A stretch of 64,000 nucleotides of DNA from contig NZ_WRPR01000016.1 in the NCBI RefSeq assembly GCF_010367455.1, forward strand, positions 1-64,000. Reading direction: 5' to 3'. The position numbers and the translations under genes were made by a program. Shown here in pieces: positions 1-64,000 of the stretch. Each line of letters starts with the position of its first letter. Positions within the stretch are counted from its first letter, which is position 1. The stretch comes from Candidatus Laterigemmans baculatus (GTDB taxonomy: Bacteria > Planctomycetota > Planctomycetia > Pirellulales > Pirellulaceae). Below the pieces are notes generated by a model. The model searched no databases and was not told the origin of the DNA. It was given only the letters and a program-made list of their open reading frames with translations.

Positions 1-10
1 CTCACCCTAA

Positions 11-71
11 CCCTCTCCCCCACGGCTTGGCTGCGGAACTTTCGTTCGCAGCCAAGCCGCGGGGGAGAGGG
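11..71. repeat. long near-perfect hairpin repeat
   Basis: Two 25-base arms (11-35 and 47-71) are reverse complements with one mismatch and are separated by an 11-base loop. The outer part of each arm is a C-run/G-run and the inner part reads as a CGGCTTGGCTGCG core. It lies outside any gene, at the left edge of the window. It has no T-run, so it looks like a dispersed intergenic palindrome and not a terminator. Confidence 0.75.
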
Positions 72-90
72 GACCGGAAAACTGCACGAC

Positions 91-127
91 CTCCCCGGGA
101 GGGTCGCGAGGAACGAGCGGGGAGGGT
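91..127. repeat. dispersed GGGAGGGTCGCGAGG repeat, copy 1
   Basis: Positions 97-127 are identical over 31 bases to 8308-8338. The unit begins with a short CCCGGG-type palindrome and ends in GGGGAGGGT. A related, more divergent segment follows at 177-222 and another at about 23208-23262. Both identical copies are intergenic, next to the 3' ends of genes. Confidence 0.7.
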
Positions 128-247
128 TTCCGTAGACGGAACTTCTCCTTCGGCGCAAGCGTTGGGGATTGCTCTCCCTCCCCGGGCCTGAGAGCCCGAC
201 CCTCCCGGGAGGAGGGTAACGGTGAAGGGCGGCTGATTTATAGAAGG

Positions 248-1027
248 TCATGCCCCCAACCACTGCTCGGGGTCGAGGCGATAGAAACGGCGGAAGGCTT
301 CGTACAACTGAGGGTGCCGAACGCGCAGCGCCGCGGGGCGTTGGAAGAAGACTTCACTGGCCACCGAAAAAAACTCGGCCGGGCTGCTCGCGCCGTAACA
401 GTCGAGCAGCGTCGGTTGACCGCTGCCGCACGCGCGACAGAGCCGTTCGAATTCCTCGGGGACGATCTCCCGCCAGTACTCGGCGGTTTCGACGTCGGGC
501 ATCGGCGGTTCGCCATCGGCTTCCGGATCCCCGATCATGTCCAACTGGTGAGCGAATTCGTGAATCACTAAGTTATGCCCACCGTTGGAACTCTGCCCGC
601 CTTCGAGCACGTCGGGCCACGAAAGGATCACCGGTCCCCGGTACCAGGCTTCGCCGAGCCGCGACTCGTCGCCGACAATCGTCAATCCGCCGCCTGCCGG
701 TCGAGCCACATCGCGAGCTACGTAGTCGTCGGGGTAGACGAGGATGCTCGGCGTGCGGTCGAAGTACCAGTCCTCGTGCCCGAGAACGATCAGACCCGCT
801 TGCCCGGCAATCGTCACGCGGATTTCGTCGGTCAACTCCAGCCCGTCGCAGCCTTCCCAGTTGCGTTCGGCGTGGAACACGCGAACCCAGGCATCGAGTC
901 GCTCGCGCTGCTTGCGGTCGAGCCGCTCGTACTGCCAGACGTTGTGACGGAGGATCGCCGACCAATTCGGGGGCATCCTTTCGGCAATCAATTTTCGACG
1001 CCGGGATCGGCGAAACCAACCGAACAC
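248..1027 (-). CDS. mtfA: MtfA-like zinc-dependent peptidase (M90 family)
   Basis: The 259-residue protein carries a gluzincin-type HEFAH motif (His156, Glu157, His160). A downstream SPAEFF segment supplies a probable third ligand at Glu218, a spacing close to that of E. coli MtfA. Length and motif order match the MtfA (Mlc titration factor A) family of cytosolic zinc peptidases. In Enterobacteria MtfA binds the glucose repressor Mlc; nothing in this window suggests Mlc is present, so only the peptidase fold is transferred here. There is no signal peptide. It is divergently transcribed from the methyltransferase that starts at 1060, leaving only 32 bases for both promoters. Confidence 0.88.
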   Translation of the reverse strand: MFGWFRRSRRRKLIAERMPPNWSAILRHNVWQYERLDRKQRERLDAWVRVFHAERNWEGCDGLELTDEIRVTIAGQAGLIVLGHEDWYFDRTPSILVYPDDYVARDVARPAGGGLTIVGDESRLGEAWYRGPVILSWPDVLEGGQSSNGGHNLVIHEFAHQLDMIGDPEADGEPPMPDVETAEYWREIVPEEFERLCRACGSGQPTLLDCYGASSPAEFFSVASEVFFQRPAALRVRHPQLYEAFRRFYRLDPEQWLGA

Positions 1028-1059
1028 GTGAGAGCCTCGATTCAGTCGCTTTGAAGACC

Positions 1060-1833
1060 ATGAAGCTGGAAAATTGGTACGACTACCCGCAGTATTTCGA
1101 TCTCGTATTTCGCGACGAAACGCCAGCGGAACTGGATTTCTTCGAAGCCGCTTTTGAGCGGTTCGCCGACGGCCCAGTGCGAACCCTCTACGAACCGGGC
1201 TGCGGGAGCGGTCGGTTGGTGGTGGGAATGGCCGCGCGAGGCTACCAGGTCACGGGGCTCGACCTCAACCGACCCTCGCTCGATTACCTCCGCCGCAAAC
1301 TGCGACGCCGGAAGTTAGCGGCCGAAGTGGTCGAAGGGGATATGGTCGATTTCCAGCCTCCCCAGCCCTTCGACGCCGCCTTTTGCACGTTTAACAGCTT
1401 TCGCCATCTGACCGCTCCGGGGGACGCCGAGCGGCATTTGGAGTCGGTCGCCGCCAGTTTGCGGCCGGGCGGGCTGTACATCCTCGGTTTCCACATCATT
1501 CCGCTCGACGCGGACGAGGAGTGCACCGAACGCTGGCGGGCAGCCCACGGAGGAACCAGCGTTTCAGTGACGCTCAAGGTGATCGAGTTCGATCGCAGCC
1601 GTCGCCAGGAACAAATTCGCGTCTCGCTGCTCGCTCGCTCCGGAGACAAGACCGTTCGCTGTCGCACCGAATACCCCCAGCGGCTTTACACGGCAAGCCA
1701 AGTCGCCGAGCTGTTCGCCGCCGTGCCCACGCTGGAAGTCGCGGGAATTTTCGACTTCGACTACGACATCGACCAGCCGCGAGAGCTCGACGACGACCTG
1801 ACCGACGCATTGTTCGTGCTGCGACGGAAGTAA
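1060..1833 (+). CDS. class I SAM-dependent methyltransferase
   Basis: The 257-residue protein shows the Rossmann methyltransferase motif I (YEPGCGSGRLV), an acidic post-I residue in VTGLDLN, motif II-like AFCTFNSFRHL, and motif III-like LRPGGLYILGF. The open frame extends far upstream through the divergent mtfA gene, but that extension is antisense to mtfA. The ATG at 1060 gives the normal family N-terminus (MKLENWYDYPQYFD). The substrate cannot be read from the sequence; the family contains small-molecule methylases. It is followed by a repeat-rich spacer, so it is probably monocistronic. Confidence 0.85.
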   Translation: MKLENWYDYPQYFDLVFRDETPAELDFFEAAFERFADGPVRTLYEPGCGSGRLVVGMAARGYQVTGLDLNRPSLDYLRRKLRRRKLAAEVVEGDMVDFQPPQPFDAAFCTFNSFRHLTAPGDAERHLESVAASLRPGGLYILGFHIIPLDADEECTERWRAAHGGTSVSVTLKVIEFDRSRRQEQIRVSLLARSGDKTVRCRTEYPQRLYTASQVAELFAAVPTLEVAGIFDFDYDIDQPRELDDDLTDALFVLRRK

Positions 1834-1850
1834 GTATTCCTAAACTCGTA

Positions 1851-2060
1851 CTCGTACTCGTACTCAGCGAAGCGGTACTCGTACTCAGCGAAGCGGTACT
1901 CGTACTCAGCGAAGCGGTACTCGTACTCAGCGAAGCGGTACTCGTACTCAGCGAAGCGGTACTCGGGCGATCACGAAGAGGTGCGTTTGTGGGGCCTACC
2001 AACGTCTCCGAGCTTTTCGAGTACGAGTACGAGTACCGCTGCGCTGAGTACGAGTACGAT
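1851..2060. repeat. 21-bp tandem repeat with inverted distal arm
   Basis: Five copies of TACTCAGCGAAGCGG plus TACTCG recur at a strict 21-base period, starting at 1861, 1882, 1903, 1924 and 1945. They are preceded by simple (CTCGTA)n sequence. About 60 bases downstream, 2019-2060 is a reverse-complement copy of the unit with one mismatch in the core, so the locus can fold into alternative long hairpins. It sits between two convergent genes (ends at 1833 and 2081). There are no spacers of the CRISPR type. Confidence 0.85.
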
Positions 2061-2080
2061 GGCGCACGAAAGCGCGCGAC

Positions 2081-3469
2081 TTACTTCGCACGCTCGGCTC
2101 GCGGCACGATGTCCTCTTTGCGTTCGACCGCTTGGACCAGGGGGGCGATCTCCTCGCGGACTCGGGCACGGGCTTCGTTGCCCGCTTCGCCGATCGGGAA
2201 GCCGAGCGTCTCGACGTTGAAGCCGACTTGCGGATGGGTCTCCGCCATGGGGAAGCCGAGATCGCGGAGCTTCCTGCCGTTGATGACTCCGATCGCCGCC
2301 ATCGCGACGTCGCCAACCTGGGTGCGGAGGGGACGCCCGCTCAAGTCGAGGCTCGCATAACCCGCTGGTCGCTCGTCGTCGAGCAGTGGTTTGAGCATCA
2401 GGGCGTCCGACGGGCTGCCGAAGCGAGCGACCGTCTGCAGAGCGAACTCGAGCGTTTCGATGTCGTCCGCCTCGCGAATGGTTTGCGTTGCCAGCAGCAA
2501 TCCCTCATCGATGTTCCACTGCATGGAGAAGAACATTGCTTCGGCCCGCCGTGGTTTGGTGACCTGCGGGATCCACTGGCCGAGCAACCGCCGCAGCGGA
2601 TTCGACACTTCCGCATCCTGCAGCGCGACGGTCGACTCGCGACGGGTGAACAATCGCAGGATCGTCGCATCGACCGCTTCGGTGGGTGGGGTGTCGGGAG
2701 CCACCGCGGCGAGCAACAGGGCGATCGCGTCGGAAAAATTCGGCAGCGACGCGATCCCAATCATCGACATGTTGATCTGCGTGCTCGCCTCCTGAAGCGC
2801 GATCGTGCGGTCCCGGGGCGAACCTTCGAGCGAGGCGGCTAACTTGGGGTGTTTCCGCGTGATCTCGACGAACAATTCGCGGAGCACTGGCCGATCGCCC
2901 AGTTGCTTGCGGGCATAATCCCAGCCCGGGAGCGAGGCGCCGGGGGCCGCCGACAGAAACGCTTCGATCCGCGCCTCCAAATCATCCTGAGCCAGACGCT
3001 GGCTGATCATGCTGATGCGTTGCCGGACCTCCGGATCCTCCTCCTTCCTCGCTTGGCTCAGCGTCGCAAGGGCGGGAACACCGATCGCAAGCAATTCGGC
3101 CGTGGCCGCTTCACGAGTTTGAAAGGAGCCGGAGCCGAGTTCCGCGATCAGCGCATCGACGCGCGAGGCCACCGCAGCCGCTTCGGCATCTTCGTTCGCG
3201 GTCGCTTCACTGTCAGCGTCTGCACTGGCCGCAGGGGGGGAGGCTGGAGACGGTTCCTGTCCCCAGGCTGGCGAACTGGCCCCTGGGCCGATCAAGCCGC
3301 AGCTCAGGAAGACACAGCTGCCGAGGAAGAAACTTGGCAGCAACGTCCGCAGCATGCTCACCCGAGCTTGCGAGTGGGACGGAAGTGTGCTGGCAGAAAA
3401 TGCGCTGGCAGGGAGCGGGGGAGCTGGAAGAGTGCGGGGAATGCGAGGGAACATCCGTTTGTTCGACAT
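2081..3469 (-). CDS. exported protein with HEAT-like helical repeats
   Basis: The 462-residue product has no recognised catalytic motif. An internal Met at 3355 begins a clear Sec-type signal sequence (MLRTLLPSFFLGSCVFLSCG) that includes a possible lipobox, so the true start may be 3355. The longer start at 3469 has its own purine-rich GGGA sequence, and Planctomycetes often have extended leaders, so both are kept open. After an Ala/Glu-rich spacer, a segment resembling a HEAT repeat follows (GSFQTREAATAELLAIG, then EVRQRISMI). This is common in planctomycetal cell-envelope proteins. The rest is mainly alpha-helical. Function unknown; probably a protein-interaction scaffold outside the cytoplasm. 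Confidence 0.65.
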   Translation of the reverse strand: MSNKRMFPRIPRTLPAPPLPASAFSASTLPSHSQARVSMLRTLLPSFFLGSCVFLSCGLIGPGASSPAWGQEPSPASPPAASADADSEATANEDAEAAAVASRVDALIAELGSGSFQTREAATAELLAIGVPALATLSQARKEEDPEVRQRISMISQRLAQDDLEARIEAFLSAAPGASLPGWDYARKQLGDRPVLRELFVEITRKHPKLAASLEGSPRDRTIALQEASTQINMSMIGIASLPNFSDAIALLLAAVAPDTPPTEAVDATILRLFTRRESTVALQDAEVSNPLRRLLGQWIPQVTKPRRAEAMFFSMQWNIDEGLLLATQTIREADDIETLEFALQTVARFGSPSDALMLKPLLDDERPAGYASLDLSGRPLRTQVGDVAMAAIGVINGRKLRDLGFPMAETHPQVGFNVETLGFPIGEAGNEARARVREEIAPLVQAVERKEDIVPRAERAK

Positions 3470-3731
3470 CCGGTCCCTTTGACGGTTTTGTTCGCTTCGA
3501 CGGCAGCCGAGGTGAGAAACGAGCGTCCCAGATCCGCAGCGAGTTGCCCCGAAGGCGACCCGCGGTTAGAGTAATCCTACAGGGTTTTGCGGCCGCTTGC
3601 AGCCTTAACTGCTAAAGAGCCAGCTTTGAGAGTGAGCAGCCGCGAGGTCTTTATTTCGTTCGCGGCATCTCTGTTGAACCGCCTGTTTTCACGCGGATCT
3701 CACTCCGTTCCTGATGCGCCTGCAGGGAAAA

Positions 3732-5042
3732 ATGGCTATCGATACACCCGTCCCCCCCACGCCGTCAAAGTCTGTCGAGTCCGTGCCGAGTAAGACGTCT
3801 GCTTCGAAAAACTCATCGTCGCACACCCCCGCTGGCCGCAGGACACCTGGTGCGCAAATGCCCCTTGCCGAGCACCGTGGCGCCGGGACGTTGGCTGTCC
3901 ACGGTGGCGAGCTGAAGCACAAGCCGGGCGATTCGATCTCCGATCCGATCTTTTGCGCTTCGACCTACGCGTTTGATTCGACCGACGAGTTGCTCGATTA
4001 CGTCGAGGGACGTGCCGACCGCGAGGAGTACGGCCGCTACGGCAACCCCAACGAACGGGCGGTCGAGCGGAAGCTGGCGGCGCTCGACGCGGCCGAGGAC
4101 GCCGTCGTCTTTGGCACCGGTATGGGAGCGATCGTCGGGCTGCTGATGTCGAAGCTCAACAGCGGCGACGAGATCGTGTTCTTCGATCAGTGCTATCGCC
4201 GCAGCCGCGAGTTCTGCGCAAAACACCTCAGCCGCTTCGGCGTCGTGACCCGCGAAGTCCCCACCGGCGACTTTGCCGCAATGGAGGCGGCGATCAACGA
4301 CCGAACGCGGATGTTGATCAGCGAGTCGCCGACCAATCCGCACCTGACGGTCGTCGATCTCGAACAGTTCGCGGCACTCGGCAAATCGCACGAAGTCGAA
4401 ACGCTGATCGATGCGACCTTGGCGACTCCCTTCAACGTCCAGCCGCTGCGATTCGGCGTCGACTACGTCCTGCACTCGGCGACAAAATATCTCGGAGGCC
4501 ACAACGATCTGCTCGCCGGAGTGATCTGCGGCAGCCGTGAACAGCTCGAGCCGGTCCGCAATCTTCGCGGGATCATGGGGGGGATCAACTCGGCCCACAA
4601 CCTGTATCTGCTCCAGCGGGGGCTCAAAACGTTCGAGCTGCGGATGCAGCGGCATAACGAGAATGGACAACGGATCGCCGAGTTTCTGGCCGGGCACCCG
4701 CGAGTCGAGCGGGTCTATTACCCGGGGCTCAGCTCGCATCCGACGCACGACGTCGCGTGCCGAACGATGCAGGGCTTTGGCGGACTGATTTCATTCCTGG
4801 TCAAGGACGCCGATTGGCGCGAGACGGCCCGCGTTGTCGACGCGGTCAAGCTGGCGCGGATCGCTCCGAGCCTCGGTGGCGTGGAGTCGCTGATCGAGCA
4901 GCCCTTGATCATGAGCTACTACAACTGCACGCCCGAGGAGCGTTGCCGCTTTGGCATTCCCGACAACATGATCCGGATGTCGTGCGGGATCGAGAACGCG
5001 GAGGATCTGATCGAGGATCTTGGGGCGGCGCTCGAAGCATGA
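3732..5042 (+). CDS. Cys/Met metabolism PLP-dependent enzyme (cystathionine gamma-synthase/lyase family)
   Basis: The protein has fold-type I PLP enzyme features of the trans-sulfuration family: a YGRYGNPN substrate loop, the GTGMGAI phosphate-binding segment, and the Schiff-base lysine in HSATKYLGGH. It catalyses gamma-substitution or elimination on homoserine esters or cystathionine; the exact reaction cannot be fixed from motifs. An AGGG motif precedes the ATG at 3732, which is preferred over the ATG at 3714. The first ~45 residues are Ser/Pro/Thr-rich and not part of the fold, so a start near 3858 is also possible. Its stop overlaps the next gene's start (ATGA), so the two paralogues are translationally coupled and may form a two-step or hetero-oligomeric unit in Met/Cys metabolism. 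Confidence 0.85.
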   Translation: MAIDTPVPPTPSKSVESVPSKTSASKNSSSHTPAGRRTPGAQMPLAEHRGAGTLAVHGGELKHKPGDSISDPIFCASTYAFDSTDELLDYVEGRADREEYGRYGNPNERAVERKLAALDAAEDAVVFGTGMGAIVGLLMSKLNSGDEIVFFDQCYRRSREFCAKHLSRFGVVTREVPTGDFAAMEAAINDRTRMLISESPTNPHLTVVDLEQFAALGKSHEVETLIDATLATPFNVQPLRFGVDYVLHSATKYLGGHNDLLAGVICGSREQLEPVRNLRGIMGGINSAHNLYLLQRGLKTFELRMQRHNENGQRIAEFLAGHPRVERVYYPGLSSHPTHDVACRTMQGFGGLISFLVKDADWRETARVVDAVKLARIAPSLGGVESLIEQPLIMSYYNCTPEERCRFGIPDNMIRMSCGIENAEDLIEDLGAALEA

Positions 5043-6217
5043 ACAGTGGCAACAGGAAGTCGGAAAACCTGAAGTTTCGCACGCGGGCGATCCACGTCGG
5101 CAACGAGCCTGATCCGGCCAGCGGGGCGGTGATCCCGCCAGTCCATTTCGCTTCGACGTTTCGTCAGCCCGGTGCCGGCGAGTGGGGCGAATTCGACTAC
5201 TCGCGAAGCGGCAATCCCACCCGGGCGGCGCTCGAGCGGAGCCTCGCTTCGCTCGAAGGGGGCTGTGGCGGACTCGCCTTCTCCAGCGGAATGGCGGCGA
5301 TCCACTGCGTGACCATGCTGCTCGAATCGGGCGATCACATCGTCGCCGGTTGCGACCTCTACGGCGGTGCCTATCGCTTGTTTCACAAGATCTGCTCACG
5401 GGCTGGGATCTCGGTGAGCCTGGTCGATATGACCGACGCGGAGGCGGTCGAAGCGGCGATGCGGCCCGAAACGCGTCTGGTCTGGGCCGAGACGATCGGC
5501 AATCCGCTGTTCACGATCCCTGACCTCACCGAAATCGCTGAAATCGCCCACCGCCGCGATGCGTTGATCGGCGTCGACAACACGTTCGGTTCGCCCGTGC
5601 TGGTCCGGCCGCTCGAGTTCGGCATCGACATCGTGATGCACTCGGCGACGAAGTACCTCGGCGGGCACAGCGACTGCCTCGGCGGCACTCTGGCGACGCA
5701 CGACAAGGGACTGCTCGACCGTTTGTACTACGTGCAGAACGCGACCGGAGCGGTCCTCGATCCGATGACCTGTTTCCTGGTCAGCCGCGGCCTCAAGACG
5801 CTCGACGTCCGCGTCCGCGAGCAATCGCGATCGGCGATGGAGCTGGCGGTGTGGCTCCAGCAGCATTCGCGAGTCCGCCGCGTGCTCTACCCCGGCCTGC
5901 CGGAGCACCCCGGGCATGAAACGGCCGCTCGGCAGTTCGGCGGACTCTTCGGCGCGATGCTCTGCTTCGAAGTCGACGGCTCGTTCGAACAGACCAAACG
6001 AGTCTGCAATGCAACCGAGCTGTTTGGACTGGCCGTCAGCCTCGGGGCGGTCGAATCGCTGATCGAACAACCGGCCTCGATGTCGCACGCCAGCTACGAT
6101 GCCGCGGATCGCGCTCGGTTCGGGATCAGCGACGGCTTGATCCGGCTCTCGATCGGGCTCGAAGACGTCGACGACTTGCGGGCGGACCTCGAGCAGGCGC
6201 TCGGCAAGATCGGCTAA
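5039..6217 (+). CDS. Cys/Met metabolism PLP-dependent enzyme, second paralogue
   Basis: The 392-residue protein is of standard length for cystathionine gamma-synthase/gamma-lyase. Visible family features are FDYSRSGNPTR, the SSGMAAI phosphate loop, DNTFGSP, and the PLP lysine in HSATKYLGGHSD. The ATG at 5039 lies inside the stop of the upstream paralogue (ATGA, 4-base overlap), which fixes the start and indicates translational coupling. It lacks the N-terminal low-complexity extension of its neighbour. Specificity (synthase, lyase or sulfhydrylase) is not resolvable by eye. The presence of a sulfite-reductase-like gene elsewhere in the window is compatible with direct sulfhydrylation or trans-sulfuration. 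Confidence 0.88.
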   Translation: MNSGNRKSENLKFRTRAIHVGNEPDPASGAVIPPVHFASTFRQPGAGEWGEFDYSRSGNPTRAALERSLASLEGGCGGLAFSSGMAAIHCVTMLLESGDHIVAGCDLYGGAYRLFHKICSRAGISVSLVDMTDAEAVEAAMRPETRLVWAETIGNPLFTIPDLTEIAEIAHRRDALIGVDNTFGSPVLVRPLEFGIDIVMHSATKYLGGHSDCLGGTLATHDKGLLDRLYYVQNATGAVLDPMTCFLVSRGLKTLDVRVREQSRSAMELAVWLQQHSRVRRVLYPGLPEHPGHETAARQFGGLFGAMLCFEVDGSFEQTKRVCNATELFGLAVSLGAVESLIEQPASMSHASYDAADRARFGISDGLIRLSIGLEDVDDLRADLEQALGKIG

Positions 6218-6373
6218 GTCGCTCGCCTCCGCGTTCCGCTCTTTACCAATCTTCGTCCGGCCCGCTAGGATAGGGCAGTTTGTATACTTAGGCGGGTTGC
6301 GTTCGGACGCTCCAAAAATCGACCCCCACGCGTTCGAAGCGTCGACGGACCGCTACCAGACAGGAAGGATCCG

Positions 6374-8284
6374 ATGGGCGGAGCTCCGCTGCTGCTGGCT
6401 ATCGCTGTCGTTACCGTGGATGCCGGATGGGAGTCCGACGGTCGCGACGGCTATCGCTACATCATTCAAGTCCCCGCCGAGCAGCTCCACGAAGTCGAGC
6501 GGACCGGCGAGATCACCAGCCAACTCCCGGAATCGCTCCGCGGACGCGTGACCTCGGTCGTGGTCAAGGTCGGAGACGATCCGCTGCCTCGACCCGATCT
6601 GCCCCCGCTGGTCGACACGCCCCCAGACGCTGAATCGCCCTCTGAAGCCGGAGCGACCTCAGCCGCCGATTCGCCAGCGGATGAGACGAGTGCCGATGAG
6701 GCCTCGCAGGTCTATCTGCCGAGCCCCGATGAAACGGTGCGGGCTCAGGGAGACGCCAACGGGTTCGGCGTTCCCAATATGGGCAGCTCGTCTGCTCCCG
6801 ATCGCGGCAGTCGAGTCGAGACGCCGCCTCGCGGAGCCGCGGCGAACAGCTACGGGACGAGCCAGTTCAACGGGTTTGGGTTTGAGACGCAGAGCCGCGG
6901 TTCTTCCGCTGCCCCGTCGACCTCGGCCAGCAGCCCCAGTAACGCGAGCGGCGCTCCTTCGACCTCACGGTCAACTTCCACGCCATCCGCCCCTGGCTCC
7001 ACCGCCTCGAATCCTCCCGCCACCGGGTTCGCCGCCGCCGACGGAACCCGCGACAATCGCTGGTTCTCCGGTCCGCAAAGCCCCACCGCCAGCGACCGCT
7101 CCTCGACCGATAGCGGCAGCGCGTCGTCGACCCCTTCCGCGGCAGGCTCCCCGCCGACGGGCTCTCCAGCAGGCGGCTCTCCGGCAAACACCTCTCCGGC
7201 GACAGGGTCCGCGGGGACCGGTTCGATGGCCAACGATCCTTCCGCGGCGAGTTCTTCGACCGCGTATCCCCCCGCTTCACACGCCTCGACGACAACTCCG
7301 CCCGCGGGGCGTCAGGATGATGCGGCTTCCGCTCCCAGCTCCGCGTCCAGCCCCTGGTCGCTCCCCCGCGATGATCGGAGCTCACCCAGTAACCCGCCGT
7401 CGCTTTCCGGCAACGGCAATTCGTCTTCGGCAGGGAGCGAGTTCATGACAGCCGAAGAGCGGCAGCGTGAAGCCGACCGCCGGTTGCTCGAAGAAGTCGG
7501 GATCAACGCCAGCGGCCACGCCTACGACAAACGCACCAATCAGCCGTTGTACGAAAACGACGAACGGTACCCTTTGATCGTCGACTACGTCCGGCGCATG
7601 GAACAGGCGGAGAAAGCCCACGAAGCCCAGCAGGCCCGGGAGGCCCAGCAGGCCCGCGAAGTCCAGCAGGCCCGGGAGGCTCAGCCGACGGCTCCACGGC
7701 CCGGACGCCCGCTCTACGAAGACTCGTTGGCCGACCGCTACCCGCCGGCGTCGCGGACGACTCCACCGGCCAGCGGCGACGCTCGGAGCGGTTGGGGCTA
7801 CGACCCGAACTACGATCCACGGAGCGGGGCAAGTCCCTACACCGGCGGCTACACCTCGGCCCCGAACTACAGTCCTAACTATTCGCCGTACGGGCCCCCC
7901 GCCGCAAATCCGCAGTCCCCTGCAAATCCGCAGATGCCGGTGAATCAGCCCCCGGCGGGAAGCTGGCAACCCGATCCACGGGTCGCACAGAATCCTCCCG
8001 CGGCAACGCCGACTCCGTCGACCGCGGGGCCCACGCCAGCGGCTCCGGAACCCCGATCGACGCGGAGCGAAAGCCCCAGCGACTTTGATGCGGATCGCGA
8101 TCTGGAGGAACGCAGCAGGTCGAGCAAAAGCCGCGACGCGACCGTCAAAACTCAGCCGCTGTTCATGTTCATGTTGCTGCTATCGATCATCGGCAACATC
8201 TACATGGGGATCGCGATCTCGCGGCTGATCCGTCGCTACCGCAACCTCGTCTCCACCCAACGCGGCACCGCCGTCACCGCCTGA
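6374..8284 (+). CDS. low-complexity Ser/Pro/Ala-rich protein with C-terminal membrane anchor
   Basis: The 636-residue protein begins with a short hydrophobic leader (MGGAPLLLAIAVVTVDAG) and a small conserved-looking domain to about residue 75 (YRYIIQVPAEQLHEVE). A roughly 270-residue Ser/Thr/Pro/Ala-rich, probably disordered region follows. A short helical block is next, with an EAQQAR-type tandem repeat near residues 415-435, then a Pro/Tyr/Asn-rich stretch. A single transmembrane helix (FMFMLLLSIIGNIYMGIAI) followed by basic residues lies at about 594-615. The layout suggests a protein anchored at both ends of a long periplasmic linker. No enzyme motif; function unknown. Confidence 0.7.
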   Translation: MGGAPLLLAIAVVTVDAGWESDGRDGYRYIIQVPAEQLHEVERTGEITSQLPESLRGRVTSVVVKVGDDPLPRPDLPPLVDTPPDAESPSEAGATSAADSPADETSADEASQVYLPSPDETVRAQGDANGFGVPNMGSSSAPDRGSRVETPPRGAAANSYGTSQFNGFGFETQSRGSSAAPSTSASSPSNASGAPSTSRSTSTPSAPGSTASNPPATGFAAADGTRDNRWFSGPQSPTASDRSSTDSGSASSTPSAAGSPPTGSPAGGSPANTSPATGSAGTGSMANDPSAASSSTAYPPASHASTTTPPAGRQDDAASAPSSASSPWSLPRDDRSSPSNPPSLSGNGNSSSAGSEFMTAEERQREADRRLLEEVGINASGHAYDKRTNQPLYENDERYPLIVDYVRRMEQAEKAHEAQQAREAQQAREVQQAREAQPTAPRPGRPLYEDSLADRYPPASRTTPPASGDARSGWGYDPNYDPRSGASPYTGGYTSAPNYSPNYSPYGPPAANPQSPANPQMPVNQPPAGSWQPDPRVAQNPPAATPTPSTAGPTPAAPEPRSTRSESPSDFDADRDLEERSRSSKSRDATVKTQPLFMFMLLLSIIGNIYMGIAISRLIRRYRNLVSTQRGTAVTA

Positions 8285-8301
8285 GGCCAACCCATCACCC
8301 T

Positions 8302-8338
8302 CCCTCCGGGAGGGTCGCGAGGAACGAGCGGGGAGGGT
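8302..8338. repeat. dispersed GGGAGGGTCGCGAGG repeat, copy 2
   Basis: This copy is identical to positions 97-127 over 31 bases and lies just after the stop codon at 8284. Being between convergent genes, it may reduce read-through, but no T-run accompanies it. Confidence 0.7.
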
Positions 8339-8397
8339 AAATAGGCTGCGGATTACCGTTCGCTTGCGCAGCGGATGATCGCGGCAAACGGGATCCT

Positions 8398-8473
8398 CAT
8401 CAGCCGCCGGGCGCTAGCCCCCGGTTCCCGAAACTCCCGTGGAAACCGGACGCTAGCGCGTGGCGGCTGATTT
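8398..8473. repeat. imperfect GCTAGC palindrome, copy A
   Basis: The outer arms ATCAGCCGCC and GGCGGCTGAT flank two GCGCTAGC-type cores and CCGG blocks, giving a ~75-base imperfect palindrome. The same element is found at 20975-21050 in the same orientation, at 22297-22370 in the opposite orientation, and as a half copy near 26632-26660. All are intergenic. Confidence 0.8.
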
Positions 8474-8492
8474 GATCGATGCTGCCCCTCCC

Positions 8493-9386
8493 CTACGGCC
8501 TCCAGACGCTTGGCTCGATGGCCTTGAGCGGGCTGTCGTCGCGGGCGAAGTACATCAGGTGCTGCCAGGGGAGTTCGTTCGACTCGCGGACCAGTTTGAA
8601 GCCGTTGGCTTCGTACTCTTTCATGATCTGCGACTTGCTCATCTTGTGCAGCGGCTTGATCGGGACATTCGGGTCCTCCTCGCGGTACTCGAGCAAGGCC
8701 ACGACTCCGGTGGGCTTGAGCGAGCGGCGGACCGACCACAGCATCGATTCGGGGTGCGAGAACTCGTGGTAGACGTCGACCATGAGCACGAGATCGAGTT
8801 CACCGACCGGCAGCTTCGGGTCGTCGATCTCGCCCAGGATCGGTTCGGTGACCTCCAGCCCGGCACGCTCGGCGCGAGCCTGAAGCATCCGCAACATCTG
8901 CGGCTGAATATCGACGGCCAAGACGCGACCGGTGGGAGCCACGCGGCGGGCCATCGGCAGCGAATAGTAGCCGTTGCCGCAGCCCATGTCGCAGACAACC
9001 ATCCCCTCGCGGAGCGCCAGCGCTTCGAGCACTCGGTCGGTCGCCTCCTCGCGGTTCCGCTCGTCGCGGATCAGCCAAGCGGCACCGTGGTAGGACATCG
9101 GAGCAGCGACGACCCGCCCCAGGTAAGTTCGCCGGGCTTCTTCGACCGGTCGGGGGGCTTCCTCGACAGGTCGGGCTTCTTCCGCAGCCACCGCAGGGGC
9201 GTCGGCAGCGGCGGACGCTTCGGCAGCGGCGGACGCTTCGGCAGCGGCGGGCGCTTCGGCAGCGGCGGGCGCTTCGGCAGCGGCGGGCGCTTCGGCAGCG
9301 GCGGGAGGTGCCGCAGCGAGCCAGCGCGTCGCGCTGCAGGCGACCAACAGGAGAGCGGCAGCCCGCAGCGAGAAGGGTCGAGTCAT
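8493..9386 (-). CDS. exported class I methyltransferase with Ala-rich linker
   Basis: The first ~25 residues (MTRPFSLRAAALLLVACS) form a typical signal sequence with a possible lipobox. A repetitive EAPAAA/EASAAA linker from an 18-base in-phase tandem repeat (about 9202-9306) follows. Then comes a full methyltransferase domain with motif I VVCDMGCGNGYYS, LAVDIQPQML and a VYHEFSHP segment. The fold needs S-adenosylmethionine, normally cytosolic, so an exported member is unusual, although similar leaders occur in Planctomycetes. It is the last gene of a minus-strand run, 23 bases after the Minf_1886-family gene. Substrate unknown. Confidence 0.8.
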   Translation of the reverse strand: MTRPFSLRAAALLLVACSATRWLAAAPPAAAEAPAAAEAPAAAEAPAAAEASAAAEASAAADAPAVAAEEARPVEEAPRPVEEARRTYLGRVVAAPMSYHGAAWLIRDERNREEATDRVLEALALREGMVVCDMGCGNGYYSLPMARRVAPTGRVLAVDIQPQMLRMLQARAERAGLEVTEPILGEIDDPKLPVGELDLVLMVDVYHEFSHPESMLWSVRRSLKPTGVVALLEYREEDPNVPIKPLHKMSKSQIMKEYEANGFKLVRESNELPWQHLMYFARDDSPLKAIEPSVWRP

Positions 9387-9409
9387 GGCTTCAGGTCCGG
9401 GTTCGGGGA

Positions 9410-9820
9410 TCAGGCCTCTTCGGGCGAAAGCAGCTCGAACTTCGGTTCGAACGCTTCCTCGAAAGCGTAGACGTTGTCAAAGTCTTCGCGGCGATCGGTG
9501 TCGCTTTTCCGCATGTGCTTGATCTCGATCAAGTTGTAGACGACTTCTCCGAAATCGCTGGTCGACTTCAATCCCCAACTGGCCAGCACGATGCGGGCGA
9601 GATAGCCGAATTGGTCGAGCGCATACAGCCGGCACGCTTCGCACAGTTGCTGACCCGAGAGGTGCCGCGCGTCCTCCTCTTCTGGTCCAGCCGAGGGGTC
9701 GACCGCCATCGTGCGATGGGCGTACGCCAGTGCGTCTCGGACGAACACGTACGCTTCCAGTTTGTATCGGGTATCACGCCGGAGCAGCCGTTCCATCGCT
9801 CGTTGCGCTGCATTCATCAT
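9410..9820 (-). CDS. Minf_1886 family protein
   Basis: The 136-residue soluble protein matches the small Planctomycetes/Verrucomicrobia family known as Minf_1886. Recognisable traits are the RYKLEAYVFVRDAL start region, the RHLSGQQLCEACR block and the FGEVVYNLIE segment. The start ATG overlaps the stop of the PSP1-family gene (ATGA at 9820-9817), so it is translationally coupled to it. No biochemical role is established for the family. The tight coupling to a RicT-like protein suggests a shared process, perhaps RNA handling, but that is inference. Confidence 0.85.
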   Translation of the reverse strand: MMNAAQRAMERLLRRDTRYKLEAYVFVRDALAYAHRTMAVDPSAGPEEEDARHLSGQQLCEACRLYALDQFGYLARIVLASWGLKSTSDFGEVVYNLIEIKHMRKSDTDRREDFDNVYAFEEAFEPKFELLSPEEA

Positions 9821-10716
9821 CCATTCTCGGTCGGGTTAGTTTTGGGAGCGGACGGCCCCCCGCTTCGCTTGCCACCGCCGCGTCGTGTCACGCTGAGCAC
9901 GTCGGCCGCGGAGATCAGGATACGGCGGTTGTCTTCCGTTTGCACCAGGAGCTGTTGGGACAAGATCTCTTGATGCAGGACCGTCGCCCGGCCGTTCTCG
10001 GTAACCACATGCGAGCCTGCCGGCGGCAGCTCGCGGCGCAGTTCTTCGTACGTATCGTACTCGTAGCGAAGGCAGCACTTGAGCCTTCCGCAGCGACCCG
10101 AGATCTTCGCCGGATCGAGCGTCGCTTTCTGCAGCTTGGCCATCTTCATCGAGACCGGAGGCATCTGCGTCAGATGCGTGTTGCAGCAGACCGGTTTGCC
10201 GCAGTCGCCATAGTCGGCTAGCAATTTGGCTTCGTCGCGGACGCCGATCTGCCGCATCTCGACGCGTGTTTGAAAGTGGCTGGCGAGCTGCCGGACCAAC
10301 TGGCGGAAGTCGACCCGCTTCTCCGCCAAGTAATAGATCACGATCCGCTCGCCGCCGAACAGATGCTCGACGTCGACCAACTGCATCTGCAGGTTCAGCC
10401 CGTCGATGTGCCGCTGGCAGACCTCGAACTCCGCGGCCGTCTTCTGATCCAGATGGGCCAGCTCGTTCTCGTCCTGATCGGTCATCGTTCGCAGGATCGC
10501 CCCAAGCTGGGGATCGTGCAGGTGCGCGAGCGTCGCCTCGGTGGCCTCGCACAGCACTTCGCCGACCTCCAGCCCCCGCGGGGTCCGGCAGATCACCCGC
10601 GCACCATAGCGGTAAGGCTCCGCGGCATCGAGCACGCAGAGCAATCGCATCGCCCCGCAGCGGACGACGTACCGCCCGCCCTCTCCCTTCGAATCTCCTT
10701 CTTCGCCCGCGGTCAT
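9817..10716 (-). CDS. PSP1/RicT-like protein
   Basis: The protein contains a PSP1 C-terminal domain as in Bacillus RicT (YaaT). It has a conserved core VICRTPRGLEVGEV, LVDVEHLFGGER, and a Cys-rich centre with DCGKPVCC and GRCGRLKCCLRYE, the cysteines that bind Fe-S in the Ric complex. In Firmicutes RicT works with RicA and RicF in RNA maturation; those partners are not visible here. The start at 10716 is chosen because GGAG sits 7 bases upstream and it avoids overlap with the preceding gene (ends 10721); a longer start at 10749 is possible. The C-terminus is basic and Gly/Pro-rich. Confidence 0.87.
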   Translation of the reverse strand: MTAGEEGDSKGEGGRYVVRCGAMRLLCVLDAAEPYRYGARVICRTPRGLEVGEVLCEATEATLAHLHDPQLGAILRTMTDQDENELAHLDQKTAAEFEVCQRHIDGLNLQMQLVDVEHLFGGERIVIYYLAEKRVDFRQLVRQLASHFQTRVEMRQIGVRDEAKLLADYGDCGKPVCCNTHLTQMPPVSMKMAKLQKATLDPAKISGRCGRLKCCLRYEYDTYEELRRELPPAGSHVVTENGRATVLHQEILSQQLLVQTEDNRRILISAADVLSVTRRGGGKRSGGPSAPKTNPTENG

Positions 10717-10720
10717 CCGC

Positions 10721-11965
10721 TCACTCCGATCCTTCGCCAGCAGGTGCATCGCTCGCCGCTTCCGCCGGTTCCTCGGCGAAGTCGATCGTCCAGGCTCGGC
10801 TCAGCGTGGCCACCGCGTGTTTGCGGGTGGCGGCGACGATCCGTTCGGGCGCGGGCATCGCAATCCCCCAACCGCTGCTCGGGAGCTGCGCCGCCTTCTC
10901 AGCCGCTTTCGCCGCCGCGCTGCTCATCGTCCACACGCCTCCGTCGAGGGTACAGGCGGCGACGACACCGCTCTCCCGGTTGACGGTGATCCCCGTGATC
11001 CAGTCCGAGGTCTCGGCGAGGATTTCAGGCTCCGCCCCCTCCGCCAAACCGACGCGCCACAGCTTCCGCTCGTTGCCGCCAGCGATCAGCGATTGCCCGT
11101 CGGCCGCGAAAGCAGCGGCCCACAGCGGTTGTTCGCCGAGAGCGATTTCCCGTCCAGCGGTCAGCTCGGGCCAAGAGAGCAAGTGGATGTGCCCCGCTCC
11201 GTCGTTGACCGCGATCGTCTTGCCGTCGGGAGAGAAGCTGAGCCCGTAAATCTGGACCGCATCCAGCTCGGCCGACTTCGCGACTTGACCTGTTTCGACC
11301 GACCACGCGAAGACTTTACCCGCTTCGTTGCCCGCGACGAGGTGCTTGCCGTCGGGAGCGAAAGCCAGAGCCCGCGTCCACCGCTCGAAGACTCCTTCGT
11401 GCAAGGTCATTTCGCCCGAATCGCGTTTCATCACCGCCAAGTTCCCGCGGTAATCGCTGCTGGCAACCAGCCCCTCTCCGAGAGCCACCGCCCAGACGCT
11501 GACCGGGTGCCGATACAACTCGCGCACCTGCGACGGGTCGGACACACTCGTCGCCGACACGCTCGACTCGCGAAGCAACAGCCCGTCGGCCGTGGCGACC
11601 ACCAGCTCGTCGGCCGATTGCACGGCAACCGCCGTCGCCCACCGCGAAGGCCAGCCAGTCATCGCTGCTTCCTCGGCCTTCGCAGCCTCAGCCGGCTTGG
11701 CTTCCTCAGCAGGCTTGGCTTCCTCCGCAGGCTTTGCTTCTTCCGCAGGCTTGGCTTCTTCAGCAGGCTTGGCTTCCTCAGCAGGCTTGGCTGCTTCCTC
11801 TGGCTCAGCGGCTGCTTCCGTCTTTGCCGCTTCGTCGGCCTTGGCCCCCTCATCGGCCGCCGCCACGCCGCTCAGCAACGCCACGGTCACCAACAAGGAA
11901 CCGAGAGCGGGCGTCAGAAACCGTCTGCCGAAAAACGCGTGGGAGGTGGAGCAGTGCATCAGCAT
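10721..11965 (-). CDS. exported WD40-like beta-propeller protein
   Basis: The 414-residue protein has a Sec-type signal (FLTPALGSLLVTVALLSGVAAA) and a Glu/Ala/Lys/Pro spacer built of EAKPAE units from an 18-base in-phase DNA repeat (about 11685-11800). A propeller of WD40-like blades follows, seen in LAFAPDGKHLVAGNEAGKV, LSFSPDGKTIAVNDGAGHI and AAFAADGQSLIAGGNERKL. No catalytic site is evident, so it probably mediates protein interactions at the envelope. It leads the minus-strand run towards the PSP1-like gene, with a 4-base gap. Its C-terminus is acidic. Confidence 0.8.
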   Translation of the reverse strand: MLMHCSTSHAFFGRRFLTPALGSLLVTVALLSGVAAADEGAKADEAAKTEAAAEPEEAAKPAEEAKPAEEAKPAEEAKPAEEAKPAEEAKPAEAAKAEEAAMTGWPSRWATAVAVQSADELVVATADGLLLRESSVSATSVSDPSQVRELYRHPVSVWAVALGEGLVASSDYRGNLAVMKRDSGEMTLHEGVFERWTRALAFAPDGKHLVAGNEAGKVFAWSVETGQVAKSAELDAVQIYGLSFSPDGKTIAVNDGAGHIHLLSWPELTAGREIALGEQPLWAAAFAADGQSLIAGGNERKLWRVGLAEGAEPEILAETSDWITGITVNRESGVVAACTLDGGVWTMSSAAAKAAEKAAQLPSSGWGIAMPAPERIVAATRKHAVATLSRAWTIDFAEEPAEAASDAPAGEGSE

Positions 11966-12197
11966 AATCCTGGGTTGAGAGTCATCGAACAGTAGACCTG
12001 CGGACCAGCGGTTCCCATTTTAACAGCCCGCCCGACGTGCGCATTCCCAAAGCCTCACGGCGGACCACCACAAATCGCAAAATCCGTGCAAGCCGATTCC
12101 GTCAGCCGCGGTTGAAGCCGCCCCTGCCCCCCGGTCGAAGAGCAATGGCGAGGCTGTACCCCCCCAAGAATTTCCACCCGACGGCAGCGGATCCGCC

Positions 12198-12698
12198 ATG
12201 AACCGGAGCGAGCCCTTCTCCGCTGTCACCCATCGAGCTCCTCCGGATCCGCAGAGCGAATTACGTCCGCAGCCGGAGCGCGCCGCGGGAGGCGAGGGCG
12301 GGACGCGATTCGATCCGCCGCATCCCCACCTGGATGCTCCAGCGTTCCTCCCTCAACAGGCGGCCGGTCCTCCGCCAGCCCTTGCCGCGTTGCCGACGGC
12401 GGTGGTCGACGAAACGCGTGAAGCGGAGATGGCGACGCGGGAATCGTTGCTCCACTTGCAGGCGGCCGACTTAATCGAACGGCTGCAGCTCTGGTCTTCG
12501 GATCTCGATGCGCGGGAATCGCAGCTCAACGCACGGCTCGCGCTGCAGGACCATCGCGAGCGGCAATTCCGGCTCTGGGCTCAGTCGCGGCGGGCCGACC
12601 TCGAAGCGAGTATTCGGGCGGCGGACGAGCGAGCCGGAGAACTCCGCGAAGCGGCTCGGAGGTTGGCAATCGCTGAGCTCAGCCAGCAAGCCCGCTGA
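12198..12698 (+). CDS. hypothetical coiled-coil protein
   Basis: The 166-residue protein has a Pro-rich first half and a second half predicted by eye as continuous charged helix (LLHLQAADLIERLQLW through AIAELSQQAR), consistent with a coiled coil. It has no signal peptide or membrane segment. It is flanked by minus-strand genes on both sides and is probably expressed alone. Not assigned to a known family. Confidence 0.6.
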   Translation: MNRSEPFSAVTHRAPPDPQSELRPQPERAAGGEGGTRFDPPHPHLDAPAFLPQQAAGPPPALAALPTAVVDETREAEMATRESLLHLQAADLIERLQLWSSDLDARESQLNARLALQDHRERQFRLWAQSRRADLEASIRAADERAGELREAARRLAIAELSQQAR

Positions 12699-12705
12699 GC
12701 GTCCT

Positions 12706-12751
12706 GAAAAACAAAAACCGCCTGCGGACCGGGGGATCGATCCACAGGCGG
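12706..12751 (-). terminator. rho-independent terminator for the Gly/Met-rich gene
   Basis: On the minus strand a 7-bp stem (12745-12751 with 12718-12724) is followed by a run read as TTTTTGTTTTT. It lies directly downstream of the gene ending at 12788. The loop is about 20 bases. The plus-strand gene ending at 12698 would be read in the opposite sense. Confidence 0.7.
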
Positions 12752-12800
12752 CTGATGACTCAGTACCCAGTACTCAGTACCCCGTAATCAGTACTCAGAA
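12752..12800. repeat. CAGTACTCAGTACC simple repeat
   Basis: Degenerate copies of CAGTACTCAGTAC recur across the 3' end of the neighbouring gene. A related fragment lies at about 19315-19340. This is a simple-sequence intergenic family. Confidence 0.5.
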
Positions 12801-13633
12801 TACTCGGCGTAACGATCTTCGTCCGCTTCGTTGGTGAGCCGAATCGCTTCGCCGGCCACTGCCATCGCTTGGCGAAGCTCGACCGGGGTGAAGAACGGAA
12901 CGTTGCCGGTATAGCGGCTTTCGACCCGGTTCTTCATCGCTAGCGCCTGCCAGTCCATCTGGTCCGTGAAGAACCATGCGGCCGCCTGAGCAGTGTTCTG
13001 TGTGACTCGGTTGTGGCCGAGCATTTTGCAGACTTCCGCGACGCGGGCGTCGCTGGTGAACGATTCGAGCGGGACCATCTTGTAGGTCATCCGGGGCTGC
13101 GGTTCCGGCTTGTCATGCTCGAGGCACACAGTGGTAACTCGGAGCTTCTGGGCTTTTTCAGGAGCGACACGCATCATGCCACCCATGCCGCCCATGCCCA
13201 TTCCGCCACCCATGCCGCCCATGCCTCCCATTCCGCCCATGCCTCCCATACCACCGCCCATCCCTTGACCGCCGCCCATGCCCATGCCGCCTCCCATGCC
13301 GCCCATGCCCATCCCGCCGCCCATTCCACCCATCCCCATGCCGCCCATGCCCATCTGGGGCTGAACGTTCACGGCGGCGAAAGCCTCGGGCAAGCGGAGC
13401 ACGAGTTCCTCATCGGTCAAATTCTTGACGATGATGTTCGCTTCGGTGGCGTCTTTGGGGATGAACTTGACGTCGACCTTGCCCTGGTCCATCGCGTCGA
13501 ACCATTCGACCACTGCCGGAGCCTCAAGCGGAGCCGCAGCGGGTTCGGCACCCTGAGCCGGGAGGGTGAAGGCGACAGCCGCTAGAGCCGCGGCAAACGT
13601 GAGGGAGGTGCGAAAAGTCATGGCAATCTTCAT
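12788..13633 (-). CDS. exported Gly/Met-rich protein
   Basis: Starting at the Met at 13633 (upstream GAGGAAA) the protein opens with a signal sequence (MTFRTSLTFAAALAAVAFTLPAQGA). A short domain follows (VEWFDAMDQGKVDVKFIPKD), then about 70 residues of GGMGM-type repeats encoded at 13170-13360. A conserved-looking C-terminal domain comes last (VCLEHDKPEPQPRMTYKM, QAAAWFFTDQMDWQALA). The family is common in Planctomycetes and uncharacterised. The Met content of the repeat could suit metal (copper) binding, but this is only a possibility. An upstream ATG at 13693 is in frame but lengthens the leader without adding a domain. Confidence 0.7.
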   Translation of the reverse strand: MKIAMTFRTSLTFAAALAAVAFTLPAQGAEPAAAPLEAPAVVEWFDAMDQGKVDVKFIPKDATEANIIVKNLTDEELVLRLPEAFAAVNVQPQMGMGGMGMGGMGGGMGMGGMGGGMGMGGGQGMGGGMGGMGGMGGMGGMGGGMGMGGMGGMMRVAPEKAQKLRVTTVCLEHDKPEPQPRMTYKMVPLESFTSDARVAEVCKMLGHNRVTQNTAQAAAWFFTDQMDWQALAMKNRVESRYTGNVPFFTPVELRQAMAVAGEAIRLTNEADEDRYAEYSEY

Positions 13634-13765
13634 CTCGTGAATTTCCTCGAGCGCCTCGATCCATTTCCGGTTGCGGAGCGGACCATCCGCCACGCAGCGG
13701 ATTCCCCCGGCGCGAACGCTATTCAGAATAGTTGACGCAGGTGGCCTGGCAAAGCAAATTTCGTG

Positions 13766-16201
13766 CTATCTCTCTTGATTCCGGCAGCGGTTCCACCAAT
13801 CGATAAATTCCTCATTTTCGCGACTCTCCCGAAGAAACGCGTCGGCTGCGATTCGCACCCGCTCAGCCAACTCCTCTGGGCCGCTCACCGTCCCCAAGCT
13901 GACCCCCAAGCTGCGCCCGTTGCCTCCGGCGAAGACGCGAAACTGCCGCGGTCCCTCCGCAATAATTCCCACGGTCGAGGTCAGCGGGTGCGAACATCCG
14001 TTGCTGCAACCGCTGACCGCCGCAGTCGGCCGCTGGCGGCGGCTCCGCGAGGCGAACAGCGCCGCCTCCTCGACCACCGGCTCGAGCCCTCGCCGCCACT
14101 CCCCCAGCGTCCGCTCCGCCTCGGCCACCGCGAGCGGGCAGGTGGGCAGCGCGACGCAGGCCAGCATCCGAGGGGCGGTTTCCACTTTCTCGCTTGCGGA
14201 ACCGGCCCGCTCCCCTGACTCGCCGCCCCCTGACTCGCCGCTCCCTGACTCGCCGCCCCCTGACTCGCCGCCCCCTGACTCGTCGCCCCACGATTCTTGC
14301 TCCGCCGCTTCGGCCAGCGGGCCGGCGATCAACGCGTCCACCGCGTCCCTCTGATCCGAGCGAATCCCTTCGATAACCAGCGTGTGGCGGGGACCGATCC
14401 TGACCGCGCGACCGAACTGGCATAGCCGCAGCCATGCTTCGCCCGCCTCGTTTCCGCCCAACCGGATCCGCCCGCCGACCACTCCGACCGTTCGCGTCCA
14501 CTCGCCGTCGAGCCCCCGCGTCCACGGCGGATGAGCCGGCCAGTTGCGAATCGACGCCACCTCACGGTCCCCTCGCTCTCGGCCACTGCCCCGCGCTTCG
14601 CCACTGCCCCGCGCTTCGCCAGTCTGTTGCTCGTCGGGGATAGGGGTGAGAAGTCTGGGGCGAGCGATTGTTTGCTCGATTCGCTCGGCCAGCTCCCGCG
14701 TCCCCATCCGGCGGACCAGGTATTTGAGTCGTCGCCAGTGTCGGGAGCCCGCGGTGGAAGCCTGCCGGTGGACCTGCGTTAGGCCTCGAAGCACGGCCCC
14801 GACATCCGTTAGCGCGACGCGCCCGAGCGGTTCAGCCAGCATGGCCATCGAACCCGTTTCGGCGGGCCGATAGGCGAGCGAGCCGCCGACATAGCAGTCG
14901 ACCAACGGTACCTGCCCTGGGCTGGCGCGGTGCACGATCAGACCCACGTCGTTGCTCAGCACGTCAATGCAGTTGTCCTCGGCGGTCGCCACGCCCACTT
15001 TCCACTTGTGTGGCAAGTAGCCCGCGGGATAGGCCGTATCGAGCTCGAGCCGCCGCCACTCCTCCGCCGGCAACTCCTCAGCCGTGGGGTCCCCCGCCGC
15101 AGCATCGTCCGCGTCGAGGGTCCAGCTGAGCCACTCGGCCCGGGGTAGCCACTGCTGAGTGATGGTCGTGGCCAATTGCCGGGCGGCGACGGCCGCTGGG
15201 GATTGCGGAGGATGCGGGCAGCAGGTGACGTTTCGAAACGCGTTGCCGCAGCTACCACGCGTCGTCATTGCAAGCGCTTCGATCGCTCGGAGCAGCGCGT
15301 CCGCGTTCCCCGGCACAACGCCATGCATCTGCAGCCCCTGACGCATCGTCAACCGGAGCGAGCCGTCGCCGAACCGCTGGGCCAACTGCGCCAGTTGAGC
15401 GAGTTGGCCGAAGGTCACTCCGCCGGCGGTCGCCCGCATCCGAATCATCCAGCGGCGCTCGCTCGAGGCCGCGGTGGGCGTTGTCTCTGCGCCCGACCGG
15501 CCCCGAAGCTTTTGCACGTACGCCCCCAGCATCCCCAGCGGTTCGCGGGCTCGGCGAGCCGCCCGGCCAAGCTCCGCCGGTTCCCTCGCCCGCAGCGCCG
15601 CCAGCGCCAGTTGGGCTGGCCCCGGTTCTGGTGCTGGCCCCGGTTCTGGCGCTGGTTCTTTTTTCGGTTCTGCGGCCGCGATCGGATCGGCGGGGCCCGC
15701 GACGTCGCCAGGGAGAGTGGGAGATTCGAGCGTGAGCCACTGCACGCGTTCGAGTCCCAACGCGTCGGCTAAACGCACGGCGGCGGGACCGAGTGCCGGA
15801 CCGCCGCGACCGGCGAACCAGACGACGCCGTAGCGGCCGCAGAGCGAAACTTCGGCGTCGACGACGGTCAGCTCGCTCGCTTCCCGCCGCGCCCGCTCGG
15901 CCAGCTCCAGCGAGCGACGGCTCGCCTCTTCGCTCCGCCCAAGGTCGGAGTCATTCAGCCGCCGCAGCAATTCGCCCGACAGCGACGGCCCATGGCTCGA
16001 CGCAGCGGCTGGAGAATCGGAGCGTAGCACGATGCCCGGCCATTCGCCGAGGGCGGTCAGGACGACGACCTCCGCGCCCCGGGCGACCTGCAGGTCATGG
16101 ACTGTGCCGAACCAGGCGACGCTGCCCGAGCGGCCGTAGCGAACCAGCAGCCGCCGAATAGGACGTTCGGCGGCTGTCTCCGATCCGCGATCCGGCGTCA
16201 C
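13766..16201 (-). CDS. siroheme [4Fe-4S] nitrite/sulfite reductase with PSP1-like N-terminal extension
   Basis: The ~811-residue protein carries the siroheme reductase core: RQGLQMHG, GSCGNAFRNVTCC, and the paired cluster/siroheme ligands CVALPTC (682-688, CX5C) and CSNGC (732-736, CX3C). The family reduces nitrite to ammonia or sulfite to sulfide using ferredoxin. The start is the GTG at 16201, which overlaps the stop of aspartate kinase (GTGA) and shows translational coupling; the longer open frame only overlaps that gene. The first ~150 residues are not part of the reductase fold and align by eye with the PSP1 protein at 9817-10716. An ESGGG-repeat linker (14218-14290) interrupts the C-terminal half. 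The operon with lysC favours sulfite reduction for methionine supply. Confidence 0.8.
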   Translation of the reverse strand: MTPDRGSETAAERPIRRLLVRYGRSGSVAWFGTVHDLQVARGAEVVVLTALGEWPGIVLRSDSPAAASSHGPSLSGELLRRLNDSDLGRSEEASRRSLELAERARREASELTVVDAEVSLCGRYGVVWFAGRGGPALGPAAVRLADALGLERVQWLTLESPTLPGDVAGPADPIAAAEPKKEPAPEPGPAPEPGPAQLALAALRAREPAELGRAARRAREPLGMLGAYVQKLRGRSGAETTPTAASSERRWMIRMRATAGGVTFGQLAQLAQLAQRFGDGSLRLTMRQGLQMHGVVPGNADALLRAIEALAMTTRGSCGNAFRNVTCCPHPPQSPAAVAARQLATTITQQWLPRAEWLSWTLDADDAAAGDPTAEELPAEEWRRLELDTAYPAGYLPHKWKVGVATAEDNCIDVLSNDVGLIVHRASPGQVPLVDCYVGGSLAYRPAETGSMAMLAEPLGRVALTDVGAVLRGLTQVHRQASTAGSRHWRRLKYLVRRMGTRELAERIEQTIARPRLLTPIPDEQQTGEARGSGEARGSGRERGDREVASIRNWPAHPPWTRGLDGEWTRTVGVVGGRIRLGGNEAGEAWLRLCQFGRAVRIGPRHTLVIEGIRSDQRDAVDALIAGPLAEAAEQESWGDESGGGESGGGESGSGESGGGESGERAGSASEKVETAPRMLACVALPTCPLAVAEAERTLGEWRRGLEPVVEEAALFASRSRRQRPTAAVSGCSNGCSHPLTSTVGIIAEGPRQFRVFAGGNGRSLGVSLGTVSGPEELAERVRIAADAFLRESRENEEFIDWWNRCRNQER

Positions 16202-17985
16202 CGCAGCGCTTCGGCAAAAGCCGCTTCGAGAGCGACCAAGCCTTTTTGGGCCTGTTTCCCATCGACCACCGCGTTCACCTGCAGTTCGCTGGTGTTGATC
16301 ATCTGGACGTTGATCCCCGCCTCGGCAAGGGCGCGGAACATGCCAGTTCCGACGCTGGTGTGACTTCGCAGACCAATCCCGCTGACCGTCAGTTTGGCGA
16401 TCTCTTCGGTGCCGTGGAAATCCTCCAGCCCATATTGTTGTTTGAGTTGGGCGGCGACTTCCAAGCACCTCGGCAGCTCGTCCTGCGGGAAGGTCAGACT
16501 GATGCTGGTCCGTCCGTTCTCGGCGTCGATCCCTTGGACGATCATGTCGACGAAGATCCCCGCGTTGCCGATCGCGTCAAAGATATCGGCAGCGATTCCC
16601 GGTTGGTCGGGGACGCCGCGGAGCGTCAGGAGCGCTTGATGGTCGACCATGGCGATGCCGGTCAGGGTCAACTCTTCGAGGGCGTCTTCGCGGAGCCGAG
16701 TGACGAGCGTCTCGACATCGGCGCGCTCGCTCCGCTCGGCGCGGATCTGCTCCCACGATTTGGCGTCGCTCGGAGTGCTCTCGAGATTGAACACCCGGTG
16801 GACGGTTCGCAGCGCCGTCTGAGCTGCGTCGCGAGCGACCAGGGCGGAGATTTTGATCTCGCTGGTCGTGATCATCTGGATGTTCACGTCGGCGTCGGCC
16901 AAGGCGCGGAACATTTGATGGGCGACGCCCGTCTGCTTTGCCATCCCAAGTCCGACGACCGAGACTTTGGCGACGTCTTGATCGTAGGTGACGCGTTCGG
17001 CGCCGATCCGTTCGGCGGCTTCGCGAACCGCTTCGAGCGTGGCCGAAAGCTCCGACGTCGGGACGCTGAACGAGATATCGGCTCGCCCATGTCGCCCCAC
17101 GTTCTGCACGATCATGTCGATCGAGATTTTGCGGGCGGCGATCCCCGAGAAAATTTCCAGACTCGTTCCCGGAACGTCGGGTACGCCGTGGACCGTCACG
17201 CGGGCTTCATCGCGGGTCAGCGTCGCACCGGAAACCGGGGACGTTTCGCTCTCCGGCTCAGCGACGATCATCGTCCCCTCGATGTCGGAAAAGCTGCTGC
17301 GGACATGGATGGGGACGCCAAACTTTTTGGCGAACTCGATCGAGCGGCTGTGCATCACGCCCGCTCCGAGGCTCGCCAGCTCGAGCATCTCGTCGTAGCT
17401 GATCACTTCCACCCGTCGGGCTTCGGGCAAGGCCCGCGGGTCGGTCGTATACACGCCATCGACATCGGTGTAGATCTCACAGGCGCTCGCCCCGAGCACC
17501 GCGGCCAGCGCCACGGCGGTTGTATCGCTGCCGCCGCGGCCGAGCGTCGTGATGTTCAGATCCTCGTCGATCCCCTGAAACCCAGCGGCGATGACGATGT
17601 AGCCTTCGTTGAGCCAACGCTCGATCCGCTCGGTGTTGATCGACTGGATGCGAGCTTTGGTGTAGGTGCTGTCGGTGCGGATGCCCATCTGGCCGCCCGT
17701 CAAGCTGACCGCTTTGCTGCCGAGGGCATCGATCGCCATCGCCACCAGCGCCACGCTGACCTGCTCGCCGGTGGAGACCAGCATATCGAGCTCGCGGGCA
17801 GGCGGTTTTTCATTCACGTCGCGAGCGAGCTCGAGCAGCCGATCGGTGTTCTTGCCCATCGCGCTGACGACGACGACAACTCCGTGACCCTGTTGCTGGG
17901 CCCGGATGGCTTTCCGCGCGGCGGCCCGAATCTTCTCCGCATCCGCGACGCTGGTACCGCCAAATTTCTGGACTATCAAGGACAT
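16198..17985 (-). CDS. lysC: aspartate kinase with four ACT domains
   Basis: The 595-residue protein catalyses ATP-dependent phosphorylation of aspartate, the first step to Lys, Thr and Met. The kinase domain shows KFGGTSV at the N-terminus, VVVVSAMGK, the TTLGRGGSDTTA substrate/ATP loop, and YTDVDGVYTTDPR. Four ACT regulatory modules follow (about 265-340, 345-410, 445-510 and 530-595), recognised by VHGVPDVPGTSLEIF, VVGLGMAKQTGVAHQMF, LRGVPDQPGIAADIF and VSGIGLRSHTSVGTGMF. This duplicated ACT pair is the long form known from cyanobacteria and implies allosteric feedback. The gap to the upstream gene is 6 bases and there is a 4-base overlap with the downstream reductase. Confidence 0.95.
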   Translation of the reverse strand: MSLIVQKFGGTSVADAEKIRAAARKAIRAQQQGHGVVVVVSAMGKNTDRLLELARDVNEKPPARELDMLVSTGEQVSVALVAMAIDALGSKAVSLTGGQMGIRTDSTYTKARIQSINTERIERWLNEGYIVIAAGFQGIDEDLNITTLGRGGSDTTAVALAAVLGASACEIYTDVDGVYTTDPRALPEARRVEVISYDEMLELASLGAGVMHSRSIEFAKKFGVPIHVRSSFSDIEGTMIVAEPESETSPVSGATLTRDEARVTVHGVPDVPGTSLEIFSGIAARKISIDMIVQNVGRHGRADISFSVPTSELSATLEAVREAAERIGAERVTYDQDVAKVSVVGLGMAKQTGVAHQMFRALADADVNIQMITTSEIKISALVARDAAQTALRTVHRVFNLESTPSDAKSWEQIRAERSERADVETLVTRLREDALEELTLTGIAMVDHQALLTLRGVPDQPGIAADIFDAIGNAGIFVDMIVQGIDAENGRTSISLTFPQDELPRCLEVAAQLKQQYGLEDFHGTEEIAKLTVSGIGLRSHTSVGTGMFRALAEAGINVQMINTSELQVNAVVDGKQAQKGLVALEAAFAEALR

Positions 17986-17991
17986 TCAAAC

Positions 17992-19218
17992 TCAACCTTT
18001 AATGAACCGATCCATCAGGTCCCAGCCATGCTCGAGCCGCAGGCCTGATGCCGCTGCTTCACGCTCGGAGTACCCCGTTGCCGAATCCGCTGTAACGCCG
18101 CTGCCGCTGATCGCCAGCGGGACCATCCCGTGCGTGTGCTTCTTGGTGGAACAGAAAGTGGGATGGTCGGGCGTCACGAGCACGCGGTAGTCGCCCGCCG
18201 CCTGCAATCGCTCGAGCAGCGGCCCGACAATCTTCTCGTCGATCTGCTCGAGCGCTTCGATCTTCGCCTCGTGCCGCCCTTCGTGCGACGCCTCGTCGGG
18301 CGCTTCGATGTGCACGCAGACAAGATCATACTCGTCGAGCGCTGCAATTGCCGCCCGGGCTTTGGCGGCGTAGTCGGTGTCGAGGTAGCCGGTCGCCCCT
18401 TCGACTTCGATCCGCGGCCAACCGACCAGCGCGGCGATCCCGCGGAGCAAATCGACCGCCGTGATCATCACGCCGCGGGGCCCATATCGCTCGGCGAACG
18501 AGGGCAGCGCGGGAGCGCCGCCGAGCCCCCACAGCCAGACGTTCGTGGCAGGCCGCTTGCCCGCCGCAATCCGCCGCCGGTTCACCGGATGGTCTTCAAA
18601 AACTTCGACGCTGCGAGTCATCAATTCGGTCAGCAGCCCGCTGCCCGGACCGCGGGGGAACGCGTCGAGCACCGACAGATCGGTCCAGTCATGCGGAGCG
18701 TGCGTCCGCGTTTCCTTAGAAAACGGAGCTGGCTGCTCGCTGCTGCCGCGATAGAGGAGCAGATTCCGATAGCTCACTCCAGGGACGAACTGCAGCTGCC
18801 CGTTCTGCTCCGCGAACATCTCCTCGTCGACCATCTTTTGCAGCGACGCGAGCAGCTCGGTCGCCTCTTCGGTGCTGATGTGGTCGGCGGTGAAGTCGAC
18901 CATCGTTTGATCGCGGATCGTCACCAGATTGCAGCGAATCGCCCAGTCATGCGGCCCGAGCTCGATCCCCTGGGCCGCAGCTTCCAGCGGTGCCCGACCG
19001 GTGAAGTAGCGGTCCGGGTCGTAGCCGAGCAAGCACAGGTTAGCGACCTCTGAACCGGCCGGAAGGTGGGACGGAGTGTTGTTGCTCAGCCCCACGATCC
19101 CTTCCGCCGCGATCCGATCCATGTGGGGAGTCCGCGCGGCCTCCAGCGGAGTCCGGCCGCCGAGCGCTTCGATCGGCTCGTCGGCACATCCATCCGGAAT
19201 GATGATCGCGTATTTCAT
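17992..19218 (-). CDS. ApgM-type cofactor-independent phosphoglycerate mutase / proposed homoserine kinase
   Basis: The 408-residue alkaline-phosphatase-superfamily protein has the N-terminal metal-binding IIPDGCADEP, a catalytic-Ser region PAGSEVANL, and C-terminal metal ligands in HIEAPDEASHEG and TPDHPTF. Archaeal-type members interconvert 2- and 3-phosphoglycerate. A subfamily was proposed as an alternative homoserine kinase because of its clustering with threonine genes. Here it lies 6 bases upstream of lysC, so the homoserine kinase role is a real option. It heads the three-gene minus-strand operon, with about 145 bases of upstream spacer for a promoter. Confidence 0.87.
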   Translation of the reverse strand: MKYAIIIPDGCADEPIEALGGRTPLEAARTPHMDRIAAEGIVGLSNNTPSHLPAGSEVANLCLLGYDPDRYFTGRAPLEAAAQGIELGPHDWAIRCNLVTIRDQTMVDFTADHISTEEATELLASLQKMVDEEMFAEQNGQLQFVPGVSYRNLLLYRGSSEQPAPFSKETRTHAPHDWTDLSVLDAFPRGPGSGLLTELMTRSVEVFEDHPVNRRRIAAGKRPATNVWLWGLGGAPALPSFAERYGPRGVMITAVDLLRGIAALVGWPRIEVEGATGYLDTDYAAKARAAIAALDEYDLVCVHIEAPDEASHEGRHEAKIEALEQIDEKIVGPLLERLQAAGDYRVLVTPDHPTFCSTKKHTHGMVPLAISGSGVTADSATGYSEREAAASGLRLEHGWDLMDRFIKG

Positions 19219-19363
19219 CGCCTGCTCTCCCCCTCACTCGCCGGTGCTCAAAAATCGAAAGCGGCAAAGTTTCCCACCGAGCCAAGAATCCCGCAACCGG
19301 CCACCACGGAGTCCTCAGTTCCCAGTACTGAGTCTTCTGCACTCCGGCCTCCGGTCTCCCGCC

Positions 19364-20839
19364 TCACCCCAGCAACCAGTACCCGACCAGCGTGATCACC
19401 ACCGCGGCGTACAGGTTCAGCGCCGCTCCCCGCCGCGCCATCTCCGTGGCCGTCAAACCGCCGGCGGCGAACACGATCGTGTTCGGAGGCGTCGCCACCG
19501 GCAGCATGAACGCGCAGCTGGCCGAAATCGTCCCCGGAATCATCACCACTTCCAGCGGCAGCCCCGCGGCGCGGGCGGTCTCGGCCAGAATCGGCAGCAA
19601 CAGCGCGGTCGTCGCCGTGCTGCTGGTCAGCTCGGTCAGCAGGTTCACCAGCACGCAGACGCCGCCGATGATCAGCAGCGGAGGGAGCGTCTGCAGGACC
19701 ACCAGCGACGCGCCGATCTGCTCGCTGAGCCCCGTCTCCTGAAACCCGGCGGCGATCGCCAAACCACCGCCGAACAGCACCAGAACCCCCCACGGGACCC
19801 GAGTCGCCGTCTCCCAGTCCAAAAGCGCTTCGCTGCCGAGCTCCCCGGTCTTTCGTGCCTCACGTTCCTCTCCCGCTTGCTCCCCTGCGGTGGGCTCTAC
19901 TTCAGGCCGTTCGCCCGAGGGGACCAGGAACAACAACAGGGCTCCAGCGAGCGCAACCGTGGCGTCGCCCACCATCGTGTTGCCGCTCGAATCGACCGCT
20001 CCCACCAAGCCGGCCCAGCCGCCATCGGGCCACTCGCGAAACACCCACGCCGCGGCGGTGAGGAAGAACACCGCCAGCACGCGCCGCTCGCTCGGCCGCC
20101 ATCGGCCGACCGGCGGCATCACGACCGGGCGTTGCAAGCGGACTCCGCGGGTGATCACGAACCAAGCGGCCGGAAAGATCAGCAGGACGATCGGCAGCGC
20201 GATTCGGGCCCACTCCACAAACCCGATCGTCTCTCCGGTTTGCTCAGCGTAGTTGGCGATGAACAGCACGTTCGGCGGAGTTCCGATCGGCGTCCCCATG
20301 CCGCCGATGCTGGCCGCATAGGCAATCCCCAGCAGCAGCGCGGTCCGCAGCCCCGGCGACTGCGCCTGCTGCAGCACGGCCAGCGCGATCGGCAGCATCA
20401 TCAACGCCGTCGCCGTGTTGCTGATCCACATGCTCAGCAGCGCCGTGGCCAGCATGAAGCCGAGCACCAACCGGCCGGCGCTCCCGCCTCCGATCGCCGA
20501 GACCAGCACCATCGCGATCCGCCGGTGCACGCCGCTCCGCTCCATCGCGGCGGATAAGAAAAAACCCCCCATCATCAGCAGAATCGCGGTGTGCCCGTAG
20601 TTGCTCGCCACCGCGCGATGATCGAGAACGCCGGTCAGTGGGAAGACGACGAACGGGAGCAGGGCGGTCGCCGGAAGCGGCAGCGCTTCGACAACCCACC
20701 AGACCGCGCACACGCTCGCCGTGAAGGCGCACCAGCACGCCGGCGATGCCAAGCCGGCGGAGGCGCAGAGCCACCAAACAAGTCCGCCGAAGATCGGGCC
20801 GGCAGCGAGGAACGTAAGACGTCGTCGATCGATGAGCAT
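19364..20839 (-). CDS. DASS/SLC13-family sodium-coupled anion transporter
   Basis: The 491-residue integral membrane protein has about 11-12 hydrophobic helices and two inverted-repeat halves. Each half carries the family's Ser-Asn-Thr-like substrate/sodium hairpin (SMWISNTATALMMLPI and TELTSSTATTALLLPI). Members import di- or tricarboxylates or sulfate with sodium. A hydrophilic Glu-rich cytosolic loop lies near residues 300-325. Substrate is not resolved; sulfate would fit the neighbouring sulfur/aspartate operon but that is only context. Transcribed from its own promoter region or with the downstream operon across a 145-base gap. Confidence 0.85.
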   Translation of the reverse strand: MLIDRRRLTFLAAGPIFGGLVWWLCASAGLASPACWCAFTASVCAVWWVVEALPLPATALLPFVVFPLTGVLDHRAVASNYGHTAILLMMGGFFLSAAMERSGVHRRIAMVLVSAIGGGSAGRLVLGFMLATALLSMWISNTATALMMLPIALAVLQQAQSPGLRTALLLGIAYAASIGGMGTPIGTPPNVLFIANYAEQTGETIGFVEWARIALPIVLLIFPAAWFVITRGVRLQRPVVMPPVGRWRPSERRVLAVFFLTAAAWVFREWPDGGWAGLVGAVDSSGNTMVGDATVALAGALLLFLVPSGERPEVEPTAGEQAGEEREARKTGELGSEALLDWETATRVPWGVLVLFGGGLAIAAGFQETGLSEQIGASLVVLQTLPPLLIIGGVCVLVNLLTELTSSTATTALLLPILAETARAAGLPLEVVMIPGTISASCAFMLPVATPPNTIVFAAGGLTATEMARRGAALNLYAAVVITLVGYWLLG

Positions 20840-20974
20840 CCGCAGGCTAACAGAAAGAGTACGAGCTGGACCGCCAAGTCCACCGAAGATACTCGCTCAT
20901 CCCGATTCGCCATACTTCACCTCCCAGACCTCAGACCTTCCCGTACGTCAGCCTCTGCAGCCTGACCCCTTATG

Positions 20975-21050
20975 CATCAGCCGCCGGGCGCTAGCCCCCG
21001 GTTCCCGGAAACGCGGTAACAGCCGGACGCTAGCGCGTGGCGGCTGATTC
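20975..21050. repeat. imperfect GCTAGC palindrome, copy B
   Basis: Same orientation and nearly the same length as copy A at 8398-8473, with a few changes in the central loop. It lies between the transporter start and the end of mqnC. Confidence 0.8.
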
Positions 21051-21057
21051 AAACCAC

Positions 21058-22206
21058 TTACCCCACCGAGATCTCCACCAGCCGTTCACCCTGACCCTGC
21101 TCCCTCGCCAGATTCGCCGCGATCGCCCGCTGTTCGAGCTGGTCGTCGACCAACCGGTAGTGGACGTCGCGTTGCCGCGGCTGGAATCCGAGCTCCTCGA
21201 TCGCCTCGCGAATCTGCCGCAGCGTGAGGAAGTGGACCGTCCCCGCCTCGGCGACCACGTTCTCTTCGATCATCAAGCTCCCCATGTCGTTGGCGCCGAA
21301 CAGCATCGCCAACTGGCCAATTTTCAAGCCCTGCGTGACCCAGCTCGATTGGATGTTGGGAAAGTTGTCGAGGTACAGCCGCGAGACCGCTTGAGTCTTC
21401 AGATACTCGAACGAACCGGCTGCCGGGACGTCCGCCATCTCGGTGTGTTCGGGCTGAAACGTCCAGCAGATGAAGGCCGTAAAGCCTCCCGTCTCGTCCT
21501 GCAACTGTCGCAGCCGCTCCAGATGCTCGATCCGCTCGGCCAATGTCTCGACGTGGCCGAACATCATCGTCGCGGTGCTGATCCCTCCCAACTCGTGCCA
21601 GACCCGCATCACCTCGAGCCAGTCGTCGGTCATCACCTTGCCGCGCGTGATCTCGCTCCGCACGCGATCGACCAGGATCTCCGCTCCGCCGCCCGGGATG
21701 CTCCCCAGCCCGGCTGCCTTGAGCCGTTCGAGCACCGTGCGGAGCGGCAGCTTGTTGACTTTGGTGAAGTGATACAGCTCCGGCGGACTGAAGCCGTGGA
21801 CATTGATCTCGGGGAACTCGCCCTTGATGTCGCTGAGCATCTGCTCGTACCAGTCGAGCTTGTAGGCCGGGTGCAGGCCCCCCTGCAGGAGAATCTGGTT
21901 GCCGCCGAGCGCGGCTGTTTCCCGAATTTTCTCGAGCAGCACCTCGCGCGGCAGGACGTAGCCCTCGTCGCTCTTGGGGCCGCGATAGAACGCACAGAAG
22001 TCGCAAACGGCCGTGCAAACGTTCGTGTAGTTGATGTTCCGGTCGACGTTGTACGTCCGGTAGGGCTCCGGATGCAGCCGCCGCGAAACGGCGTCGGCAG
22101 CCGCTCCGATCGCTGCCAGATCGTGGCTCTCGAGCAGCTGCAGTCCCTCCTCCGCGCTGATCCGCTGGCCCGCGACTGCTTTCTCTAAAATCGCCTTGAT
22201 CGCCAT
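21058..22206 (-). CDS. mqnC: cyclic dehypoxanthinyl futalosine synthase (radical SAM)
   Basis: The 382-residue radical SAM enzyme has the cluster motif CTAVCDFCAF (CX3CX2C), then YKLDWYEQMLSDIK, GFSPPELYHF and CWTFQPEHT, all typical of MqnC. It cyclises dehypoxanthine futalosine in the futalosine route to menaquinone. The ATG at 22206 gives the usual family N-terminus; the longer frame to 22308 runs through the palindromic repeat and is rejected. It lies 184 bases downstream of mqnA with the palindrome between them, so the two genes may or may not share a transcript. Confidence 0.93.
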   Translation of the reverse strand: MAIKAILEKAVAGQRISAEEGLQLLESHDLAAIGAAADAVSRRLHPEPYRTYNVDRNINYTNVCTAVCDFCAFYRGPKSDEGYVLPREVLLEKIRETAALGGNQILLQGGLHPAYKLDWYEQMLSDIKGEFPEINVHGFSPPELYHFTKVNKLPLRTVLERLKAAGLGSIPGGGAEILVDRVRSEITRGKVMTDDWLEVMRVWHELGGISTATMMFGHVETLAERIEHLERLRQLQDETGGFTAFICWTFQPEHTEMADVPAAGSFEYLKTQAVSRLYLDNFPNIQSSWVTQGLKIGQLAMLFGANDMGSLMIEENVVAEAGTVHFLTLRQIREAIEELGFQPRQRDVHYRLVDDQLEQRAIAANLAREQGQGERLVEISVG

Positions 22207-22296
22207 CGCTGTTGCCTTTCTCCCAATGCCCGTCGTAACAGTTTCCGCTCGGCCCACTCGCCCGTCCCGATACCTTGATTCTTCGGGTGTCGAACA

Positions 22297-22370
22297 ATCA
22301 GCCGCCACGCGCTAGCGTCCGGTTCTCGCGGCGTATGGGAAAACCGGGGCCTACCGCCCGGCGGCTGATG
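22297..22370. repeat. imperfect GCTAGC palindrome, copy C (inverted)
   Basis: This copy has its arms in the opposite order to copies A and B: the GCGCTAGCGTCCGG side comes first. It occupies most of the space between mqnA and mqnC and could form a stem-loop in a shared transcript. Confidence 0.78.
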
Positions 22371-22390
22371 AAACGATCCAACTCCACCGC

Positions 22391-23206
22391 CTAACCGCCT
22401 TCCACCGGTGCCACCGGTGCCAAATCCAGCGCCGCGGCCCTCTCGCGAAACAGCTCTAGACCGCGGCGTTCGGCCGGTCCCAAATGAAAGTGCAGGTTCC
22501 GAGCAAAGTAGGCGACGCAATCGGACGTGGTCAATCCGAGCGGACCCGCTTCCGCTTCGGCAATCTGTTCGAACTTCTGCAAACCCTCGTCTCGCGCCCC
22601 CTCCAGGATCGGCGTCAGCGGTTCGACGTCCACGCCAGCACGGGCCACCCAGACCGCAAACACGAACGGCAATTCGCTCCAGCGGCACCAGCGGTCACCC
22701 AGATCCCAGATCTCGCGATAGACTCCGGTCGTCGGATGCATCGCTCGGTCGCCGATCATCAGCAGCGCATCGGCGTCGACTTCTTCGGCCGCCGCGGTGA
22801 TCGGAAACGGACGCGTCTCGGGCCGCAGCCGAAACTGTTCCCAGAGCAGGACTCGAGCCAACGCCTGGCTCGTGCGACTGCCTTCGTCCATCGCCAACGT
22901 GCGGATCTCGGCGACGGGCACCCGGCTCAACAATCGCACGCTCCACACCGGGCCACGGCAGGCAATCGCCACGTCCGAAACGACCCGGTAGTCGCGCCCC
23001 CGAAAGTATTCGATCGAGGGGATCAGCGCCACGTCCAGCTCGCTCGCCGCCAACCGGTCGGCCAACCGGCTCGGCAAGTCGAACAACAGCTCGCCTCCAC
23101 CCGGCAGCTCATCCCGTAGCCGGTCCTGCAATCCGCAGACGAGCGGTCGCGTGTTGAGATAAGAAACCGCACCGACGCGTATCACGTTGCCACCTTCTGA
23201 AGTCAC
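22391..23206 (-). CDS. mqnA: chorismate dehydratase
   Basis: The 271-residue protein with a periplasmic-binding-protein-like fold matches MqnA: VGAVSYLNTRPL at the N-terminus, LDVALIPSIEYFR, DEGSRTSQAL and ADALLMIGDRAM. It dehydrates chorismate to 3-enolpyruvoyl-benzoate, the first committed step of futalosine-dependent menaquinone synthesis. Together with mqnC this shows that the organism uses the futalosine route. It is cytosolic. mqnB/mqnD are not in the window. Confidence 0.92.
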   Translation of the reverse strand: MTSEGGNVIRVGAVSYLNTRPLVCGLQDRLRDELPGGGELLFDLPSRLADRLAASELDVALIPSIEYFRGRDYRVVSDVAIACRGPVWSVRLLSRVPVAEIRTLAMDEGSRTSQALARVLLWEQFRLRPETRPFPITAAAEEVDADALLMIGDRAMHPTTGVYREIWDLGDRWCRWSELPFVFAVWVARAGVDVEPLTPILEGARDEGLQKFEQIAEAEAGPLGLTTSDCVAYFARNLHFHLGPAERRGLELFRERAAALDLAPVAPVEGG

Positions 23207-23315
23207 ATCACCCGCCCGCTTGCGGGAGGCTCCGGCTCTCAGGCCGGGGGAGGGTCATCCAAACTCGTCGCAGATGCTAACACATCTCTACCCTCCAACC
23301 GTCGCCGCCCCGGCT

Positions 23316-23340
23316 CGTTTAACGGCAAGCCGCAGGCGAC
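23316..23340. repeat. GTTTAACGGCAAGCC dispersed repeat, copy 1
   Basis: Matches 28518-28542 at 24 of 25 positions. Both copies are intergenic and lie close to the end of a gene. Confidence 0.6.
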
Positions 23341-23366
23341 TGCGTTTTCCCCGCCCAATTCGCCCA

Positions 23367-24098
23367 TCACTCCAGCTCCGTCAGCCCCCGCCAAGCGTCA
23401 CCGAGCGGCGCCACCACCCGCACTTCCACCCCGCTCTTGGGGTGGCGAAAACGGATCTCGCGGGCGTGCAGCGCGATCGCCCGCTGCCGTGGATCCTCGA
23501 CTTCGGGACCAAACGGCAGCGACGAACCATACGTCGCGTCGCCGAGAATCGGATACCCGCGACTGCTGCACTGCAGCCGGATCTGATGCATCCGCCCCGT
23601 CTCCAGCTCGATCGACAACAGGCTCACCGGACCATCCTCCAACGAACCTTCTCCCGGCGCATTGCTGCGGAGGCTTCGCCGCCTCTCGAGCACGCGATAA
23701 CGGAGCACGGCGCGGCGTGCTTCGGGGTGTTCTGCGGGGACGATTTCGGCGACGGGCCGATCGGGAATTTTGCGGAGGTAATCGACCCACTCGCCCTCGT
23801 CAAACGCGACTTCGCCAGCGACCAACGCGAGGTAGGACTTGCCGATTTTCCGCGACTGAAACTGGCCGCCGAACCGCCGCGTCGCTCGGATGTTGCGGGC
23901 GACCAGCACCGCGCCGCTGACCGGCCGATCGATGCGGTGCGGAAGCCCGATGTACGGTTCACCCGGGTGGCTGTCGCGCTCCTTCAGAAACGCCCGCAGC
24001 TTCGTTTCGAGCGTCTCGATGCCCGCGGCGCCCTGCGTCAAGAGACCCGCCGGTTTGCAGACGACGAGTGCCGAAGAGTCTTCCCACAGAATCCGCAT
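23367..24098 (-). CDS. RluA-family pseudouridine synthase
   Basis: The protein has the RluA-type catalytic block GLPHRIDRPVSG with its invariant Asp, an N-terminal VVCKPAGLLTQG, and the LETGRMHQIRLQ segment. It isomerises uridine in rRNA or tRNA; target unknown. The Met at 24098 with AGAGG ten bases upstream gives a standard family N-terminus and no S4 domain; a 22-residue longer start at 24164 is less likely. It is divergent from the DHPS-like gene at 24363. Confidence 0.88.
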   Translation of the reverse strand: MRILWEDSSALVVCKPAGLLTQGAAGIETLETKLRAFLKERDSHPGEPYIGLPHRIDRPVSGAVLVARNIRATRRFGGQFQSRKIGKSYLALVAGEVAFDEGEWVDYLRKIPDRPVAEIVPAEHPEARRAVLRYRVLERRRSLRSNAPGEGSLEDGPVSLLSIELETGRMHQIRLQCSSRGYPILGDATYGSSLPFGPEVEDPRQRAIALHAREIRFRHPKSGVEVRVVAPLGDAWRGLTELE

Positions 24099-24362
24099 CC
24101 ACGCCTCTCGCGCAATAAAAAACGAGAGACCCCGGCCACGACTGATGCGAAGCGTATCCGTCACGCTCCGTTTTCATCGCGAGTCTCTCGCTGTGCCTGT
24201 TTTATTCTGCGTAGCGATTCGGTCAAGTGCGACGCGCTACAATTCGCGCTTCCGCGACGCGGTTTGCTCGCTGCGGGCCTGCAAAGCGGACGCACCGATG
24301 CACTACAACGAAGCCAATTCGTTCGTCCCTTGAAGCTGGCCTTTGAGCCTGCGGAGTCGTTC

Positions 24363-25766
24363 ATGCAAGCGCGTGATTCGGAGCGCCCCCAGCTGCATTT
24401 TGTCACCGGCCGGCTCGCCGAGTACGCGCTCCGCGCGACGGTCGAAGAAGCCTCAAAAACGCTGGGTTTCGATTACACGATCGGCGTCATGCCGATCACC
24501 GTCGCCGCCTTGATCACGCCTCGTTGGCTGCTCCGCCACATCGACATCCCGGCGGCGACGACCGAGGTGATTTTGCCCGGCTACATCGGCGACGACACGA
24601 GCGAAATCGAGCGTGTGACAAAGGCCCGCGTCCGCGTCGGACCGCGCGATTTGCGCGAGCTCCCGGAATTTCTCGGCGCGAAAAAAAGTTCCCCACGCGA
24701 CCTCTCGAAGTTCGACATTGAAATCATCGCCGAAATCAATCACGCCCCGCGGTACACCACGCCGCAGCTGCTCGCCGAAGCCGCCTCGCTCCGCGCCGCT
24801 GGAGCCGATCGAATCGATGTCGGCTGTGATCCGGGAGTTCGCTGGTCGCGAGTCGGTGAAGCCGTTGCCGCACTCGTGGGCGAAGGGCATGCAGTGTCGA
24901 TCGATTCGTTTGACCCGGTCGAGGTCGCGGAGGCCTGTCGCAGCGGTGCTTCGCTAGTGCTGTCGGTGAACAGCCAGAACGCTCACGCCGCAGCCGACTG
25001 GGGCGCCGAAGTGGTGGCGATTCCCGACACGCCGACCGATCTCGGGTCGCTCGAAGCGACCCTCGCCATCCTCGATGCGGCGCGCGTGCCACTGCGGATC
25101 GATCCGATCCTCGAGCCGATCGGGATGGGCTTTGCCGAGAGCCTCGTTCGCTACCACACCGTCCGCCGCCTCTACCCGAATCACGCGATGATGATGGGGA
25201 TCGGCAATCTGACCGAACTGACCGACGTCGACTCGGCCGGCGTCAACGTCATGCTGCTTGGGGTCTGCGAAGAGCTGCGGATTGGCAGCGTGCTGACGAC
25301 GCAAGTCATCAACTGGGCGCGGAGCTCGGTTCGCGAGTGCGACCTTGCGCGGCGGCTGGTTCATTACGCGGTCGCCCATCGCGTGCCTCCCAAACGCGTC
25401 GACGATTCTCTAGTCATCCTCCGCGATCCGCAGCTCAGGCCGCATCCGCCGGAAACGTTTGAGCGGTTGGCCGAGGCGGTCCGAGACAACAACTTTCGGC
25501 TCTATGCCCAGGACGCCTCGCTGCATTTGGTCTCGGCGAATCTGCATCTCAGCGACCGCGACCCGTTTCGGCTCTTCGACCAACTGCTCGCCACGCCCCA
25601 AGGAGCCACGGTCGACCCGAGCCATGCGTTCTATCTCGGCTACGAGCTCTGCAAGGCACTGACCGCCCTGCAGCTCGGCAAGCAGTACGAGCAGGACGAG
25701 GCGCTCCGCTGGGGGCACCTGACCAAACCCGAAAAACACCACCGCCTCAAACGCCGAAGAAGGTAG
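24363..25766 (+). CDS. dihydropteroate synthase-like protein (DUF6513 type)
   Basis: The 467-residue protein has an N-terminal DUF6513-like domain (FVTGRLAEYALR, LPGYIGDDTSEIE) and a TIM-barrel DHPS-like domain (AAGADRIDVGCDPG, VSIDSFDP, LILEPIG-type IDPILEPIGMGF). This architecture is that of the DHPS-related proteins linked to tetrahydromethanopterin biosynthesis in methanogens and methylotrophs, and Planctomycetes are known to carry such C1 genes. The start at 24363 is supported by GGAG six bases upstream; the large open frame to 23187 is antisense to the pseudouridine synthase. No other methanopterin gene is nearby. The C-terminus is very basic. Confidence 0.82.
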   Translation: MQARDSERPQLHFVTGRLAEYALRATVEEASKTLGFDYTIGVMPITVAALITPRWLLRHIDIPAATTEVILPGYIGDDTSEIERVTKARVRVGPRDLRELPEFLGAKKSSPRDLSKFDIEIIAEINHAPRYTTPQLLAEAASLRAAGADRIDVGCDPGVRWSRVGEAVAALVGEGHAVSIDSFDPVEVAEACRSGASLVLSVNSQNAHAAADWGAEVVAIPDTPTDLGSLEATLAILDAARVPLRIDPILEPIGMGFAESLVRYHTVRRLYPNHAMMMGIGNLTELTDVDSAGVNVMLLGVCEELRIGSVLTTQVINWARSSVRECDLARRLVHYAVAHRVPPKRVDDSLVILRDPQLRPHPPETFERLAEAVRDNNFRLYAQDASLHLVSANLHLSDRDPFRLFDQLLATPQGATVDPSHAFYLGYELCKALTALQLGKQYEQDEALRWGHLTKPEKHHRLKRRRR

Positions 25767-25769
25767 CGG

Positions 25770-25884
25770 TTTCCAGTTTCAGGGGATCTGAAATCTCAGG
25801 CTTCAGGCTTCAGGCTTCGGGTTTCAGGTTTCAGGTTTCAGGTTTCAGGGGATCTGGAATCTGAGATCTCAGATTTCAGATTCT
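25770..25884. repeat. TTTCAGG heptamer repeat tract
   Basis: Degenerate (TTCAGGT)n and (CTTCAGG)n units run through the tract, with GGGGATCTG(A)AATCT occurring twice (about 25782 and 25848). Simple-sequence intergenic DNA following the DHPS-like gene. Confidence 0.65.
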
Positions 25885-26282
25885 TATCGTGCTCGTGCTC
25901 GAATCGAGCGCACCGCCGAGTCCTCCAAGGCACCTCCATGCCCTCTATGCCAACCATCCATCCGATTCCAATTTCCCAGCACCATTCCTCCCGCCCTCTC
26001 TCATCCGCGTTCTCCGTGCTATCCGCGGTCCCTCTTCCTTTCCGCACGATCCGCGGTCCTTCCCCTTTCCGTGCTTTTCCGTGTCCCTCCGTGGCCACCA
26101 TTCGCGTCATCCGCGTCATCCGTGATTCTCCCGGCTCCCGGCAAAACCGTTTCGTCGATTGCGACCGGACATTTCGCCGAGCCGCTCTTTCGCTGTGGCT
26201 CGAGCTGCCGATGCACAACACTGTTGGAAGAGTTGGGAGACTCGCCGCGTTCCTTTCACTGGTGCAATTGCGGGCGGTAGCG
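25885..26282. other. non-coding spacer with dispersed CCGTGG/CGTCATCCG repeat, copy 1
   Basis: A ~516-base gap between 25767 and 26282 holds the heptamer tract and, from about 25985 to 26135, a low-complexity pyrimidine-rich block (TCCGTGCTTTTCCGTGTCCC, then CATTCGCGTCATCCGCGTC). A second copy lies at 27396-27505 and an inverted remnant at 40785-40866. Open frames through it have no protein-like composition. Confidence 0.55.
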
Positions 26283-26576
26283 ATGAAGATGACGCGCAAT
26301 CACTATTTCCTGCTCGGAGTCCTGTTGATCCTGTTGGGGATCCAGTTCCGGATGGTGGAATCGTTCGTGCTCAACGAACCGGCCACGCGAGCGTTGGCGC
26401 GGGTCACCCGGAGCACGCCGGTCGCGAGCAACGACATGATGTCGACGATGATGCTGCAGTATCACCCGAATCCCACCAAACGCTTCGCCCCACCTCGCTG
26501 GCTGGGCTTGGCTCTGATCGCCAGCGGCACGGTGATCTCGCTACACGCGGTCGCGATCCCCCGCAACGGAGGCTGA
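26283..26576 (+). CDS. small two-helix membrane protein
   Basis: The 97-residue protein has a hydrophobic helix near the N-terminus (HYFLLGVLLILLGIQF), a short polar domain, and a second helix (WLGLALIASGTVISL). The ATG at 26283 is the first sensible start; an upstream extension runs into repetitive DNA. No family recognised; probably an inner-membrane protein. Confidence 0.6.
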   Translation: MKMTRNHYFLLGVLLILLGIQFRMVESFVLNEPATRALARVTRSTPVASNDMMSTMMLQYHPNPTKRFAPPRWLGLALIASGTVISLHAVAIPRNGG

Positions 26577-26631
26577 CGCGAACCCGTCGCCCGCCCCTCG
26601 CTCGGATCAACCGGTCGTCAGCCCGGTCGAT

Positions 26632-26662
26632 TCATCAGCCGCCACGCGCTAGCGTCCGGTTA
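26632..26662. repeat. half copy of the GCTAGC palindrome
   Basis: ATCAGCCGCCACGCGCTAGC and the following CGTCCGG match the left half of copy C. The right half is missing, replaced by unrelated sequence and then a 14-base minisatellite. Confidence 0.65.
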
Positions 26663-26686
26663 ACTGTGGGGCTAACGCGCCCTCGC

Positions 26687-26742
26687 ACAACGCACACCAC
26701 ACAACGCACACCACACAACGCACACCACACAACGCACACCGC
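26687..26742. repeat. 14-bp minisatellite (ACAACGCACACCAC)
   Basis: Four head-to-tail 14-base units, three identical and the last with one change. Starts at 26687, 26701, 26715 and 26729. It directly follows the half palindrome. Confidence 0.85.
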
Positions 26743-26816
26743 ACAGCACGACACGCACGACCACCTTCCGCCTCCCGGGATGGGAGCGGAGAAGATCGCC
26801 GAAGGATTGGCAGCAG

Positions 26817-27359
26817 ATGCGGCCCGCACGCGCGGGTCCCGCATCGACTCCATATTCGCTTCGGATGACATCGATGATCTTGCTACCGCTGATGATCCTC
26901 TGGGCCCCGCGGCCGATGCAGTTCACCGCTTCAGCCCGCTGGGTCCTGTTGGTGTTTTTCGCTTTGGCTCTCACCGTTGGCGCCCCAAACGGCTTGGGAC
27001 CCGAGTGCTACGGAGTTGAATGGCCTGAACCGAGTGCTGCGGATTCCCCGGCTGCTTCGAATCCCCTCCATGGTTCGAGCCCGCTGCGAAGCGTTGCCAA
27101 GGGAGGTGAGCTGTCGCGGGAAGGGACTCGCGTCGCCGGGCTGGTGGGAACGTTTCGCGAGATCGGGCGGCGGTGGACCTTCATCGCCGACGACGACCAG
27201 GCCTCCTATCGGCTGCTGGAAAACCAAACGCTCGAGCGGATCTGCCGCTCGATTCAGGAAGACCCCTACGACATCCGCTGGAAAGTCGGGGGCGAGCTGA
27301 CCGAGTTCATGGACGAAAACTTCCTGATCCTCGACCACGCTCAGCGAGCGGCCAAGTAA
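26817..27359 (+). CDS. exported hypothetical protein
   Basis: The protein has a hydrophobic leader (WVLLVFFALALTVGA), a Ser/Pro/Ala spacer, then a ~70-residue conserved-looking domain (LVGTFREIGRRWTFIADD, YRLLENQTLERICR, WKVGGELTEFMDENFLIL). Several in-frame ATGs (26817, 26865, 26874, 26892, 26916) precede the leader and none has a decisive ribosome-binding site; starts nearer the leader give a conventional signal peptide. The C-terminal domain resembles planctomycetal proteins of unknown function. Probably envelope-located. Confidence 0.6.
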   Translation: MRPARAGPASTPYSLRMTSMILLPLMILWAPRPMQFTASARWVLLVFFALALTVGAPNGLGPECYGVEWPEPSAADSPAASNPLHGSSPLRSVAKGGELSREGTRVAGLVGTFREIGRRWTFIADDDQASYRLLENQTLERICRSIQEDPYDIRWKVGGELTEFMDENFLILDHAQRAAK

Positions 27360-27708
27360 CCAGCGTCCCTGCCACCTGCCACCTGCCACCGGAAACCGGC
27401 CTCCGTGCTCTCCGCCGTCCCTCCTCTTTCCGTGCTTTTTCGTGTCCTTCCGTGGCCACCATTCGTGTTGTTCGTGTTATTCGTGGTTGTTTCCCCGGCC
27501 GGGTGCGCACGTTGCTTCCGTTCGAGTCAGGAAACCGGAAACCGGGCCCCCAAGTTGTCAGCCGCATCGGCAGGCAGTAGTTTTAGGCCACGCCACGCCG
27601 AGGTGGCTCCCCGGACGGGCGCGGTGATGCAGGCGGTTTGAGCGAATCGCACTGCCGCGATCCGTCCCGCCCGTTTCGACTGTCGAGAGTTTTTACCCGG
27701 AGTGATGC
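27360..27708. other. non-coding spacer with dispersed repeat, copy 2
   Basis: Between 27396 and 27505 the pyrimidine-rich repeat seen at about 25985-26135 recurs in the same orientation (TTTCCGTGCTTTTTCGTGTCC, then a series of ATTCGTG/TTCGTG units). The rest of the gap shows no gene. GGAG at about 27699 is the ribosome-binding site for the STAS gene. Confidence 0.55.
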
Positions 27709-28062
27709 ATGGCCGGTTTCGAGCGTTTGGTGGTCGTCGATAAGGAAGATATCAGCGTCGTCCGCTTCGTCGACCGCAAGATCATCGACGCTTCGGAGAT
27801 CGAGCAGCTCGGAGCCGAGTTGTTGTCGTTGGTCGACATCCAGCAGCGGAAACGCTTGTTGCTGAACTTCGAGGGAGTCGAGTTCCTCTCCAGCGCCGCG
27901 CTGAACAAGCTGATCACCCTCCACACCCGCGTCAAACGGGCCGGGGGCACGGTGCGGATCTGCAACTTGCACCCGCAGATCCGCGAAGTCTTTGCGATCA
28001 CGCGGCTCGATCGGATGTTCGAAATCGCCAGCAGCGAATCGGCCGGACTGGCAATGTTTTGA
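27709..28062 (+). CDS. STAS-domain anti-sigma factor antagonist
   Basis: The 117-residue single-domain protein matches SpoIIAA/RsbV. The VEFLSSAALNKLI segment holds the Ser normally phosphorylated by the partner kinase, and a GGTVRICNLHPQI strand-turn follows. Unphosphorylated antagonists bind the anti-sigma kinase and release a sigma factor. GGAG lies 7 bases before the ATG. The cognate kinase follows after 21 bases. No sigma factor gene is adjacent, so the target is unknown. Confidence 0.88.
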   Translation: MAGFERLVVVDKEDISVVRFVDRKIIDASEIEQLGAELLSLVDIQQRKRLLLNFEGVEFLSSAALNKLITLHTRVKRAGGTVRICNLHPQIREVFAITRLDRMFEIASSESAGLAMF

Positions 28063-28083
28063 AGTCGAAAAGGTCTGGATCGA

Positions 28084-28515
28084 ATGGCCGAGCACGACTC
28101 CGGCGGCTGGACGCTTGAGCGAACGATACCGAGCGAGACGGCGATCGGCAGCGAGCTCGTCAGCGGACTGCTCGCAGCCATGCAGGAGTACGCGTGGCCG
28201 GCAGCCGAGTTGTTCCACGTCCAGCTCGCCTACGAGGAAGCGATCGTCAACGCGATCCGCCACGGCAACGAATTCGCCGCCGACAAGACGGTCCAGGTGC
28301 GATTGTCGTGCACGGCCGACGAAGTGCGGATCGAAATCGCCGACATGGGCCCGGGCTTCGATCCCGATTCGCTCCCCGATCCCCGCGCCGAAGACCGTCT
28401 CGAAGTCCCCGGAGGCCGCGGCGTGATGCTGATCCACGAGCTGATGAGCGAAGTCACCTACCACCCCCCCGGCAACCGAGTCACGATGATCAAACGCCGC
28501 CCCCCGAGCCCCTGA
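28084..28515 (+). CDS. anti-sigma factor serine/threonine kinase (RsbW/SpoIIAB-like)
   Basis: The 143-residue GHKL ATPase shows the N-box EEAIVNAIRHGN, the G1 box DMGPGFD and the G2 box PGGRGVML. It would phosphorylate the STAS protein encoded just upstream and sequester a sigma factor in a partner-switching circuit. There is no transmembrane or sensor domain, so input must come from another protein. Length is typical. Confidence 0.9.
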   Translation: MAEHDSGGWTLERTIPSETAIGSELVSGLLAAMQEYAWPAAELFHVQLAYEEAIVNAIRHGNEFAADKTVQVRLSCTADEVRIEIADMGPGFDPDSLPDPRAEDRLEVPGGRGVMLIHELMSEVTYHPPGNRVTMIKRRPPSP

Positions 28516-28517
28516 AT

Positions 28518-28542
28518 CGTTTAACGGCAAGCCCCAGGCGAC
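28518..28542. repeat. GTTTAACGGCAAGCC dispersed repeat, copy 2
   Basis: One mismatch to 23316-23340. It begins two bases after the stop of the anti-sigma kinase gene. Confidence 0.6.
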
Positions 28543-28706
28543 AGCTTTCTCCGCCCCGCGCCCCGAGCCATCGCGGTCAGCCGAAAAACCGCCCGCCAAG
28601 CCCCGAAACCCCCATTGAGCGCGAGGGCCGCATCGAGTAATTTTCACAGGACCTCAGGGCGGCAACCACCGATAAAGTGTGGTACCCTTGTCTGAAAGCT
28701 CCACAA

Positions 28707-28779
28707 TCCCCTGTAGCTCAGTTGGTAGAGCAGGCGGCTGTTAACCGCCCTGTCGCAGGTTCGAGTCCTGCCGGGGGAG
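28707..28779 (+). tRNA. tRNA-Asn (GTT)
   Basis: A complete cloverleaf can be drawn. The acceptor stem pairs TCCCCTG with CGGGGGA. The D arm is GCTCAGTTGGTAGAGC. The anticodon stem is GGCGG/CCGCC with loop CTGTTAA (anticodon GTT), and the T arm is GCAGGTTCGAGTCCTGC. The discriminator base is G and the 3' CCA is not encoded. A terminator follows at 28824. It marks the junction between the core-like left part and the accessory right part of the window. Confidence 0.97.
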
Positions 28780-28823
28780 CTTTTTCAATCGTCGGAATCC
28801 CACCGACCCACCAGTTAACACAG

Positions 28824-28854
28824 AAAGCCGAGAGCAAAAGCCCTCGGCTTTTTT
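28824..28854 (+). terminator. rho-independent terminator after tRNA-Asn
   Basis: A 9-bp perfect stem (AAAGCCGAG with CTCGGCTTT) with a 10-base loop is followed by a run of T ending at 28854. It is correctly placed to end the tRNA transcript. Confidence 0.88.
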
Positions 28855-29159
28855 CGTGTTTTCCCCAGTGTTTTGGCCGCTTTGCACGCGTCGGCCGAAA
28901 CCGAGAGCGCTCTCGCCTGCCCTCGCGGCGGTCCCCAAAACCGCTTCCCGGGCCAAAACTCGCCCCGAACTCTCGCGGCTCTCTCTTTGACGCCCGCCAC
29001 AAGTTAACAACCCGCTTGGGTTCGCACCCCAGATGCGACCGTTGTCGAAACTCGAGACTCACAGGTGCTGCCGAGGCTGCCGCTGCGCCTGAGTTCCTCC
29101 GCATCCATCTGTAGGGTATAGTTCTCCCCACAAGCAGTAGCCGGGTCGGGAGGAATGCG
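28855..29159. other. spacer between tRNA terminator and ATPase gene
   Basis: No convincing gene is seen on either strand. The right end carries GGGAGG at about 29148-29153, the ribosome-binding site for the TTG start at 29160. Base composition becomes visibly richer in A/T from here on. A duplicate of the tRNA 3' end was looked for downstream and not found by eye. Confidence 0.5.
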
Positions 29160-30758
29160 TTGGGTAGATTCAGCTTTCATGATCACTTGCTTCGTCGCGA
29201 CCATACGCTGCACGGCGGCATTCTCTTCGGGATCGATGGTCACAAGATCGAGCTTCAGGGGCGGGCAACTCAGGTGCTGGACCATCCGCGTCCTGTCGCT
29301 CAATGCGCCCAGGTCACGGGCATGCCACGAGGGCCTGTTCGAGAAGCCGTCACGCGGATCAGCGGCGCGTTCAGCAAGTTGGGCATCCCGCATTCGCCAG
29401 TCGAGATCCTGATAAACTTAGCCCCCGCGTCACTGGAAAAGGATGGTTCATGGCTCGATTTGCCGCTTGCTGTGCTGATGCTGCAGGTGGCCGGGCTGCT
29501 TCCTGACCTGCCGGAGGATAAGGAAGACAAGTTCATTCTGTTCGGTGAGATCGGAATCCACGGAGAACTAAGGCGGATCCCTGGTGCGCTGTCTCTCGCT
29601 TTCAATGCCAAGCCGGGACAGTCTCTGATTGTGCCTGCGGGCAACGAGAAGGAATGCGCTCTAATTCTGGCGAAGCCGGGTCACGAAGGCTGCGGCGTTT
29701 ATCCAGCAGCTACTTTGGAGGAAGTACTCGACTTCTTTCGAAGCAAGTCGCGGCTCCGAAACGCGCTGCGCGAGCCGATTCGCTTTCAGCCGGTGCTCGA
29801 AAAGGCAGTGGATTTCGGGAAAATCCGAGGTCAGCAGGAAGCGAAGCGCGCAGCAGTAATTGCGGCTGCCGGAGGTCATAATCTGCTGCTCGTTGGCCCG
29901 CCTGGGGAAGGGAAATCGCTGCTTGCATCTGCAATCCCGGGCATTCTCCCTCGTCTGCAAGAATCGGAAATGGTCGAGCTGACGCGGATCTACTCCGCAG
30001 TCGGCCAATTGGGAGACGACGGGAAGGCCGTCACGAGGCGGCCGATCCGGACCGTGCATCACAGCGTTTCAATGCCTGCGCTCGTTGGGGGAGGCAGTGG
30101 GACGCCCCGGCCAGGCGAGATCACGCTCGCGCACCACGGCGTGTTGTTTCTTGACGAACTGCCCGAGTTCTCGCGCCGAACGCTCGAGGCGCTGCGGCAG
30201 CCGCTCGAGTCCGGACGCATTCAGATCACCCGAGTGGAAGCAAGCCTCGAATTCCCCTCTAGATTTACATTAGTTGCCGCGATGAATCCGTGCCCATGTG
30301 GTTATGCGGGGACGGATCGCTGTACGTGTCAGGTTCGCGAGGTGGAAAAGTACCAGCAAAAGATCAGCGGTCCTCTACTCGACCGAATCGATCTCCAGGT
30401 CGGTATGCGACCACTTACGACTGATGAGAGATTTGCTCCGACAAAGGACGGGGAGTCCAATCGCTTGAGAGCCGCGGTGCAGAGAGCTCGAGACAAGCAG
30501 GTCCAGCGGTTCGCGGGAACCTCGATTAGTTGCAACGCCGCGATTCCCGGGGGCACCGTTGCCGACTACTGCCAATTCACCGCCTCGGCATTCGATGAGT
30601 ACAAGCGGATCGTCGATCAATCATCGGTAACGACACGCACAGCTGACAGATTGGCTCGAGTCTCACGGACGATCGCGGATTTGGGAGACCAGGACCAGAT
30701 TGAGGCCGCCCACGTTCTGGAAGCCGAGAAGTTGATGTTAAAATTTGGCCGGGAATGA
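29160..30758 (+). CDS. divergent YifB/ComM-type Mg-chelatase-like AAA+ ATPase
   Basis: The 532-residue protein has an N-terminal ChlI-like domain (LFGIDGHKIELQ, ILINLAPASLEKDG, WLDLPLAVL). An AAA+ module follows with Walker A GPPGEGKS, Walker B GVLFLDELPEF, the NPCPCGY signature, then CTCQVREVEKYQQKISGP and LLDRIDLQV. The C-terminal helical domain has the ARVSRTIADLGD motif. Family member ComM is a branch-migration helicase in natural transformation; this copy has a divergent N-terminal half. The TTG at 29160 is chosen because GGAGG lies at ideal spacing (6 bases); the ATG at 29155 is out of frame. Its stop overlaps the next start (ATGA), so the pair is translationally coupled. Confidence 0.87.
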   Translation: MGRFSFHDHLLRRDHTLHGGILFGIDGHKIELQGRATQVLDHPRPVAQCAQVTGMPRGPVREAVTRISGAFSKLGIPHSPVEILINLAPASLEKDGSWLDLPLAVLMLQVAGLLPDLPEDKEDKFILFGEIGIHGELRRIPGALSLAFNAKPGQSLIVPAGNEKECALILAKPGHEGCGVYPAATLEEVLDFFRSKSRLRNALREPIRFQPVLEKAVDFGKIRGQQEAKRAAVIAAAGGHNLLLVGPPGEGKSLLASAIPGILPRLQESEMVELTRIYSAVGQLGDDGKAVTRRPIRTVHHSVSMPALVGGGSGTPRPGEITLAHHGVLFLDELPEFSRRTLEALRQPLESGRIQITRVEASLEFPSRFTLVAAMNPCPCGYAGTDRCTCQVREVEKYQQKISGPLLDRIDLQVGMRPLTTDERFAPTKDGESNRLRAAVQRARDKQVQRFAGTSISCNAAIPGGTVADYCQFTASAFDEYKRIVDQSSVTTRTADRLARVSRTIADLGDQDQIEAAHVLEAEKLMLKFGRE

Positions 30759-32290
30759 ACGCACAGACTGTTCGAGAGATCCCTTCACCGATGTCAGAAG
30801 TTGAAGTCTTTGTCTGTTCTTTTTGCGAGAAACCGGTTCGCTATCGGCAGGAGCAACGCGGCCGTTCGGGGAAGTGCCCGAGTTGTGCCCAGCCGATCGT
30901 GCTCGTGAACAACCACGACCGGGTGGTCGACGATCAACTCACGACCACGTGGTACTACCGTAGATTGCGGTTGCTTCGGGGGCGTGAAGAGGTTGGCCCT
31001 ATTCCAGACACTCAACTGCTTGAGCTCATCGACGCCGAGCAAATCGACGGCTCTACCGAGGTGATGAGCCCAGAGCTGACGAAGGACACGTGGGTCGAGC
31101 TCGGACGCGTAAAGCTCTCTCTGGTCCGGGAACGGATCGCTCAGAGAGCGGCAGAGCACACAAGGCGGCAAAAGGCCGAAGAGCGGAGGCGTAGAGCCGA
31201 GCTCCAAAATCGTGCAAAGCTGAAACGAGGTATTCGCTCAGCAATTGAGACCGGCAGTCTCTCATCGGGCCACCGTGCAGCGGTTGAGCAATTCGCCCTG
31301 AAGGCCGGCATTCCAGCAGACGAGGTGCAGGCGACAATTTCGAGTGAGTGTGAGGGACTCGTCAGGGAGGTATTCGAGGAAGCTATCGATGACGGCATTC
31401 TCGACCCGCGTGAGGAGGAACAGCTCTCTCAGCTCGCCATCTCACTAGGGGTGGATCTGAAGTTTTCGGAACGCGATCAGCGCAGGATTCTACTTTGCCG
31501 CCTCGCCTACGAACTGGACTCCGGTAATCACCAGCCCGACACCGCGAGCTCTGTGCCATTCAAGTTAGGCTCAAACGAACAGCTGCTCTTTCATGTCCCG
31601 GTCCAGTGGCACGAGATCGTGTCCTTAAAGCGTCCGGCCGGGATTCCGCTCGGCGGCGATTCCTACCTGAAGGAAATTGGCAGTGGTGTCGGCTACCTGA
31701 CCACAAAGCAGCTTTCCATGGTCGGAGATCTACAGTCGAAGAAATTCACACTGAGCTCTGTCCAGAAGGTCACCCGCTACGCGGACGGGGTCCTCTTTAA
31801 TCGCTCGTCTGGTCGCAGTGTCTTTTTGGAAATGAACCCGATGTCCGAGATGCAGGAGCAGTTTGCCCTGGTTGCCGAACATGCATGTAGCGGCCAGCCA
31901 GTGCTCGGCCATGCGGCGACGTCCAGCTTCATCCCTGAGGTTGTCAACGCTGAACTCGTTGCAGTGTCGGGCGTCTCAGGCAGTCGCATTCAGCACTCCG
32001 GTGCCGACCCAAAATATACGTTCCGAGTGGTCGGTGACTTCGTCGGGAATCGAAGTGCTTTAATTGCACGGCTGAATATCGGTGACGAGGTCATGCTGCA
32101 TCGTGAGCCAAGCAATCCAGCCGATCCCAACGCAGTCGCGGTGTACGATCTATCGCGGAACCAACTGGGCTACCTGAAGCGTGACGTCGCCTCGTGGTTC
32201 GCGCCGATTCTCGACCGAAAGCCGAGCGTGGAGGCAAAGGCACACGCGGTTACATCGGCCGGATCTCTCATCGTCGGCGTTTACTTGTAG
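30755..32290 (+). CDS. multidomain zinc ribbon-GYF-like-TerB-like-PH-like-HIRAN protein
   Basis: The 511-residue protein can be parsed into: a CX2C...CX2C zinc ribbon (CSFC at ~22, CPSC at ~41); a GYF_2-like domain (~65-125, WYYRRLRLL...VGPIPDTQL); a charged coiled coil (~130-160); a helical TerB-like region (~165-245, EEAIDDGILDPREEEQL); a PH/GRAM-like beta domain (~265-370, GYLTTKQLSMVG); and a C-terminal HIRAN domain (~420-510, REPSNPADPNAVAV then LGYLKRD). HIRAN domains of HLTF/Rad5 bind DNA 3' ends at stalled forks; in bacteria they often sit in mobile or defence loci. No nuclease or helicase motif is seen in this protein itself. It is translationally coupled to the ComM-like ATPase, suggesting a DNA-processing adaptor. 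Domain limits are by eye. Confidence 0.75.
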   Translation: MNAQTVREIPSPMSEVEVFVCSFCEKPVRYRQEQRGRSGKCPSCAQPIVLVNNHDRVVDDQLTTTWYYRRLRLLRGREEVGPIPDTQLLELIDAEQIDGSTEVMSPELTKDTWVELGRVKLSLVRERIAQRAAEHTRRQKAEERRRRAELQNRAKLKRGIRSAIETGSLSSGHRAAVEQFALKAGIPADEVQATISSECEGLVREVFEEAIDDGILDPREEEQLSQLAISLGVDLKFSERDQRRILLCRLAYELDSGNHQPDTASSVPFKLGSNEQLLFHVPVQWHEIVSLKRPAGIPLGGDSYLKEIGSGVGYLTTKQLSMVGDLQSKKFTLSSVQKVTRYADGVLFNRSSGRSVFLEMNPMSEMQEQFALVAEHACSGQPVLGHAATSSFIPEVVNAELVAVSGVSGSRIQHSGADPKYTFRVVGDFVGNRSALIARLNIGDEVMLHREPSNPADPNAVAVYDLSRNQLGYLKRDVASWFAPILDRKPSVEAKAHAVTSAGSLIVGVYL

Positions 32291-32649
32291 TGTTACCCGC
32301 GTCCGTCAGTGGAGCACCCATCGGCTAAATCAGAGAAATCGGCCTGCCGCCCCTGCCGTGGCCCCTTTGTCTGGTCACAGTGAGTCGCCTTGCGGTCTAG
32401 CTGATGTTGCTGCAGAGCACGCACCCTTCCTGTCAAAAAACTCAGCCGAGCGTTTGAGCAGCGGAATCGATGGGTGCGAAGTTCAGACACCAGCCGATTT
32501 TCGGCCGAGATTGAGACGGCTGACGCCCAAGTGGCGGTCGATTCCGCCGGAGTGCGCCTGTGCGGCGCAGCAGTGAACGACCACAGTTCTTTGACAAGTT
32601 GGTAGATGCGTTGATGATCCGCGGAGGACGAAGCTCCGCCGGTCTGAGC
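32291..32649. other. spacer between HIRAN gene and transposase
   Basis: No protein-like frame is seen. A short stem (GCGGAG 32621-32626 with CTCCGC 32634-32639) lies just beyond the 3' end of the transposase and may belong to the insertion sequence end. No clear terminal inverted repeat pair could be assigned. Confidence 0.45.
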
Positions 32650-33732
32650 TCACGCAGCTCGGCGGTACGACCGGAGCAGTCCGCCGAGGCGCTCGGTGGT
32701 CTCTATCGGAGCTTCCGGATCTAGTGGTCGTTCGAAAGGGATGATCAGCCGGTTGTCGAGACCCTGGTGGTTGCGCTCCGTGTGGTAATGCACCAGATAC
32801 TCGCGAACCGCATTGCGGAGCGACCCTTCGCCGAAGAGGATGAGCCGGTCGAGGCACTCCGGCTTGAGCGAGCCGAAAAACCTTTCAATGTGGGCGTTCA
32901 GGTTCGGGCTGCGTGACGGCAGGCGAAGGGACTTGATGCCCTCGCCACGCAAGAGGGTTCGAAACGCTCCGGTAAACTTCGGGTCGCGGTCCATGATCAG
33001 GTACCGCTTGCCGCTCAAGAATCCGTCCTCGAAGTTGGTCAGCTCGCGTGCTGTCTGCTGCATCCATTCTTCAGTCGGATTCGGCGTGCAGCCGGCGAAG
33101 TGGACGCGGCGGGTCTTCAGCTCCATAAAGAAGAGTAGATAGAAGGTCGTCGGCCCCGACTTGGTCCAGACTTCCACCGTGGTGAAATCGACCGACGCCA
33201 GCACGTCCCAGTGAGCCTTCAAAAACGTCTCCCAAGAGCCGGTCCGCTTGCGTTTCGGGGCCGGCTCGATGCCTTGGCCTTTGAGGATGTTTTCAACCGT
33301 CGTGTCGCTGATCTCATAGCCAACGTTCGCCAGTGCACCCTGGATGCGATCGCAACCCCACGACGGGTTCTCCTTGGCGAATTTCACCACAAGATCGACG
33401 ATCGCTTGGCGAACGCGCGGTCGGCCCTGCCGCTTCTCCTGCCGGTCGGAGTAGTCCCACTTCTTCGCCACCAACTGGCGGTGCCAGCGGAGAATCGTGT
33501 CCGGCGTGAACAGCGCGGTGACTTCCTGCATTCGTTTGCGGCCGAGCACTTTGCCTTTGACCGTCAATCGCCGCCGCTGGTCATCGGTCAGTAGGATTCG
33601 ATTCTTGCCGCAATGCTCCTTCAGGATGGCAATCTCCGTGAGAAGGTAATCAATTGCCTCTTGTTGGTCACGGTTCATCCAGCCGGCGAGGATCAGAAGC
33701 AGAAGATGACACGGCTGCAGCACGAGGTTCAT
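32650..33732 (-). CDS. DDE integrase-core transposase
   Basis: The 360-residue protein has an N-terminal helix-turn-helix region (LTDDQRRRLTVKG, then FTPDTILRWHRQL) and an rve integrase catalytic core. The DDE residues are apparent in VDFTTVEVW, MDRDPKF and NAHIERFFGSLK. It would catalyse cut-and-paste or copy-out transposition of its element. The start at 33732 (ATG) is preferred over the frame to 33900, whose extra residues have no family resemblance. It ends in SYRRAA, the same C-terminus as the broken transposase at 34702, showing that the two belong to one family. Single-ORF organisation, no frameshift. Confidence 0.87.
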   Translation of the reverse strand: MNLVLQPCHLLLLILAGWMNRDQQEAIDYLLTEIAILKEHCGKNRILLTDDQRRRLTVKGKVLGRKRMQEVTALFTPDTILRWHRQLVAKKWDYSDRQEKRQGRPRVRQAIVDLVVKFAKENPSWGCDRIQGALANVGYEISDTTVENILKGQGIEPAPKRKRTGSWETFLKAHWDVLASVDFTTVEVWTKSGPTTFYLLFFMELKTRRVHFAGCTPNPTEEWMQQTARELTNFEDGFLSGKRYLIMDRDPKFTGAFRTLLRGEGIKSLRLPSRSPNLNAHIERFFGSLKPECLDRLILFGEGSLRNAVREYLVHYHTERNHQGLDNRLIIPFERPLDPEAPIETTERLGGLLRSYRRAA

Positions 33733-33914
33733 TGGCGGGGCTGGATGCGGCGGCTGGGAGACGCCTAGCGAGCGGACGGGGAGGTGGCGACAATCGCTGC
33801 TAGTCGTATCTGCTCGGTTTTCCGCTCTGCCCTTCCGCACGAATTTCTTGATGGCCATCGGCATCGACACCAGCGTCGACTTCGCAGAAGAACTGCGCAC
33901 TCATGGTCCGCATT

Positions 33915-34322
33915 TCAAACGTCTGGCGGAAACATGCCAAATAGCTGCTCTGCCTGCCGTATCCGCAATCGCCGCTCGTGATTCAGGGCTAGCGCGAGGA
34001 TCGTTGCCCGGCCGATCTTCGTCTTCCCAATCAGCGAATAGTCGTCCCAGACAAAGTGGTCAGACCAGCAATCTGTGCGCGGATTGAATAGAGGAATGGA
34101 TTCAGAGCTGCCCGGCGAGTCGACCTTCATGCGATCGGCTTTGTGAAGATTGCAGCTCGGGCACGCCCAGGCGAGATTGTCGAATTCACTCGATCCGCCG
34201 GCGCAACGAGGCACGACGTGCTCGACGTGGAACGTGGCTCCCTGCAGCGACTGGTGCATTTGGCAATACTCGCACCGGTTGCCGGCTCGAGCAGCGACCT
34301 CTAGCTGACGATTAGGCGGCAA
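33915..34322 (-). CDS. HNH endonuclease
   Basis: The 135-residue protein has the HNH/zinc-finger arrangement CEYC ... FHVEHVVPRCAGG ... FDNLAWACPSCN, giving two CX2C zinc half-sites and the catalytic HVEHV region. The start is a TTG (34322), 11 bases after the stop of the small gene 34334-34555; no better ATG lies upstream of the motif. The C-terminal half (FNPRTDCWSDHFVWDD) is typical of the stand-alone HNH family. A DNA-cutting role is likely, possibly in defence or mobility; no intron context is seen. Confidence 0.85.
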   Translation of the reverse strand: MPPNRQLEVAARAGNRCEYCQMHQSLQGATFHVEHVVPRCAGGSSEFDNLAWACPSCNLHKADRMKVDSPGSSESIPLFNPRTDCWSDHFVWDDYSLIGKTKIGRATILALALNHERRLRIRQAEQLFGMFPPDV

Positions 34323-34333
34323 TGAACGGGATC

Positions 34334-34555
34334 CTACGGTTTGCGCCGCAGCAGGTGAAGTGCCTCGGCCCGCACGAGCGAAAGCTGCTCGCTAAGTTCC
34401 GCGAGCGCCGCCAGGTCGGCCCGTTCCTGATCGCTCAGCTGACCTTCGTTGTTTCGGTCCATCAACTCCTGAAGGCGTTTGTCAGCATGTTCCGGCAGGC
34501 GTAGCATCGTGATGCTTTCAACCCATTCCAGGGGGGCGTCCACCGTCACATTCAT
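34334..34555 (-). CDS. small hypothetical protein paired with HNH endonuclease
   Basis: The 73-residue acidic, mostly helical protein (ADKRLQELMDRNNEG, LSDQERADLAALAEL) has GGAG 7 bases before its ATG. It directly precedes the HNH gene with an 11-base gap, a layout reminiscent of small-partner/toxin pairs. An antitoxin or regulatory role is a guess. No DNA-binding motif is obvious. Confidence 0.7.
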   Translation of the reverse strand: MNVTVDAPLEWVESITMLRLPEHADKRLQELMDRNNEGQLSDQERADLAALAELSEQLSLVRAEALHLLRRKP

Positions 34556-34677
34556 TTCCGTTCTCCAGGAAGCCAGGCTAACGCGTCCATTGTAGCGTGC
34601 ATCCGCAAGTCGGCGAAGAACAGAAGCCAGTCCAGATGCGGAGAGTGTCTCGCCCCAGGAACGCGAAGGTCATGTCG

Positions 34678-34697
34678 CCACACCTACGTTGGTGTGG
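34678..34697. repeat. 7-bp hairpin beyond transposase end
   Basis: CCACACC and GGTGTGG are perfect inverted arms around TACGTT, just past the stop of the broken transposase. There is no T-run, so it may mark the element end. Confidence 0.45.
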
Positions 34698-34701
34698 GGG
34701 G

Positions 34702-35691
34702 CTATGCCGCCCGCCGGTAAGACTTCAGGTGGCCGCCCAGTTCGCTGTAGCACTCGAGCCGGTGCTTCGCCAAGTCGACCGCAGGCGGCTCTCCACCATC
34801 CCGCACTGGCGGCAAATGGTCCCGTTCGGTGTGGCCACGGCGGTGATTGTACCAGTCCTGCGCGACATGAAGGATGTGGTCCAGGTGCCGCTCGCTGATT
34901 ACGCAGAACGCGTTCAGGACCTCGTGTTTCAACGTCTGGATCACCCGCTCGACGAATGCCTGCAGGTTCGGTGACCGCGGGCACGTCTTCTTGATCTTGC
35001 AGCCGGTGGACCGGAAGACCTCGTCGAACGGGGCTCCGTACTTCGTGTCCTGGTCTCGCTGCACGATCTCGCGGGGCAGGATTTCCTCCTGCAGACGCAT
35101 TTGGAAATTGCAGGCTTGCTGCGTCGTCCAGTCGGCGTTCGGATTTGCCGTGCAGGGCGAGACCCAGATTCGCCTCGTCCCCACGTGGATAAAGACGAGG
35201 AAATACAGGTCGACCATGCCTGTGAGCGTCCACTTTCGTTTGCAGGCGAAGTCGCATTGCCACAGGGTGTCAGCGTCGCGTTTCAGAAAATCGGAGCAGG
35301 TATCCGGGTGGTCCTGCGGCTGCGGCCCGAGCCCCGCTTCCACGAGCACGTTCTTGACGGTCTGGCGGGACACCGTGTGGCCAAGCCGCAGCATCGCCTG
35401 AATGATCTTCGTGTAGCCCCAGCCGGTCTCTTTCCGGATGCGGATGATCGTCTCGCTCAGGCTCTCGTCGATTTGTGGGCGCCCGGGCTTATTGCCCGTC
35501 TTCGACTTCGGCCGCTTCTCCGGGGTCTCTTCGATGCTCCGCACCTACCGGCGGAACGTCGAATAGCTGACGATCGAGATTAGGTCCTTGATGCCCGGTC
35601 CGAGCTTCTTGCCGTGGCGGATCAGCCGTCGGCGCTCCTGATTGTTCAGCGTGATCCGCTGGGGCTGGTGGATGGCGGCGGAATGGCACCG
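34702..35691 (-). pseudogene. broken DDE transposase (in-frame TAG)
   Basis: An intact-looking 280-codon integrase core (WQCDFACKRKW, QRDQDTKYG, NLQAFVERVIQTLK) begins at a GTG at 35544. The frame clearly continues upstream through a TAG (35545-35547) into the expected N-terminal helical region (RITLNNQERRRLIRHGKK, then SYSTFRR). Aligned by eye with the intact transposase at 32650, the TAG falls where that protein has Trp in TILRWHRQL, so a TGG-to-TAG change is the simplest explanation. Upstream of 35691 the frame hits TGA with no usual start codon, so the 5' end is also damaged. Same C-terminal SYRRAA as its neighbour. Confidence 0.82.
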
Positions 35692-35747
35692 TCACAGCGC
35701 CTCGCGATCCCCCAAGAATGGCGAGAGTCGCCCTGTACATCGCTGGG

Positions 35748-35810
35748 GTGACAGCGGGGTTAACTCAAGTGACAGCGGGGTTAACAGACTTGTGTTAACC
35801 AGGCTGTCAG
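35748..35810. repeat. TGACAGCGGGGTTAAC direct and inverted repeats
   Basis: A 17-base unit GTGACAGCGGGGTTAAC occurs twice in direct orientation (35748-35764 and 35769-35785). An inverted, slightly diverged copy follows (about 35792-35810, GTTAACCAGGCTGTCA). The layout suggests stacked insertion-sequence ends. Confidence 0.7.
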
Positions 35811-35993
35811 TCGCATTCTCAAAGCGCTCTCTACTCCGCCCCCACCTCTGGCTAGAAAATTACGTAAGAGCGTTCTTCGGCTGAAAGATCGAAAGGGATT
35901 CGGAATCGCTAAGTGGCTGCAAATGCAGCAGTTACGGAATTTGAAAACAGAAACCTTTTCCGAAGAGGGTTCTTTACGGGGAGAGCCGGAGCA

Positions 35994-37370
35994 TTAGGCG
36001 ATCACATCGGTCACGACGTTGCCGTGGACGTCGGTGAGGCGGAAGTCTCGACCCGAGTAGCGATAGGTCAGCCGCTCGTGGTCGAGCCCCATCAGGTGCA
36101 GGATCGTGGCGTGCAGGTCGTGCACGTGCACCGGGTTTTCCACGGCCGTCGCGCCATACTCGTCCGAAACGCCGTGGCTGTAGCCTCCCTTCACCCCTCC
36201 GCCCGCCAGAAAACAGGTGAAATTGCGATTGTAATGCCCACGGCCTTGAGGAGTGAGGTCTTCCCAGGGCGTGCGGCCAAACTCCGAACAACCCACTAGC
36301 AGCGTCTCTTCCAGCAAGCCGCGACGCTTGAGGTCGGTGATCAACGCGGCGATCGGCTGATCGACGTTTCGGCTCAGATTCTCATGCAGCTTCATGTCGC
36401 GGTGATTGTCCCAATTGGTGTTCGAGCCGACATCGAACAGCTGCACCACACGGACGCCGCGTTCCACCAGTCGTCTGGCGATCAGGCACTGCGCGGCGAA
36501 CGAGGCTGGGTCGCCTGCCTCCGGGCCGTACAGATCTAGCACATGCTGCGGCTCGCGTGAGATATCGAGCGCTTCGGGGGCTTGCTGCATCAGTCCCCTC
36601 GCGGTTTGCAGGCTAGTGATGCGAGACTGCAATTCGGGCGCATCTGCATGCCGCTCCAGGTGAGCCTGATTCAAGTCACTCAACATCATGCGTTCCAGAT
36701 CCTGCCGGCGAACCGAAGGAATGGCGCTGGTCAGATCGGGAAGTGAATCGGGCCCGGGAATAAACCGCGTCCCTTTGTGGCAGCCGGGCAGGAAGCCGGA
36801 ATCCCATGCCAGATAAGCGTTGTATGGTTCCTTGGCCGCCAGTACGACATAGGGCGGGAGACTGGTGTTTCGGGTCCCCAGTCCATAACTGATCCAGGCG
36901 CCGATGCTTGGCATGGGGAACGTGATCGAACCGGTGAGCATGCCCAGCGTCGCCGCGGAGTGGCCCCCCGAGTCTCCCCGCACCGTGTGCAGGAAACAGA
37001 TATCATCGACGACTGAGCCGACGTGCGGAAACAGTTCGGAAACCATCTTGCCGCAATCGCCGTAAGGCTGGAACTTCCAATCCGTGCCCTTGAGCGGCCG
37101 TTGATTATTGCCGATCGTCTTGCCGTGGTCTTGGTTCAACTGCGGCTTGTGATCGAACGTGTCGACGTGCGACAGCCCGCCGGTGAAAAAGAAAAAGATG
37201 AGGTGCTTCGCTCTGGCCGGAAAATGCCCTGGTTTTGGCGCCAGCGGATGACCGCCCCCCAGTTCCGCCGCCAGTGTCAGCTGGCGATGCAGGGCCAACT
37301 CTCCGGCGGTGCCCAGTGCGGCGGCGCTTGACAAAAACGCGCGGCGGTCAAGTCGATGTTTCTGTGCCAT
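35994..37370 (-). CDS. DUF1501 family protein (Tat leader)
   Basis: The 458-residue protein begins with a twin-arginine-like leader (RLDRRAFLSSAAALGTAG). It then shows the alkaline-phosphatase-superfamily-like DUF1501 fold: LIFFFFTGGLSHVDTFDHKP, GDSGGHSAATLGMLTG, and the VGCSEFGRTPW segment. These proteins are a hallmark of Planctomycetes and are nearly always paired with PSCyt/DUF1553 genes, as here (23-base gap upstream). Proposed to be exported and to act with the partner on polysaccharides or related substrates; biochemistry unproven. Confidence 0.9.
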   Translation of the reverse strand: MAQKHRLDRRAFLSSAAALGTAGELALHRQLTLAAELGGGHPLAPKPGHFPARAKHLIFFFFTGGLSHVDTFDHKPQLNQDHGKTIGNNQRPLKGTDWKFQPYGDCGKMVSELFPHVGSVVDDICFLHTVRGDSGGHSAATLGMLTGSITFPMPSIGAWISYGLGTRNTSLPPYVVLAAKEPYNAYLAWDSGFLPGCHKGTRFIPGPDSLPDLTSAIPSVRRQDLERMMLSDLNQAHLERHADAPELQSRITSLQTARGLMQQAPEALDISREPQHVLDLYGPEAGDPASFAAQCLIARRLVERGVRVVQLFDVGSNTNWDNHRDMKLHENLSRNVDQPIAALITDLKRRGLLEETLLVGCSEFGRTPWEDLTPQGRGHYNRNFTCFLAGGGVKGGYSHGVSDEYGATAVENPVHVHDLHATILHLMGLDHERLTYRYSGRDFRLTDVHGNVVTDVIA

Positions 37371-37393
37371 GACAAACCAATTCGTCTTTGTAT

Positions 37394-39652
37394 TCAGTCA
37401 ACGTACATCAACTCATTCGACGCCAACAGCGTTCGCACCAGTGCCGACCAGGCCTCGAACTCGCGAGCCTCAGCGGCGATTCCCTCCGCTGCCAACACTT
37501 CTTCATACCGCTCTAGAAATTCCGCGGCTTGCGATTGCTCGCTGGCCGAAGGGGGCCGGGCATAGAGGCTGAGGTAAGCATGCTGCAGCCGCGAAGTTCC
37601 CTGAGGCTCGGTAGCGATCAACCGCTGCGCAAAACCCGCCGCCTGCTCGTGGACCAGCTCATTGTTGAACAGAAATAACCCCTGCTGCGGCAAAGCTGAA
37701 TTGTCGCGGATCGCCGTGGAGAGACTGGGATCAGCGCCGTTGAACAGGGACAAAAAAGGATGTGCATGCAGCCGCTGAACCATCAGATAGACGCTGCGAT
37801 GGTTCGAAGGATAGCTGCCCGGATTGAATTGATGGTGAGCCGTGAACTTCCACTTGGAAGGCTCCGGAAAAGGGTGCGGACCGGGGCGTGCCAGATCCAG
37901 CGTGCCGCCGAGCGTCAGAAGCGTGTCGCGGAACGCCTCGGCGTCGAGCCGGCGACGCTCGAACCGCCAATACCACCTGTTGCCCGTGTCCTGCTCGTCG
38001 CTGGCGGCATCGTGCTCGGTGGACATCTGATAGGTTTTCGAGAGCATGATCTTGCGATGCATCTCCTTCATCGACCATCCCGACGCAATGAATTCGTTGG
38101 CTAACCAGTCGAGCAATTGCGGATGGGTCGGAGGCGTGCCGCGATATCCGAAATCGGAGGGAGTGGCCACGAGCGGCTTGCCGAAGTGAAATTGCCAGAG
38201 GCGGTTGGCCATCACGCGTGCGGTGAGGAAGTCGGCTTTGGTGGTGAGCCATCGAGCCAATTCGAGCCGGCCGCTCGACCCTTCAGCAATCGACAGGCCT
38301 TCGGGGTCCAAGACGCGCGGCACGCCGCGCGGGACCGCTTCGCCCAAGTCGCTTGGGTTGCCCGCTTTTTGAATCTTTGCATCGAGCGGTTCGGATTCCG
38401 AAACGGCGTACGCCGTGGGGATGGTTTCCGCGGAGTCAGCCTCCTCTCGCTGACGCAACTCGTCGGCAGGTATGAGCGGTGCGAAGTGCGTCTGCTTGCG
38501 GACTTCTTCGGCCCCCGGGAACGGATACTGTGTGCTGGCAAAGATGCCATACAAGGCGTAATAGTCGTGCTGCGACAGGGGCTCGAATTTATGATCGTGA
38601 CAGCGTGCACAGCGGAGCGACAACCCTAGGAGTGCGGGCCCGACGGTCGCCAGCGTGTCTTCGATCACGATGTGCATGTCTTCCAACTCACGCGTCCCCA
38701 TCCGCTTGGCCTGTGCGATAAAGCCGGTGGCGATGACCAGTCGCTCATACTCTTCCCGCGGCGCTTCGCGGGCCAGCAGATCCCCGGCCAACTGCTCGTG
38801 CAGGAAACGGTCGTAGGGAACGTCGGCGTTAAAAGCGTCCACCACGTAATCGCGATAGAGATATGCCTGCGGGATCGGATAATCGGAGTTGTCGCCGGCC
38901 GTGTCCGCATATCGGACCAGGTCCAGCCAGTAGCGTCCCCACCGCTCGCCGTACCTCGGCGAAGCGAGCAACTCGTCGATCACCGCGGCAAACGCCTCGG
39001 GTCGATCGTCCGCGACGAAGGCTTCAACTTGTTCCGCGGTCGGCGGCAGCCCGATCAAGTCGTAGTAAGCCCGCCGCAGCAGCACATGTTTGTCGGCGGG
39101 CCCGTTGGGCCGCAGGCCTTGCGGATGACGCGCGGCAGAGACGAAGCGATCGATCGGATCCTCTCCCCAGCCGGTCGGATCCTCTGGCAGGGGAACATCC
39201 GCCAGCGGTTGAAACGCCCAGTGGGTAGTCGGAGAATCTGGGCCGACCGCCACCGTCTTGGGCCACTTCGCCCCAGCGGCGATCCAGGCGGTCAGATCGG
39301 CAATGGCCCCGTCTGAGAGCGGCTCTTCCGGCGGCATCTGAACCGGCTGGTCGTCATCATGCTTTAGCGCAAGGATCAGCAAGCTTCGCTCCGGGTCGCC
39401 CGGGACAACCGCCGGGCCATGCTCGCCCCCTTGGAGCAACGCTTCCCGCGAATCGAGCCGCAATTCGCCGCTGGCGACATCGGGGCCGTGGCACTGAACG
39501 CACGCTTCGGCCAGCACCGGACGAATGCGAGTTTCGAAAAAGGTCGCGTCAGCCCGGTCGGCCGCCGTTTCCTGTCCTACGGCGGTGTGAAGCGAACCGG
39601 CACAGGACGCTACAAATCCACCGAACAGCACCCGCACGTACCAACGAGACAT
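37394..39652 (-). CDS. PSCyt1-DUF1549-DUF1553 (PSD1) cytochrome-like protein
   Basis: The 752-residue exported protein has a signal sequence after the Met at 39652 (VRVLFGGFVASCAGSLHTAVG). An N-terminal cytochrome-c-like PSCyt1 domain follows with one CXXCH heme motif (ACVQCHGPD). Then DUF1549 (PSCyt2, with a second CARCHDHKF site) and DUF1553 (PSD1, ANRLWQFHFGKPLV, DWLANEFIASGWSMKEMH). The frame up to 39775 adds a non-family leader and is rejected. It is first in a two-gene operon with the DUF1501 gene. Probably a periplasmic heme protein of unknown redox role. Confidence 0.9.
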   Translation of the reverse strand: MSRWYVRVLFGGFVASCAGSLHTAVGQETAADRADATFFETRIRPVLAEACVQCHGPDVASGELRLDSREALLQGGEHGPAVVPGDPERSLLILALKHDDDQPVQMPPEEPLSDGAIADLTAWIAAGAKWPKTVAVGPDSPTTHWAFQPLADVPLPEDPTGWGEDPIDRFVSAARHPQGLRPNGPADKHVLLRRAYYDLIGLPPTAEQVEAFVADDRPEAFAAVIDELLASPRYGERWGRYWLDLVRYADTAGDNSDYPIPQAYLYRDYVVDAFNADVPYDRFLHEQLAGDLLAREAPREEYERLVIATGFIAQAKRMGTRELEDMHIVIEDTLATVGPALLGLSLRCARCHDHKFEPLSQHDYYALYGIFASTQYPFPGAEEVRKQTHFAPLIPADELRQREEADSAETIPTAYAVSESEPLDAKIQKAGNPSDLGEAVPRGVPRVLDPEGLSIAEGSSGRLELARWLTTKADFLTARVMANRLWQFHFGKPLVATPSDFGYRGTPPTHPQLLDWLANEFIASGWSMKEMHRKIMLSKTYQMSTEHDAASDEQDTGNRWYWRFERRRLDAEAFRDTLLTLGGTLDLARPGPHPFPEPSKWKFTAHHQFNPGSYPSNHRSVYLMVQRLHAHPFLSLFNGADPSLSTAIRDNSALPQQGLFLFNNELVHEQAAGFAQRLIATEPQGTSRLQHAYLSLYARPPSASEQSQAAEFLERYEEVLAAEGIAAEAREFEAWSALVRTLLASNELMYVD

Positions 39653-39875
39653 GGCTGACCTCGAGCAACAATTGAGCGCGTCCGTGAGTTTCAGTTGAAG
39701 TCTAGCGTACCACTGTAGCGCTCCCCCATCAATTATTCCGTCCACCCTCCCTGGAAAGCGGTACGATGGGAGCATTACGACATGGCCGTCCTGATCGTAA
39801 CCGCGCTTGTGTCGACGGGGGGAGTAAGACGCGAGTCTGTCGGCTTATCTCGAGGTCCCTTTTCTCCGGTCATGT

Positions 39876-40730
39876 ATGTCCCAGCAGCCAGGCACAACGC
39901 CGTCCCCGACTGATCCCTATCAGTGGATCATCGAGCAGTTGCGGGCGCCCCCGCCGCCCGGGCCCGCTGGGAAACGGTCCGCGTCAAAGAAGTCCGCCGC
40001 CGCTTCGAACACGTGCCTGATCGTCGAAGCGCTGCCCGGGGACAATACGGCTGAGGACGTCGCTGCGGCCTACAGCAATTGGCGCCGCGCGCCCGAGATC
40101 TTTCGGCCGCTGGTCATGGCATGGCGCGCCGATGCACCCAGCGGCCGCAGTTACTTTCTGTTCATCTGGAATCCGGTGAAGCGTGAGTCTCTGCCACGAT
40201 TTAGGAAGTTCTTCGAAGTCACCGGCCGGCGGTTCGGAGAACTTCGAGAAGATCTGATCGGCAGGGTCGGATCCGAAAAGGTCGATCTTCGCAGTTGCCG
40301 TCTTGTCCACCACGACGACATTGTCTCGGCAGAGTCTCGTGACCGGACGCTCAAGAAACATCGGCGAGAATCCACAAGGGTAGGCCGATTTGGCGTGCCA
40401 TTATCGAAACAACTATTGGCAAACCGCACCGGAGCTTGCGAATGCGTGCAGTCCTGGGAATTTAGCACCGAGAGCGACGCGCATGACGAGGAATTCGTCA
40501 AACGAAGTTACGCGGAAGCGGATGAGGCTCATACCTCAATTGAGCACTGTTTGAACGATGTGTATGGTCCTCCCGTGAGCACCGGCGAATCGCATCGAGA
40601 GATCCCGCATGGCGGCATCATCCGCTACACACTCTGGCAGCTGGACCAACGGAAGCTGTATCTGGTCACGATCCACGAAGGAATCGGTCTTCCGATTGAG
40701 CTAATCCTTGGAGCGCTCGCCCGCAAATAG
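39876..40730 (+). CDS. hypothetical protein
   Basis: The 284-residue protein has a Pro-rich N-terminus (APPPPGPAGKRSASKK) and an otherwise globular composition without a signal peptide or membrane segment. Visible segments such as PVKRESLPRFRKFFEVTGRRF and IIRYTLWQLDQRKLYLVTIHEG look structured. No family recognised. It is divergent from the PSCyt gene and has a 223-base upstream spacer. Confidence 0.55.
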   Translation: MSQQPGTTPSPTDPYQWIIEQLRAPPPPGPAGKRSASKKSAAASNTCLIVEALPGDNTAEDVAAAYSNWRRAPEIFRPLVMAWRADAPSGRSYFLFIWNPVKRESLPRFRKFFEVTGRRFGELREDLIGRVGSEKVDLRSCRLVHHDDIVSAESRDRTLKKHRRESTRVGRFGVPLSKQLLANRTGACECVQSWEFSTESDAHDEEFVKRSYAEADEAHTSIEHCLNDVYGPPVSTGESHREIPHGGIIRYTLWQLDQRKLYLVTIHEGIGLPIELILGALARK

Positions 40731-40784
40731 CACCCGCCTCCGTGCCCCGCTCTGAGCGAAATGCGATCACCGATGTACTGATGA

Positions 40785-40866
40785 AACAACCACGAATGAC
40801 ACGAATGACACGAATCAGTCGAATGGGTTCGCGGACGGAAAGGGACCGCGGATAGCACGGATGCGG
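40785..40866 (-). repeat. dispersed repeat, inverted copy 3
   Basis: CAACCACGAATGACACGAAT and following GGGACCGCGGATAGCACGGA read on the minus strand resemble the blocks at about 25985-26135 and 27396-27505. Intergenic, before the acetyltransferase gene. Confidence 0.5.
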
Positions 40867-40885
40867 ATTGGTGCACGGAATAAGA

Positions 40886-41356
40886 ATGCGAACTTTCGAG
40901 ATCCGCCGAGCCGACAATTCGGACTCAGCACAAGTCGCTTACGTACTTGATGCGGCTTTTTCGCCGCTGCGGACGGTTTATGTGCCGACCCGCGAGGCTG
41001 TCCAGCGACAAGAGCAACTGCCTTCGGCGATGCGAGTGGTCGCAGAAGTCGCTGGGCGGGTCGTTGCCACCGTCGAAGTGGATCAAGGCCGGCACAATTT
41101 GAACTTGATTGGATTTGCCGTTCACCCGAGCTTCCAGCGTCAGGGGATCGGGCGTGCGCTCGTCGACTGGATTGCAGCACATTTTGCCGCCCCCGCAATG
41201 GAACTCGCCACCATTCGAGAGACTGGAAACGTGCCTGTGTTTGAGCGAATGGGGTTTGAGGTCATGGGCGAGAGGGTGGCTGACTGGTGCGAGAGTGGTC
41301 AATTCGAGTGCTTGCACGAAGTCACGATGTCAAAGTCGCTCGCATCGTTCGATTGA
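40886..41356 (+). CDS. GNAT-family N-acetyltransferase
   Basis: The 156-residue protein carries the acetyl-CoA-binding motif A (VHPSFQRQGIGRALVDW) on the fourth strand/helix and the FERMGFEVMGERV motif B ending. The ATG at 40886 is preferred over a TTG at 40868, since the family N-terminus begins with the FEIRRAD strand. Acyl acceptor unknown. Isolated gene with weak upstream GGA. Confidence 0.87.
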   Translation: MRTFEIRRADNSDSAQVAYVLDAAFSPLRTVYVPTREAVQRQEQLPSAMRVVAEVAGRVVATVEVDQGRHNLNLIGFAVHPSFQRQGIGRALVDWIAAHFAAPAMELATIRETGNVPVFERMGFEVMGERVADWCESGQFECLHEVTMSKSLASFD

Positions 41357-41615
41357 GGGCAGCCATTGCTGGCCGCCCTCCCCGCACGCTGTGAGACGCC
41401 GTCGCTGGCGGCTCCGCACTCGGTCCGTTGTTCGCAATGCCGGGAGCGCTCGCGCTTTCACCGAGTTGTCCGAGGTCGTGCGACAAAGCGGCCTTGTCTC
41501 CGTTTGGTTGACGCGCCCCCGGTGGCTGGCGAGAATGCGCCGCCGCGGTCTCACAATCCGGTGGGAAAAGTTCCGTCCGCACCGTTCTTGCCGGTATGGC
41601 CGGTGGTAAAGAAGT

Positions 41616-42167
41616 TTGGCACTTCGAGCAGATACGTTCTCCAGTGGCACGCGAGATTTTTTGGTGACAAGCCGACCCACTCATCAGATCAGCAGAGTTC
41701 CTCGCTGGCCGCGATTCTCGCTAAAACATTTGTTGCTTGGAGCTGTGCTTGTCGCTCTCCTAGTGGCGAACTTTGCCAATCACCGAAAGATTGCATATCT
41801 GAGAGCTGAGTTTGCCGACCTCAAACGCGACGTGAATGCACAGCGGCCGCTATCCGAACGGGAGGTCGCCACGCAGTTTCACGACCGCCTTTCAACTGTC
41901 GTCGACTCGAACAGGGACACAATGGGAGTGATCAACGTCTCCGTGAGAGACGTCCGGTACTCTTCAGCTGCAGATTCGTACAAGGTGGAATTTGCATGGA
42001 CCGACGCGACTGACCATAAAACATGGTTTGCGGAGGTTATACTCAAGTCGGACGGATACGGTTCCTACACTAGTCTCATCCGTAACGAGCCGTTCATTAC
42101 TCCGCTTGGGTACAAAAATGGCGTCCCCATTGAAGTCAAGACGCCTTCGCCCTTGTCCGACGCGTAG
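41616..42167 (+). CDS. membrane-anchored hypothetical protein
   Basis: A Pro/Arg-rich start is followed by one transmembrane helix (LKHLLLGAVLVALLVANFA), a short coiled segment, and a beta-rich domain (MGVINVSVRDVRYSSAADSY). The start is unclear: only a TTG (41616) or later codons are available, with no strong ribosome-binding site. This N-terminal design is common in Planctomycetes small envelope proteins. Function unknown. Confidence 0.5.
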   Translation: MALRADTFSSGTRDFLVTSRPTHQISRVPRWPRFSLKHLLLGAVLVALLVANFANHRKIAYLRAEFADLKRDVNAQRPLSEREVATQFHDRLSTVVDSNRDTMGVINVSVRDVRYSSAADSYKVEFAWTDATDHKTWFAEVILKSDGYGSYTSLIRNEPFITPLGYKNGVPIEVKTPSPLSDA

Positions 42168-42334
42168 CCGGTACGCGATTGGCCGAACAACGCAGTTAGA
42201 ATGCGTCTTAGATCCTGATCCACAGGTTATGAAAGTCTGAGGCCACTTCCGGCTGGTGAATTTTTGCAGCCTTGGCAGCGCGCTTTACACCACTACGATT
42301 TCGCCGTCAGGAATTGACTCTTTGCGGTCCAGCA

Positions 42335-42829
42335 CTACCTTCGCCGTTCCAGGTCTCGGAGCGTCAGATCTGGGGCAAAACTGCGCCCAATGTTGTTTCT
42401 CGATAGGTCAAAAGATGGCCAGCCGCCGACGTTCGATGTTCGGATCCCGGGGTGGGACGGCAGAAACTCTTGGGGTGACGACTGGTACCACGCCGTGTCG
42501 TCGTCCGGGTCGTACAGGACGCCGATGATTCTCGGCATGACGAACGGCTCTGCCGGGGCTGACCGATATCTCCCCCTGATCGTCGTCATGTCGTCGATGA
42601 TCCCGGTGACGTAGCTGTCTCCGAGGTGAAGCTCGAAGGGAACGGCGAATCCCTCAACGACCAGCAGGTCGTGCTCCCGGAGTGCCTGCCGCAGCGACTC
42701 ATCTGCCAGTATCTCCGCCTCCAGTTGAATCCGATTCATCGTGGTGTCGAGCAGTAGTCCAGGCAGCTTCTCGATCGGGAGGCACTCTGGATCGAATTCG
42801 ATTGGCAAAGCGAGATTCGTTGCGGACAT
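42335..42829 (-). CDS. hypothetical soluble protein
   Basis: The 164-residue protein starts at an ATG with AGGAG at 7-base spacing, which fixes the start over the longer frame to 43012. Helical and beta segments are visible (LQAEILADESLRQALREHDLL, YVTGIIDDMTTI), with an acidic loop (YDPDDDTAWY). No signal peptide. Unassigned; it may act with neighbouring accessory genes. Confidence 0.6.
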   Translation of the reverse strand: MSATNLALPIEFDPECLPIEKLPGLLLDTTMNRIQLEAEILADESLRQALREHDLLVVEGFAVPFELHLGDSYVTGIIDDMTTIRGRYRSAPAEPFVMPRIIGVLYDPDDDTAWYQSSPQEFLPSHPGIRTSNVGGWPSFDLSRNNIGRSFAPDLTLRDLERRR

Positions 42830-43103
42830 CGGGGGGCTCCTGAGCTTGAGTGCGTGAAGTAGTCGGTCGGGCCGACAAGATGCACTCCGCTCCTGACACG
42901 TTTGGTCACACACCCGAAGAAAATTTTTTTTCTCCCCAGCGGTGGGGGAGCGTTCGATCACGGCAGAGATCCCATCGCGCTGCGCCCGTTCGATCGGGCG
43001 AGCCTTCAGCACCGTGTCATTTGTGCAAGCCGCTTATTTTTGAATGGGAAGTCGGGTGTCGTAATTGACGTGGGAATATTCCGTCGATTTGAAAGCGAAT
43101 CGA

Positions 43104-43580
43104 ATGTCTCGTGCGGAAGAGAACCGACGGCGTGCCGGCCGGTGGCGACGGTTTAGCGTCCGCTTTGTGCTCGCGATAACCGCTTGCTGCGCTGTGCTGC
43201 TGGGAATCTGGAATGCGTATTATGACGTGCCGGAAACGCACCAGATTCCGGCTTACGAAAAGGCACCTGGTACGCGAGCTCTCACCGCACCTGTCGGGCC
43301 GAATCAAATCCGCATCCGCTCGATCGCTCGCAACCGGCGGGATGGAAACATCGAACTTAGAGCTGGACCGGGACTGGCCCGATCCGGACCCTTTCCGCAT
43401 TCTGGTGTGATCGCCGCCAGCGGTCCGTGGCTGGACGTTTACCAGTTTGAGCTTGAGCCGGGAACCGACCGAGTCGAGATCATCGAGGCTCGCGTGTTCG
43501 ACCACGCCACTCGAACGATGCTCACCAGCGTGAGTCCCGCGTTCGGCTGGCAAACGATCCCGCCGGTGGTGACTCCCTAG
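43104..43580 (+). CDS. membrane-anchored hypothetical protein
   Basis: The 158-residue protein has a basic N-terminus and one transmembrane helix (FVLAITACCAVLLGIW), then an extracytoplasmic beta-rich domain (WLDVYQFELEPGTDRVEI). It uses the ATG at 43104; an upstream TTG is in frame but adds little. Similar in design to the gene at 41616. Function unknown. Confidence 0.55.
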   Translation: MSRAEENRRRAGRWRRFSVRFVLAITACCAVLLGIWNAYYDVPETHQIPAYEKAPGTRALTAPVGPNQIRIRSIARNRRDGNIELRAGPGLARSGPFPHSGVIAASGPWLDVYQFELEPGTDRVEIIEARVFDHATRTMLTSVSPAFGWQTIPPVVTP

Positions 43581-43739
43581 GATCCCCCCATCGGTTGACC
43601 TGCCCTTGCTGGCCGGCAAAAATTGTTGCCAACGCGTCCTCACCAATCGGCGGAAATAGCCTGTCACACACCAATCCCGCCGGGCCGTCCGCTATTCCTT
43701 GAATCGGGCGATTAATCACGCATCACGGAAGAACCCTGC

Positions 43740-44150
43740 ATGTCGCATACTGCCGAAGCGTCTGTCGTGAACGACTGTTCGCCCACGAACACGGAACCGT
43801 CAGTCATCGTACTGGCGAAGCGAGTCTTTAGGGATTGGGAACACTTACGCGTCTACTATGTCTTGATCCTTGGCGGATTTGCGATGCTTCTCGCGATTCC
43901 TGGTGCTATCCACAATGGATCCTACCTTCTCACACTTCGCGGCATCGTTGACATCGCCGAAGTCGGGATTGTCGCGAACATCTGTTACTTCACTGGGCCC
44001 ATATCTGAGACGTATGTCCGTTGGCTTGGGTATGAACAGAAATGGGTGCGATGGTTCCTTTTCGTAGGTGGGACGTTACTGAGCGTCGTGCAGGTTCTTT
44101 TCACGCTCGGTTCCGTTGTGGCTTCCGCTGCGGCATCAATACCAAACTGA
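43740..44150 (+). CDS. small three-helix membrane protein
   Basis: The 136-residue protein has three hydrophobic helices: VYYVLILGGFAMLLAIPGA, IAEVGIVANICYFTGPI and WFLFVGGTLLSVVQVLF. The ATG at 43740 is the natural start. No recognised family and no operon partner within 150 bases. Confidence 0.6.
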   Translation: MSHTAEASVVNDCSPTNTEPSVIVLAKRVFRDWEHLRVYYVLILGGFAMLLAIPGAIHNGSYLLTLRGIVDIAEVGIVANICYFTGPISETYVRWLGYEQKWVRWFLFVGGTLLSVVQVLFTLGSVVASAAASIPN

Positions 44151-44423
44151 AGCCACGGAAGCGCGGGTAAGCATCGCTCCTCGGATCGCCCAATCTCGCT
44201 AGCAGCCGTTCGTTGCAATGCCGCTGCCTGTCGGTGCGACGGTCCGCAAAATCCTGCCGCACTACGGGATTTGATTGACCCTCGGCTTGCTCCCGGTGAA
44301 AATGCGCTTCGATCGGGGTTCGCTAATTTTGAGATTAGCGGGTTGCCGGACGAGTCGGTGAGCGGGTCGGTCCGTCGCAGGGTCGGGCGAGTGCATTCTC
44401 AAAGCCGAGTGAGAGTCGAATCA

Positions 44424-45764
44424 ATGGGCAGCAATATTCGCATGGCTTCGCGGCGAAGTTTTCTGCAGGCTGGCGCATTGGGCGTAGGTGGGATCACGCT
44501 GAGCGATTTCTTCAAACTGAAAGCCGAAGGAGCGGTTCGCTCGTCCGCTGCCGGCCGGAGCGTGATTCTGTTTTGGCTCAGCGGTGGCCCCGGGCACATG
44601 GAAACTTGGGACCCCAAGCCGCTCGCTCCGGCGGAATATCGCGGACCGTTCGGAGCGATCGAAACCAGCGTGCCAGGGATCCAGTTCGGCGAACTGATGC
44701 CGGAGCAGGCACGTCTGGCTCATCACTTGGCAGTGGTGCGAACGGTCAACCACGGTTCGGGCGACCACACGAAAGGCAACCACTGGATGTTGACCGGCTT
44801 CGAGGGTCCTGCCTTCAACTCGCCGGATAACCGTCAGCAACGTCGGCCGGCGATGGGTTCGGTGGTGGCGCGGCTGCGTGGCGCGAACGAAGCGGGGATG
44901 CCACCCTATGCCGCGGTGCCGCATTTGCGCGGTGGCACCGACAACTTGTTCCATTACGCTGCCTACTTGGGTGGTGGTTGGAATCCATTTGTGGTGAATT
45001 CGGATCCCAGTGACGCCAAGTTCTCAGTCAGGGATCTGACGTTGGGGAAAGGATTGAGCTTGCAGAGGCTCTCGGACCGGCGCAGCTTGATGCAGTCGCT
45101 TGATACGTTTCGTGCATCTGCTGATCGACAGATGAGGGACATTGACGAGCATCAGCAAACCGCTGTCGATTTGCTGACCAGCAACCGTGCTCGTGACGCG
45201 TTTGACGTGTCGCGCGAAACAGAAGCATTGCGTGATCGGTACGGGCGGCACACCTTTGGCCAAAGCGCTTTAGTCGCGCGACGGCTGGTCGAACATGGGG
45301 TCTCGTTCGTCACCGTCAATTGTGTGCCGTGGGACCATCACGGCTCACCGGGACAATATAAAACGGAGGAAGGTGCGAGGCTCTTGATTCCACCACTAGA
45401 CCGGGCGATCGCGGCCCTCGTTGAAGATCTGATCGACCGAGGGCTGTACGACCAGACGCTGATCGTTGCGATGGGCGAGTTTGGGCGCACTCCTCGGATG
45501 AATGCCAATGCGGGACGTGACCACTGGGGCAATACGTTTAGCGTCCTCTTCGGCGGTGGTGGTTTGAGAATGGGTCAGACGATTGGTCGCTCCAGTCGCC
45601 GCGGCGAAGAGGTGGTGGAGCGCCCGGTGGATCCTCAGGATGTGGCTGCCACCATCTACCATCACCTGGGAATTGACGCCCAGGCCGCATCGTTCGTCGA
45701 CCATTCGGGGCGTCCACTCGCCGTGCTTGATCGAGGGCGACCCATCTCTGAGCTGCTGGGGTAG
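44424..45764 (+). CDS. DUF1501 family protein (Tat leader), second locus
   Basis: The 446-residue protein with a twin-arginine leader (ASRRSFLQAGALGVGGITL) has DUF1501 features: VILFWLSGGPGHMETWDPKP, DHTKGNHWMLTGF, and VAMGEFGRTPRMNANAGRDHW. Start at 44424; the open frame further upstream lacks a leader. Unlike the copy at 35994 there is no PSCyt/DUF1553 partner in the window next to it. An exported enzyme of unknown activity. Confidence 0.88.
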   Translation: MGSNIRMASRRSFLQAGALGVGGITLSDFFKLKAEGAVRSSAAGRSVILFWLSGGPGHMETWDPKPLAPAEYRGPFGAIETSVPGIQFGELMPEQARLAHHLAVVRTVNHGSGDHTKGNHWMLTGFEGPAFNSPDNRQQRRPAMGSVVARLRGANEAGMPPYAAVPHLRGGTDNLFHYAAYLGGGWNPFVVNSDPSDAKFSVRDLTLGKGLSLQRLSDRRSLMQSLDTFRASADRQMRDIDEHQQTAVDLLTSNRARDAFDVSRETEALRDRYGRHTFGQSALVARRLVEHGVSFVTVNCVPWDHHGSPGQYKTEEGARLLIPPLDRAIAALVEDLIDRGLYDQTLIVAMGEFGRTPRMNANAGRDHWGNTFSVLFGGGGLRMGQTIGRSSRRGEEVVERPVDPQDVAATIYHHLGIDAQAASFVDHSGRPLAVLDRGRPISELLG

Positions 45765-45821
45765 ACCCGCTTGGAGCGTGTCCTGCTCAAGCTGAGCAAC
45801 TGCGAAAGATACGGTTTCTTC

Positions 45822-48800
45822 CTATCGGTGAATGTTCGTGAAGTCAGCGAGCGTTGCCGAGAGATCCCACTCCAGTTCCAGGTGGCTCGAGAGGAGTGCG
45901 TCAACGGCAGCGGCCGGGGGCTCTTGGTGGCTCGAGCGGTGAGGCGAGGAGGGTAAAGGTGCAGTTGTAAGGGCGTGAGCACCTGCGACCGATGGCGTAT
46001 TGGTAGTCCCGTGCGCGATCGAAAAAGCCCCGCGGTCCATATCTTCGGATGGCTCCGCCGCATCCGACCGGGCGATGCTGGGTAGTTGGGTGGAGTCTCC
46101 CGCGGCGAGGGCGAAGAGTTCAGACCCCGGCGACGATGATCCGTCCGCTTCGGAAGCCTCGCCGGAAGGCCGGATGCGGTTAAGGCGATTGATCACTCGC
46201 AGGGCATCGAGCGGCGTCACCGATCCGTTGCCGTCAACGTCGATATAACGTGGCGGCGCATCCTGGGGCGGAGCTGGCGCCAGCGAACCCGCGCCGAACC
46301 GGTTCAAGTGGTTGATCACCACCAAGGCATCGAGTGGACTGACGGTGCCGTCGGCGTTCACGTCGTTGGGGTCTGGGTGGTACTGCCAAGGGGCTGCGTC
46401 GAGCACATCGATCTGCAGGATGATTGTTGCAAACGGTTGCTGAGAGTCCCGCGTCGTCGCAAGCACCGTCAACTCGAATTGCCCCGGACCCTGGGCCTCG
46501 CTTGGAGTCCAAACGAACTGGCCAGTCACTGGATCGATGCTGCTTCCCTCCGGAGCCTGCTCCAAGCTGAAGACCAGCGGTTCTGGCGGCTCCTGTTTGG
46601 GCTCGAGCGAAACCGCCAGCCGCTCTCCTTCTTCGACGCTATCGACGACCAGCTCGGGTGCGAATACCACGAACGCCGCCCGGTAATCGCCGCCGGGCAA
46701 CCCATCGCCCGACGGTGAAAATTCCCAGCCGTGAGGCGAGGCGTAACCGGCGATGTGCGTGTCCCGGTACTCGCCGTCGAGCAACCGGCCGTGGCGTGAG
46801 GTAATGCCTCCGGGACTGCCGTCCAACTCAATCAGATAATGACCGTTCACGAATTCAGTCGCCGGCTCAAACGTCGCGATTTTCCGCAACGGGTCCCAGG
46901 CAATCGTACCGTCTGCCTCACTCAGATACGAATCGTTCCCATCGAAGAAATCGGCATCCGGCGAATAGCGGACGCGGAAAGATTCCGGCGTCAGGCTGTT
47001 GGTGGCCAGCGACTCGCTAAAGGTTACCGCGATCGATTCAGGAGCCGTGGTGAGAGCCGTGTTTGGCTGGATGTTAAGATCTACGATCTGAAGATTTGCC
47101 GAGAGCGCATCCCGTGTCGACATCGCATGGTTCGAGTCCCACAGCAACTGAAACTCGTTGGCCGAATCGCCTTCTTCATACTGAACTCGAATGCGGTAGG
47201 TGCCTTGGTCGAGCCGTACAGACGCGGGGCCCGTTCGCGCCGCCTGTGGTGACCCCCAGTGGTTGCTTACCAGTTCAGGACCGGAAGCGTCGAATTCCCC
47301 ATCGCCATTGATGTCGATCCACAACCGGCTGCTGTCATCGCTGCGGGTGAAGAGTCTCGCTCCGCCGGCGGGGATCTCGATGGCACCATCCCACTGCACG
47401 GAGAAATTATCCCAATCGCTCTCGGTCCCGCCCGTGATTCCAACCCTACTGCGATCACCGAAGTCGGAATCGACGAAACTCAGGATTGGGTCGACGCGAG
47501 CCCCCGCGGCCGTCTGCGTGTATCGCCAATCCTCCTGCGTCTCGACACCTCGGAGGCTTTCATCAAAGTAGGTGCCAATTAAGCCTTGCCGCACTTTTTC
47601 CACTTGTCCGAACAGCGCCGACGCGGGCACAGCAACGCCCACGTTGAAGGTCTCCTCAAGCGTCAGCGAATGACCCGCAGCATCGAGCAAATCCGCTTCG
47701 AGGCGATACTGGTCCGGCTCCAGCACACCTCGTGAGTAAACGCGGAGGAGTGGATCCGACGTGCTTCCAATGCGATCGTAGACCACATCGACCGGGGCGA
47801 AGGTATCGTCCGCGGTGTCGAAGAGATCATCACCGCCAGCCCCTCGGAGGGTGAATTCCGTGGCATAGACCTCTAACACGTCCAGCTCGTCATCAAAATG
47901 AATTTCAAACAGGTCGCGGTCGTGTGGGTGCCGGTGGTGGGCGGCTTGGGTCACGACGGCTGGAGCGTCGTCTTGCGTCGCGACGAGGAATTGAGTCGTG
48001 AAATCACCCCCTGCAACATCGTCTCCGGAAACTTGAGGCCAGGTCAGAACGCCTTGAGTCTCGCCGTCGAGCCAATTCCCCTGGAGATCAGTGACTCCTT
48101 CACCGCCACTCTTCAAGGTGACGGTATAGCGATCCGGGACCAGCGTGGTGTCCGCCTTCCAAGTGATCGTGGAGGTGAGCGGATCGTAAACGGCTGTTCC
48201 CGGCTGGATGCCGGTGGCGTCCCCGGCAACGATTAGATTGTCTTCCGTCAGTGTGGAAGGATCGATCTGATCATTGACCCAGAAGACCAGCTGCCTCGTG
48301 CCGTCGATGGTCGCACCGCCATCGGGCCAAGAGGCAATGATTTTCGGCCCCGCGTCATCGAAAGCTCGCTCGGGAGTCACTTTCAGTCGATAGTTGCCGG
48401 CGGTGCCGAGTTCGCTGCGCACGCGCACGAAGTAGTCGCCTGAGTGGCCGAATGTATGCACCAGGTAGGGATCGACCGAAGCGATTCCCGTGTCGCGGTC
48501 TAGGGCATTCTGGCTGGAGGCGATCACGGCTCCGCTGCTGTCGAGCAATTCGAGCGTCGAATCTAGCGGAAACTGGAACTCGGCCGCCTCGATGTCGAAA
48601 GCGTATGACTCACCCGCTGCGGCAGTGATTTTGTAGAGATCCAGGTCGGTGGGACTCGACACCGCACCCACGACGACGGCTTGGTCGTTTCGGGGATCGG
48701 CGTCGGCCATCATCTCCTGGATGTATGGCATTAATCGCTGGGCCGACTCGAATTCGTCATTCGATTCGTCCTCCAGCGTGAATCGCCCGGCTTGCAGAAC

Positions 48801-50981
48801 CCAATCTAAATAGTTCCGTTCGTTCTGCAGCTTGGGCAGGGAGATCCTCGGGTCGCGGGAAATCCGGTTGTAACTGCCGACCGGGAAGTAGTGATCGTGG
48901 CCGCCGGAACTGGTCACCGCCAGAGGGTAGCGGGTCGAGGCCAAGCCGACGCCATATCCGCCCATCACGTAGGGCAGACCGAGCCACAGGTCGGACAACT
49001 GCTGCCAATCGGCTCCGCACGTTCCCGTGCCGCTGCCGCTCGGCTGGCGGTTACCGAATCCACCGCTACTGCGACCGTAGCATCCATCGTCGCTGGTCGT
49101 AAACTCCCAGGCGACATGCTCGGCGGGCCCAGGATCCATTTGCGTTAGATCGATTTGATAGATATCAAATTGCGATTCGAAAAAAGCTAGGAACGCATCC
49201 ACCTGCTCTGGTTTGCTATATCCGCTGTAGTCCTGATAGAACAGCGGAATATCGCGGTAGGTTGGAAACTCGCGAAGGGTTTGTGCGACCAGGTTGTAGG
49301 CGCCAAGCCCCTCCTCAGCCGTGGCCTGCACCGTGACGTAGTAGCGGCCTGTGGTTTCTGGTCGGTAGTGGTAGCGAGCCGTTGCGATGCGGCCCACCGT
49401 GGAATACTCGAGCGGTTGACCATGCTGGTTGTAAAGGGTGACGATGCGGTTTTGTGCCGCTAGATCGCCTGCGGGAGACTTGAGTGTGAAGCTGTAAAAG
49501 CCGGTGGCGGACAGGTCGACTGCGTACACATCCACGTCAGTTAGGCTGGAAAGAACTCCCACGCCGTCTTGGTGACGCCCGCACGCCACCGTGCCGGCCG
49601 AGTGAACTGAATCACTCCACAGCAGGTAGGCGTTGTTTCCGCCGCCACCCTCTTCGTACTGAATGCGGATGCGATAGGTGCCCACCGCAAGCGGCTCTGA
49701 GGATTCGCTTAACCGTGTGGCACCGCTGGTGCCCCAGTGATTATTGATGAATTCTTCACCGCTGGAATTAAAACTGCCATCGCCATCGATGTCGATCCAC
49801 ATTCGGCTACCGTCGTCGCTGGCCGTGTAGAGCTGCGTGCCTGCTTCGACGATGTGGATGAAGCCGTCCCACTGGACGGAGAACGAATTCCAATTCTGGT
49901 CGCTGCCACCGCTCAACTGAAGCGATTCGCGGTTACCCCAACCGTCTTGTGGGAAGTGCACCTTTGCGTCCACTCGCGTGCCGGCAACAACCTCGCTCAC
50001 GCGCCAATCGGTGCTGGTCGAGCCGCGGAGATTGCTGTTGAAATAGGACCCGGTTAACCCATGGGTGGCCGATCCGTCATCAGGCGTAAGGTACGCGCTG
50101 GGCACGACGTGGGGACCGAGGCTCATCAGCGTAGCCGCATCGAAGCTGTCACCGGTTTCCGCATCCAGCACCGGCTCGCTGGCTATCAGCAACTGGCCCA
50201 CATAAGCGCCGCTGAACGCGCCGCCGTTGCTGTGGATCCCGAGCACATAGGTTCCGGACTGAGCAATTTCTGCGGTCAGTCCAAGTCCCTCGATCCCTAC
50301 TTCGATAATTTGGCCGTCGGGCGTTTCCAGGGTCACCGATGGACTGGCACTGGGTTGTTCGGCAAAGTTGACAGCGACGGCTTGGCCGGCGGAAGCGTCG
50401 AACGAGTAGTAATCGACGTCGTCCGTGCCCGCGATCAAACCGCGAATTTGGGTCTCGCCGGGCAACGGATTGGCTGTCGCTGGCGTGTCGTTGCTTTCCG
50501 ACTCGGAAACGCCCTCGAAGGGGACAATGCTGGTCGCAATCTCGTAAGCACCCGTGACAGTCCCAAAAGGACTGTCAGCCGTCAGCCGCAGGAAGTAATT
50601 TCCTGAAGCCGTCGCGGTGAAGGAAAAGCTAGCTCCGGAGAGCGACCGACCCCTGACGCCACCATCTTCACCGAGGATCTCGATCGTCGGCCGGAAACCG
50701 GGCGATCCAGGAATTCCGCTCGCCGCATAGGCCAGCGTCAGGGTGTCGCCGGAGCTCAGCTCGACCCGAAAGTGATCCACGTCGTGCAGGTCGCGGATGC
50801 TGCCGGTCAACGTGTCATCGAGCGAGCTGAAGGCCGTACCCATCTCCGGGGAATAGTTTGGCTCGATCTCGGCCGCCAGCAGCATTCGCTTCTCGAGACG
50901 TTCGAACGCTCCAATTCGGCGGTGTCGGCGTGATCGATGGGCGATGGCTTGCCGAGGGCTCGGCAGGTGGCGTCGCATCAT
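45822..50981 (-). CDS. giant exported PA14/PPC/Ig-like protein with C-terminal dockerin pair
   Basis: The ~1,719-residue protein opens with a basic stretch and a LEPR-XLL-like motif (FERLEKRMLLAAE) used by planctomycetal secreted giants. In order: two PPC-like domains (about 45-265, each DVDHF/DVDYYSF-type), a PA14 domain (~300-440, LTGSYFNSNLRGS, LYTASDDGSRMWID), a middle region, a further PPC-like domain (~770-880), SbsA/Big_5-like Ig modules, a second PA14 (~1130-1270, LFTRSDDSSRLWID), a cadherin-like Ig (DPVTGQFVWTP), and two calcium-binding dockerin repeats (DVNADGTVSPLDALVVINHL, DVDGNGSVTPLDALRVINRL). Likely a surface adhesin or glycan-binding scaffold. The start at 50981 is favoured over 51029 but ambiguous. 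Confidence 0.82.
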   Translation of the reverse strand: MMRRHLPSPRQAIAHRSRRHRRIGAFERLEKRMLLAAEIEPNYSPEMGTAFSSLDDTLTGSIRDLHDVDHFRVELSSGDTLTLAYAASGIPGSPGFRPTIEILGEDGGVRGRSLSGASFSFTATASGNYFLRLTADSPFGTVTGAYEIATSIVPFEGVSESESNDTPATANPLPGETQIRGLIAGTDDVDYYSFDASAGQAVAVNFAEQPSASPSVTLETPDGQIIEVGIEGLGLTAEIAQSGTYVLGIHSNGGAFSGAYVGQLLIASEPVLDAETGDSFDAATLMSLGPHVVPSAYLTPDDGSATHGLTGSYFNSNLRGSTSTDWRVSEVVAGTRVDAKVHFPQDGWGNRESLQLSGGSDQNWNSFSVQWDGFIHIVEAGTQLYTASDDGSRMWIDIDGDGSFNSSGEEFINNHWGTSGATRLSESSEPLAVGTYRIRIQYEEGGGGNNAYLLWSDSVHSAGTVACGRHQDGVGVLSSLTDVDVYAVDLSATGFYSFTLKSPAGDLAAQNRIVTLYNQHGQPLEYSTVGRIATARYHYRPETTGRYYVTVQATAEEGLGAYNLVAQTLREFPTYRDIPLFYQDYSGYSKPEQVDAFLAFFESQFDIYQIDLTQMDPGPAEHVAWEFTTSDDGCYGRSSGGFGNRQPSGSGTGTCGADWQQLSDLWLGLPYVMGGYGVGLASTRYPLAVTSSGGHDHYFPVGSYNRISRDPRISLPKLQNERNYLDWVLQAGRFTLEDESNDEFESAQRLMPYIQEMMADADPRNDQAVVVGAVSSPTDLDLYKITAAAGESYAFDIEAAEFQFPLDSTLELLDSSGAVIASSQNALDRDTGIASVDPYLVHTFGHSGDYFVRVRSELGTAGNYRLKVTPERAFDDAGPKIIASWPDGGATIDGTRQLVFWVNDQIDPSTLTEDNLIVAGDATGIQPGTAVYDPLTSTITWKADTTLVPDRYTVTLKSGGEGVTDLQGNWLDGETQGVLTWPQVSGDDVAGGDFTTQFLVATQDDAPAVVTQAAHHRHPHDRDLFEIHFDDELDVLEVYATEFTLRGAGGDDLFDTADDTFAPVDVVYDRIGSTSDPLLRVYSRGVLEPDQYRLEADLLDAAGHSLTLEETFNVGVAVPASALFGQVEKVRQGLIGTYFDESLRGVETQEDWRYTQTAAGARVDPILSFVDSDFGDRSRVGITGGTESDWDNFSVQWDGAIEIPAGGARLFTRSDDSSRLWIDINGDGEFDASGPELVSNHWGSPQAARTGPASVRLDQGTYRIRVQYEEGDSANEFQLLWDSNHAMSTRDALSANLQIVDLNIQPNTALTTAPESIAVTFSESLATNSLTPESFRVRYSPDADFFDGNDSYLSEADGTIAWDPLRKIATFEPATEFVNGHYLIELDGSPGGITSRHGRLLDGEYRDTHIAGYASPHGWEFSPSGDGLPGGDYRAAFVVFAPELVVDSVEEGERLAVSLEPKQEPPEPLVFSLEQAPEGSSIDPVTGQFVWTPSEAQGPGQFELTVLATTRDSQQPFATIILQIDVLDAAPWQYHPDPNDVNADGTVSPLDALVVINHLNRFGAGSLAPAPPQDAPPRYIDVDGNGSVTPLDALRVINRLNRIRPSGEASEADGSSSPGSELFALAAGDSTQLPSIARSDAAEPSEDMDRGAFSIAHGTTNTPSVAGAHALTTAPLPSSPHRSSHQEPPAAAVDALLSSHLELEWDLSATLADFTNIHR

Positions 50982-51192
50982 TCGTTCATTCCAAACCGCA
51001 AGTGGAGCGTCAGCGAGGAGAGGGACCACCCCCGGCGTCCGGAGGAACCGGGGACCCCCAGTCTAATGTGCCGCACCACGAGTGACCACGCAGTTCGCCA
51101 GCAGAACTGGAGGCGAGAATCGCAGCCTCTGCCGCGTCGGAGTTCAGAGGGCCCCGCGTTGCCGTGAGTCGCTGGGGCGAAGGGGCGTGACG

Positions 51193-52398
51193 CTAATGGT
51201 CGCCACTGTCGACCGTTCCTGGCCTTCCGGCCTTCCAGCCCATCGCGTATTTCAGAACCGCAATGAGCAAGAGTAGGAGCAGCGAGTAGGTCCAGCTCCC
51301 CGTCGAATCGAACAAGCCGCCAAACACGACGGGACCGGTCGCGGCAACGGAGTAGCCGATCGATTGGGCCATGCCGGAGAGCTCCGTGGCAGTCTCGGCC
51401 GCATGCGACCGGAGGACGATGAACAGCAACGCCAATCCAAAGGATCCGCCCAGCACGAAACCGACTACCGAAACCCACAGCTCAGTAAGACCCAAGGCTG
51501 GAAACATCAATCCGACGAGCCCGATCGCCTCGCAGGTAGCCAAGCAGAGAACGATGCCGCGTTGATCTGGCCTGTTTCCGGCAAGCACGGGGACGCTCAG
51601 AGATCCCAAAATGCCGGTCGCCTGTGACAAGGACAGCATCCATCCCGAGTAAGCCGCGTCGTAGCCTCGGTCGATTAACACCGCCGGCAGCCATGCCAAA
51701 ACAACGTAGAACGTGAATGACTGAAGGCCCATAAACAGAGCCACACTCCAGGCGAGCTTTGAAGTCCCGAGATGCTTTATCGCCTCGGAAAAACTCCGTT
51801 TGTGCTCAAATCGCCTGAGCCGATTCACTTGGGGCCACCAGACTAGGGCGGCGAAGATGGCCGGCAGCGACCAGATACCCAATGCACCTTGCCAGCCCAA
51901 ACCAAAATCTCTGGCCAATGGAACGCTGACGCCAGCCGCAAGCGATGCACCCAATCCCATGGCGCTTGAGTAGCAGCTGGTAATGAAGCCTGCTCGAGAT
52001 GCAAAGCTGCGTTTGGCGATGCTGGGCAGCAAGACGTTTCCAAACGCAATCGCAATGCCTATCAGGAGCGTGCCCGCGTAGAGGGCGGCGATCCACCCGA
52101 CCGCACGCGTCGCAGCCCCGATCGCCAGCAAGGCCATCGCACCGAGCAGCGTGCCGCCGATTCCGAAGCGGCGTGTGAACAAGGGAGTCAGAGTCGACAC
52201 GACTCCGAACGCTAGCAACGGGAGTGTGGTTAGCAGACCGAGGTGAGAATTTGAAAGGCCTGTCGACTGCCGGATTTCATCGACCAGCGGACCGACGCTG
52301 GCCAGCGCCGGACGAAGGTTGACGGCAATAAGAAGAATACCGATGAACAGCAAACCATTCGCCGGCCGTGATGGATGCGTCGTTTTTGCTGGCACCAT
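51193..52398 (-). CDS. MFS transporter (CynX/NimT type)
   Basis: The 401-residue, twelve-helix membrane protein has the CynX/NimT-type N-terminus (LLIAVNLRPALASVGPL) and the loop 2 FTRRFGIGGTLLGAM. Members handle cyanate, nitroimidazole or related small solutes; substrate not resolved. Cytoplasmic loop ~210-230 is basic (RRFEHKRSF). It is divergent from genes on the right and unrelated to the giant protein downstream. Confidence 0.85.
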   Translation of the reverse strand: MVPAKTTHPSRPANGLLFIGILLIAVNLRPALASVGPLVDEIRQSTGLSNSHLGLLTTLPLLAFGVVSTLTPLFTRRFGIGGTLLGAMALLAIGAATRAVGWIAALYAGTLLIGIAIAFGNVLLPSIAKRSFASRAGFITSCYSSAMGLGASLAAGVSVPLARDFGLGWQGALGIWSLPAIFAALVWWPQVNRLRRFEHKRSFSEAIKHLGTSKLAWSVALFMGLQSFTFYVVLAWLPAVLIDRGYDAAYSGWMLSLSQATGILGSLSVPVLAGNRPDQRGIVLCLATCEAIGLVGLMFPALGLTELWVSVVGFVLGGSFGLALLFIVLRSHAAETATELSGMAQSIGYSVAATGPVVFGGLFDSTGSWTYSLLLLLLIAVLKYAMGWKAGRPGTVDSGDH

Positions 52399-52569
52399 GC
52401 ATTCAACGTTTCAGGTAGCGGCTCTCGGAATCATGGCCGAACCCAGGTTATAGCATAGTGCTTGGCGAGAGATAAGCAGCCGGCAGACTGCGACCGGCAG
52501 TGTTCAGCGTTGGGACTACTCGAGGAGGTGGATGGGGGATGGGCAGAGGGGAACGGTGAAAACAGTACC

Positions 52570-52725
52570 TCACGCCTGCGAACGTAACAGAATCGCCACG
52601 ATAGCGATCAGGATCAACACGAGTTGGCCAAGTAAGATCTCGCGGAGGCTGAATGCATGGGCCGTCCTCCGTCCTTCTGGAACGCGACAGTCCTCAAGGT
52701 GGTGGCTGGTGCTGCGAATCGACAT
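52570..52725 (-). CDS. 51-residue single-helix membrane protein
   Basis: The short minus-strand gene has a good ribosome-binding site (GAGG, 8-base spacing) before an ATG at 52725. It encodes a polar N-terminal half (HHLEDCRVPEGRR) and a strong C-terminal transmembrane helix (LLGQLVLILIAIVAILL). It sits in an otherwise empty spacer upstream of the MFS gene on the same strand. Too small for standard length cut-offs. Function unknown. Confidence 0.55.
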   Translation of the reverse strand: MSIRSTSHHLEDCRVPEGRRTAHAFSLREILLGQLVLILIAIVAILLRSQA

Positions 52726-53093
52726 GGATCTATCCTCGATGGCGGGAAAAAGCGAGGAACACTCCCGTAGTATCCGCTGTAGAGCTAAAGCAACGAAGGT
52801 GCCGGGCGCTCAGCCGAGCCCGGTCGTTCCCTGATCCATAAGGAATTGCACAGAATCGTGCAGCATGGTTCGCTTCCGAAGCCGTCGTCGAGTGTCAACT
52901 CGGGGATAAAGCGTCAACCCGCGCTGACGTCAGCCGTTGTGGAAGGGCGGGGGAGCACAAGGGGATTCGAGGCCCGAGTCACGATCGCGGTCGGCCCGCC
53001 GTCGACCAAACCCCGCTGCTTTTGCGACGCGGGTGGGGCTCGCATTAAAATGCGTCTTAGTACGCGAGGCTTTTTTCACGGTATGACCAAGCG
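52726..53093. other. promoter-side spacer of the two-component system
   Basis: No gene is seen on either strand. The spacer serves the plus-strand sensor kinase at 53094 and the minus-strand 51-residue gene. No sigma-54 -24/-12 box was convincing by eye. Confidence 0.4.
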
Positions 53094-54344
53094 ATGAAGA
53101 CGCCGACACCACCAGAGCCGACTCCGTTGCCACGGCGGGGAGATCCGATCGCAGCTGAGTATTTTCGCGCGATTGCGGAGAGTACTGTCGACTGGGAAAG
53201 CTGGATGTCGGATGAGGGTCAGGTGCTGTGGGTCAATCCCGCGGTGGAGCGGTTTACTGGCCGGACGCCGAGCGAGTGTTTGGCAATGGAAGACTATCCA
53301 CTCCAGCTAGTCGCAGAGGAGGACCGCAGACGCATCGCCGGGTACCTTCACGAGGCACAAGGCGGCCGCGTTGAGAACAACGTCGAGTTCCGGGTGCTCC
53401 ATCGGGACGGCACTCGGCGTTGGGCGGCAATCTCCGGGCAGTCGATGCGAGGCTCCGAGGATCGATCGCTCGGCTTCCGAACGAGCGTTCGGGACGTCAC
53501 CGAAAAACGTGACATGCGGGAGCAGTTGCGGCTGCACAATAAACATCTCGAGCAGTTGGTTCAGGAGCGAACCGCACGGGTGGCTGAGCTCGAAAAACAT
53601 CGGCTGAAGATGGAGAAGTTGGCCGCACTCGGCGAGCTCGCTGCCGGGGTAGCGCATGAGATCAACAATCCCTTGGCTGGTATACGAAATGCATTTGCGT
53701 TGCTAAAGCGTCACCTGCCACCGAGCGTAAAGCATTACGACAAGCTCGATCTGATCGACAGCGAGATCGAGCGGATCTCCGGCATCACGCATCAGATGTA
53801 TCAACTGTACCGGCCGAGCCAGCAACGATCGACAACCTTTTCGATTCGTCGGTGCATCGAGGAGATCCGCGTGCTGACGCGTCCCATGTCGCGGAAGTGG
53901 AAGGTCGATGTTCGCACCGAGTACGGTTCGATGGTGCCAGGAGGCGATTTGGCCGCGGATGAGGTTCACCTTCGGGAAGAGGAGCTGAAACAGGTAATGC
54001 TGAACCTCATTCACAACGCGATCCAGGCCTCGGAGGCCGGTCATGAAGTCAGCGTTTCTGCCGCGACGGAGCTCGATCGGCTGGAGATCCAAGTTGCCGA
54101 CCAGGGGCACGGGATTCCCCCGGAATTCATGGCGAAGGTGTTCGATCCATTTTTCAGTACTAAAACCGCAAAGGTGGGTCAGGGGATGGGGCTGGGGTTA
54201 TCGGTCACTCGCGGTTTAGTCGAAGCGATGGAGGGGACGATCGAGATAGCCACCGAGACCGGAACGGGAACGGTGTTCGTTGTTCGCCTGCCTCGATCGC
54301 TAAGTCCTCCTAGAGACGTGACACCCGACATGCAAGGAACCTAA
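53094..54344 (+). CDS. PAS-domain sensor histidine kinase (NtrB-like)
   Basis: The 416-residue soluble kinase has one PAS/PAC domain (~20-140, [15 protein letters not shown], then [13 protein letters not shown]), a coiled-coil linker, and a HisKA domain with the phospho-acceptor His188 in [13 protein letters not shown]. The HATPase has N-box [10 protein letters not shown]1 DQGHGIP, F-box FDPFFSTK and G2 GLGLSV. No transmembrane segment, so it senses a cytosolic signal through the PAS pocket. The response regulator gene starts 20 bases downstream, making a cognate pair. Confidence 0.92.
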
Positions 54345-54364
54345 GAAGTTTTGAATGCTCAGTT

Positions 54365-55756
54365 ATGAATGTACAGCCACCTTGTATTTTGATCGCCGAT
54401 GACGAGCCACTCTATCGCGATACCACTGCCGATCTGCTTCGCGAGGAAGGCTACCGATGCGTCTGCGTCGAGGACGCCAACGATGCAATCGACCAGCTTA
54501 GAGAGCAATCATTCGACCTCATCCTTTCCGATTTGAACATGCCCGGCAACCTAAAGCTGGAGCTCTTGAGGGAGGGGCGAGTCAGGTATGGGCACATTCC
54601 CATGATCGTGATTACCGGTGTTCCGTCGATCCCTTCGGCCGTCGAAAGCGTGCGGCTAGGCATCGCGGATTACCTGTTGAAGCCGGTCAAGGTCGAGGAG
54701 TTGTTAGCGGCTGTTGCGCGAGCACTCCGGCAACCGCCTCCGTCTCGGGAAACGCTCGACGCAGACTCAGTGGTGAGTAATCCGCGTTCGAGGTATCCGC
54801 AGATTGTCGGCGAGAGTCCGCCGATGTTGGAGTTGCTAGGCATTCTCGATCGCGTCGCGATGAGCAACGCGAACGTGCTGATCACGGGCGAGAGTGGTAC
54901 AGGCAAGGAAGTGATCGCTGGAGCGATTCACGACCACAGCAATAGGCGAGGTAAACCATTTCAGGTCATCGATTGCACTGCGATTCCAGAGGCGCTGTTC
55001 GAGTCGGTGGTGTTTGGGCACGCGAAGGGTTCCTTCACTGGTGCCGTCAAAGATCAGAAGGGACTGCTGCGTCATTGCGACGAGGGAACCGCATTTTTTG
55101 ACGAAATCGGCGAACTTCCCGCGGTTTCGCAGGCAAAATTGCTGCGCGCGATCCAAGAGCAGACCTTTACACCCGTCGGCGAAAGCAAACCCATCAAGGT
55201 CGATACCCGGTTTATTTGCGCCACCAACCGCGATCTTCAAGCAGAGGTTGACGCCGGTCGCTTCCGGCGTGACCTATTCTACCGACTTGGGGTGATTCAT
55301 ATCGAGTTGCCGCCTCTGCGAGATCGTGGCGAGGATGTCGTTCTGCTCGCCAAATATTTCCTGGAGAAGTTGCACCCAGCCGACCGGCGAATCGTCGAAT
55401 TTTCCGAGGAAGTCATCGAGTGCTTTCGGCGATACGAGTGGCCGGGCAACATTCGCGAGCTTCGTAACGTTATTGAACGTGCTGTCGCTTGGGCCCAATC
55501 GGAGACGGTCCAACTGGCGGACCTGCCGAAGCAGGTCCGCGATGCGAAGGAGAGCCGGCGGCAAACCAACTCCGGCCTCACGGAAATTTCTCGAGAAGAA
55601 GCACTCGACAACGCCGATCGCAGCTACCTGACGGCTCTGCTCGAGAAGCACGGCGGCAATATTTCGAAAGCTGCACGCCAGGCCGGTCTGTCCCGTCAGG
55701 GAATGCACAAGCTGCTGGGACGGCATGGCCTGGATGCTGCTGACTTTCGTGCGTGA
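54365..55756 (+). CDS. sigma-54-dependent response regulator (NtrC family)
   Basis: The 463-residue protein has a receiver domain with phospho-acceptor Asp56 ([10 protein letters not shown]) and an acidic pocket ADDE. The AAA+ sigma-54 activation domain shows Walker A GESGTGKE, a GAFTGA-loop variant GSFTGA, Walker [12 protein letters not shown] and the arginine-finger region FRRDLFYRL. The C-terminal Fis-type helix-turn-helix is [22 protein letters not shown]. It activates sigma-54 promoters on phosphorylation by the upstream kinase. Target genes cannot be named. Confidence 0.93.
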
Positions 55757-55776
55757 GGCAGGTGCAACGGGATCGG

Positions 55777-56205
55777 TCAAGCGACCGCAGCCGACCGGTC
55801 GGGCTGTGAGTCGATTTCGATGATCATGATTCTTGTGGCGCCGCGAGGAACCCGGACCTCGACAATGTCGCCCGCGCGATACCCGAGAATCGCTGCACCG
55901 ATCGGCGCTAGAATTGAAAGTTTACCGCCAGCCACGTCCGCCTCCTCCGGGTAGACCAGCTGGTAGGTCTCGATCTCATCGCTGCCGACTTCCCTTATGC
56001 GAACCACCGATTTCATCGTCACCACGTCTGGCGGAAGGTCGCCGGGGGTGACGATCTCCGCGTTCTCGAGTTCGTCCCGCAAGTCGTTAAGGTAGGGTTT
56101 GTCTGCGAGCGCGCGAGTGAATCCATCGCTGAGCAGCGATTTCAGGCGTCGGTGGTCGTTGACCGTGGTGATGATGCGATTCGCAACAATCTTCTTACGC
56201 AACAT
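55777..56205 (-). CDS. Rnk-like GreA/GreB C-terminal-domain protein
   Basis: The ~142-residue protein has an N-terminal helical segment (NDHRRLKSLLSDGF) and a GreA/B C-terminal-like beta domain (YQLVYPEEADVAGGKLS, ILAPIGAAILGYRAGD). This is the layout of Rnk (regulator of nucleoside diphosphate kinase), which binds RNA polymerase near the secondary channel. The Met at 56205 is preferred over the longer frame to 56289. It is convergent with the response regulator gene, with 20 bases between stops. Confidence 0.83.
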   Translation of the reverse strand: MLRKKIVANRIITTVNDHRRLKSLLSDGFTRALADKPYLNDLRDELENAEIVTPGDLPPDVVTMKSVVRIREVGSDEIETYQLVYPEEADVAGGKLSILAPIGAAILGYRAGDIVEVRVPRGATRIMIIEIDSQPDRSAAVA

Positions 56206-56806
56206 TTCCGTCTCGTGTCTTAGGTCACTTCGAAAGTGGTGTTTCTGCGGTCCGTGGATGCAGCGAACATGCCAGCTGGCCAGATCCAAGGCAATCGGCG
56301 AGCCAATGCGCTGGCGGAGTGGTGGTAGTCCGCGTCGAACCGGGCGATTTGGGCCGCTCTTCGCGAGTTAGGTTCGTTTTCGCACTGCCGCTCGATTCGA
56401 ATGTGACGACTGCAGTTGCCGGCGGTGTCAACTCTTGGGGACGGGCCGTTGCTGATGCGGCTCGGGCTCTGCCTGTGAAAAAATGCGAGAGAGGGAGTCC
56501 TGCAGGCTTTCCGTCTCCTGAACCAGCTCGACTTTCGCGTGAAACAGATCAAGACGATCTCGAGGCAGGGCGAGGAGGTGATCCAGGACTCGTCGAAAGC
56601 CACCGCCGCTCTGCATAAAGTTAGGGTTGGGGGCCCTTCAAGTGACATAGTCGGAAAAGCCAAACCGCCTGCCCCGACCGCCGCTATTGTTGACAAACCA
56701 GAGCAAAGTATTCGGCCGCATGGAGCCGAGGTTGGGTTGGTACTCGTCGTAGTAAACTCGCTTCCTCCACCGATAGGCGGATCGGTTCTTACGATTCGTT
56801 AGCCCG
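56206..56806. other. 600-base region with only degraded coding signals
   Basis: Two fragments look protein-like but lack proper starts. One, on the plus strand about 56487-56640, is a helical stretch with REGVLQAFRLLNQLDF. The other, on the minus strand, ends at 56638 and reads back to about 56919 with VDIGLTNRKNRSAYRWRKRV and YDEYQPNLGSMRPNTLLWF, overlapping the start of the next gene. They may be remnants of truncated genes. Neither is called as intact. Confidence 0.4.
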
Positions 56807-57580
56807 ATGTCGACCACAATCCGAGGTTCGCTGCGCACGGCGACCTCACCCAGCAATTGCATCGAGTCCTCGCCGGTGGCCGCGAGGCTGAAACGAGCGT
56901 TGCTGCAGGCATTTTTCACCGCATACTATCCCTATGCTCGCCTGCTGACGTGGCTGATGCCGACGCTGACGCTCGACGGAAAGACGTTGCATATTCCGCC
57001 TGCGGTGTACAAGCCCCTTGAGAACGAGCACCACTATCGGGATTTCGTGCAATCCGGGGATACGGTGTGTGACTTGGGTTCCGGCAGTGGAGTGGTGTCG
57101 GCGTTCGTTGCCGAACGAGCAGCCCGCGTGGTGGCACTCGATATCGGACCCGAAGCGGTTGCGGCGACCGCGGCGAATTGCGAGCGTCTCGGTCTAGCGA
57201 ACGTTCAAGTGCAGCAGAGCGACATGTTCGCCGCCACCGAAGAACGGTTTGACGTCATCTGTGCAAACCCGCCGTTTGTCGAGATTCCGATGCGGGGTGC
57301 TGACAAGCAGTGGGCGACATCCGTCACGCTACTGAACCGGTTGTTCACCGAGGGCCGCGACCACTTGCGGCCGGGCGGATCGATCGTGGTGCTTTATCCT
57401 CGGCGCAAATCATCGCGGCTGCAGGAGTTTGCCCGGGAGGCCGGGTTTGCGCTCGTGGCGTCTCGAGCGGTCGGTCCGAAAAGCGTCAAACTGTGGTTGC
57501 TGTGCGGACTGTACCTGCAACTGTTCTTTGACGCTCATTTTTTTGTCTTTCGTCGAATCGACGAATCCACGCACTGTTAG
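56807..57580 (+). CDS. HemK/RlmG-like class I methyltransferase
   Basis: The 257-residue protein has methyltransferase motif I VCDLGSGSGVVSAF, VVALDIGPEAV, and the NPPF motif (VICANPPFVEIP) typical of enzymes that methylate planar nitrogens or glutamine in rRNA, proteins or DNA. A hydrophobic segment (LWLLCGLYLQLFFDAHFF) lies near the C-terminus. The start is uncertain: the first ~23 residues overlap a minus-strand remnant, and a GTG at 56876 would give a tighter N-terminus. Substrate unknown. Confidence 0.78.
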   Translation: MSTTIRGSLRTATSPSNCIESSPVAARLKRALLQAFFTAYYPYARLLTWLMPTLTLDGKTLHIPPAVYKPLENEHHYRDFVQSGDTVCDLGSGSGVVSAFVAERAARVVALDIGPEAVAATAANCERLGLANVQVQQSDMFAATEERFDVICANPPFVEIPMRGADKQWATSVTLLNRLFTEGRDHLRPGGSIVVLYPRRKSSRLQEFAREAGFALVASRAVGPKSVKLWLLCGLYLQLFFDAHFFVFRRIDESTHC

Positions 57581-57623
57581 CGGACCGCTCTATCCGCCGC
57601 GAGTCGCCGAGGTGCGCTCTGGC

Positions 57624-58919
57624 TCAACCCTCGCTCGCCAGACATTGCACGATCTGGCGGACTGTGTAATCAATATTCTGCTGGCTGTGGCGTGCGGTCA
57701 CGATCAAGCGGATCCGGCCTTCGCTCGGCTTGACCGCTGGATAGACGACGCTCACCGAGAACACGCCGTTCTCGTACAGTCGCCGATTGACTCGCAGCAA
57801 ACGCTCCGGCTGATCGATATAGATGGGCACGACCGGGCTCTGGCTGTTCTTTAAATCAATGCCGACGGCTTGAAGCGCATCGCGCATGTAGCGGTTGTTC
57901 TCGTGCAGTCGCTGGACCACTGGCGAAGGCGAACGCAGGAGCCGCAACGAGGCGAGAGCTGCGGCCGCATCGGCAGGCGAGACGCATGCCTGGAAGATAT
58001 AGGAATTTGCGCACCACTGTAGCAGCGGGATGTATTGTTCGGCGCAGGCGATGAATCCTCCTAACGAACCGGTGGATTTGCTTAACGTGGACATCACGAA
58101 GTCGACATCGTCGGAAAGGCCGAGCTGACGGCAGTAACCGCCGCCGTCCTGACCATAGAATCCGAAAGCGTGGGCCTCATCGATGTAGAGTCGAAATTGG
58201 TAGCGACGTTTTAGCGCAACCAGGTCCGCCAATGGCGCGAAATCGCCACTCATCGAATACGCCGACTCGGCTACGACGAGCACGTCGCGGTAGCGGCTGC
58301 CGTGATGGGCCAATTTTCGTTCCAGGTCGGCCACATCGTTGTGGCGGAAGGGGAGCCATTTGGCGCCGGACATTTTGATGCCATCGATGATCGAGGCATG
58401 CGATTCCCGGTCGAAGAGGATGAGATCTCCCGACCGGGCCAGGGCCGACAGTGCGCCGAGGTTTGCGGTGTAGCCGGTAGGAAACAGCAGGGCCGCCGGT
58501 TTCGCCACGCGTCGAGCCAGTTCGGATTCGAGCTGTTTATGGACATCGCACATGCCGCCCGACATGCCTGATGTGCCCGCACCGGTGCCGTACTGCTCGG
58601 TTGCCTCCTGGGCGGCCCGAAGCACTTCGGGATGGCGATTTAGCCCCGTGTAGTGGTTGACGCACCAAGACACACAGGTACGCGATTGATCGTGATGAGG
58701 GTCGCAGATCACGGCCGTCGCATCGCTACCGGTGGCGCAGTATCGATCCTGTGTATACAGATTGGCTGCGATTTGCGCATTTTTCTGTTTGTACAGAGCG
58801 GCGCTGAGCTGTGCGAGATTCGCACCGGATGCATCGAGGCGGTTCTTGAGTTCGACAAGGGGAGTATGTCGGTCCACCAGCCCCTCTGCGTCGGAGGGTC
58901 TCGTTGTCAAAGCGCTCAT
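57624..58919 (-). CDS. alpha-oxoamine synthase family PLP enzyme (KBL/BioF/SPT-like)
   Basis: The 431-residue fold-type I PLP enzyme has family markers GTGAGTSGMSGGMCDVHKQL, DEAHAFGFYG and the Schiff-base lysine in STLSKSTGSLGG. These enzymes condense an amino acid with an acyl-CoA: glycine C-acetyltransferase, 8-amino-7-oxononanoate synthase, serine palmitoyltransferase or 5-aminolevulinate synthase. An N-terminal extension of about 60 residues (YKQKNAQIAANLYTQD) hints at the less-studied long forms, possibly sphingolipid-like base synthesis, but this is not proven. Convergent with the methyltransferase. Confidence 0.85.
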   Translation of the reverse strand: MSALTTRPSDAEGLVDRHTPLVELKNRLDASGANLAQLSAALYKQKNAQIAANLYTQDRYCATGSDATAVICDPHHDQSRTCVSWCVNHYTGLNRHPEVLRAAQEATEQYGTGAGTSGMSGGMCDVHKQLESELARRVAKPAALLFPTGYTANLGALSALARSGDLILFDRESHASIIDGIKMSGAKWLPFRHNDVADLERKLAHHGSRYRDVLVVAESAYSMSGDFAPLADLVALKRRYQFRLYIDEAHAFGFYGQDGGGYCRQLGLSDDVDFVMSTLSKSTGSLGGFIACAEQYIPLLQWCANSYIFQACVSPADAAAALASLRLLRSPSPVVQRLHENNRYMRDALQAVGIDLKNSQSPVVPIYIDQPERLLRVNRRLYENGVFSVSVVYPAVKPSEGRIRLIVTARHSQQNIDYTVRQIVQCLASEG

Positions 58920-59128
58920 CGTTATTCGCAGTAAGTCGGTTCGTCACGGACGCCAGCCGTTTCCACACCGAAACGAAGCCTCTGGCGATATCGAACTCTA
59001 GCTTGTTCTGAGCGCACCGCTGATCAGTAGGTTCTGACGCAAAACCGACCGGTGTGAGCAAGGTCGGGCGGGAAGAAGAGCTGAGGAGACGCTGGATTAG
59101 CTGCGCGTCGAAGAGTCGTGTAGCGTCT

Positions 59129-60094
59129 TCAGTGAGGGGAGGGGGCCGAGTCGACGGTCGTTGGACGGAGGCGCCGGAGGCCGGTGATGAGCAGCAGCAC
59201 GATCGTTCCGGCAACGATTCCAACGACGGCGTTGAACATCATTTCGGTGAAGCTACCAAGCACGACGCCGCCGGTTTCGAACTCCGCGACCGGGTGGACG
59301 ACTTCCTCGGCCAAGTGATGAAGCGGTGGGGCGCCATGGACGAGGATCCCGCCCCCGACGAGGAACATCGCTGCGGTCCCGGCGATCGAGAGAAACTTCA
59401 TCAAGTACGGAGCAGTCGCCAGGATCGCATAGCCCGTGCGTTGCTTGAGCGTGCGGCTGGAGTTCTCCGCGGCCGATCCGATTAACCGTGCACCAAGGTC
59501 GTCGAGTTTGACGATGGCCGCGACGAGACCATACACGCCGATGGTCATGAGGAGCGAAATCGACACGAGGACCAGCAACTGCGTGACAAAGGGCGAATCG
59601 GTGACGGTCCCAAGGGTGATGACGATAATTTCGGCTGAGAGAATAAAGTCGGTGCGGATGGCTCCCTTGATTTTCTGTTTCTCGAGTTGGACCATATCGA
59701 CTTCAGGTTCCACCAGTGCCGAATGGAGTTCCTCCTCATGGGCGGTGGCTTCGGCCGGATGGAGGAATTTGTGGGCGAGCTTCTCGCAACCCTCGTAGCA
59801 GAGATACAGGCCGCCAATCATCAGCAGGCCGACGATCACCCAGCCCGGCGTGAAAGCGGCCAAGGCGAGTGCCACCGGAACCAGGATCGCCTTGTTGACT
59901 GCCGAGCCTTTGGCCACCGCCCACACGACCGGCAGCTCGCGGCTGGCGTCGACACCGGTCACCTGCTGGGCATTCAGAGCCAGGTCGTCGCCCAAAACAC
60001 CCGCCGTTTTCTTGGCAGCGACTTTGGTGAGAACCGCGATGTCGTCGAGGATCGTGGTGATGTCGTCGAGCAACATCAGTAAGCCGCCAGCCAT
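59129..60094 (-). CDS. DUF808 (YedI-like) membrane protein
   Basis: The 321-residue protein starts at the ATG at 60094 (AAGGA spacing good; an ATG at 60112 is possible). The family N-terminus is GLLMLLDDITTILDDIAVL, followed by KKTAGVLGDDLALNAQQV. Several hydrophobic helices follow (FTPGWVIVGLLMIGGLYL, LLVLVSISLLMTIGVYGLV, and two near the C-terminus). DUF808 proteins are widespread inner-membrane proteins without an established function. Confidence 0.87.
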   Translation of the reverse strand: MAGGLLMLLDDITTILDDIAVLTKVAAKKTAGVLGDDLALNAQQVTGVDASRELPVVWAVAKGSAVNKAILVPVALALAAFTPGWVIVGLLMIGGLYLCYEGCEKLAHKFLHPAEATAHEEELHSALVEPEVDMVQLEKQKIKGAIRTDFILSAEIIVITLGTVTDSPFVTQLLVLVSISLLMTIGVYGLVAAIVKLDDLGARLIGSAAENSSRTLKQRTGYAILATAPYLMKFLSIAGTAAMFLVGGGILVHGAPPLHHLAEEVVHPVAEFETGGVVLGSFTEMMFNAVVGIVAGTIVLLLITGLRRLRPTTVDSAPSPH

Positions 60095-60315
60095 GCCTTT
60101 CCTTTCCAGCATTCTCTTTGAGTGAAGCCATTCGCCGGCAGTGTATCAGCCAAAGCTCGTGGCGTGCTACGCTTCGAGCCAACGCGAACGATTCCAAAGC
60201 GGCGCCGTTGGACTGGAAATAAATTCAAACTTTTCGCCCCCTCCTCTCGCTGGACAGTGCCCCTTTCACACGCGGAATTGCCATAACGCACAGCCGTGCC
60301 CAGCAGTTGGCTCCA

Positions 60316-60595
60316 TCATCGTTCAACGGCAAGCGGAACCAGTTCAACGTGGCGCTGTCCAGCCAGCGACTCGGCCGGCAAGGACAGCTCGTCAAATGGC
60401 AGTCCCAACTCCGCCTGCAGGGCACCATCGCGGACGCGTCGCAGGTAGTGCGGCTGTCGATTGGGGAAATGGATATCGGCCGTAGGTATGGCTGCGGCGC
60501 GGAAAGAACGTCTCCAGTTCGTCCCTGAGCCAAGCCTCGACGGCCTTGGGGAACGCTTGCGTGGCCTGAGTTCGGACGGCGTCGGGCGAGATCAT
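60316..60595 (-). pseudogene. frameshifted small gene
   Basis: A well-placed ribosome-binding site (GAGGAAAGGA) precedes an ATG at 60595 and a coding-like start (MISPDAVRTQATQAF, AVEAWLRDELETFF). Near 60500, in a TTCTTTCC run, the protein-like signal moves to another frame (IHFPNRQPHYLRRVRDG, LPFDELSLPAESLAGQ) and stops at 60316. A one-base insertion explains both halves. The opening residues faintly resemble the N-terminal DUF3322 region of JetD-like proteins, but that is weak. It may be a decayed or mis-sequenced gene. Confidence 0.5.
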
Positions 60596-60700
60596 TGCTT
60601 CCTTTCCTCGGGATCGGCGGATGTCCAGCGGTGCTTCGCAACCGGGGCTGCGCTCGATTATGGCTATTGGGGTTCGGGAGTGGCTCGCTAGAATGTTCCG

Positions 60701-63700
60701 ATGAACGAAGCCGAACCCGACGACCTGCTCCAAGTGACGCTTGCCAGCATTGGCGATGCGGTGATCGCGACCGATCCTGAAGGACGCGTTACCTTCCTGA
60801 ATGCCGTTGCCGAAAATCTGACGGGCTGGCCGACTGAGGAGGCTCAAGGTCGTCCCCTCCATACGGTCTTCCGCATCTTCAACGAGCACACTCGGGAGCC
60901 GGTGGAGAACCCGGTCGAGAAGGTGCTTCGCTTGGGCCGGACGGTGGGGCTCGCCAACCATACCATCTTGGTCGCCCGGGACGGGACCGAGGTTCCGATC
61001 GACGACAGCGCCGCTCCGATCCGTGGCGGCGATGGGCGGCTGCGGGGGGTGGTCCTGGTCTTTCGTGACATCACCGAGCGGAAGCAGGCCGAGGACGCCG
61101 CTGCCGAGCGTCACCGGATCACGGCCTTGCGAGCCGATCTCGCCACCGCCCTGGCTCAACCCCGGTCTTTGCAGGCGGGGCTGCAGGCCTGCTGCAAGAC
61201 GTTTGGGCGGCACCTCGAGCCGGCGGTCGCTGGCATTTGGGTTCGGGATGAAGCCGAAGGCCTGCTGGAACTGTGGGCGAGCGGCGGGGCGGCGGACCAC
61301 CTTGCCGATCTCCAGGCCCCGCTCCGGTTCGGTGAGGGCAGGATTGGACGGATCGCTGCCGCAGGGGAGCCGGAACTGATCAATGAGCCATCGCACGAGT
61401 CGGGCGAGTCGGGCGAGTCGGGCGAGTCGCTAGGCCAGTGGGGCGCGGCGGTCGGCTTTGCGGGAATTCCGCTCGTGGTGGACGGGCGGGTCTTCGGGGT
61501 CCTGGCGATCTTCTCTGGCGAACCGCTCGGCGAGCGACTGCTCGAGGACTTGATCCCGCTTGCCGAGCAGGTCGCCCAGCACATCGAACGGAAGCGAGCC
61601 GAGGAGCGGCTGCGCGAGAGCGAACTTCGCTACCGGCTGATTGGGCAGGTGGCGAACGACGCGATCTGGGATTGGGATTTGGTGACCAATCGCGTGGTTT
61701 GGAACGAAGGGGTGCAGGCCCGTTTTGGGTATCGCCCCGAGCAGATTGGCAGCGACGCGTCGTGGTGGGTGGACCACATTCATGAGGCGGACCGGGAGCG
61801 GGTCGTCCACAGCATCCATGGCGTCATTGACGACGGTGAGTTCTGGGAGGACGAGTACCGGTTTTGTCGGGCTGACGGAAGCTATGCGATGGTCTTCGAT
61901 CGAGGCCGGGTCGTGCGTGACGAGAGTGGCAAGCCGATTCGCATGGTCGGTTCGATGCTCGACCTGACCGAACGGCTGCAAGCCGAGGAGCGTCTTCGGG
62001 AGCGGGAGGAGCGGCTTCGCATGGCGATCGAGTCCGCCTCGATCGGGACCTGGGACTTCGATCCGGCGACCGGCTCACTCAAGTGGTCCGATCGCTGCAA
62101 GGCCATGTTTGGGTTGCCGCCCCAGGCAGAAGTCACCTACGAAGTGTTCTCCGAGCGGCTGCACCCGGAAGACCGGGAGCGGGTCCATCGAGGCGTCGAG
62201 GAAGCGCTTTCTCCCGAGGGGGACGGACGGTATGAGCTCGACTATCGCTCCCTCTGGCCCGACGGAACCGTGCGGTGGATTGTCGCCAAAGGGCAGGGGC
62301 TCTTTGAGTCCGACGGACAGGAGCGGCGGGCGGTGCGGTTTATCGGGACGGTGCTCGATGTGACCGAGCGGAAGCGGGGGGAAGAGTCGCTACGGTTCCA
62401 GCTCGACCTGACGAGGAGCATTACCGACAACGCTACGACCGCCATCTTCATGATGGATGACCGCAGCCGCTGCACATTCATGAATCCGGCGGCCGAGGCG
62501 ATGACGGGTTTCACTTTCGCCGAAGTCGGCGGCGGCGTGCTGCACGACTTCATCCACCATCATCGCCCGGACGGGACGCCGTACCCGATGTCGGAGTGCC
62601 CCATCGATCGGGCGCTGCCGGAACATTTTGAGGTCCGCAGCCACGAGGATGTCTTCTTCCGCAAGAACGGCGAGGCCTTTCCGGTGATGTGCAACGCGCG
62701 TGTCATTTATAAGAAAGGCACCGCGATCGGGACGGTCATCGAGGTACGGGAGACGACGGCCGAGAGGAAAGCGGCCGAAGCGGCGCTGAAACGCTCCGAA
62801 CAGCTTCGGCGGCTGGCCGATGTGGCGACGCGAATCGGACTGGCGCACGACGTCGCATCGGTGATGGGAATTGTCACCGAGGAGATTCGGCACATCGTCG
62901 AGTCCCACCAGTCGGTCGCCAGCATGACGGTCGATCAGGATTGGGCCCAGGCAATCACCGCCGTTTCGATGTCGGAAAAATACGACCGGTGGAAACACTA
63001 TGACAAACCGCCCGACGGTTCGGGGATCTACTCGCTGGTTTGTCGCATGAACGGACCGATGCGACTGACGCAGGCGGAGTTGGAGGCCCATCCGGCGTGG
63101 AAACGCTTTTGCGGGGACGAGGATCATCCTCCGATGCGGGGGTGGCTTGCCGCGCCGCTCGTGGGCCGGGACGGACGGAACATCGGACTGCTGCAGGTCT
63201 CCGATAAACTGGAGGGAGAGTTTACCGAGGACGACGAAGCCGTGCTCGTGCAACTGGCGCAGATGGCTTCGGTCGCCGTCGAGAACGCGCGTCTGGTCGA
63301 GAGCCTGCGGCACGCCGACCGCCGCAAGGACGAGTTCCTCGCCACCCTGGCCCATGAGCTGCGGAATCCGTTGGCCCCGATCCGCATGGGACTGGAGGTC
63401 ATGAAACTCAGTGGCGATGTCGCCGGAGCGACCGAGGAAGTCCGCGGCATGATGGAGCGGCAAACCGAGCAGTTGATCACGCTCGTCGATGACCTGTTGG
63501 ACGTGTCTCGGATTACGCAGGGAAAGCTCGAACTGCGGAAGTGTCGGGTGAGCATCGCGGACGTCGTCCAAAACGCGGTTGAAGCGTCGCGGCCGCAGGT
63601 CGACGGAGCGGGACACGAGCTGACGGTCAAAGTTCCCGACGACCCCATCCATCTGGAAGCCGACCCGAACCGATTGACGCAGGTGATCTCGAACCTGCTC

Positions 63701-64000
63701 AACAATGCCGCCAAGTACACACCCGAAGGAGGGCAGATCGGGGTCTCGGTGAAGCGGCAAGGGAGCGACGTCGTGGTGCTCGTCCGCGACAACGGGATTG
63801 GGATCCCCGCCGAGATGCAGCAACGGGTCTTCGAGATGTTCGCCCAGATCGATCGTCCCATGGAAAAGGGCTACGTGGGGCTGGGGATTGGGCTGACGCT
63901 GGTCAAACGCCTCGTGGAGATGCACGGCGGCGTGGTCGAGGCTCGCAGCGAGGGGACGGACAAAGGGAGCGAGTTCTCGGTACGTCTGCCGGTCCTCATG
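60701..64000 (+). CDS. multi-PAS/GAF sensor histidine kinase (3' truncated by window edge)
   Basis: At least 1,100 residues are visible with no stop before the edge. By eye the order is PAS (~10-130), GAF (~150-310), PAS (~315-430), PAS (~440-560), PAS (~570-700), GAF (~710-870), then HisKA with His885 in [13 protein letters not shown]. The HATPase has N-box [10 protein letters not shown]1 DNGIGIP and G2 GLGIGLTLV. An in-frame GAGTCGGGC repeat encodes an ESG tract inside the first GAF region (61396-61429). The ATG at 60701 opens directly into a PAS domain, and no transmembrane helix is seen, so it is a cytosolic multi-input sensor. A receiver domain may follow beyond 64000. Confidence 0.9.

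What the first reader, a model, noticed from the sequence alone, without database searches (positions are those of the whole stretch)
29160..32290. Coupled ComM-like ATPase and HIRAN-containing adaptor: candidate DNA-processing or defence module
A divergent YifB/ComM-type AAA+ gene with a TTG start and ideal Shine-Dalgarno overlaps by ATGA a gene for a zinc ribbon-GYF-like-TerB-like-PH-like-HIRAN protein. ComM is known as a branch-migration motor, and HIRAN domains bind DNA ends at stalled forks. The pair sits beside a tRNA gene and transposases, as defence or mobile modules often do. That they form one functional system is inferred from the coupling and context.
Basis: partly seen in the sequence, partly recalled or inferred. 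Interest (0 to 1): 0.8.

Follow-up and report, generated by a model that had tools for sequence, protein, structure and literature searches.

The report
ComM-like motor paired with HIRAN protein
Two overlapping genes in a planctomycete encode a DNA-pumping ring enzyme of the ComM type and a protein with a DNA-structure-binding HIRAN domain, and relatives show that the two are kept together, which suggests an undescribed two-part DNA-processing machine.

Summary
ORF1 (29160-30758, TTG start, GGAGG six bases upstream) and ORF2 (30755-32290) overlap by ATGA. ORF1 is not the housekeeping ComM/YifB: the genome has a second, higher-scoring YifB elsewhere (566 vs 423 bits). ORF1 belongs to a separate, patchy YifB clade ("YifB2", 100/100). 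Most YifB2 genes stand alone. In Pirellulaceae one YifB2 subclade (100/97) gained ORF2: in 241 family genomes, 8 full-length ORF2 copies in 7 genomes all lie directly behind YifB2 (one YifB2 N-truncated, one with an in-frame TGA); three decayed ORF2 remnants lack it. Both genes are under purifying selection (dN/dS 0.02-0.04 and 0.07-0.10). ORF2 is zinc ribbon, GYF-like, TerB-like, PH-like, HIRAN, the middle parts on weak evidence. YifB2 models as full-length ComM (Z 32) with ATPase residues kept.

So "one functional unit" is supported. "Defence" is only hinted: one pair adjoins a complete IetAS system, one an AAA_21 ATPase; no significant enrichment. Best mechanism (inferred): ORF2 directs a ComM-like ring translocase to branched DNA or DNA ends, a two-protein parallel to HLTF.

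The parts
29149..29153 (+). Shine-Dalgarno GGAGG, six bases before the TTG start
   Evidence: read directly
29160..30758 (+). YifB2: ComM/YifB-type AAA+ ATPase paralogue, 532 aa, TTG start
   Evidence: TIGR00368 422.9 bits; ComM 8rxd E 6.5e-85; model Z 32 to ComM
29193..29783 (+). N-terminal Lon-like (ChlI) domain, residues 12-208; in ComM the hexamerisation module
   Evidence: VIA Z 22.0 to ComM Lon domain 8rxs; ChlI E 5e-20; role in ComM from heading of PMC11612176
29811..30422 (+). AAA+ domain, residues 218-421 (Walker A K252/S253, E333, R346, R358, Cys 378/380/388/390)
   Evidence: Mg_chelatase E 3.4e-86; these residues in 32 of 32 YifB2 rows
30453..30725 (+). Mg_chelatase_C domain, residues 432-522 (putative arginine finger R493)
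   Evidence: PF13335 E 5.5e-19; R493 32 of 32
30755..32290 (+). HIRAN partner (putative adaptor), 511 aa, overlaps YifB2 by ATGA
30806..30904 (+). zinc ribbon, residues 18-50 (C21, C24, C41, C44)
   Evidence: Cys 8 of 8
30950..31081 (+). GYF-like domain, residues 66-109
   Evidence: GYF_2 weak, 3 of 8 members, best E 0.0036
31217..31519 (+). TerB-like helical bundle, about residues 155-255
   Evidence: TerB 2 of 8 members, best E 0.0023; helical in the low-confidence model
31565..31909 (+). PH-like domain, residues 271-385
   Evidence: VIA Z 11.8 to myotubularin-related protein 2 residues 78-190; low-confidence model
32036..32221 (+). HIRAN domain, residues 428-489
   Evidence: PF08797 E 2.5e-15; HLTF HIRAN E 1.2e-6, Z 9.8
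28707..28780 (+). tRNA-Asn(gtt), context only
   Evidence: no exact repeat of its end found

Best explanation
A two-gene DNA-remodelling unit. Shown: ORF1 is a full-length ComM-fold AAA+ protein with the ATPase and one pore residue kept, but a paralogue separate from the other, higher-scoring YifB of the same genome. ORF2 is a multi-domain protein ending in HIRAN. The two stay adjacent, in the same order, at all full-length homologous loci found and are both under purifying selection. Inferred: YifB2 assembles as a hexameric ring that translocates on DNA and drives branch migration. ORF2 binds it through its zinc-ribbon/GYF/TerB/PH part, and its HIRAN domain recognises an ssDNA end or a fork or three-way junction. 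ORF2 thereby loads or orients a motor that on its own (ComM) is bidirectional. The outcome would be remodelling of D-loops, forks or recombination intermediates, possibly on incoming DNA. The wider YifB2 clade is found without ORF2, so ORF2 is read as an added targeting or regulatory subunit.
For: Adjacency: 8 of 8 full-length ORF2 copies in 7 of 241 Pirellulaceae genomes; the 7 partner genomes are all among the 9 YifB2 genomes of 241, hypergeometric p 4e-12. Outside genus g214, DNA similarity between loci stops at the pair. Paired YifB2 (7 rows) are one clade, 100/97, within YifB2, 100/100. dN/dS 0.023-0.037 and 0.065-0.102. Motor: Z 32 to ComM over 468-473 residues; Walker K and S, catalytic Glu, sensor-3 Arg, Ps1-beta Arg and putative Arg finger in 32 of 32 rows (ComM residues from PMC11612176 sections 10 and 12, mapped). 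HIRAN: matches HLTF HIRAN, N454 and D457 8 of 8. Precedents: HIRAN is needed for HLTF fork regression and works when added in trans (PMC4666394 passages); ComM is bidirectional and in vivo factors may set its direction (PMC11784430 passages); protein interactions of ComM in vivo are less documented (PMC11612176 section 17).
Against: No physical interaction shown; no complex could be predicted. HLTF pocket residues are only partly kept: N91 position 8 of 8, but the Y93 position is A/H/Y/N and the N90 position S/T/K/A; Y72 also seems absent by rough register. So HLTF-style end capping is doubtful. ORF2 model has mean pLDDT 56. 24 of 24 stand-alone YifB2 loci with enough downstream DNA lack ORF2, so the motor does not need it. 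One paired YifB2 lacks 214 N-terminal residues while its ORF2 stays open, and one has an in-frame TGA. One of three further ComM DNA-contact positions (E394) is mostly acidic in YifB2.
Confidence: 0.5

Rival explanations
1. The pair is an anti-mobile-element defence module: ORF2 senses phage or plasmid replication or recombination intermediates (ends, forks) and YifB2 remodels or strips them.
For: Patchy (7 of 241 family genomes), partner remnants in G515, G748 and G750, two copies in G745, variable surroundings. One pair adjoins a complete IetAS system (IetS 6e-63, IetA 9e-70), one an AAA_21 ATPase (PADLOC AriA/PtuA-like), one lies 3.7 kb from a PIN-TPR-GreABC gene. HIRAN of ORF2 hits candidate-defence models PDC-M03B, best 2.4e-8.
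Against: Enrichment not significant (2 of 7 genomes vs 0 of 12, p 0.12). Neither gene matches a named PADLOC system over its length. No nuclease or toxin domain found in the pair. At the stand-alone loci the 25 of 37 matched PADLOC families shown are kinase-type.
Confidence: 0.3
2. The pair is a transformation/recombination accessory: a second ComM with a helper, promoting integration of foreign ssDNA.
For: Full ComM fold and residues; ComM promotes branch migration in transformation (PMC11784430 passages, PMC11612176 abstract).
Against: The genome already has another YifB and YifB2 is rare. Competence genes were not searched.
Confidence: 0.3
3. Adjacency is only inherited operon order after one chance joining of transcription units; the proteins act separately.
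For: The partner appears gained once, so adjacency could be inherited; one YifB2 copy is truncated while ORF2 stays open (L120).
Against: Outside one genus the surroundings change and the pair does not; the three remnants have lost YifB2 and part of ORF2; ORF2 and YifB2 both constrained.
Confidence: 0.15
4. ORF1 is the ordinary housekeeping YifB of this lineage and ORF2 an unrelated neighbour.
For: TIGR00368 above cut-off.
Against: Second, higher-scoring YifB in the same genome; separate clade; in 21 YifB2- or remnant-bearing genomes tested, 19 have a long second YifB of 495-622 bits and two (G641, G750) fragments.
Confidence: 0.02

Closest known systems
ComM / YifB (TIGR00368; PDB 8rxd, 8rxt, Legionella ComM)
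   Same: Lon-like domain, AAA+ with embedded zinc Cys, Mg-chelatase C-terminus; full-length Z 32; ATPase and Ps1-beta residues kept
   Different: Separate clade and additional copy; Walker A GPPGEGKS where ComM has GAPGSGKT; divergent N-terminus; a partner gene in one subclade
HLTF HIRAN (PDB 4s0n, 4xzf, 6kcs)
   Same: HIRAN fold and core motif with N454 and D457; pairing of HIRAN with a DNA translocase
   Different: Separate protein, not fused to an SF2 motor; stacking tyrosines not kept; zinc ribbon, GYF-, TerB- and PH-like domains in front
PADLOC candidate PDC-M03B (matches the HIRAN region)
   Same: HIRAN region only, E 2.4e-8
   Different: No match outside HIRAN; no PADLOC model covers ORF1 plus ORF2
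IetAS
   Same: A two-gene ATPase-containing system adjoining one pair copy
   Different: Different AAA family (PF00004) and a subtilase partner

Membership tests
YifB/ComM family (TIGR00368) | score above the curated family cut-off | tested here: met
   422.9 vs 362.4 bits; the model is over cut-off in 8 of 14 control genomes
YifB/ComM family (TIGR00368) | Lon-like, AAA+ and Mg_chelatase_C domains in order, same fold as ComM | tested here: met
YifB/ComM family (TIGR00368) | ATPase residues (Walker A K, catalytic E, sensor-3 R, Arg finger) | tested here: met
   32 of 32 YifB2 rows, mapped from PMC11612176 by the alignment
housekeeping YifB/ComM orthologue | the lineage's canonical copy, inside the ordinary clade | tested here: not met
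   second copy at C100 with 566 bits; separate clade 100/100; PRK09862 equivalog 323.6 vs 530
YifB/ComM family (TIGR00368) | branch-migration activity | not testable with these tools
   needs purified protein
HIRAN (PF08797) | score above the Pfam cut-off | tested here: met
   56.5 vs 24.7 bits; 8 of 8 ORF2 proteins match at E up to 0.5
HIRAN (PF08797) | HLTF DNA-pocket residues N90, N91, Y93 | tested here: inconclusive
   N91 kept 8 of 8; N90 and Y93 positions vary
known anti-phage systems (PADLOC-DB 2.0.0) | full-length match of the pair to a named system | tested here: not met
   only partial matches
tRNA-integrated genomic island | direct repeat of the tRNA 3' end at the far side | tested here: inconclusive
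   exact 16-30 nt of the tRNA-Asn end not repeated in the window nor on the + strand to contig position 83000; inexact repeats and the rest of the 128,610-base contig not searched

The most novel reading that the evidence does not exclude
A bacterial two-protein counterpart of HLTF/Rad5-type fork remodellers: a ComM-family hexameric ring aimed by a separate HIRAN adaptor at branched DNA or ends, carried as a small mobile unit that acts on replicating or recombining foreign DNA. It would be a dedicated partner protein for a ComM-family motor, of which I found none described in the papers searched.
Probability: 0.25. Interest if true: 0.8.

Novelty: new variant of a known kind. Interest (0 to 1): 0.6.

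Why it matters
ComM-type rings move both ways on DNA, and how they are loaded or oriented in cells is open (passages). A conserved partner with a HIRAN domain would be a direct candidate for that role and makes it testable with two purified proteins. It would also give prokaryotic HIRAN domains, called uncharacterized in PMC11090510 (passage), a setting with a defined motor. The YifB2 clade itself suggests that a recombination motor was duplicated, became patchily distributed and was then given a partner in one lineage.

Tried and rejected
Tried without result: no paired relative in phage, plasmid or viral collections. ORF2 in plasmids matched 6 Sphingobium records over residues 387-506 or 432-506 only; a close ORF2 relative found nothing in plasmids at 1e-8. 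ORF2 was not searched in the phage records. Plasmid and phage matches of ORF1 are YifB-type at 35-50% identity in the rows shown, 40 of 52 and 20 of 30 records; their clade was not tested. Viral contigs gave none. ORF2 alone missed all 293 other genomes of the phylum sample at E 1e-8; the paired genomes were found only by the family search, so the first impression that the pair is unique to the window was wrong. The genome search scores only the best few first-look candidates per genome (4 to 6), so absences are as good as that filter. L105 and L106 (33-34% identity) were dropped as not YifB2. tRNA end repeat: none exact. Terminal repeats at the edges of the shared segment: none obvious by eye. 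Profile search of stand-alone flanks gave only weak hits, best 0.011 in L092 and 0.019 in L066/L097, taken as chance.

Rejected: housekeeping YifB; accidental ORF2 (purifying selection). Defence as settled function: not rejected, but not significant. Set aside from the neighbour count: kinase-type hits; the window's HNH gene, which hits PtuB models at up to 5e-13 with no PtuA beside it; an ABC transporter ATPase in L123. Counting one more pair genome (the window's HNH, or the PIN-TPR-GreABC gene of G745) would give 3 of 7 against 0 of 12, p 0.036, but the PIN gene came from a Pfam scan that the stand-alone set did not get, so I do not use it. In some searches only the first 25 of 48 and of 37 families are shown, so further hits may be hidden on both sides. 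Paper search was useless because 'comm' matches common words.
Full report
What is there. ORF1 (29160-30758, 532 aa) begins with TTG six bases after GGAGG, and its stop lies inside the ATGA where ORF2 (30755-32290, 511 aa) begins. ORF1 scores 422.9 bits against the YifB model TIGR00368 (cut-off 362.4) and has ChlI, Mg_chelatase and Mg_chelatase_C domains. ORF2 has a clear HIRAN domain (E 2.5e-15) and a weak GYF match. Two of its 8 relatives and self give weak TerB matches, and its model has a PH-like and a HIRAN-like domain (mean pLDDT only 56).

Not the housekeeping gene. The window's genome (5.76 Mb, 153 contigs, 96% complete) holds two YifB genes: one at C100 with 566.5 bits and the window copy with 422.6. 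In 297 genomes of the class the window protein has relatives at 56-65% identity in 11 other genomes, N-terminus included (G335 by two frames), while the next matches reach 47%. The family searches added G641, G659, G745, G747, G751 and G624; G617 is L099 again. A tree of 45 rows puts 31 'YifB2' rows in one clade (100/100) apart from 14 ordinary YifB. Of 21 YifB2- or remnant-bearing genomes tested, 19 also have a long, higher-scoring YifB (495-622 bits) and two, G641 and G750, have fragments. YifB2 occurs mainly in Planctomycetota, with one bin labelled Victivallis and two Hydrogenedentota (labels of metagenome bins).

The partner. With the same contig counted once, I hold 36 YifB2 loci in 35 genomes (window; L059-L069; L086-L088, L090-L096, L098, L099, L101-L104; L119-L123, L125; L137; L038; L118 is L096 again). 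Eight have ORF2 directly downstream: window, L096, L119, L120, L121, L122, L123, L125. In 24 others no ORF2 relative is seen by tblastn at 1e-3; the profile search gave only chance-level hits. In four (L086, L102, L104, L137) the contig ends too soon to tell. The reverse view: among 241 genomes of the family (Pirellulaceae, by the label of L096, whose genome is G647) 11 match ORF2 at E 1e-12. Seven hold full-length copies (8 in all), every one behind YifB2. In L120 that YifB2 lacks residues 1-214 and in L123 it has an in-frame TGA. Three hold fragments: G515 (residues 243-510, frameshifted), G748 (167-510, one TGA), G750 (313-510). No YifB2 adjoins them and none is found in these genomes at 1e-115; the YifB pieces of G750 are fragments. 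One (G581) shares only the N-terminal zinc ribbon-GYF part in another protein. The overlap is four bases in the window, L096 and L125; the gap is 5 bases in L119, L121 and L122 and 19 in L123.

Unit, not accident. The seven paired YifB2 rows of the tree form one clade, 100/97 (the truncated L120 was left out). By blastn, DNA similarity between loci outside genus g214 stays within the pair. Within g214 it runs from about 160-300 bases before YifB2 to about 131 after ORF2 in most comparisons and then breaks off, except where loci are syntenic (L119/L124) or share other scattered segments; no terminal repeats are obvious. dN/dS between g214 copies is 0.023-0.037 for YifB2 (3 comparisons) and 0.065-0.102 for ORF2 (6 comparisons); against the window dS is saturated. 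ORF2 evolves faster, as an adaptor or sensor might.

How it may work. The YifB2 model (mean pLDDT 81, pTM 0.76) matches Legionella ComM over nearly its whole length, Z 32.1 and 31.8, 468-473 residues, rmsd 3.1-3.3, and the ComM Lon-like domain with Z 22. Residues equivalent to ComM K224, the catalytic Glu, R316, R328 and R463 (PMC11612176, sections 10 and 12 read; mapping) are present in 32 of 32 rows, as are four zinc-loop Cys. Of three further suggested DNA contacts, the K397 and K401 positions are mostly basic and the E394 position (R366 in ComM) is not. HIRAN of HLTF binds ssDNA and forks, is needed for fork regression and works when added in trans (PMC4666394, passages). ComM translocates in both directions and extra factors may set its direction in cells (PMC11784430, passages); its protein interactions in vivo are less documented (PMC11612176 section 17). 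I therefore infer that ORF2 recruits or orients the YifB2 ring at branched DNA or ends. The conserved HIRAN core (N454, D457 in 8 of 8) speaks for nucleic-acid binding; the loss of the HLTF stacking tyrosine Y93 in 6 of 8 speaks against identical end recognition.

What it is for. G751 has a complete IetAS system 269 bases beyond ORF2, G747 an AAA_21 ATPase, and G745 a PIN-TPR-GreABC protein about 3.7 kb away, behind a Mu-type transposase. I scanned 61 neighbour ORFs at 8 pair loci and 88 at 12 stand-alone loci against PADLOC at 1e-10. Setting aside kinases, an ABC ATPase and the window's HNH gene, 2 pair genomes of 7 and none of 12 stand-alone loci show such neighbours, p 0.12; the lists show only 25 families each. 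Defence and recombination roles are both open.

In print. Full-text searches for HIRAN with TerB, HIRAN domain with Mg chelatase, and HIRAN with YifB returned 0 papers; YifB with branch migration 3, seen as a listing only. A MoxR-clade survey mentions YifB once, as a sub-clade (PMC7159879, passage). The library holds only open-licence papers, so absence is not proof.

Noticed in passing
33915-34322 (-) with 34334-34555 (-): HNH endonuclease gene (PF01844 E 2.7e-11, PtuB-like in PADLOC at 5e-13) with a small ORF just upstream, between two integrase-core transposases.
   Followed up: partly
32650-33900 (-), 34702-35544 (-): Two different rve_3 integrase-core transposases next to the pair.
   Followed up: partly
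L119 4698-7289 and 3682-4683: Complete IetAS defence system directly beside the pair in a Pirellulaceae genome.
   Followed up: yes
L120, L121: One genome (G745) carries two copies of the pair about 4.8 Mb apart; in one the YifB2 has lost its first 214 residues while ORF2 stays open.
   Followed up: partly
L061, L123, L069, L087: YifB2 genes with a single in-frame stop or frameshift, possible pseudogenes or sequencing errors.
   Followed up: no
L127 1029-2219: A protein sharing only the N-terminal zinc ribbon-GYF part of ORF2, with a different C-terminus and no Pfam match at 0.001.
   Followed up: no
L038 9970-11691: The most distant YifB2 (G145) carries an inserted extra Cys-rich, zinc-ribbon-like stretch in the AAA+ zinc loop.
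   Followed up: no
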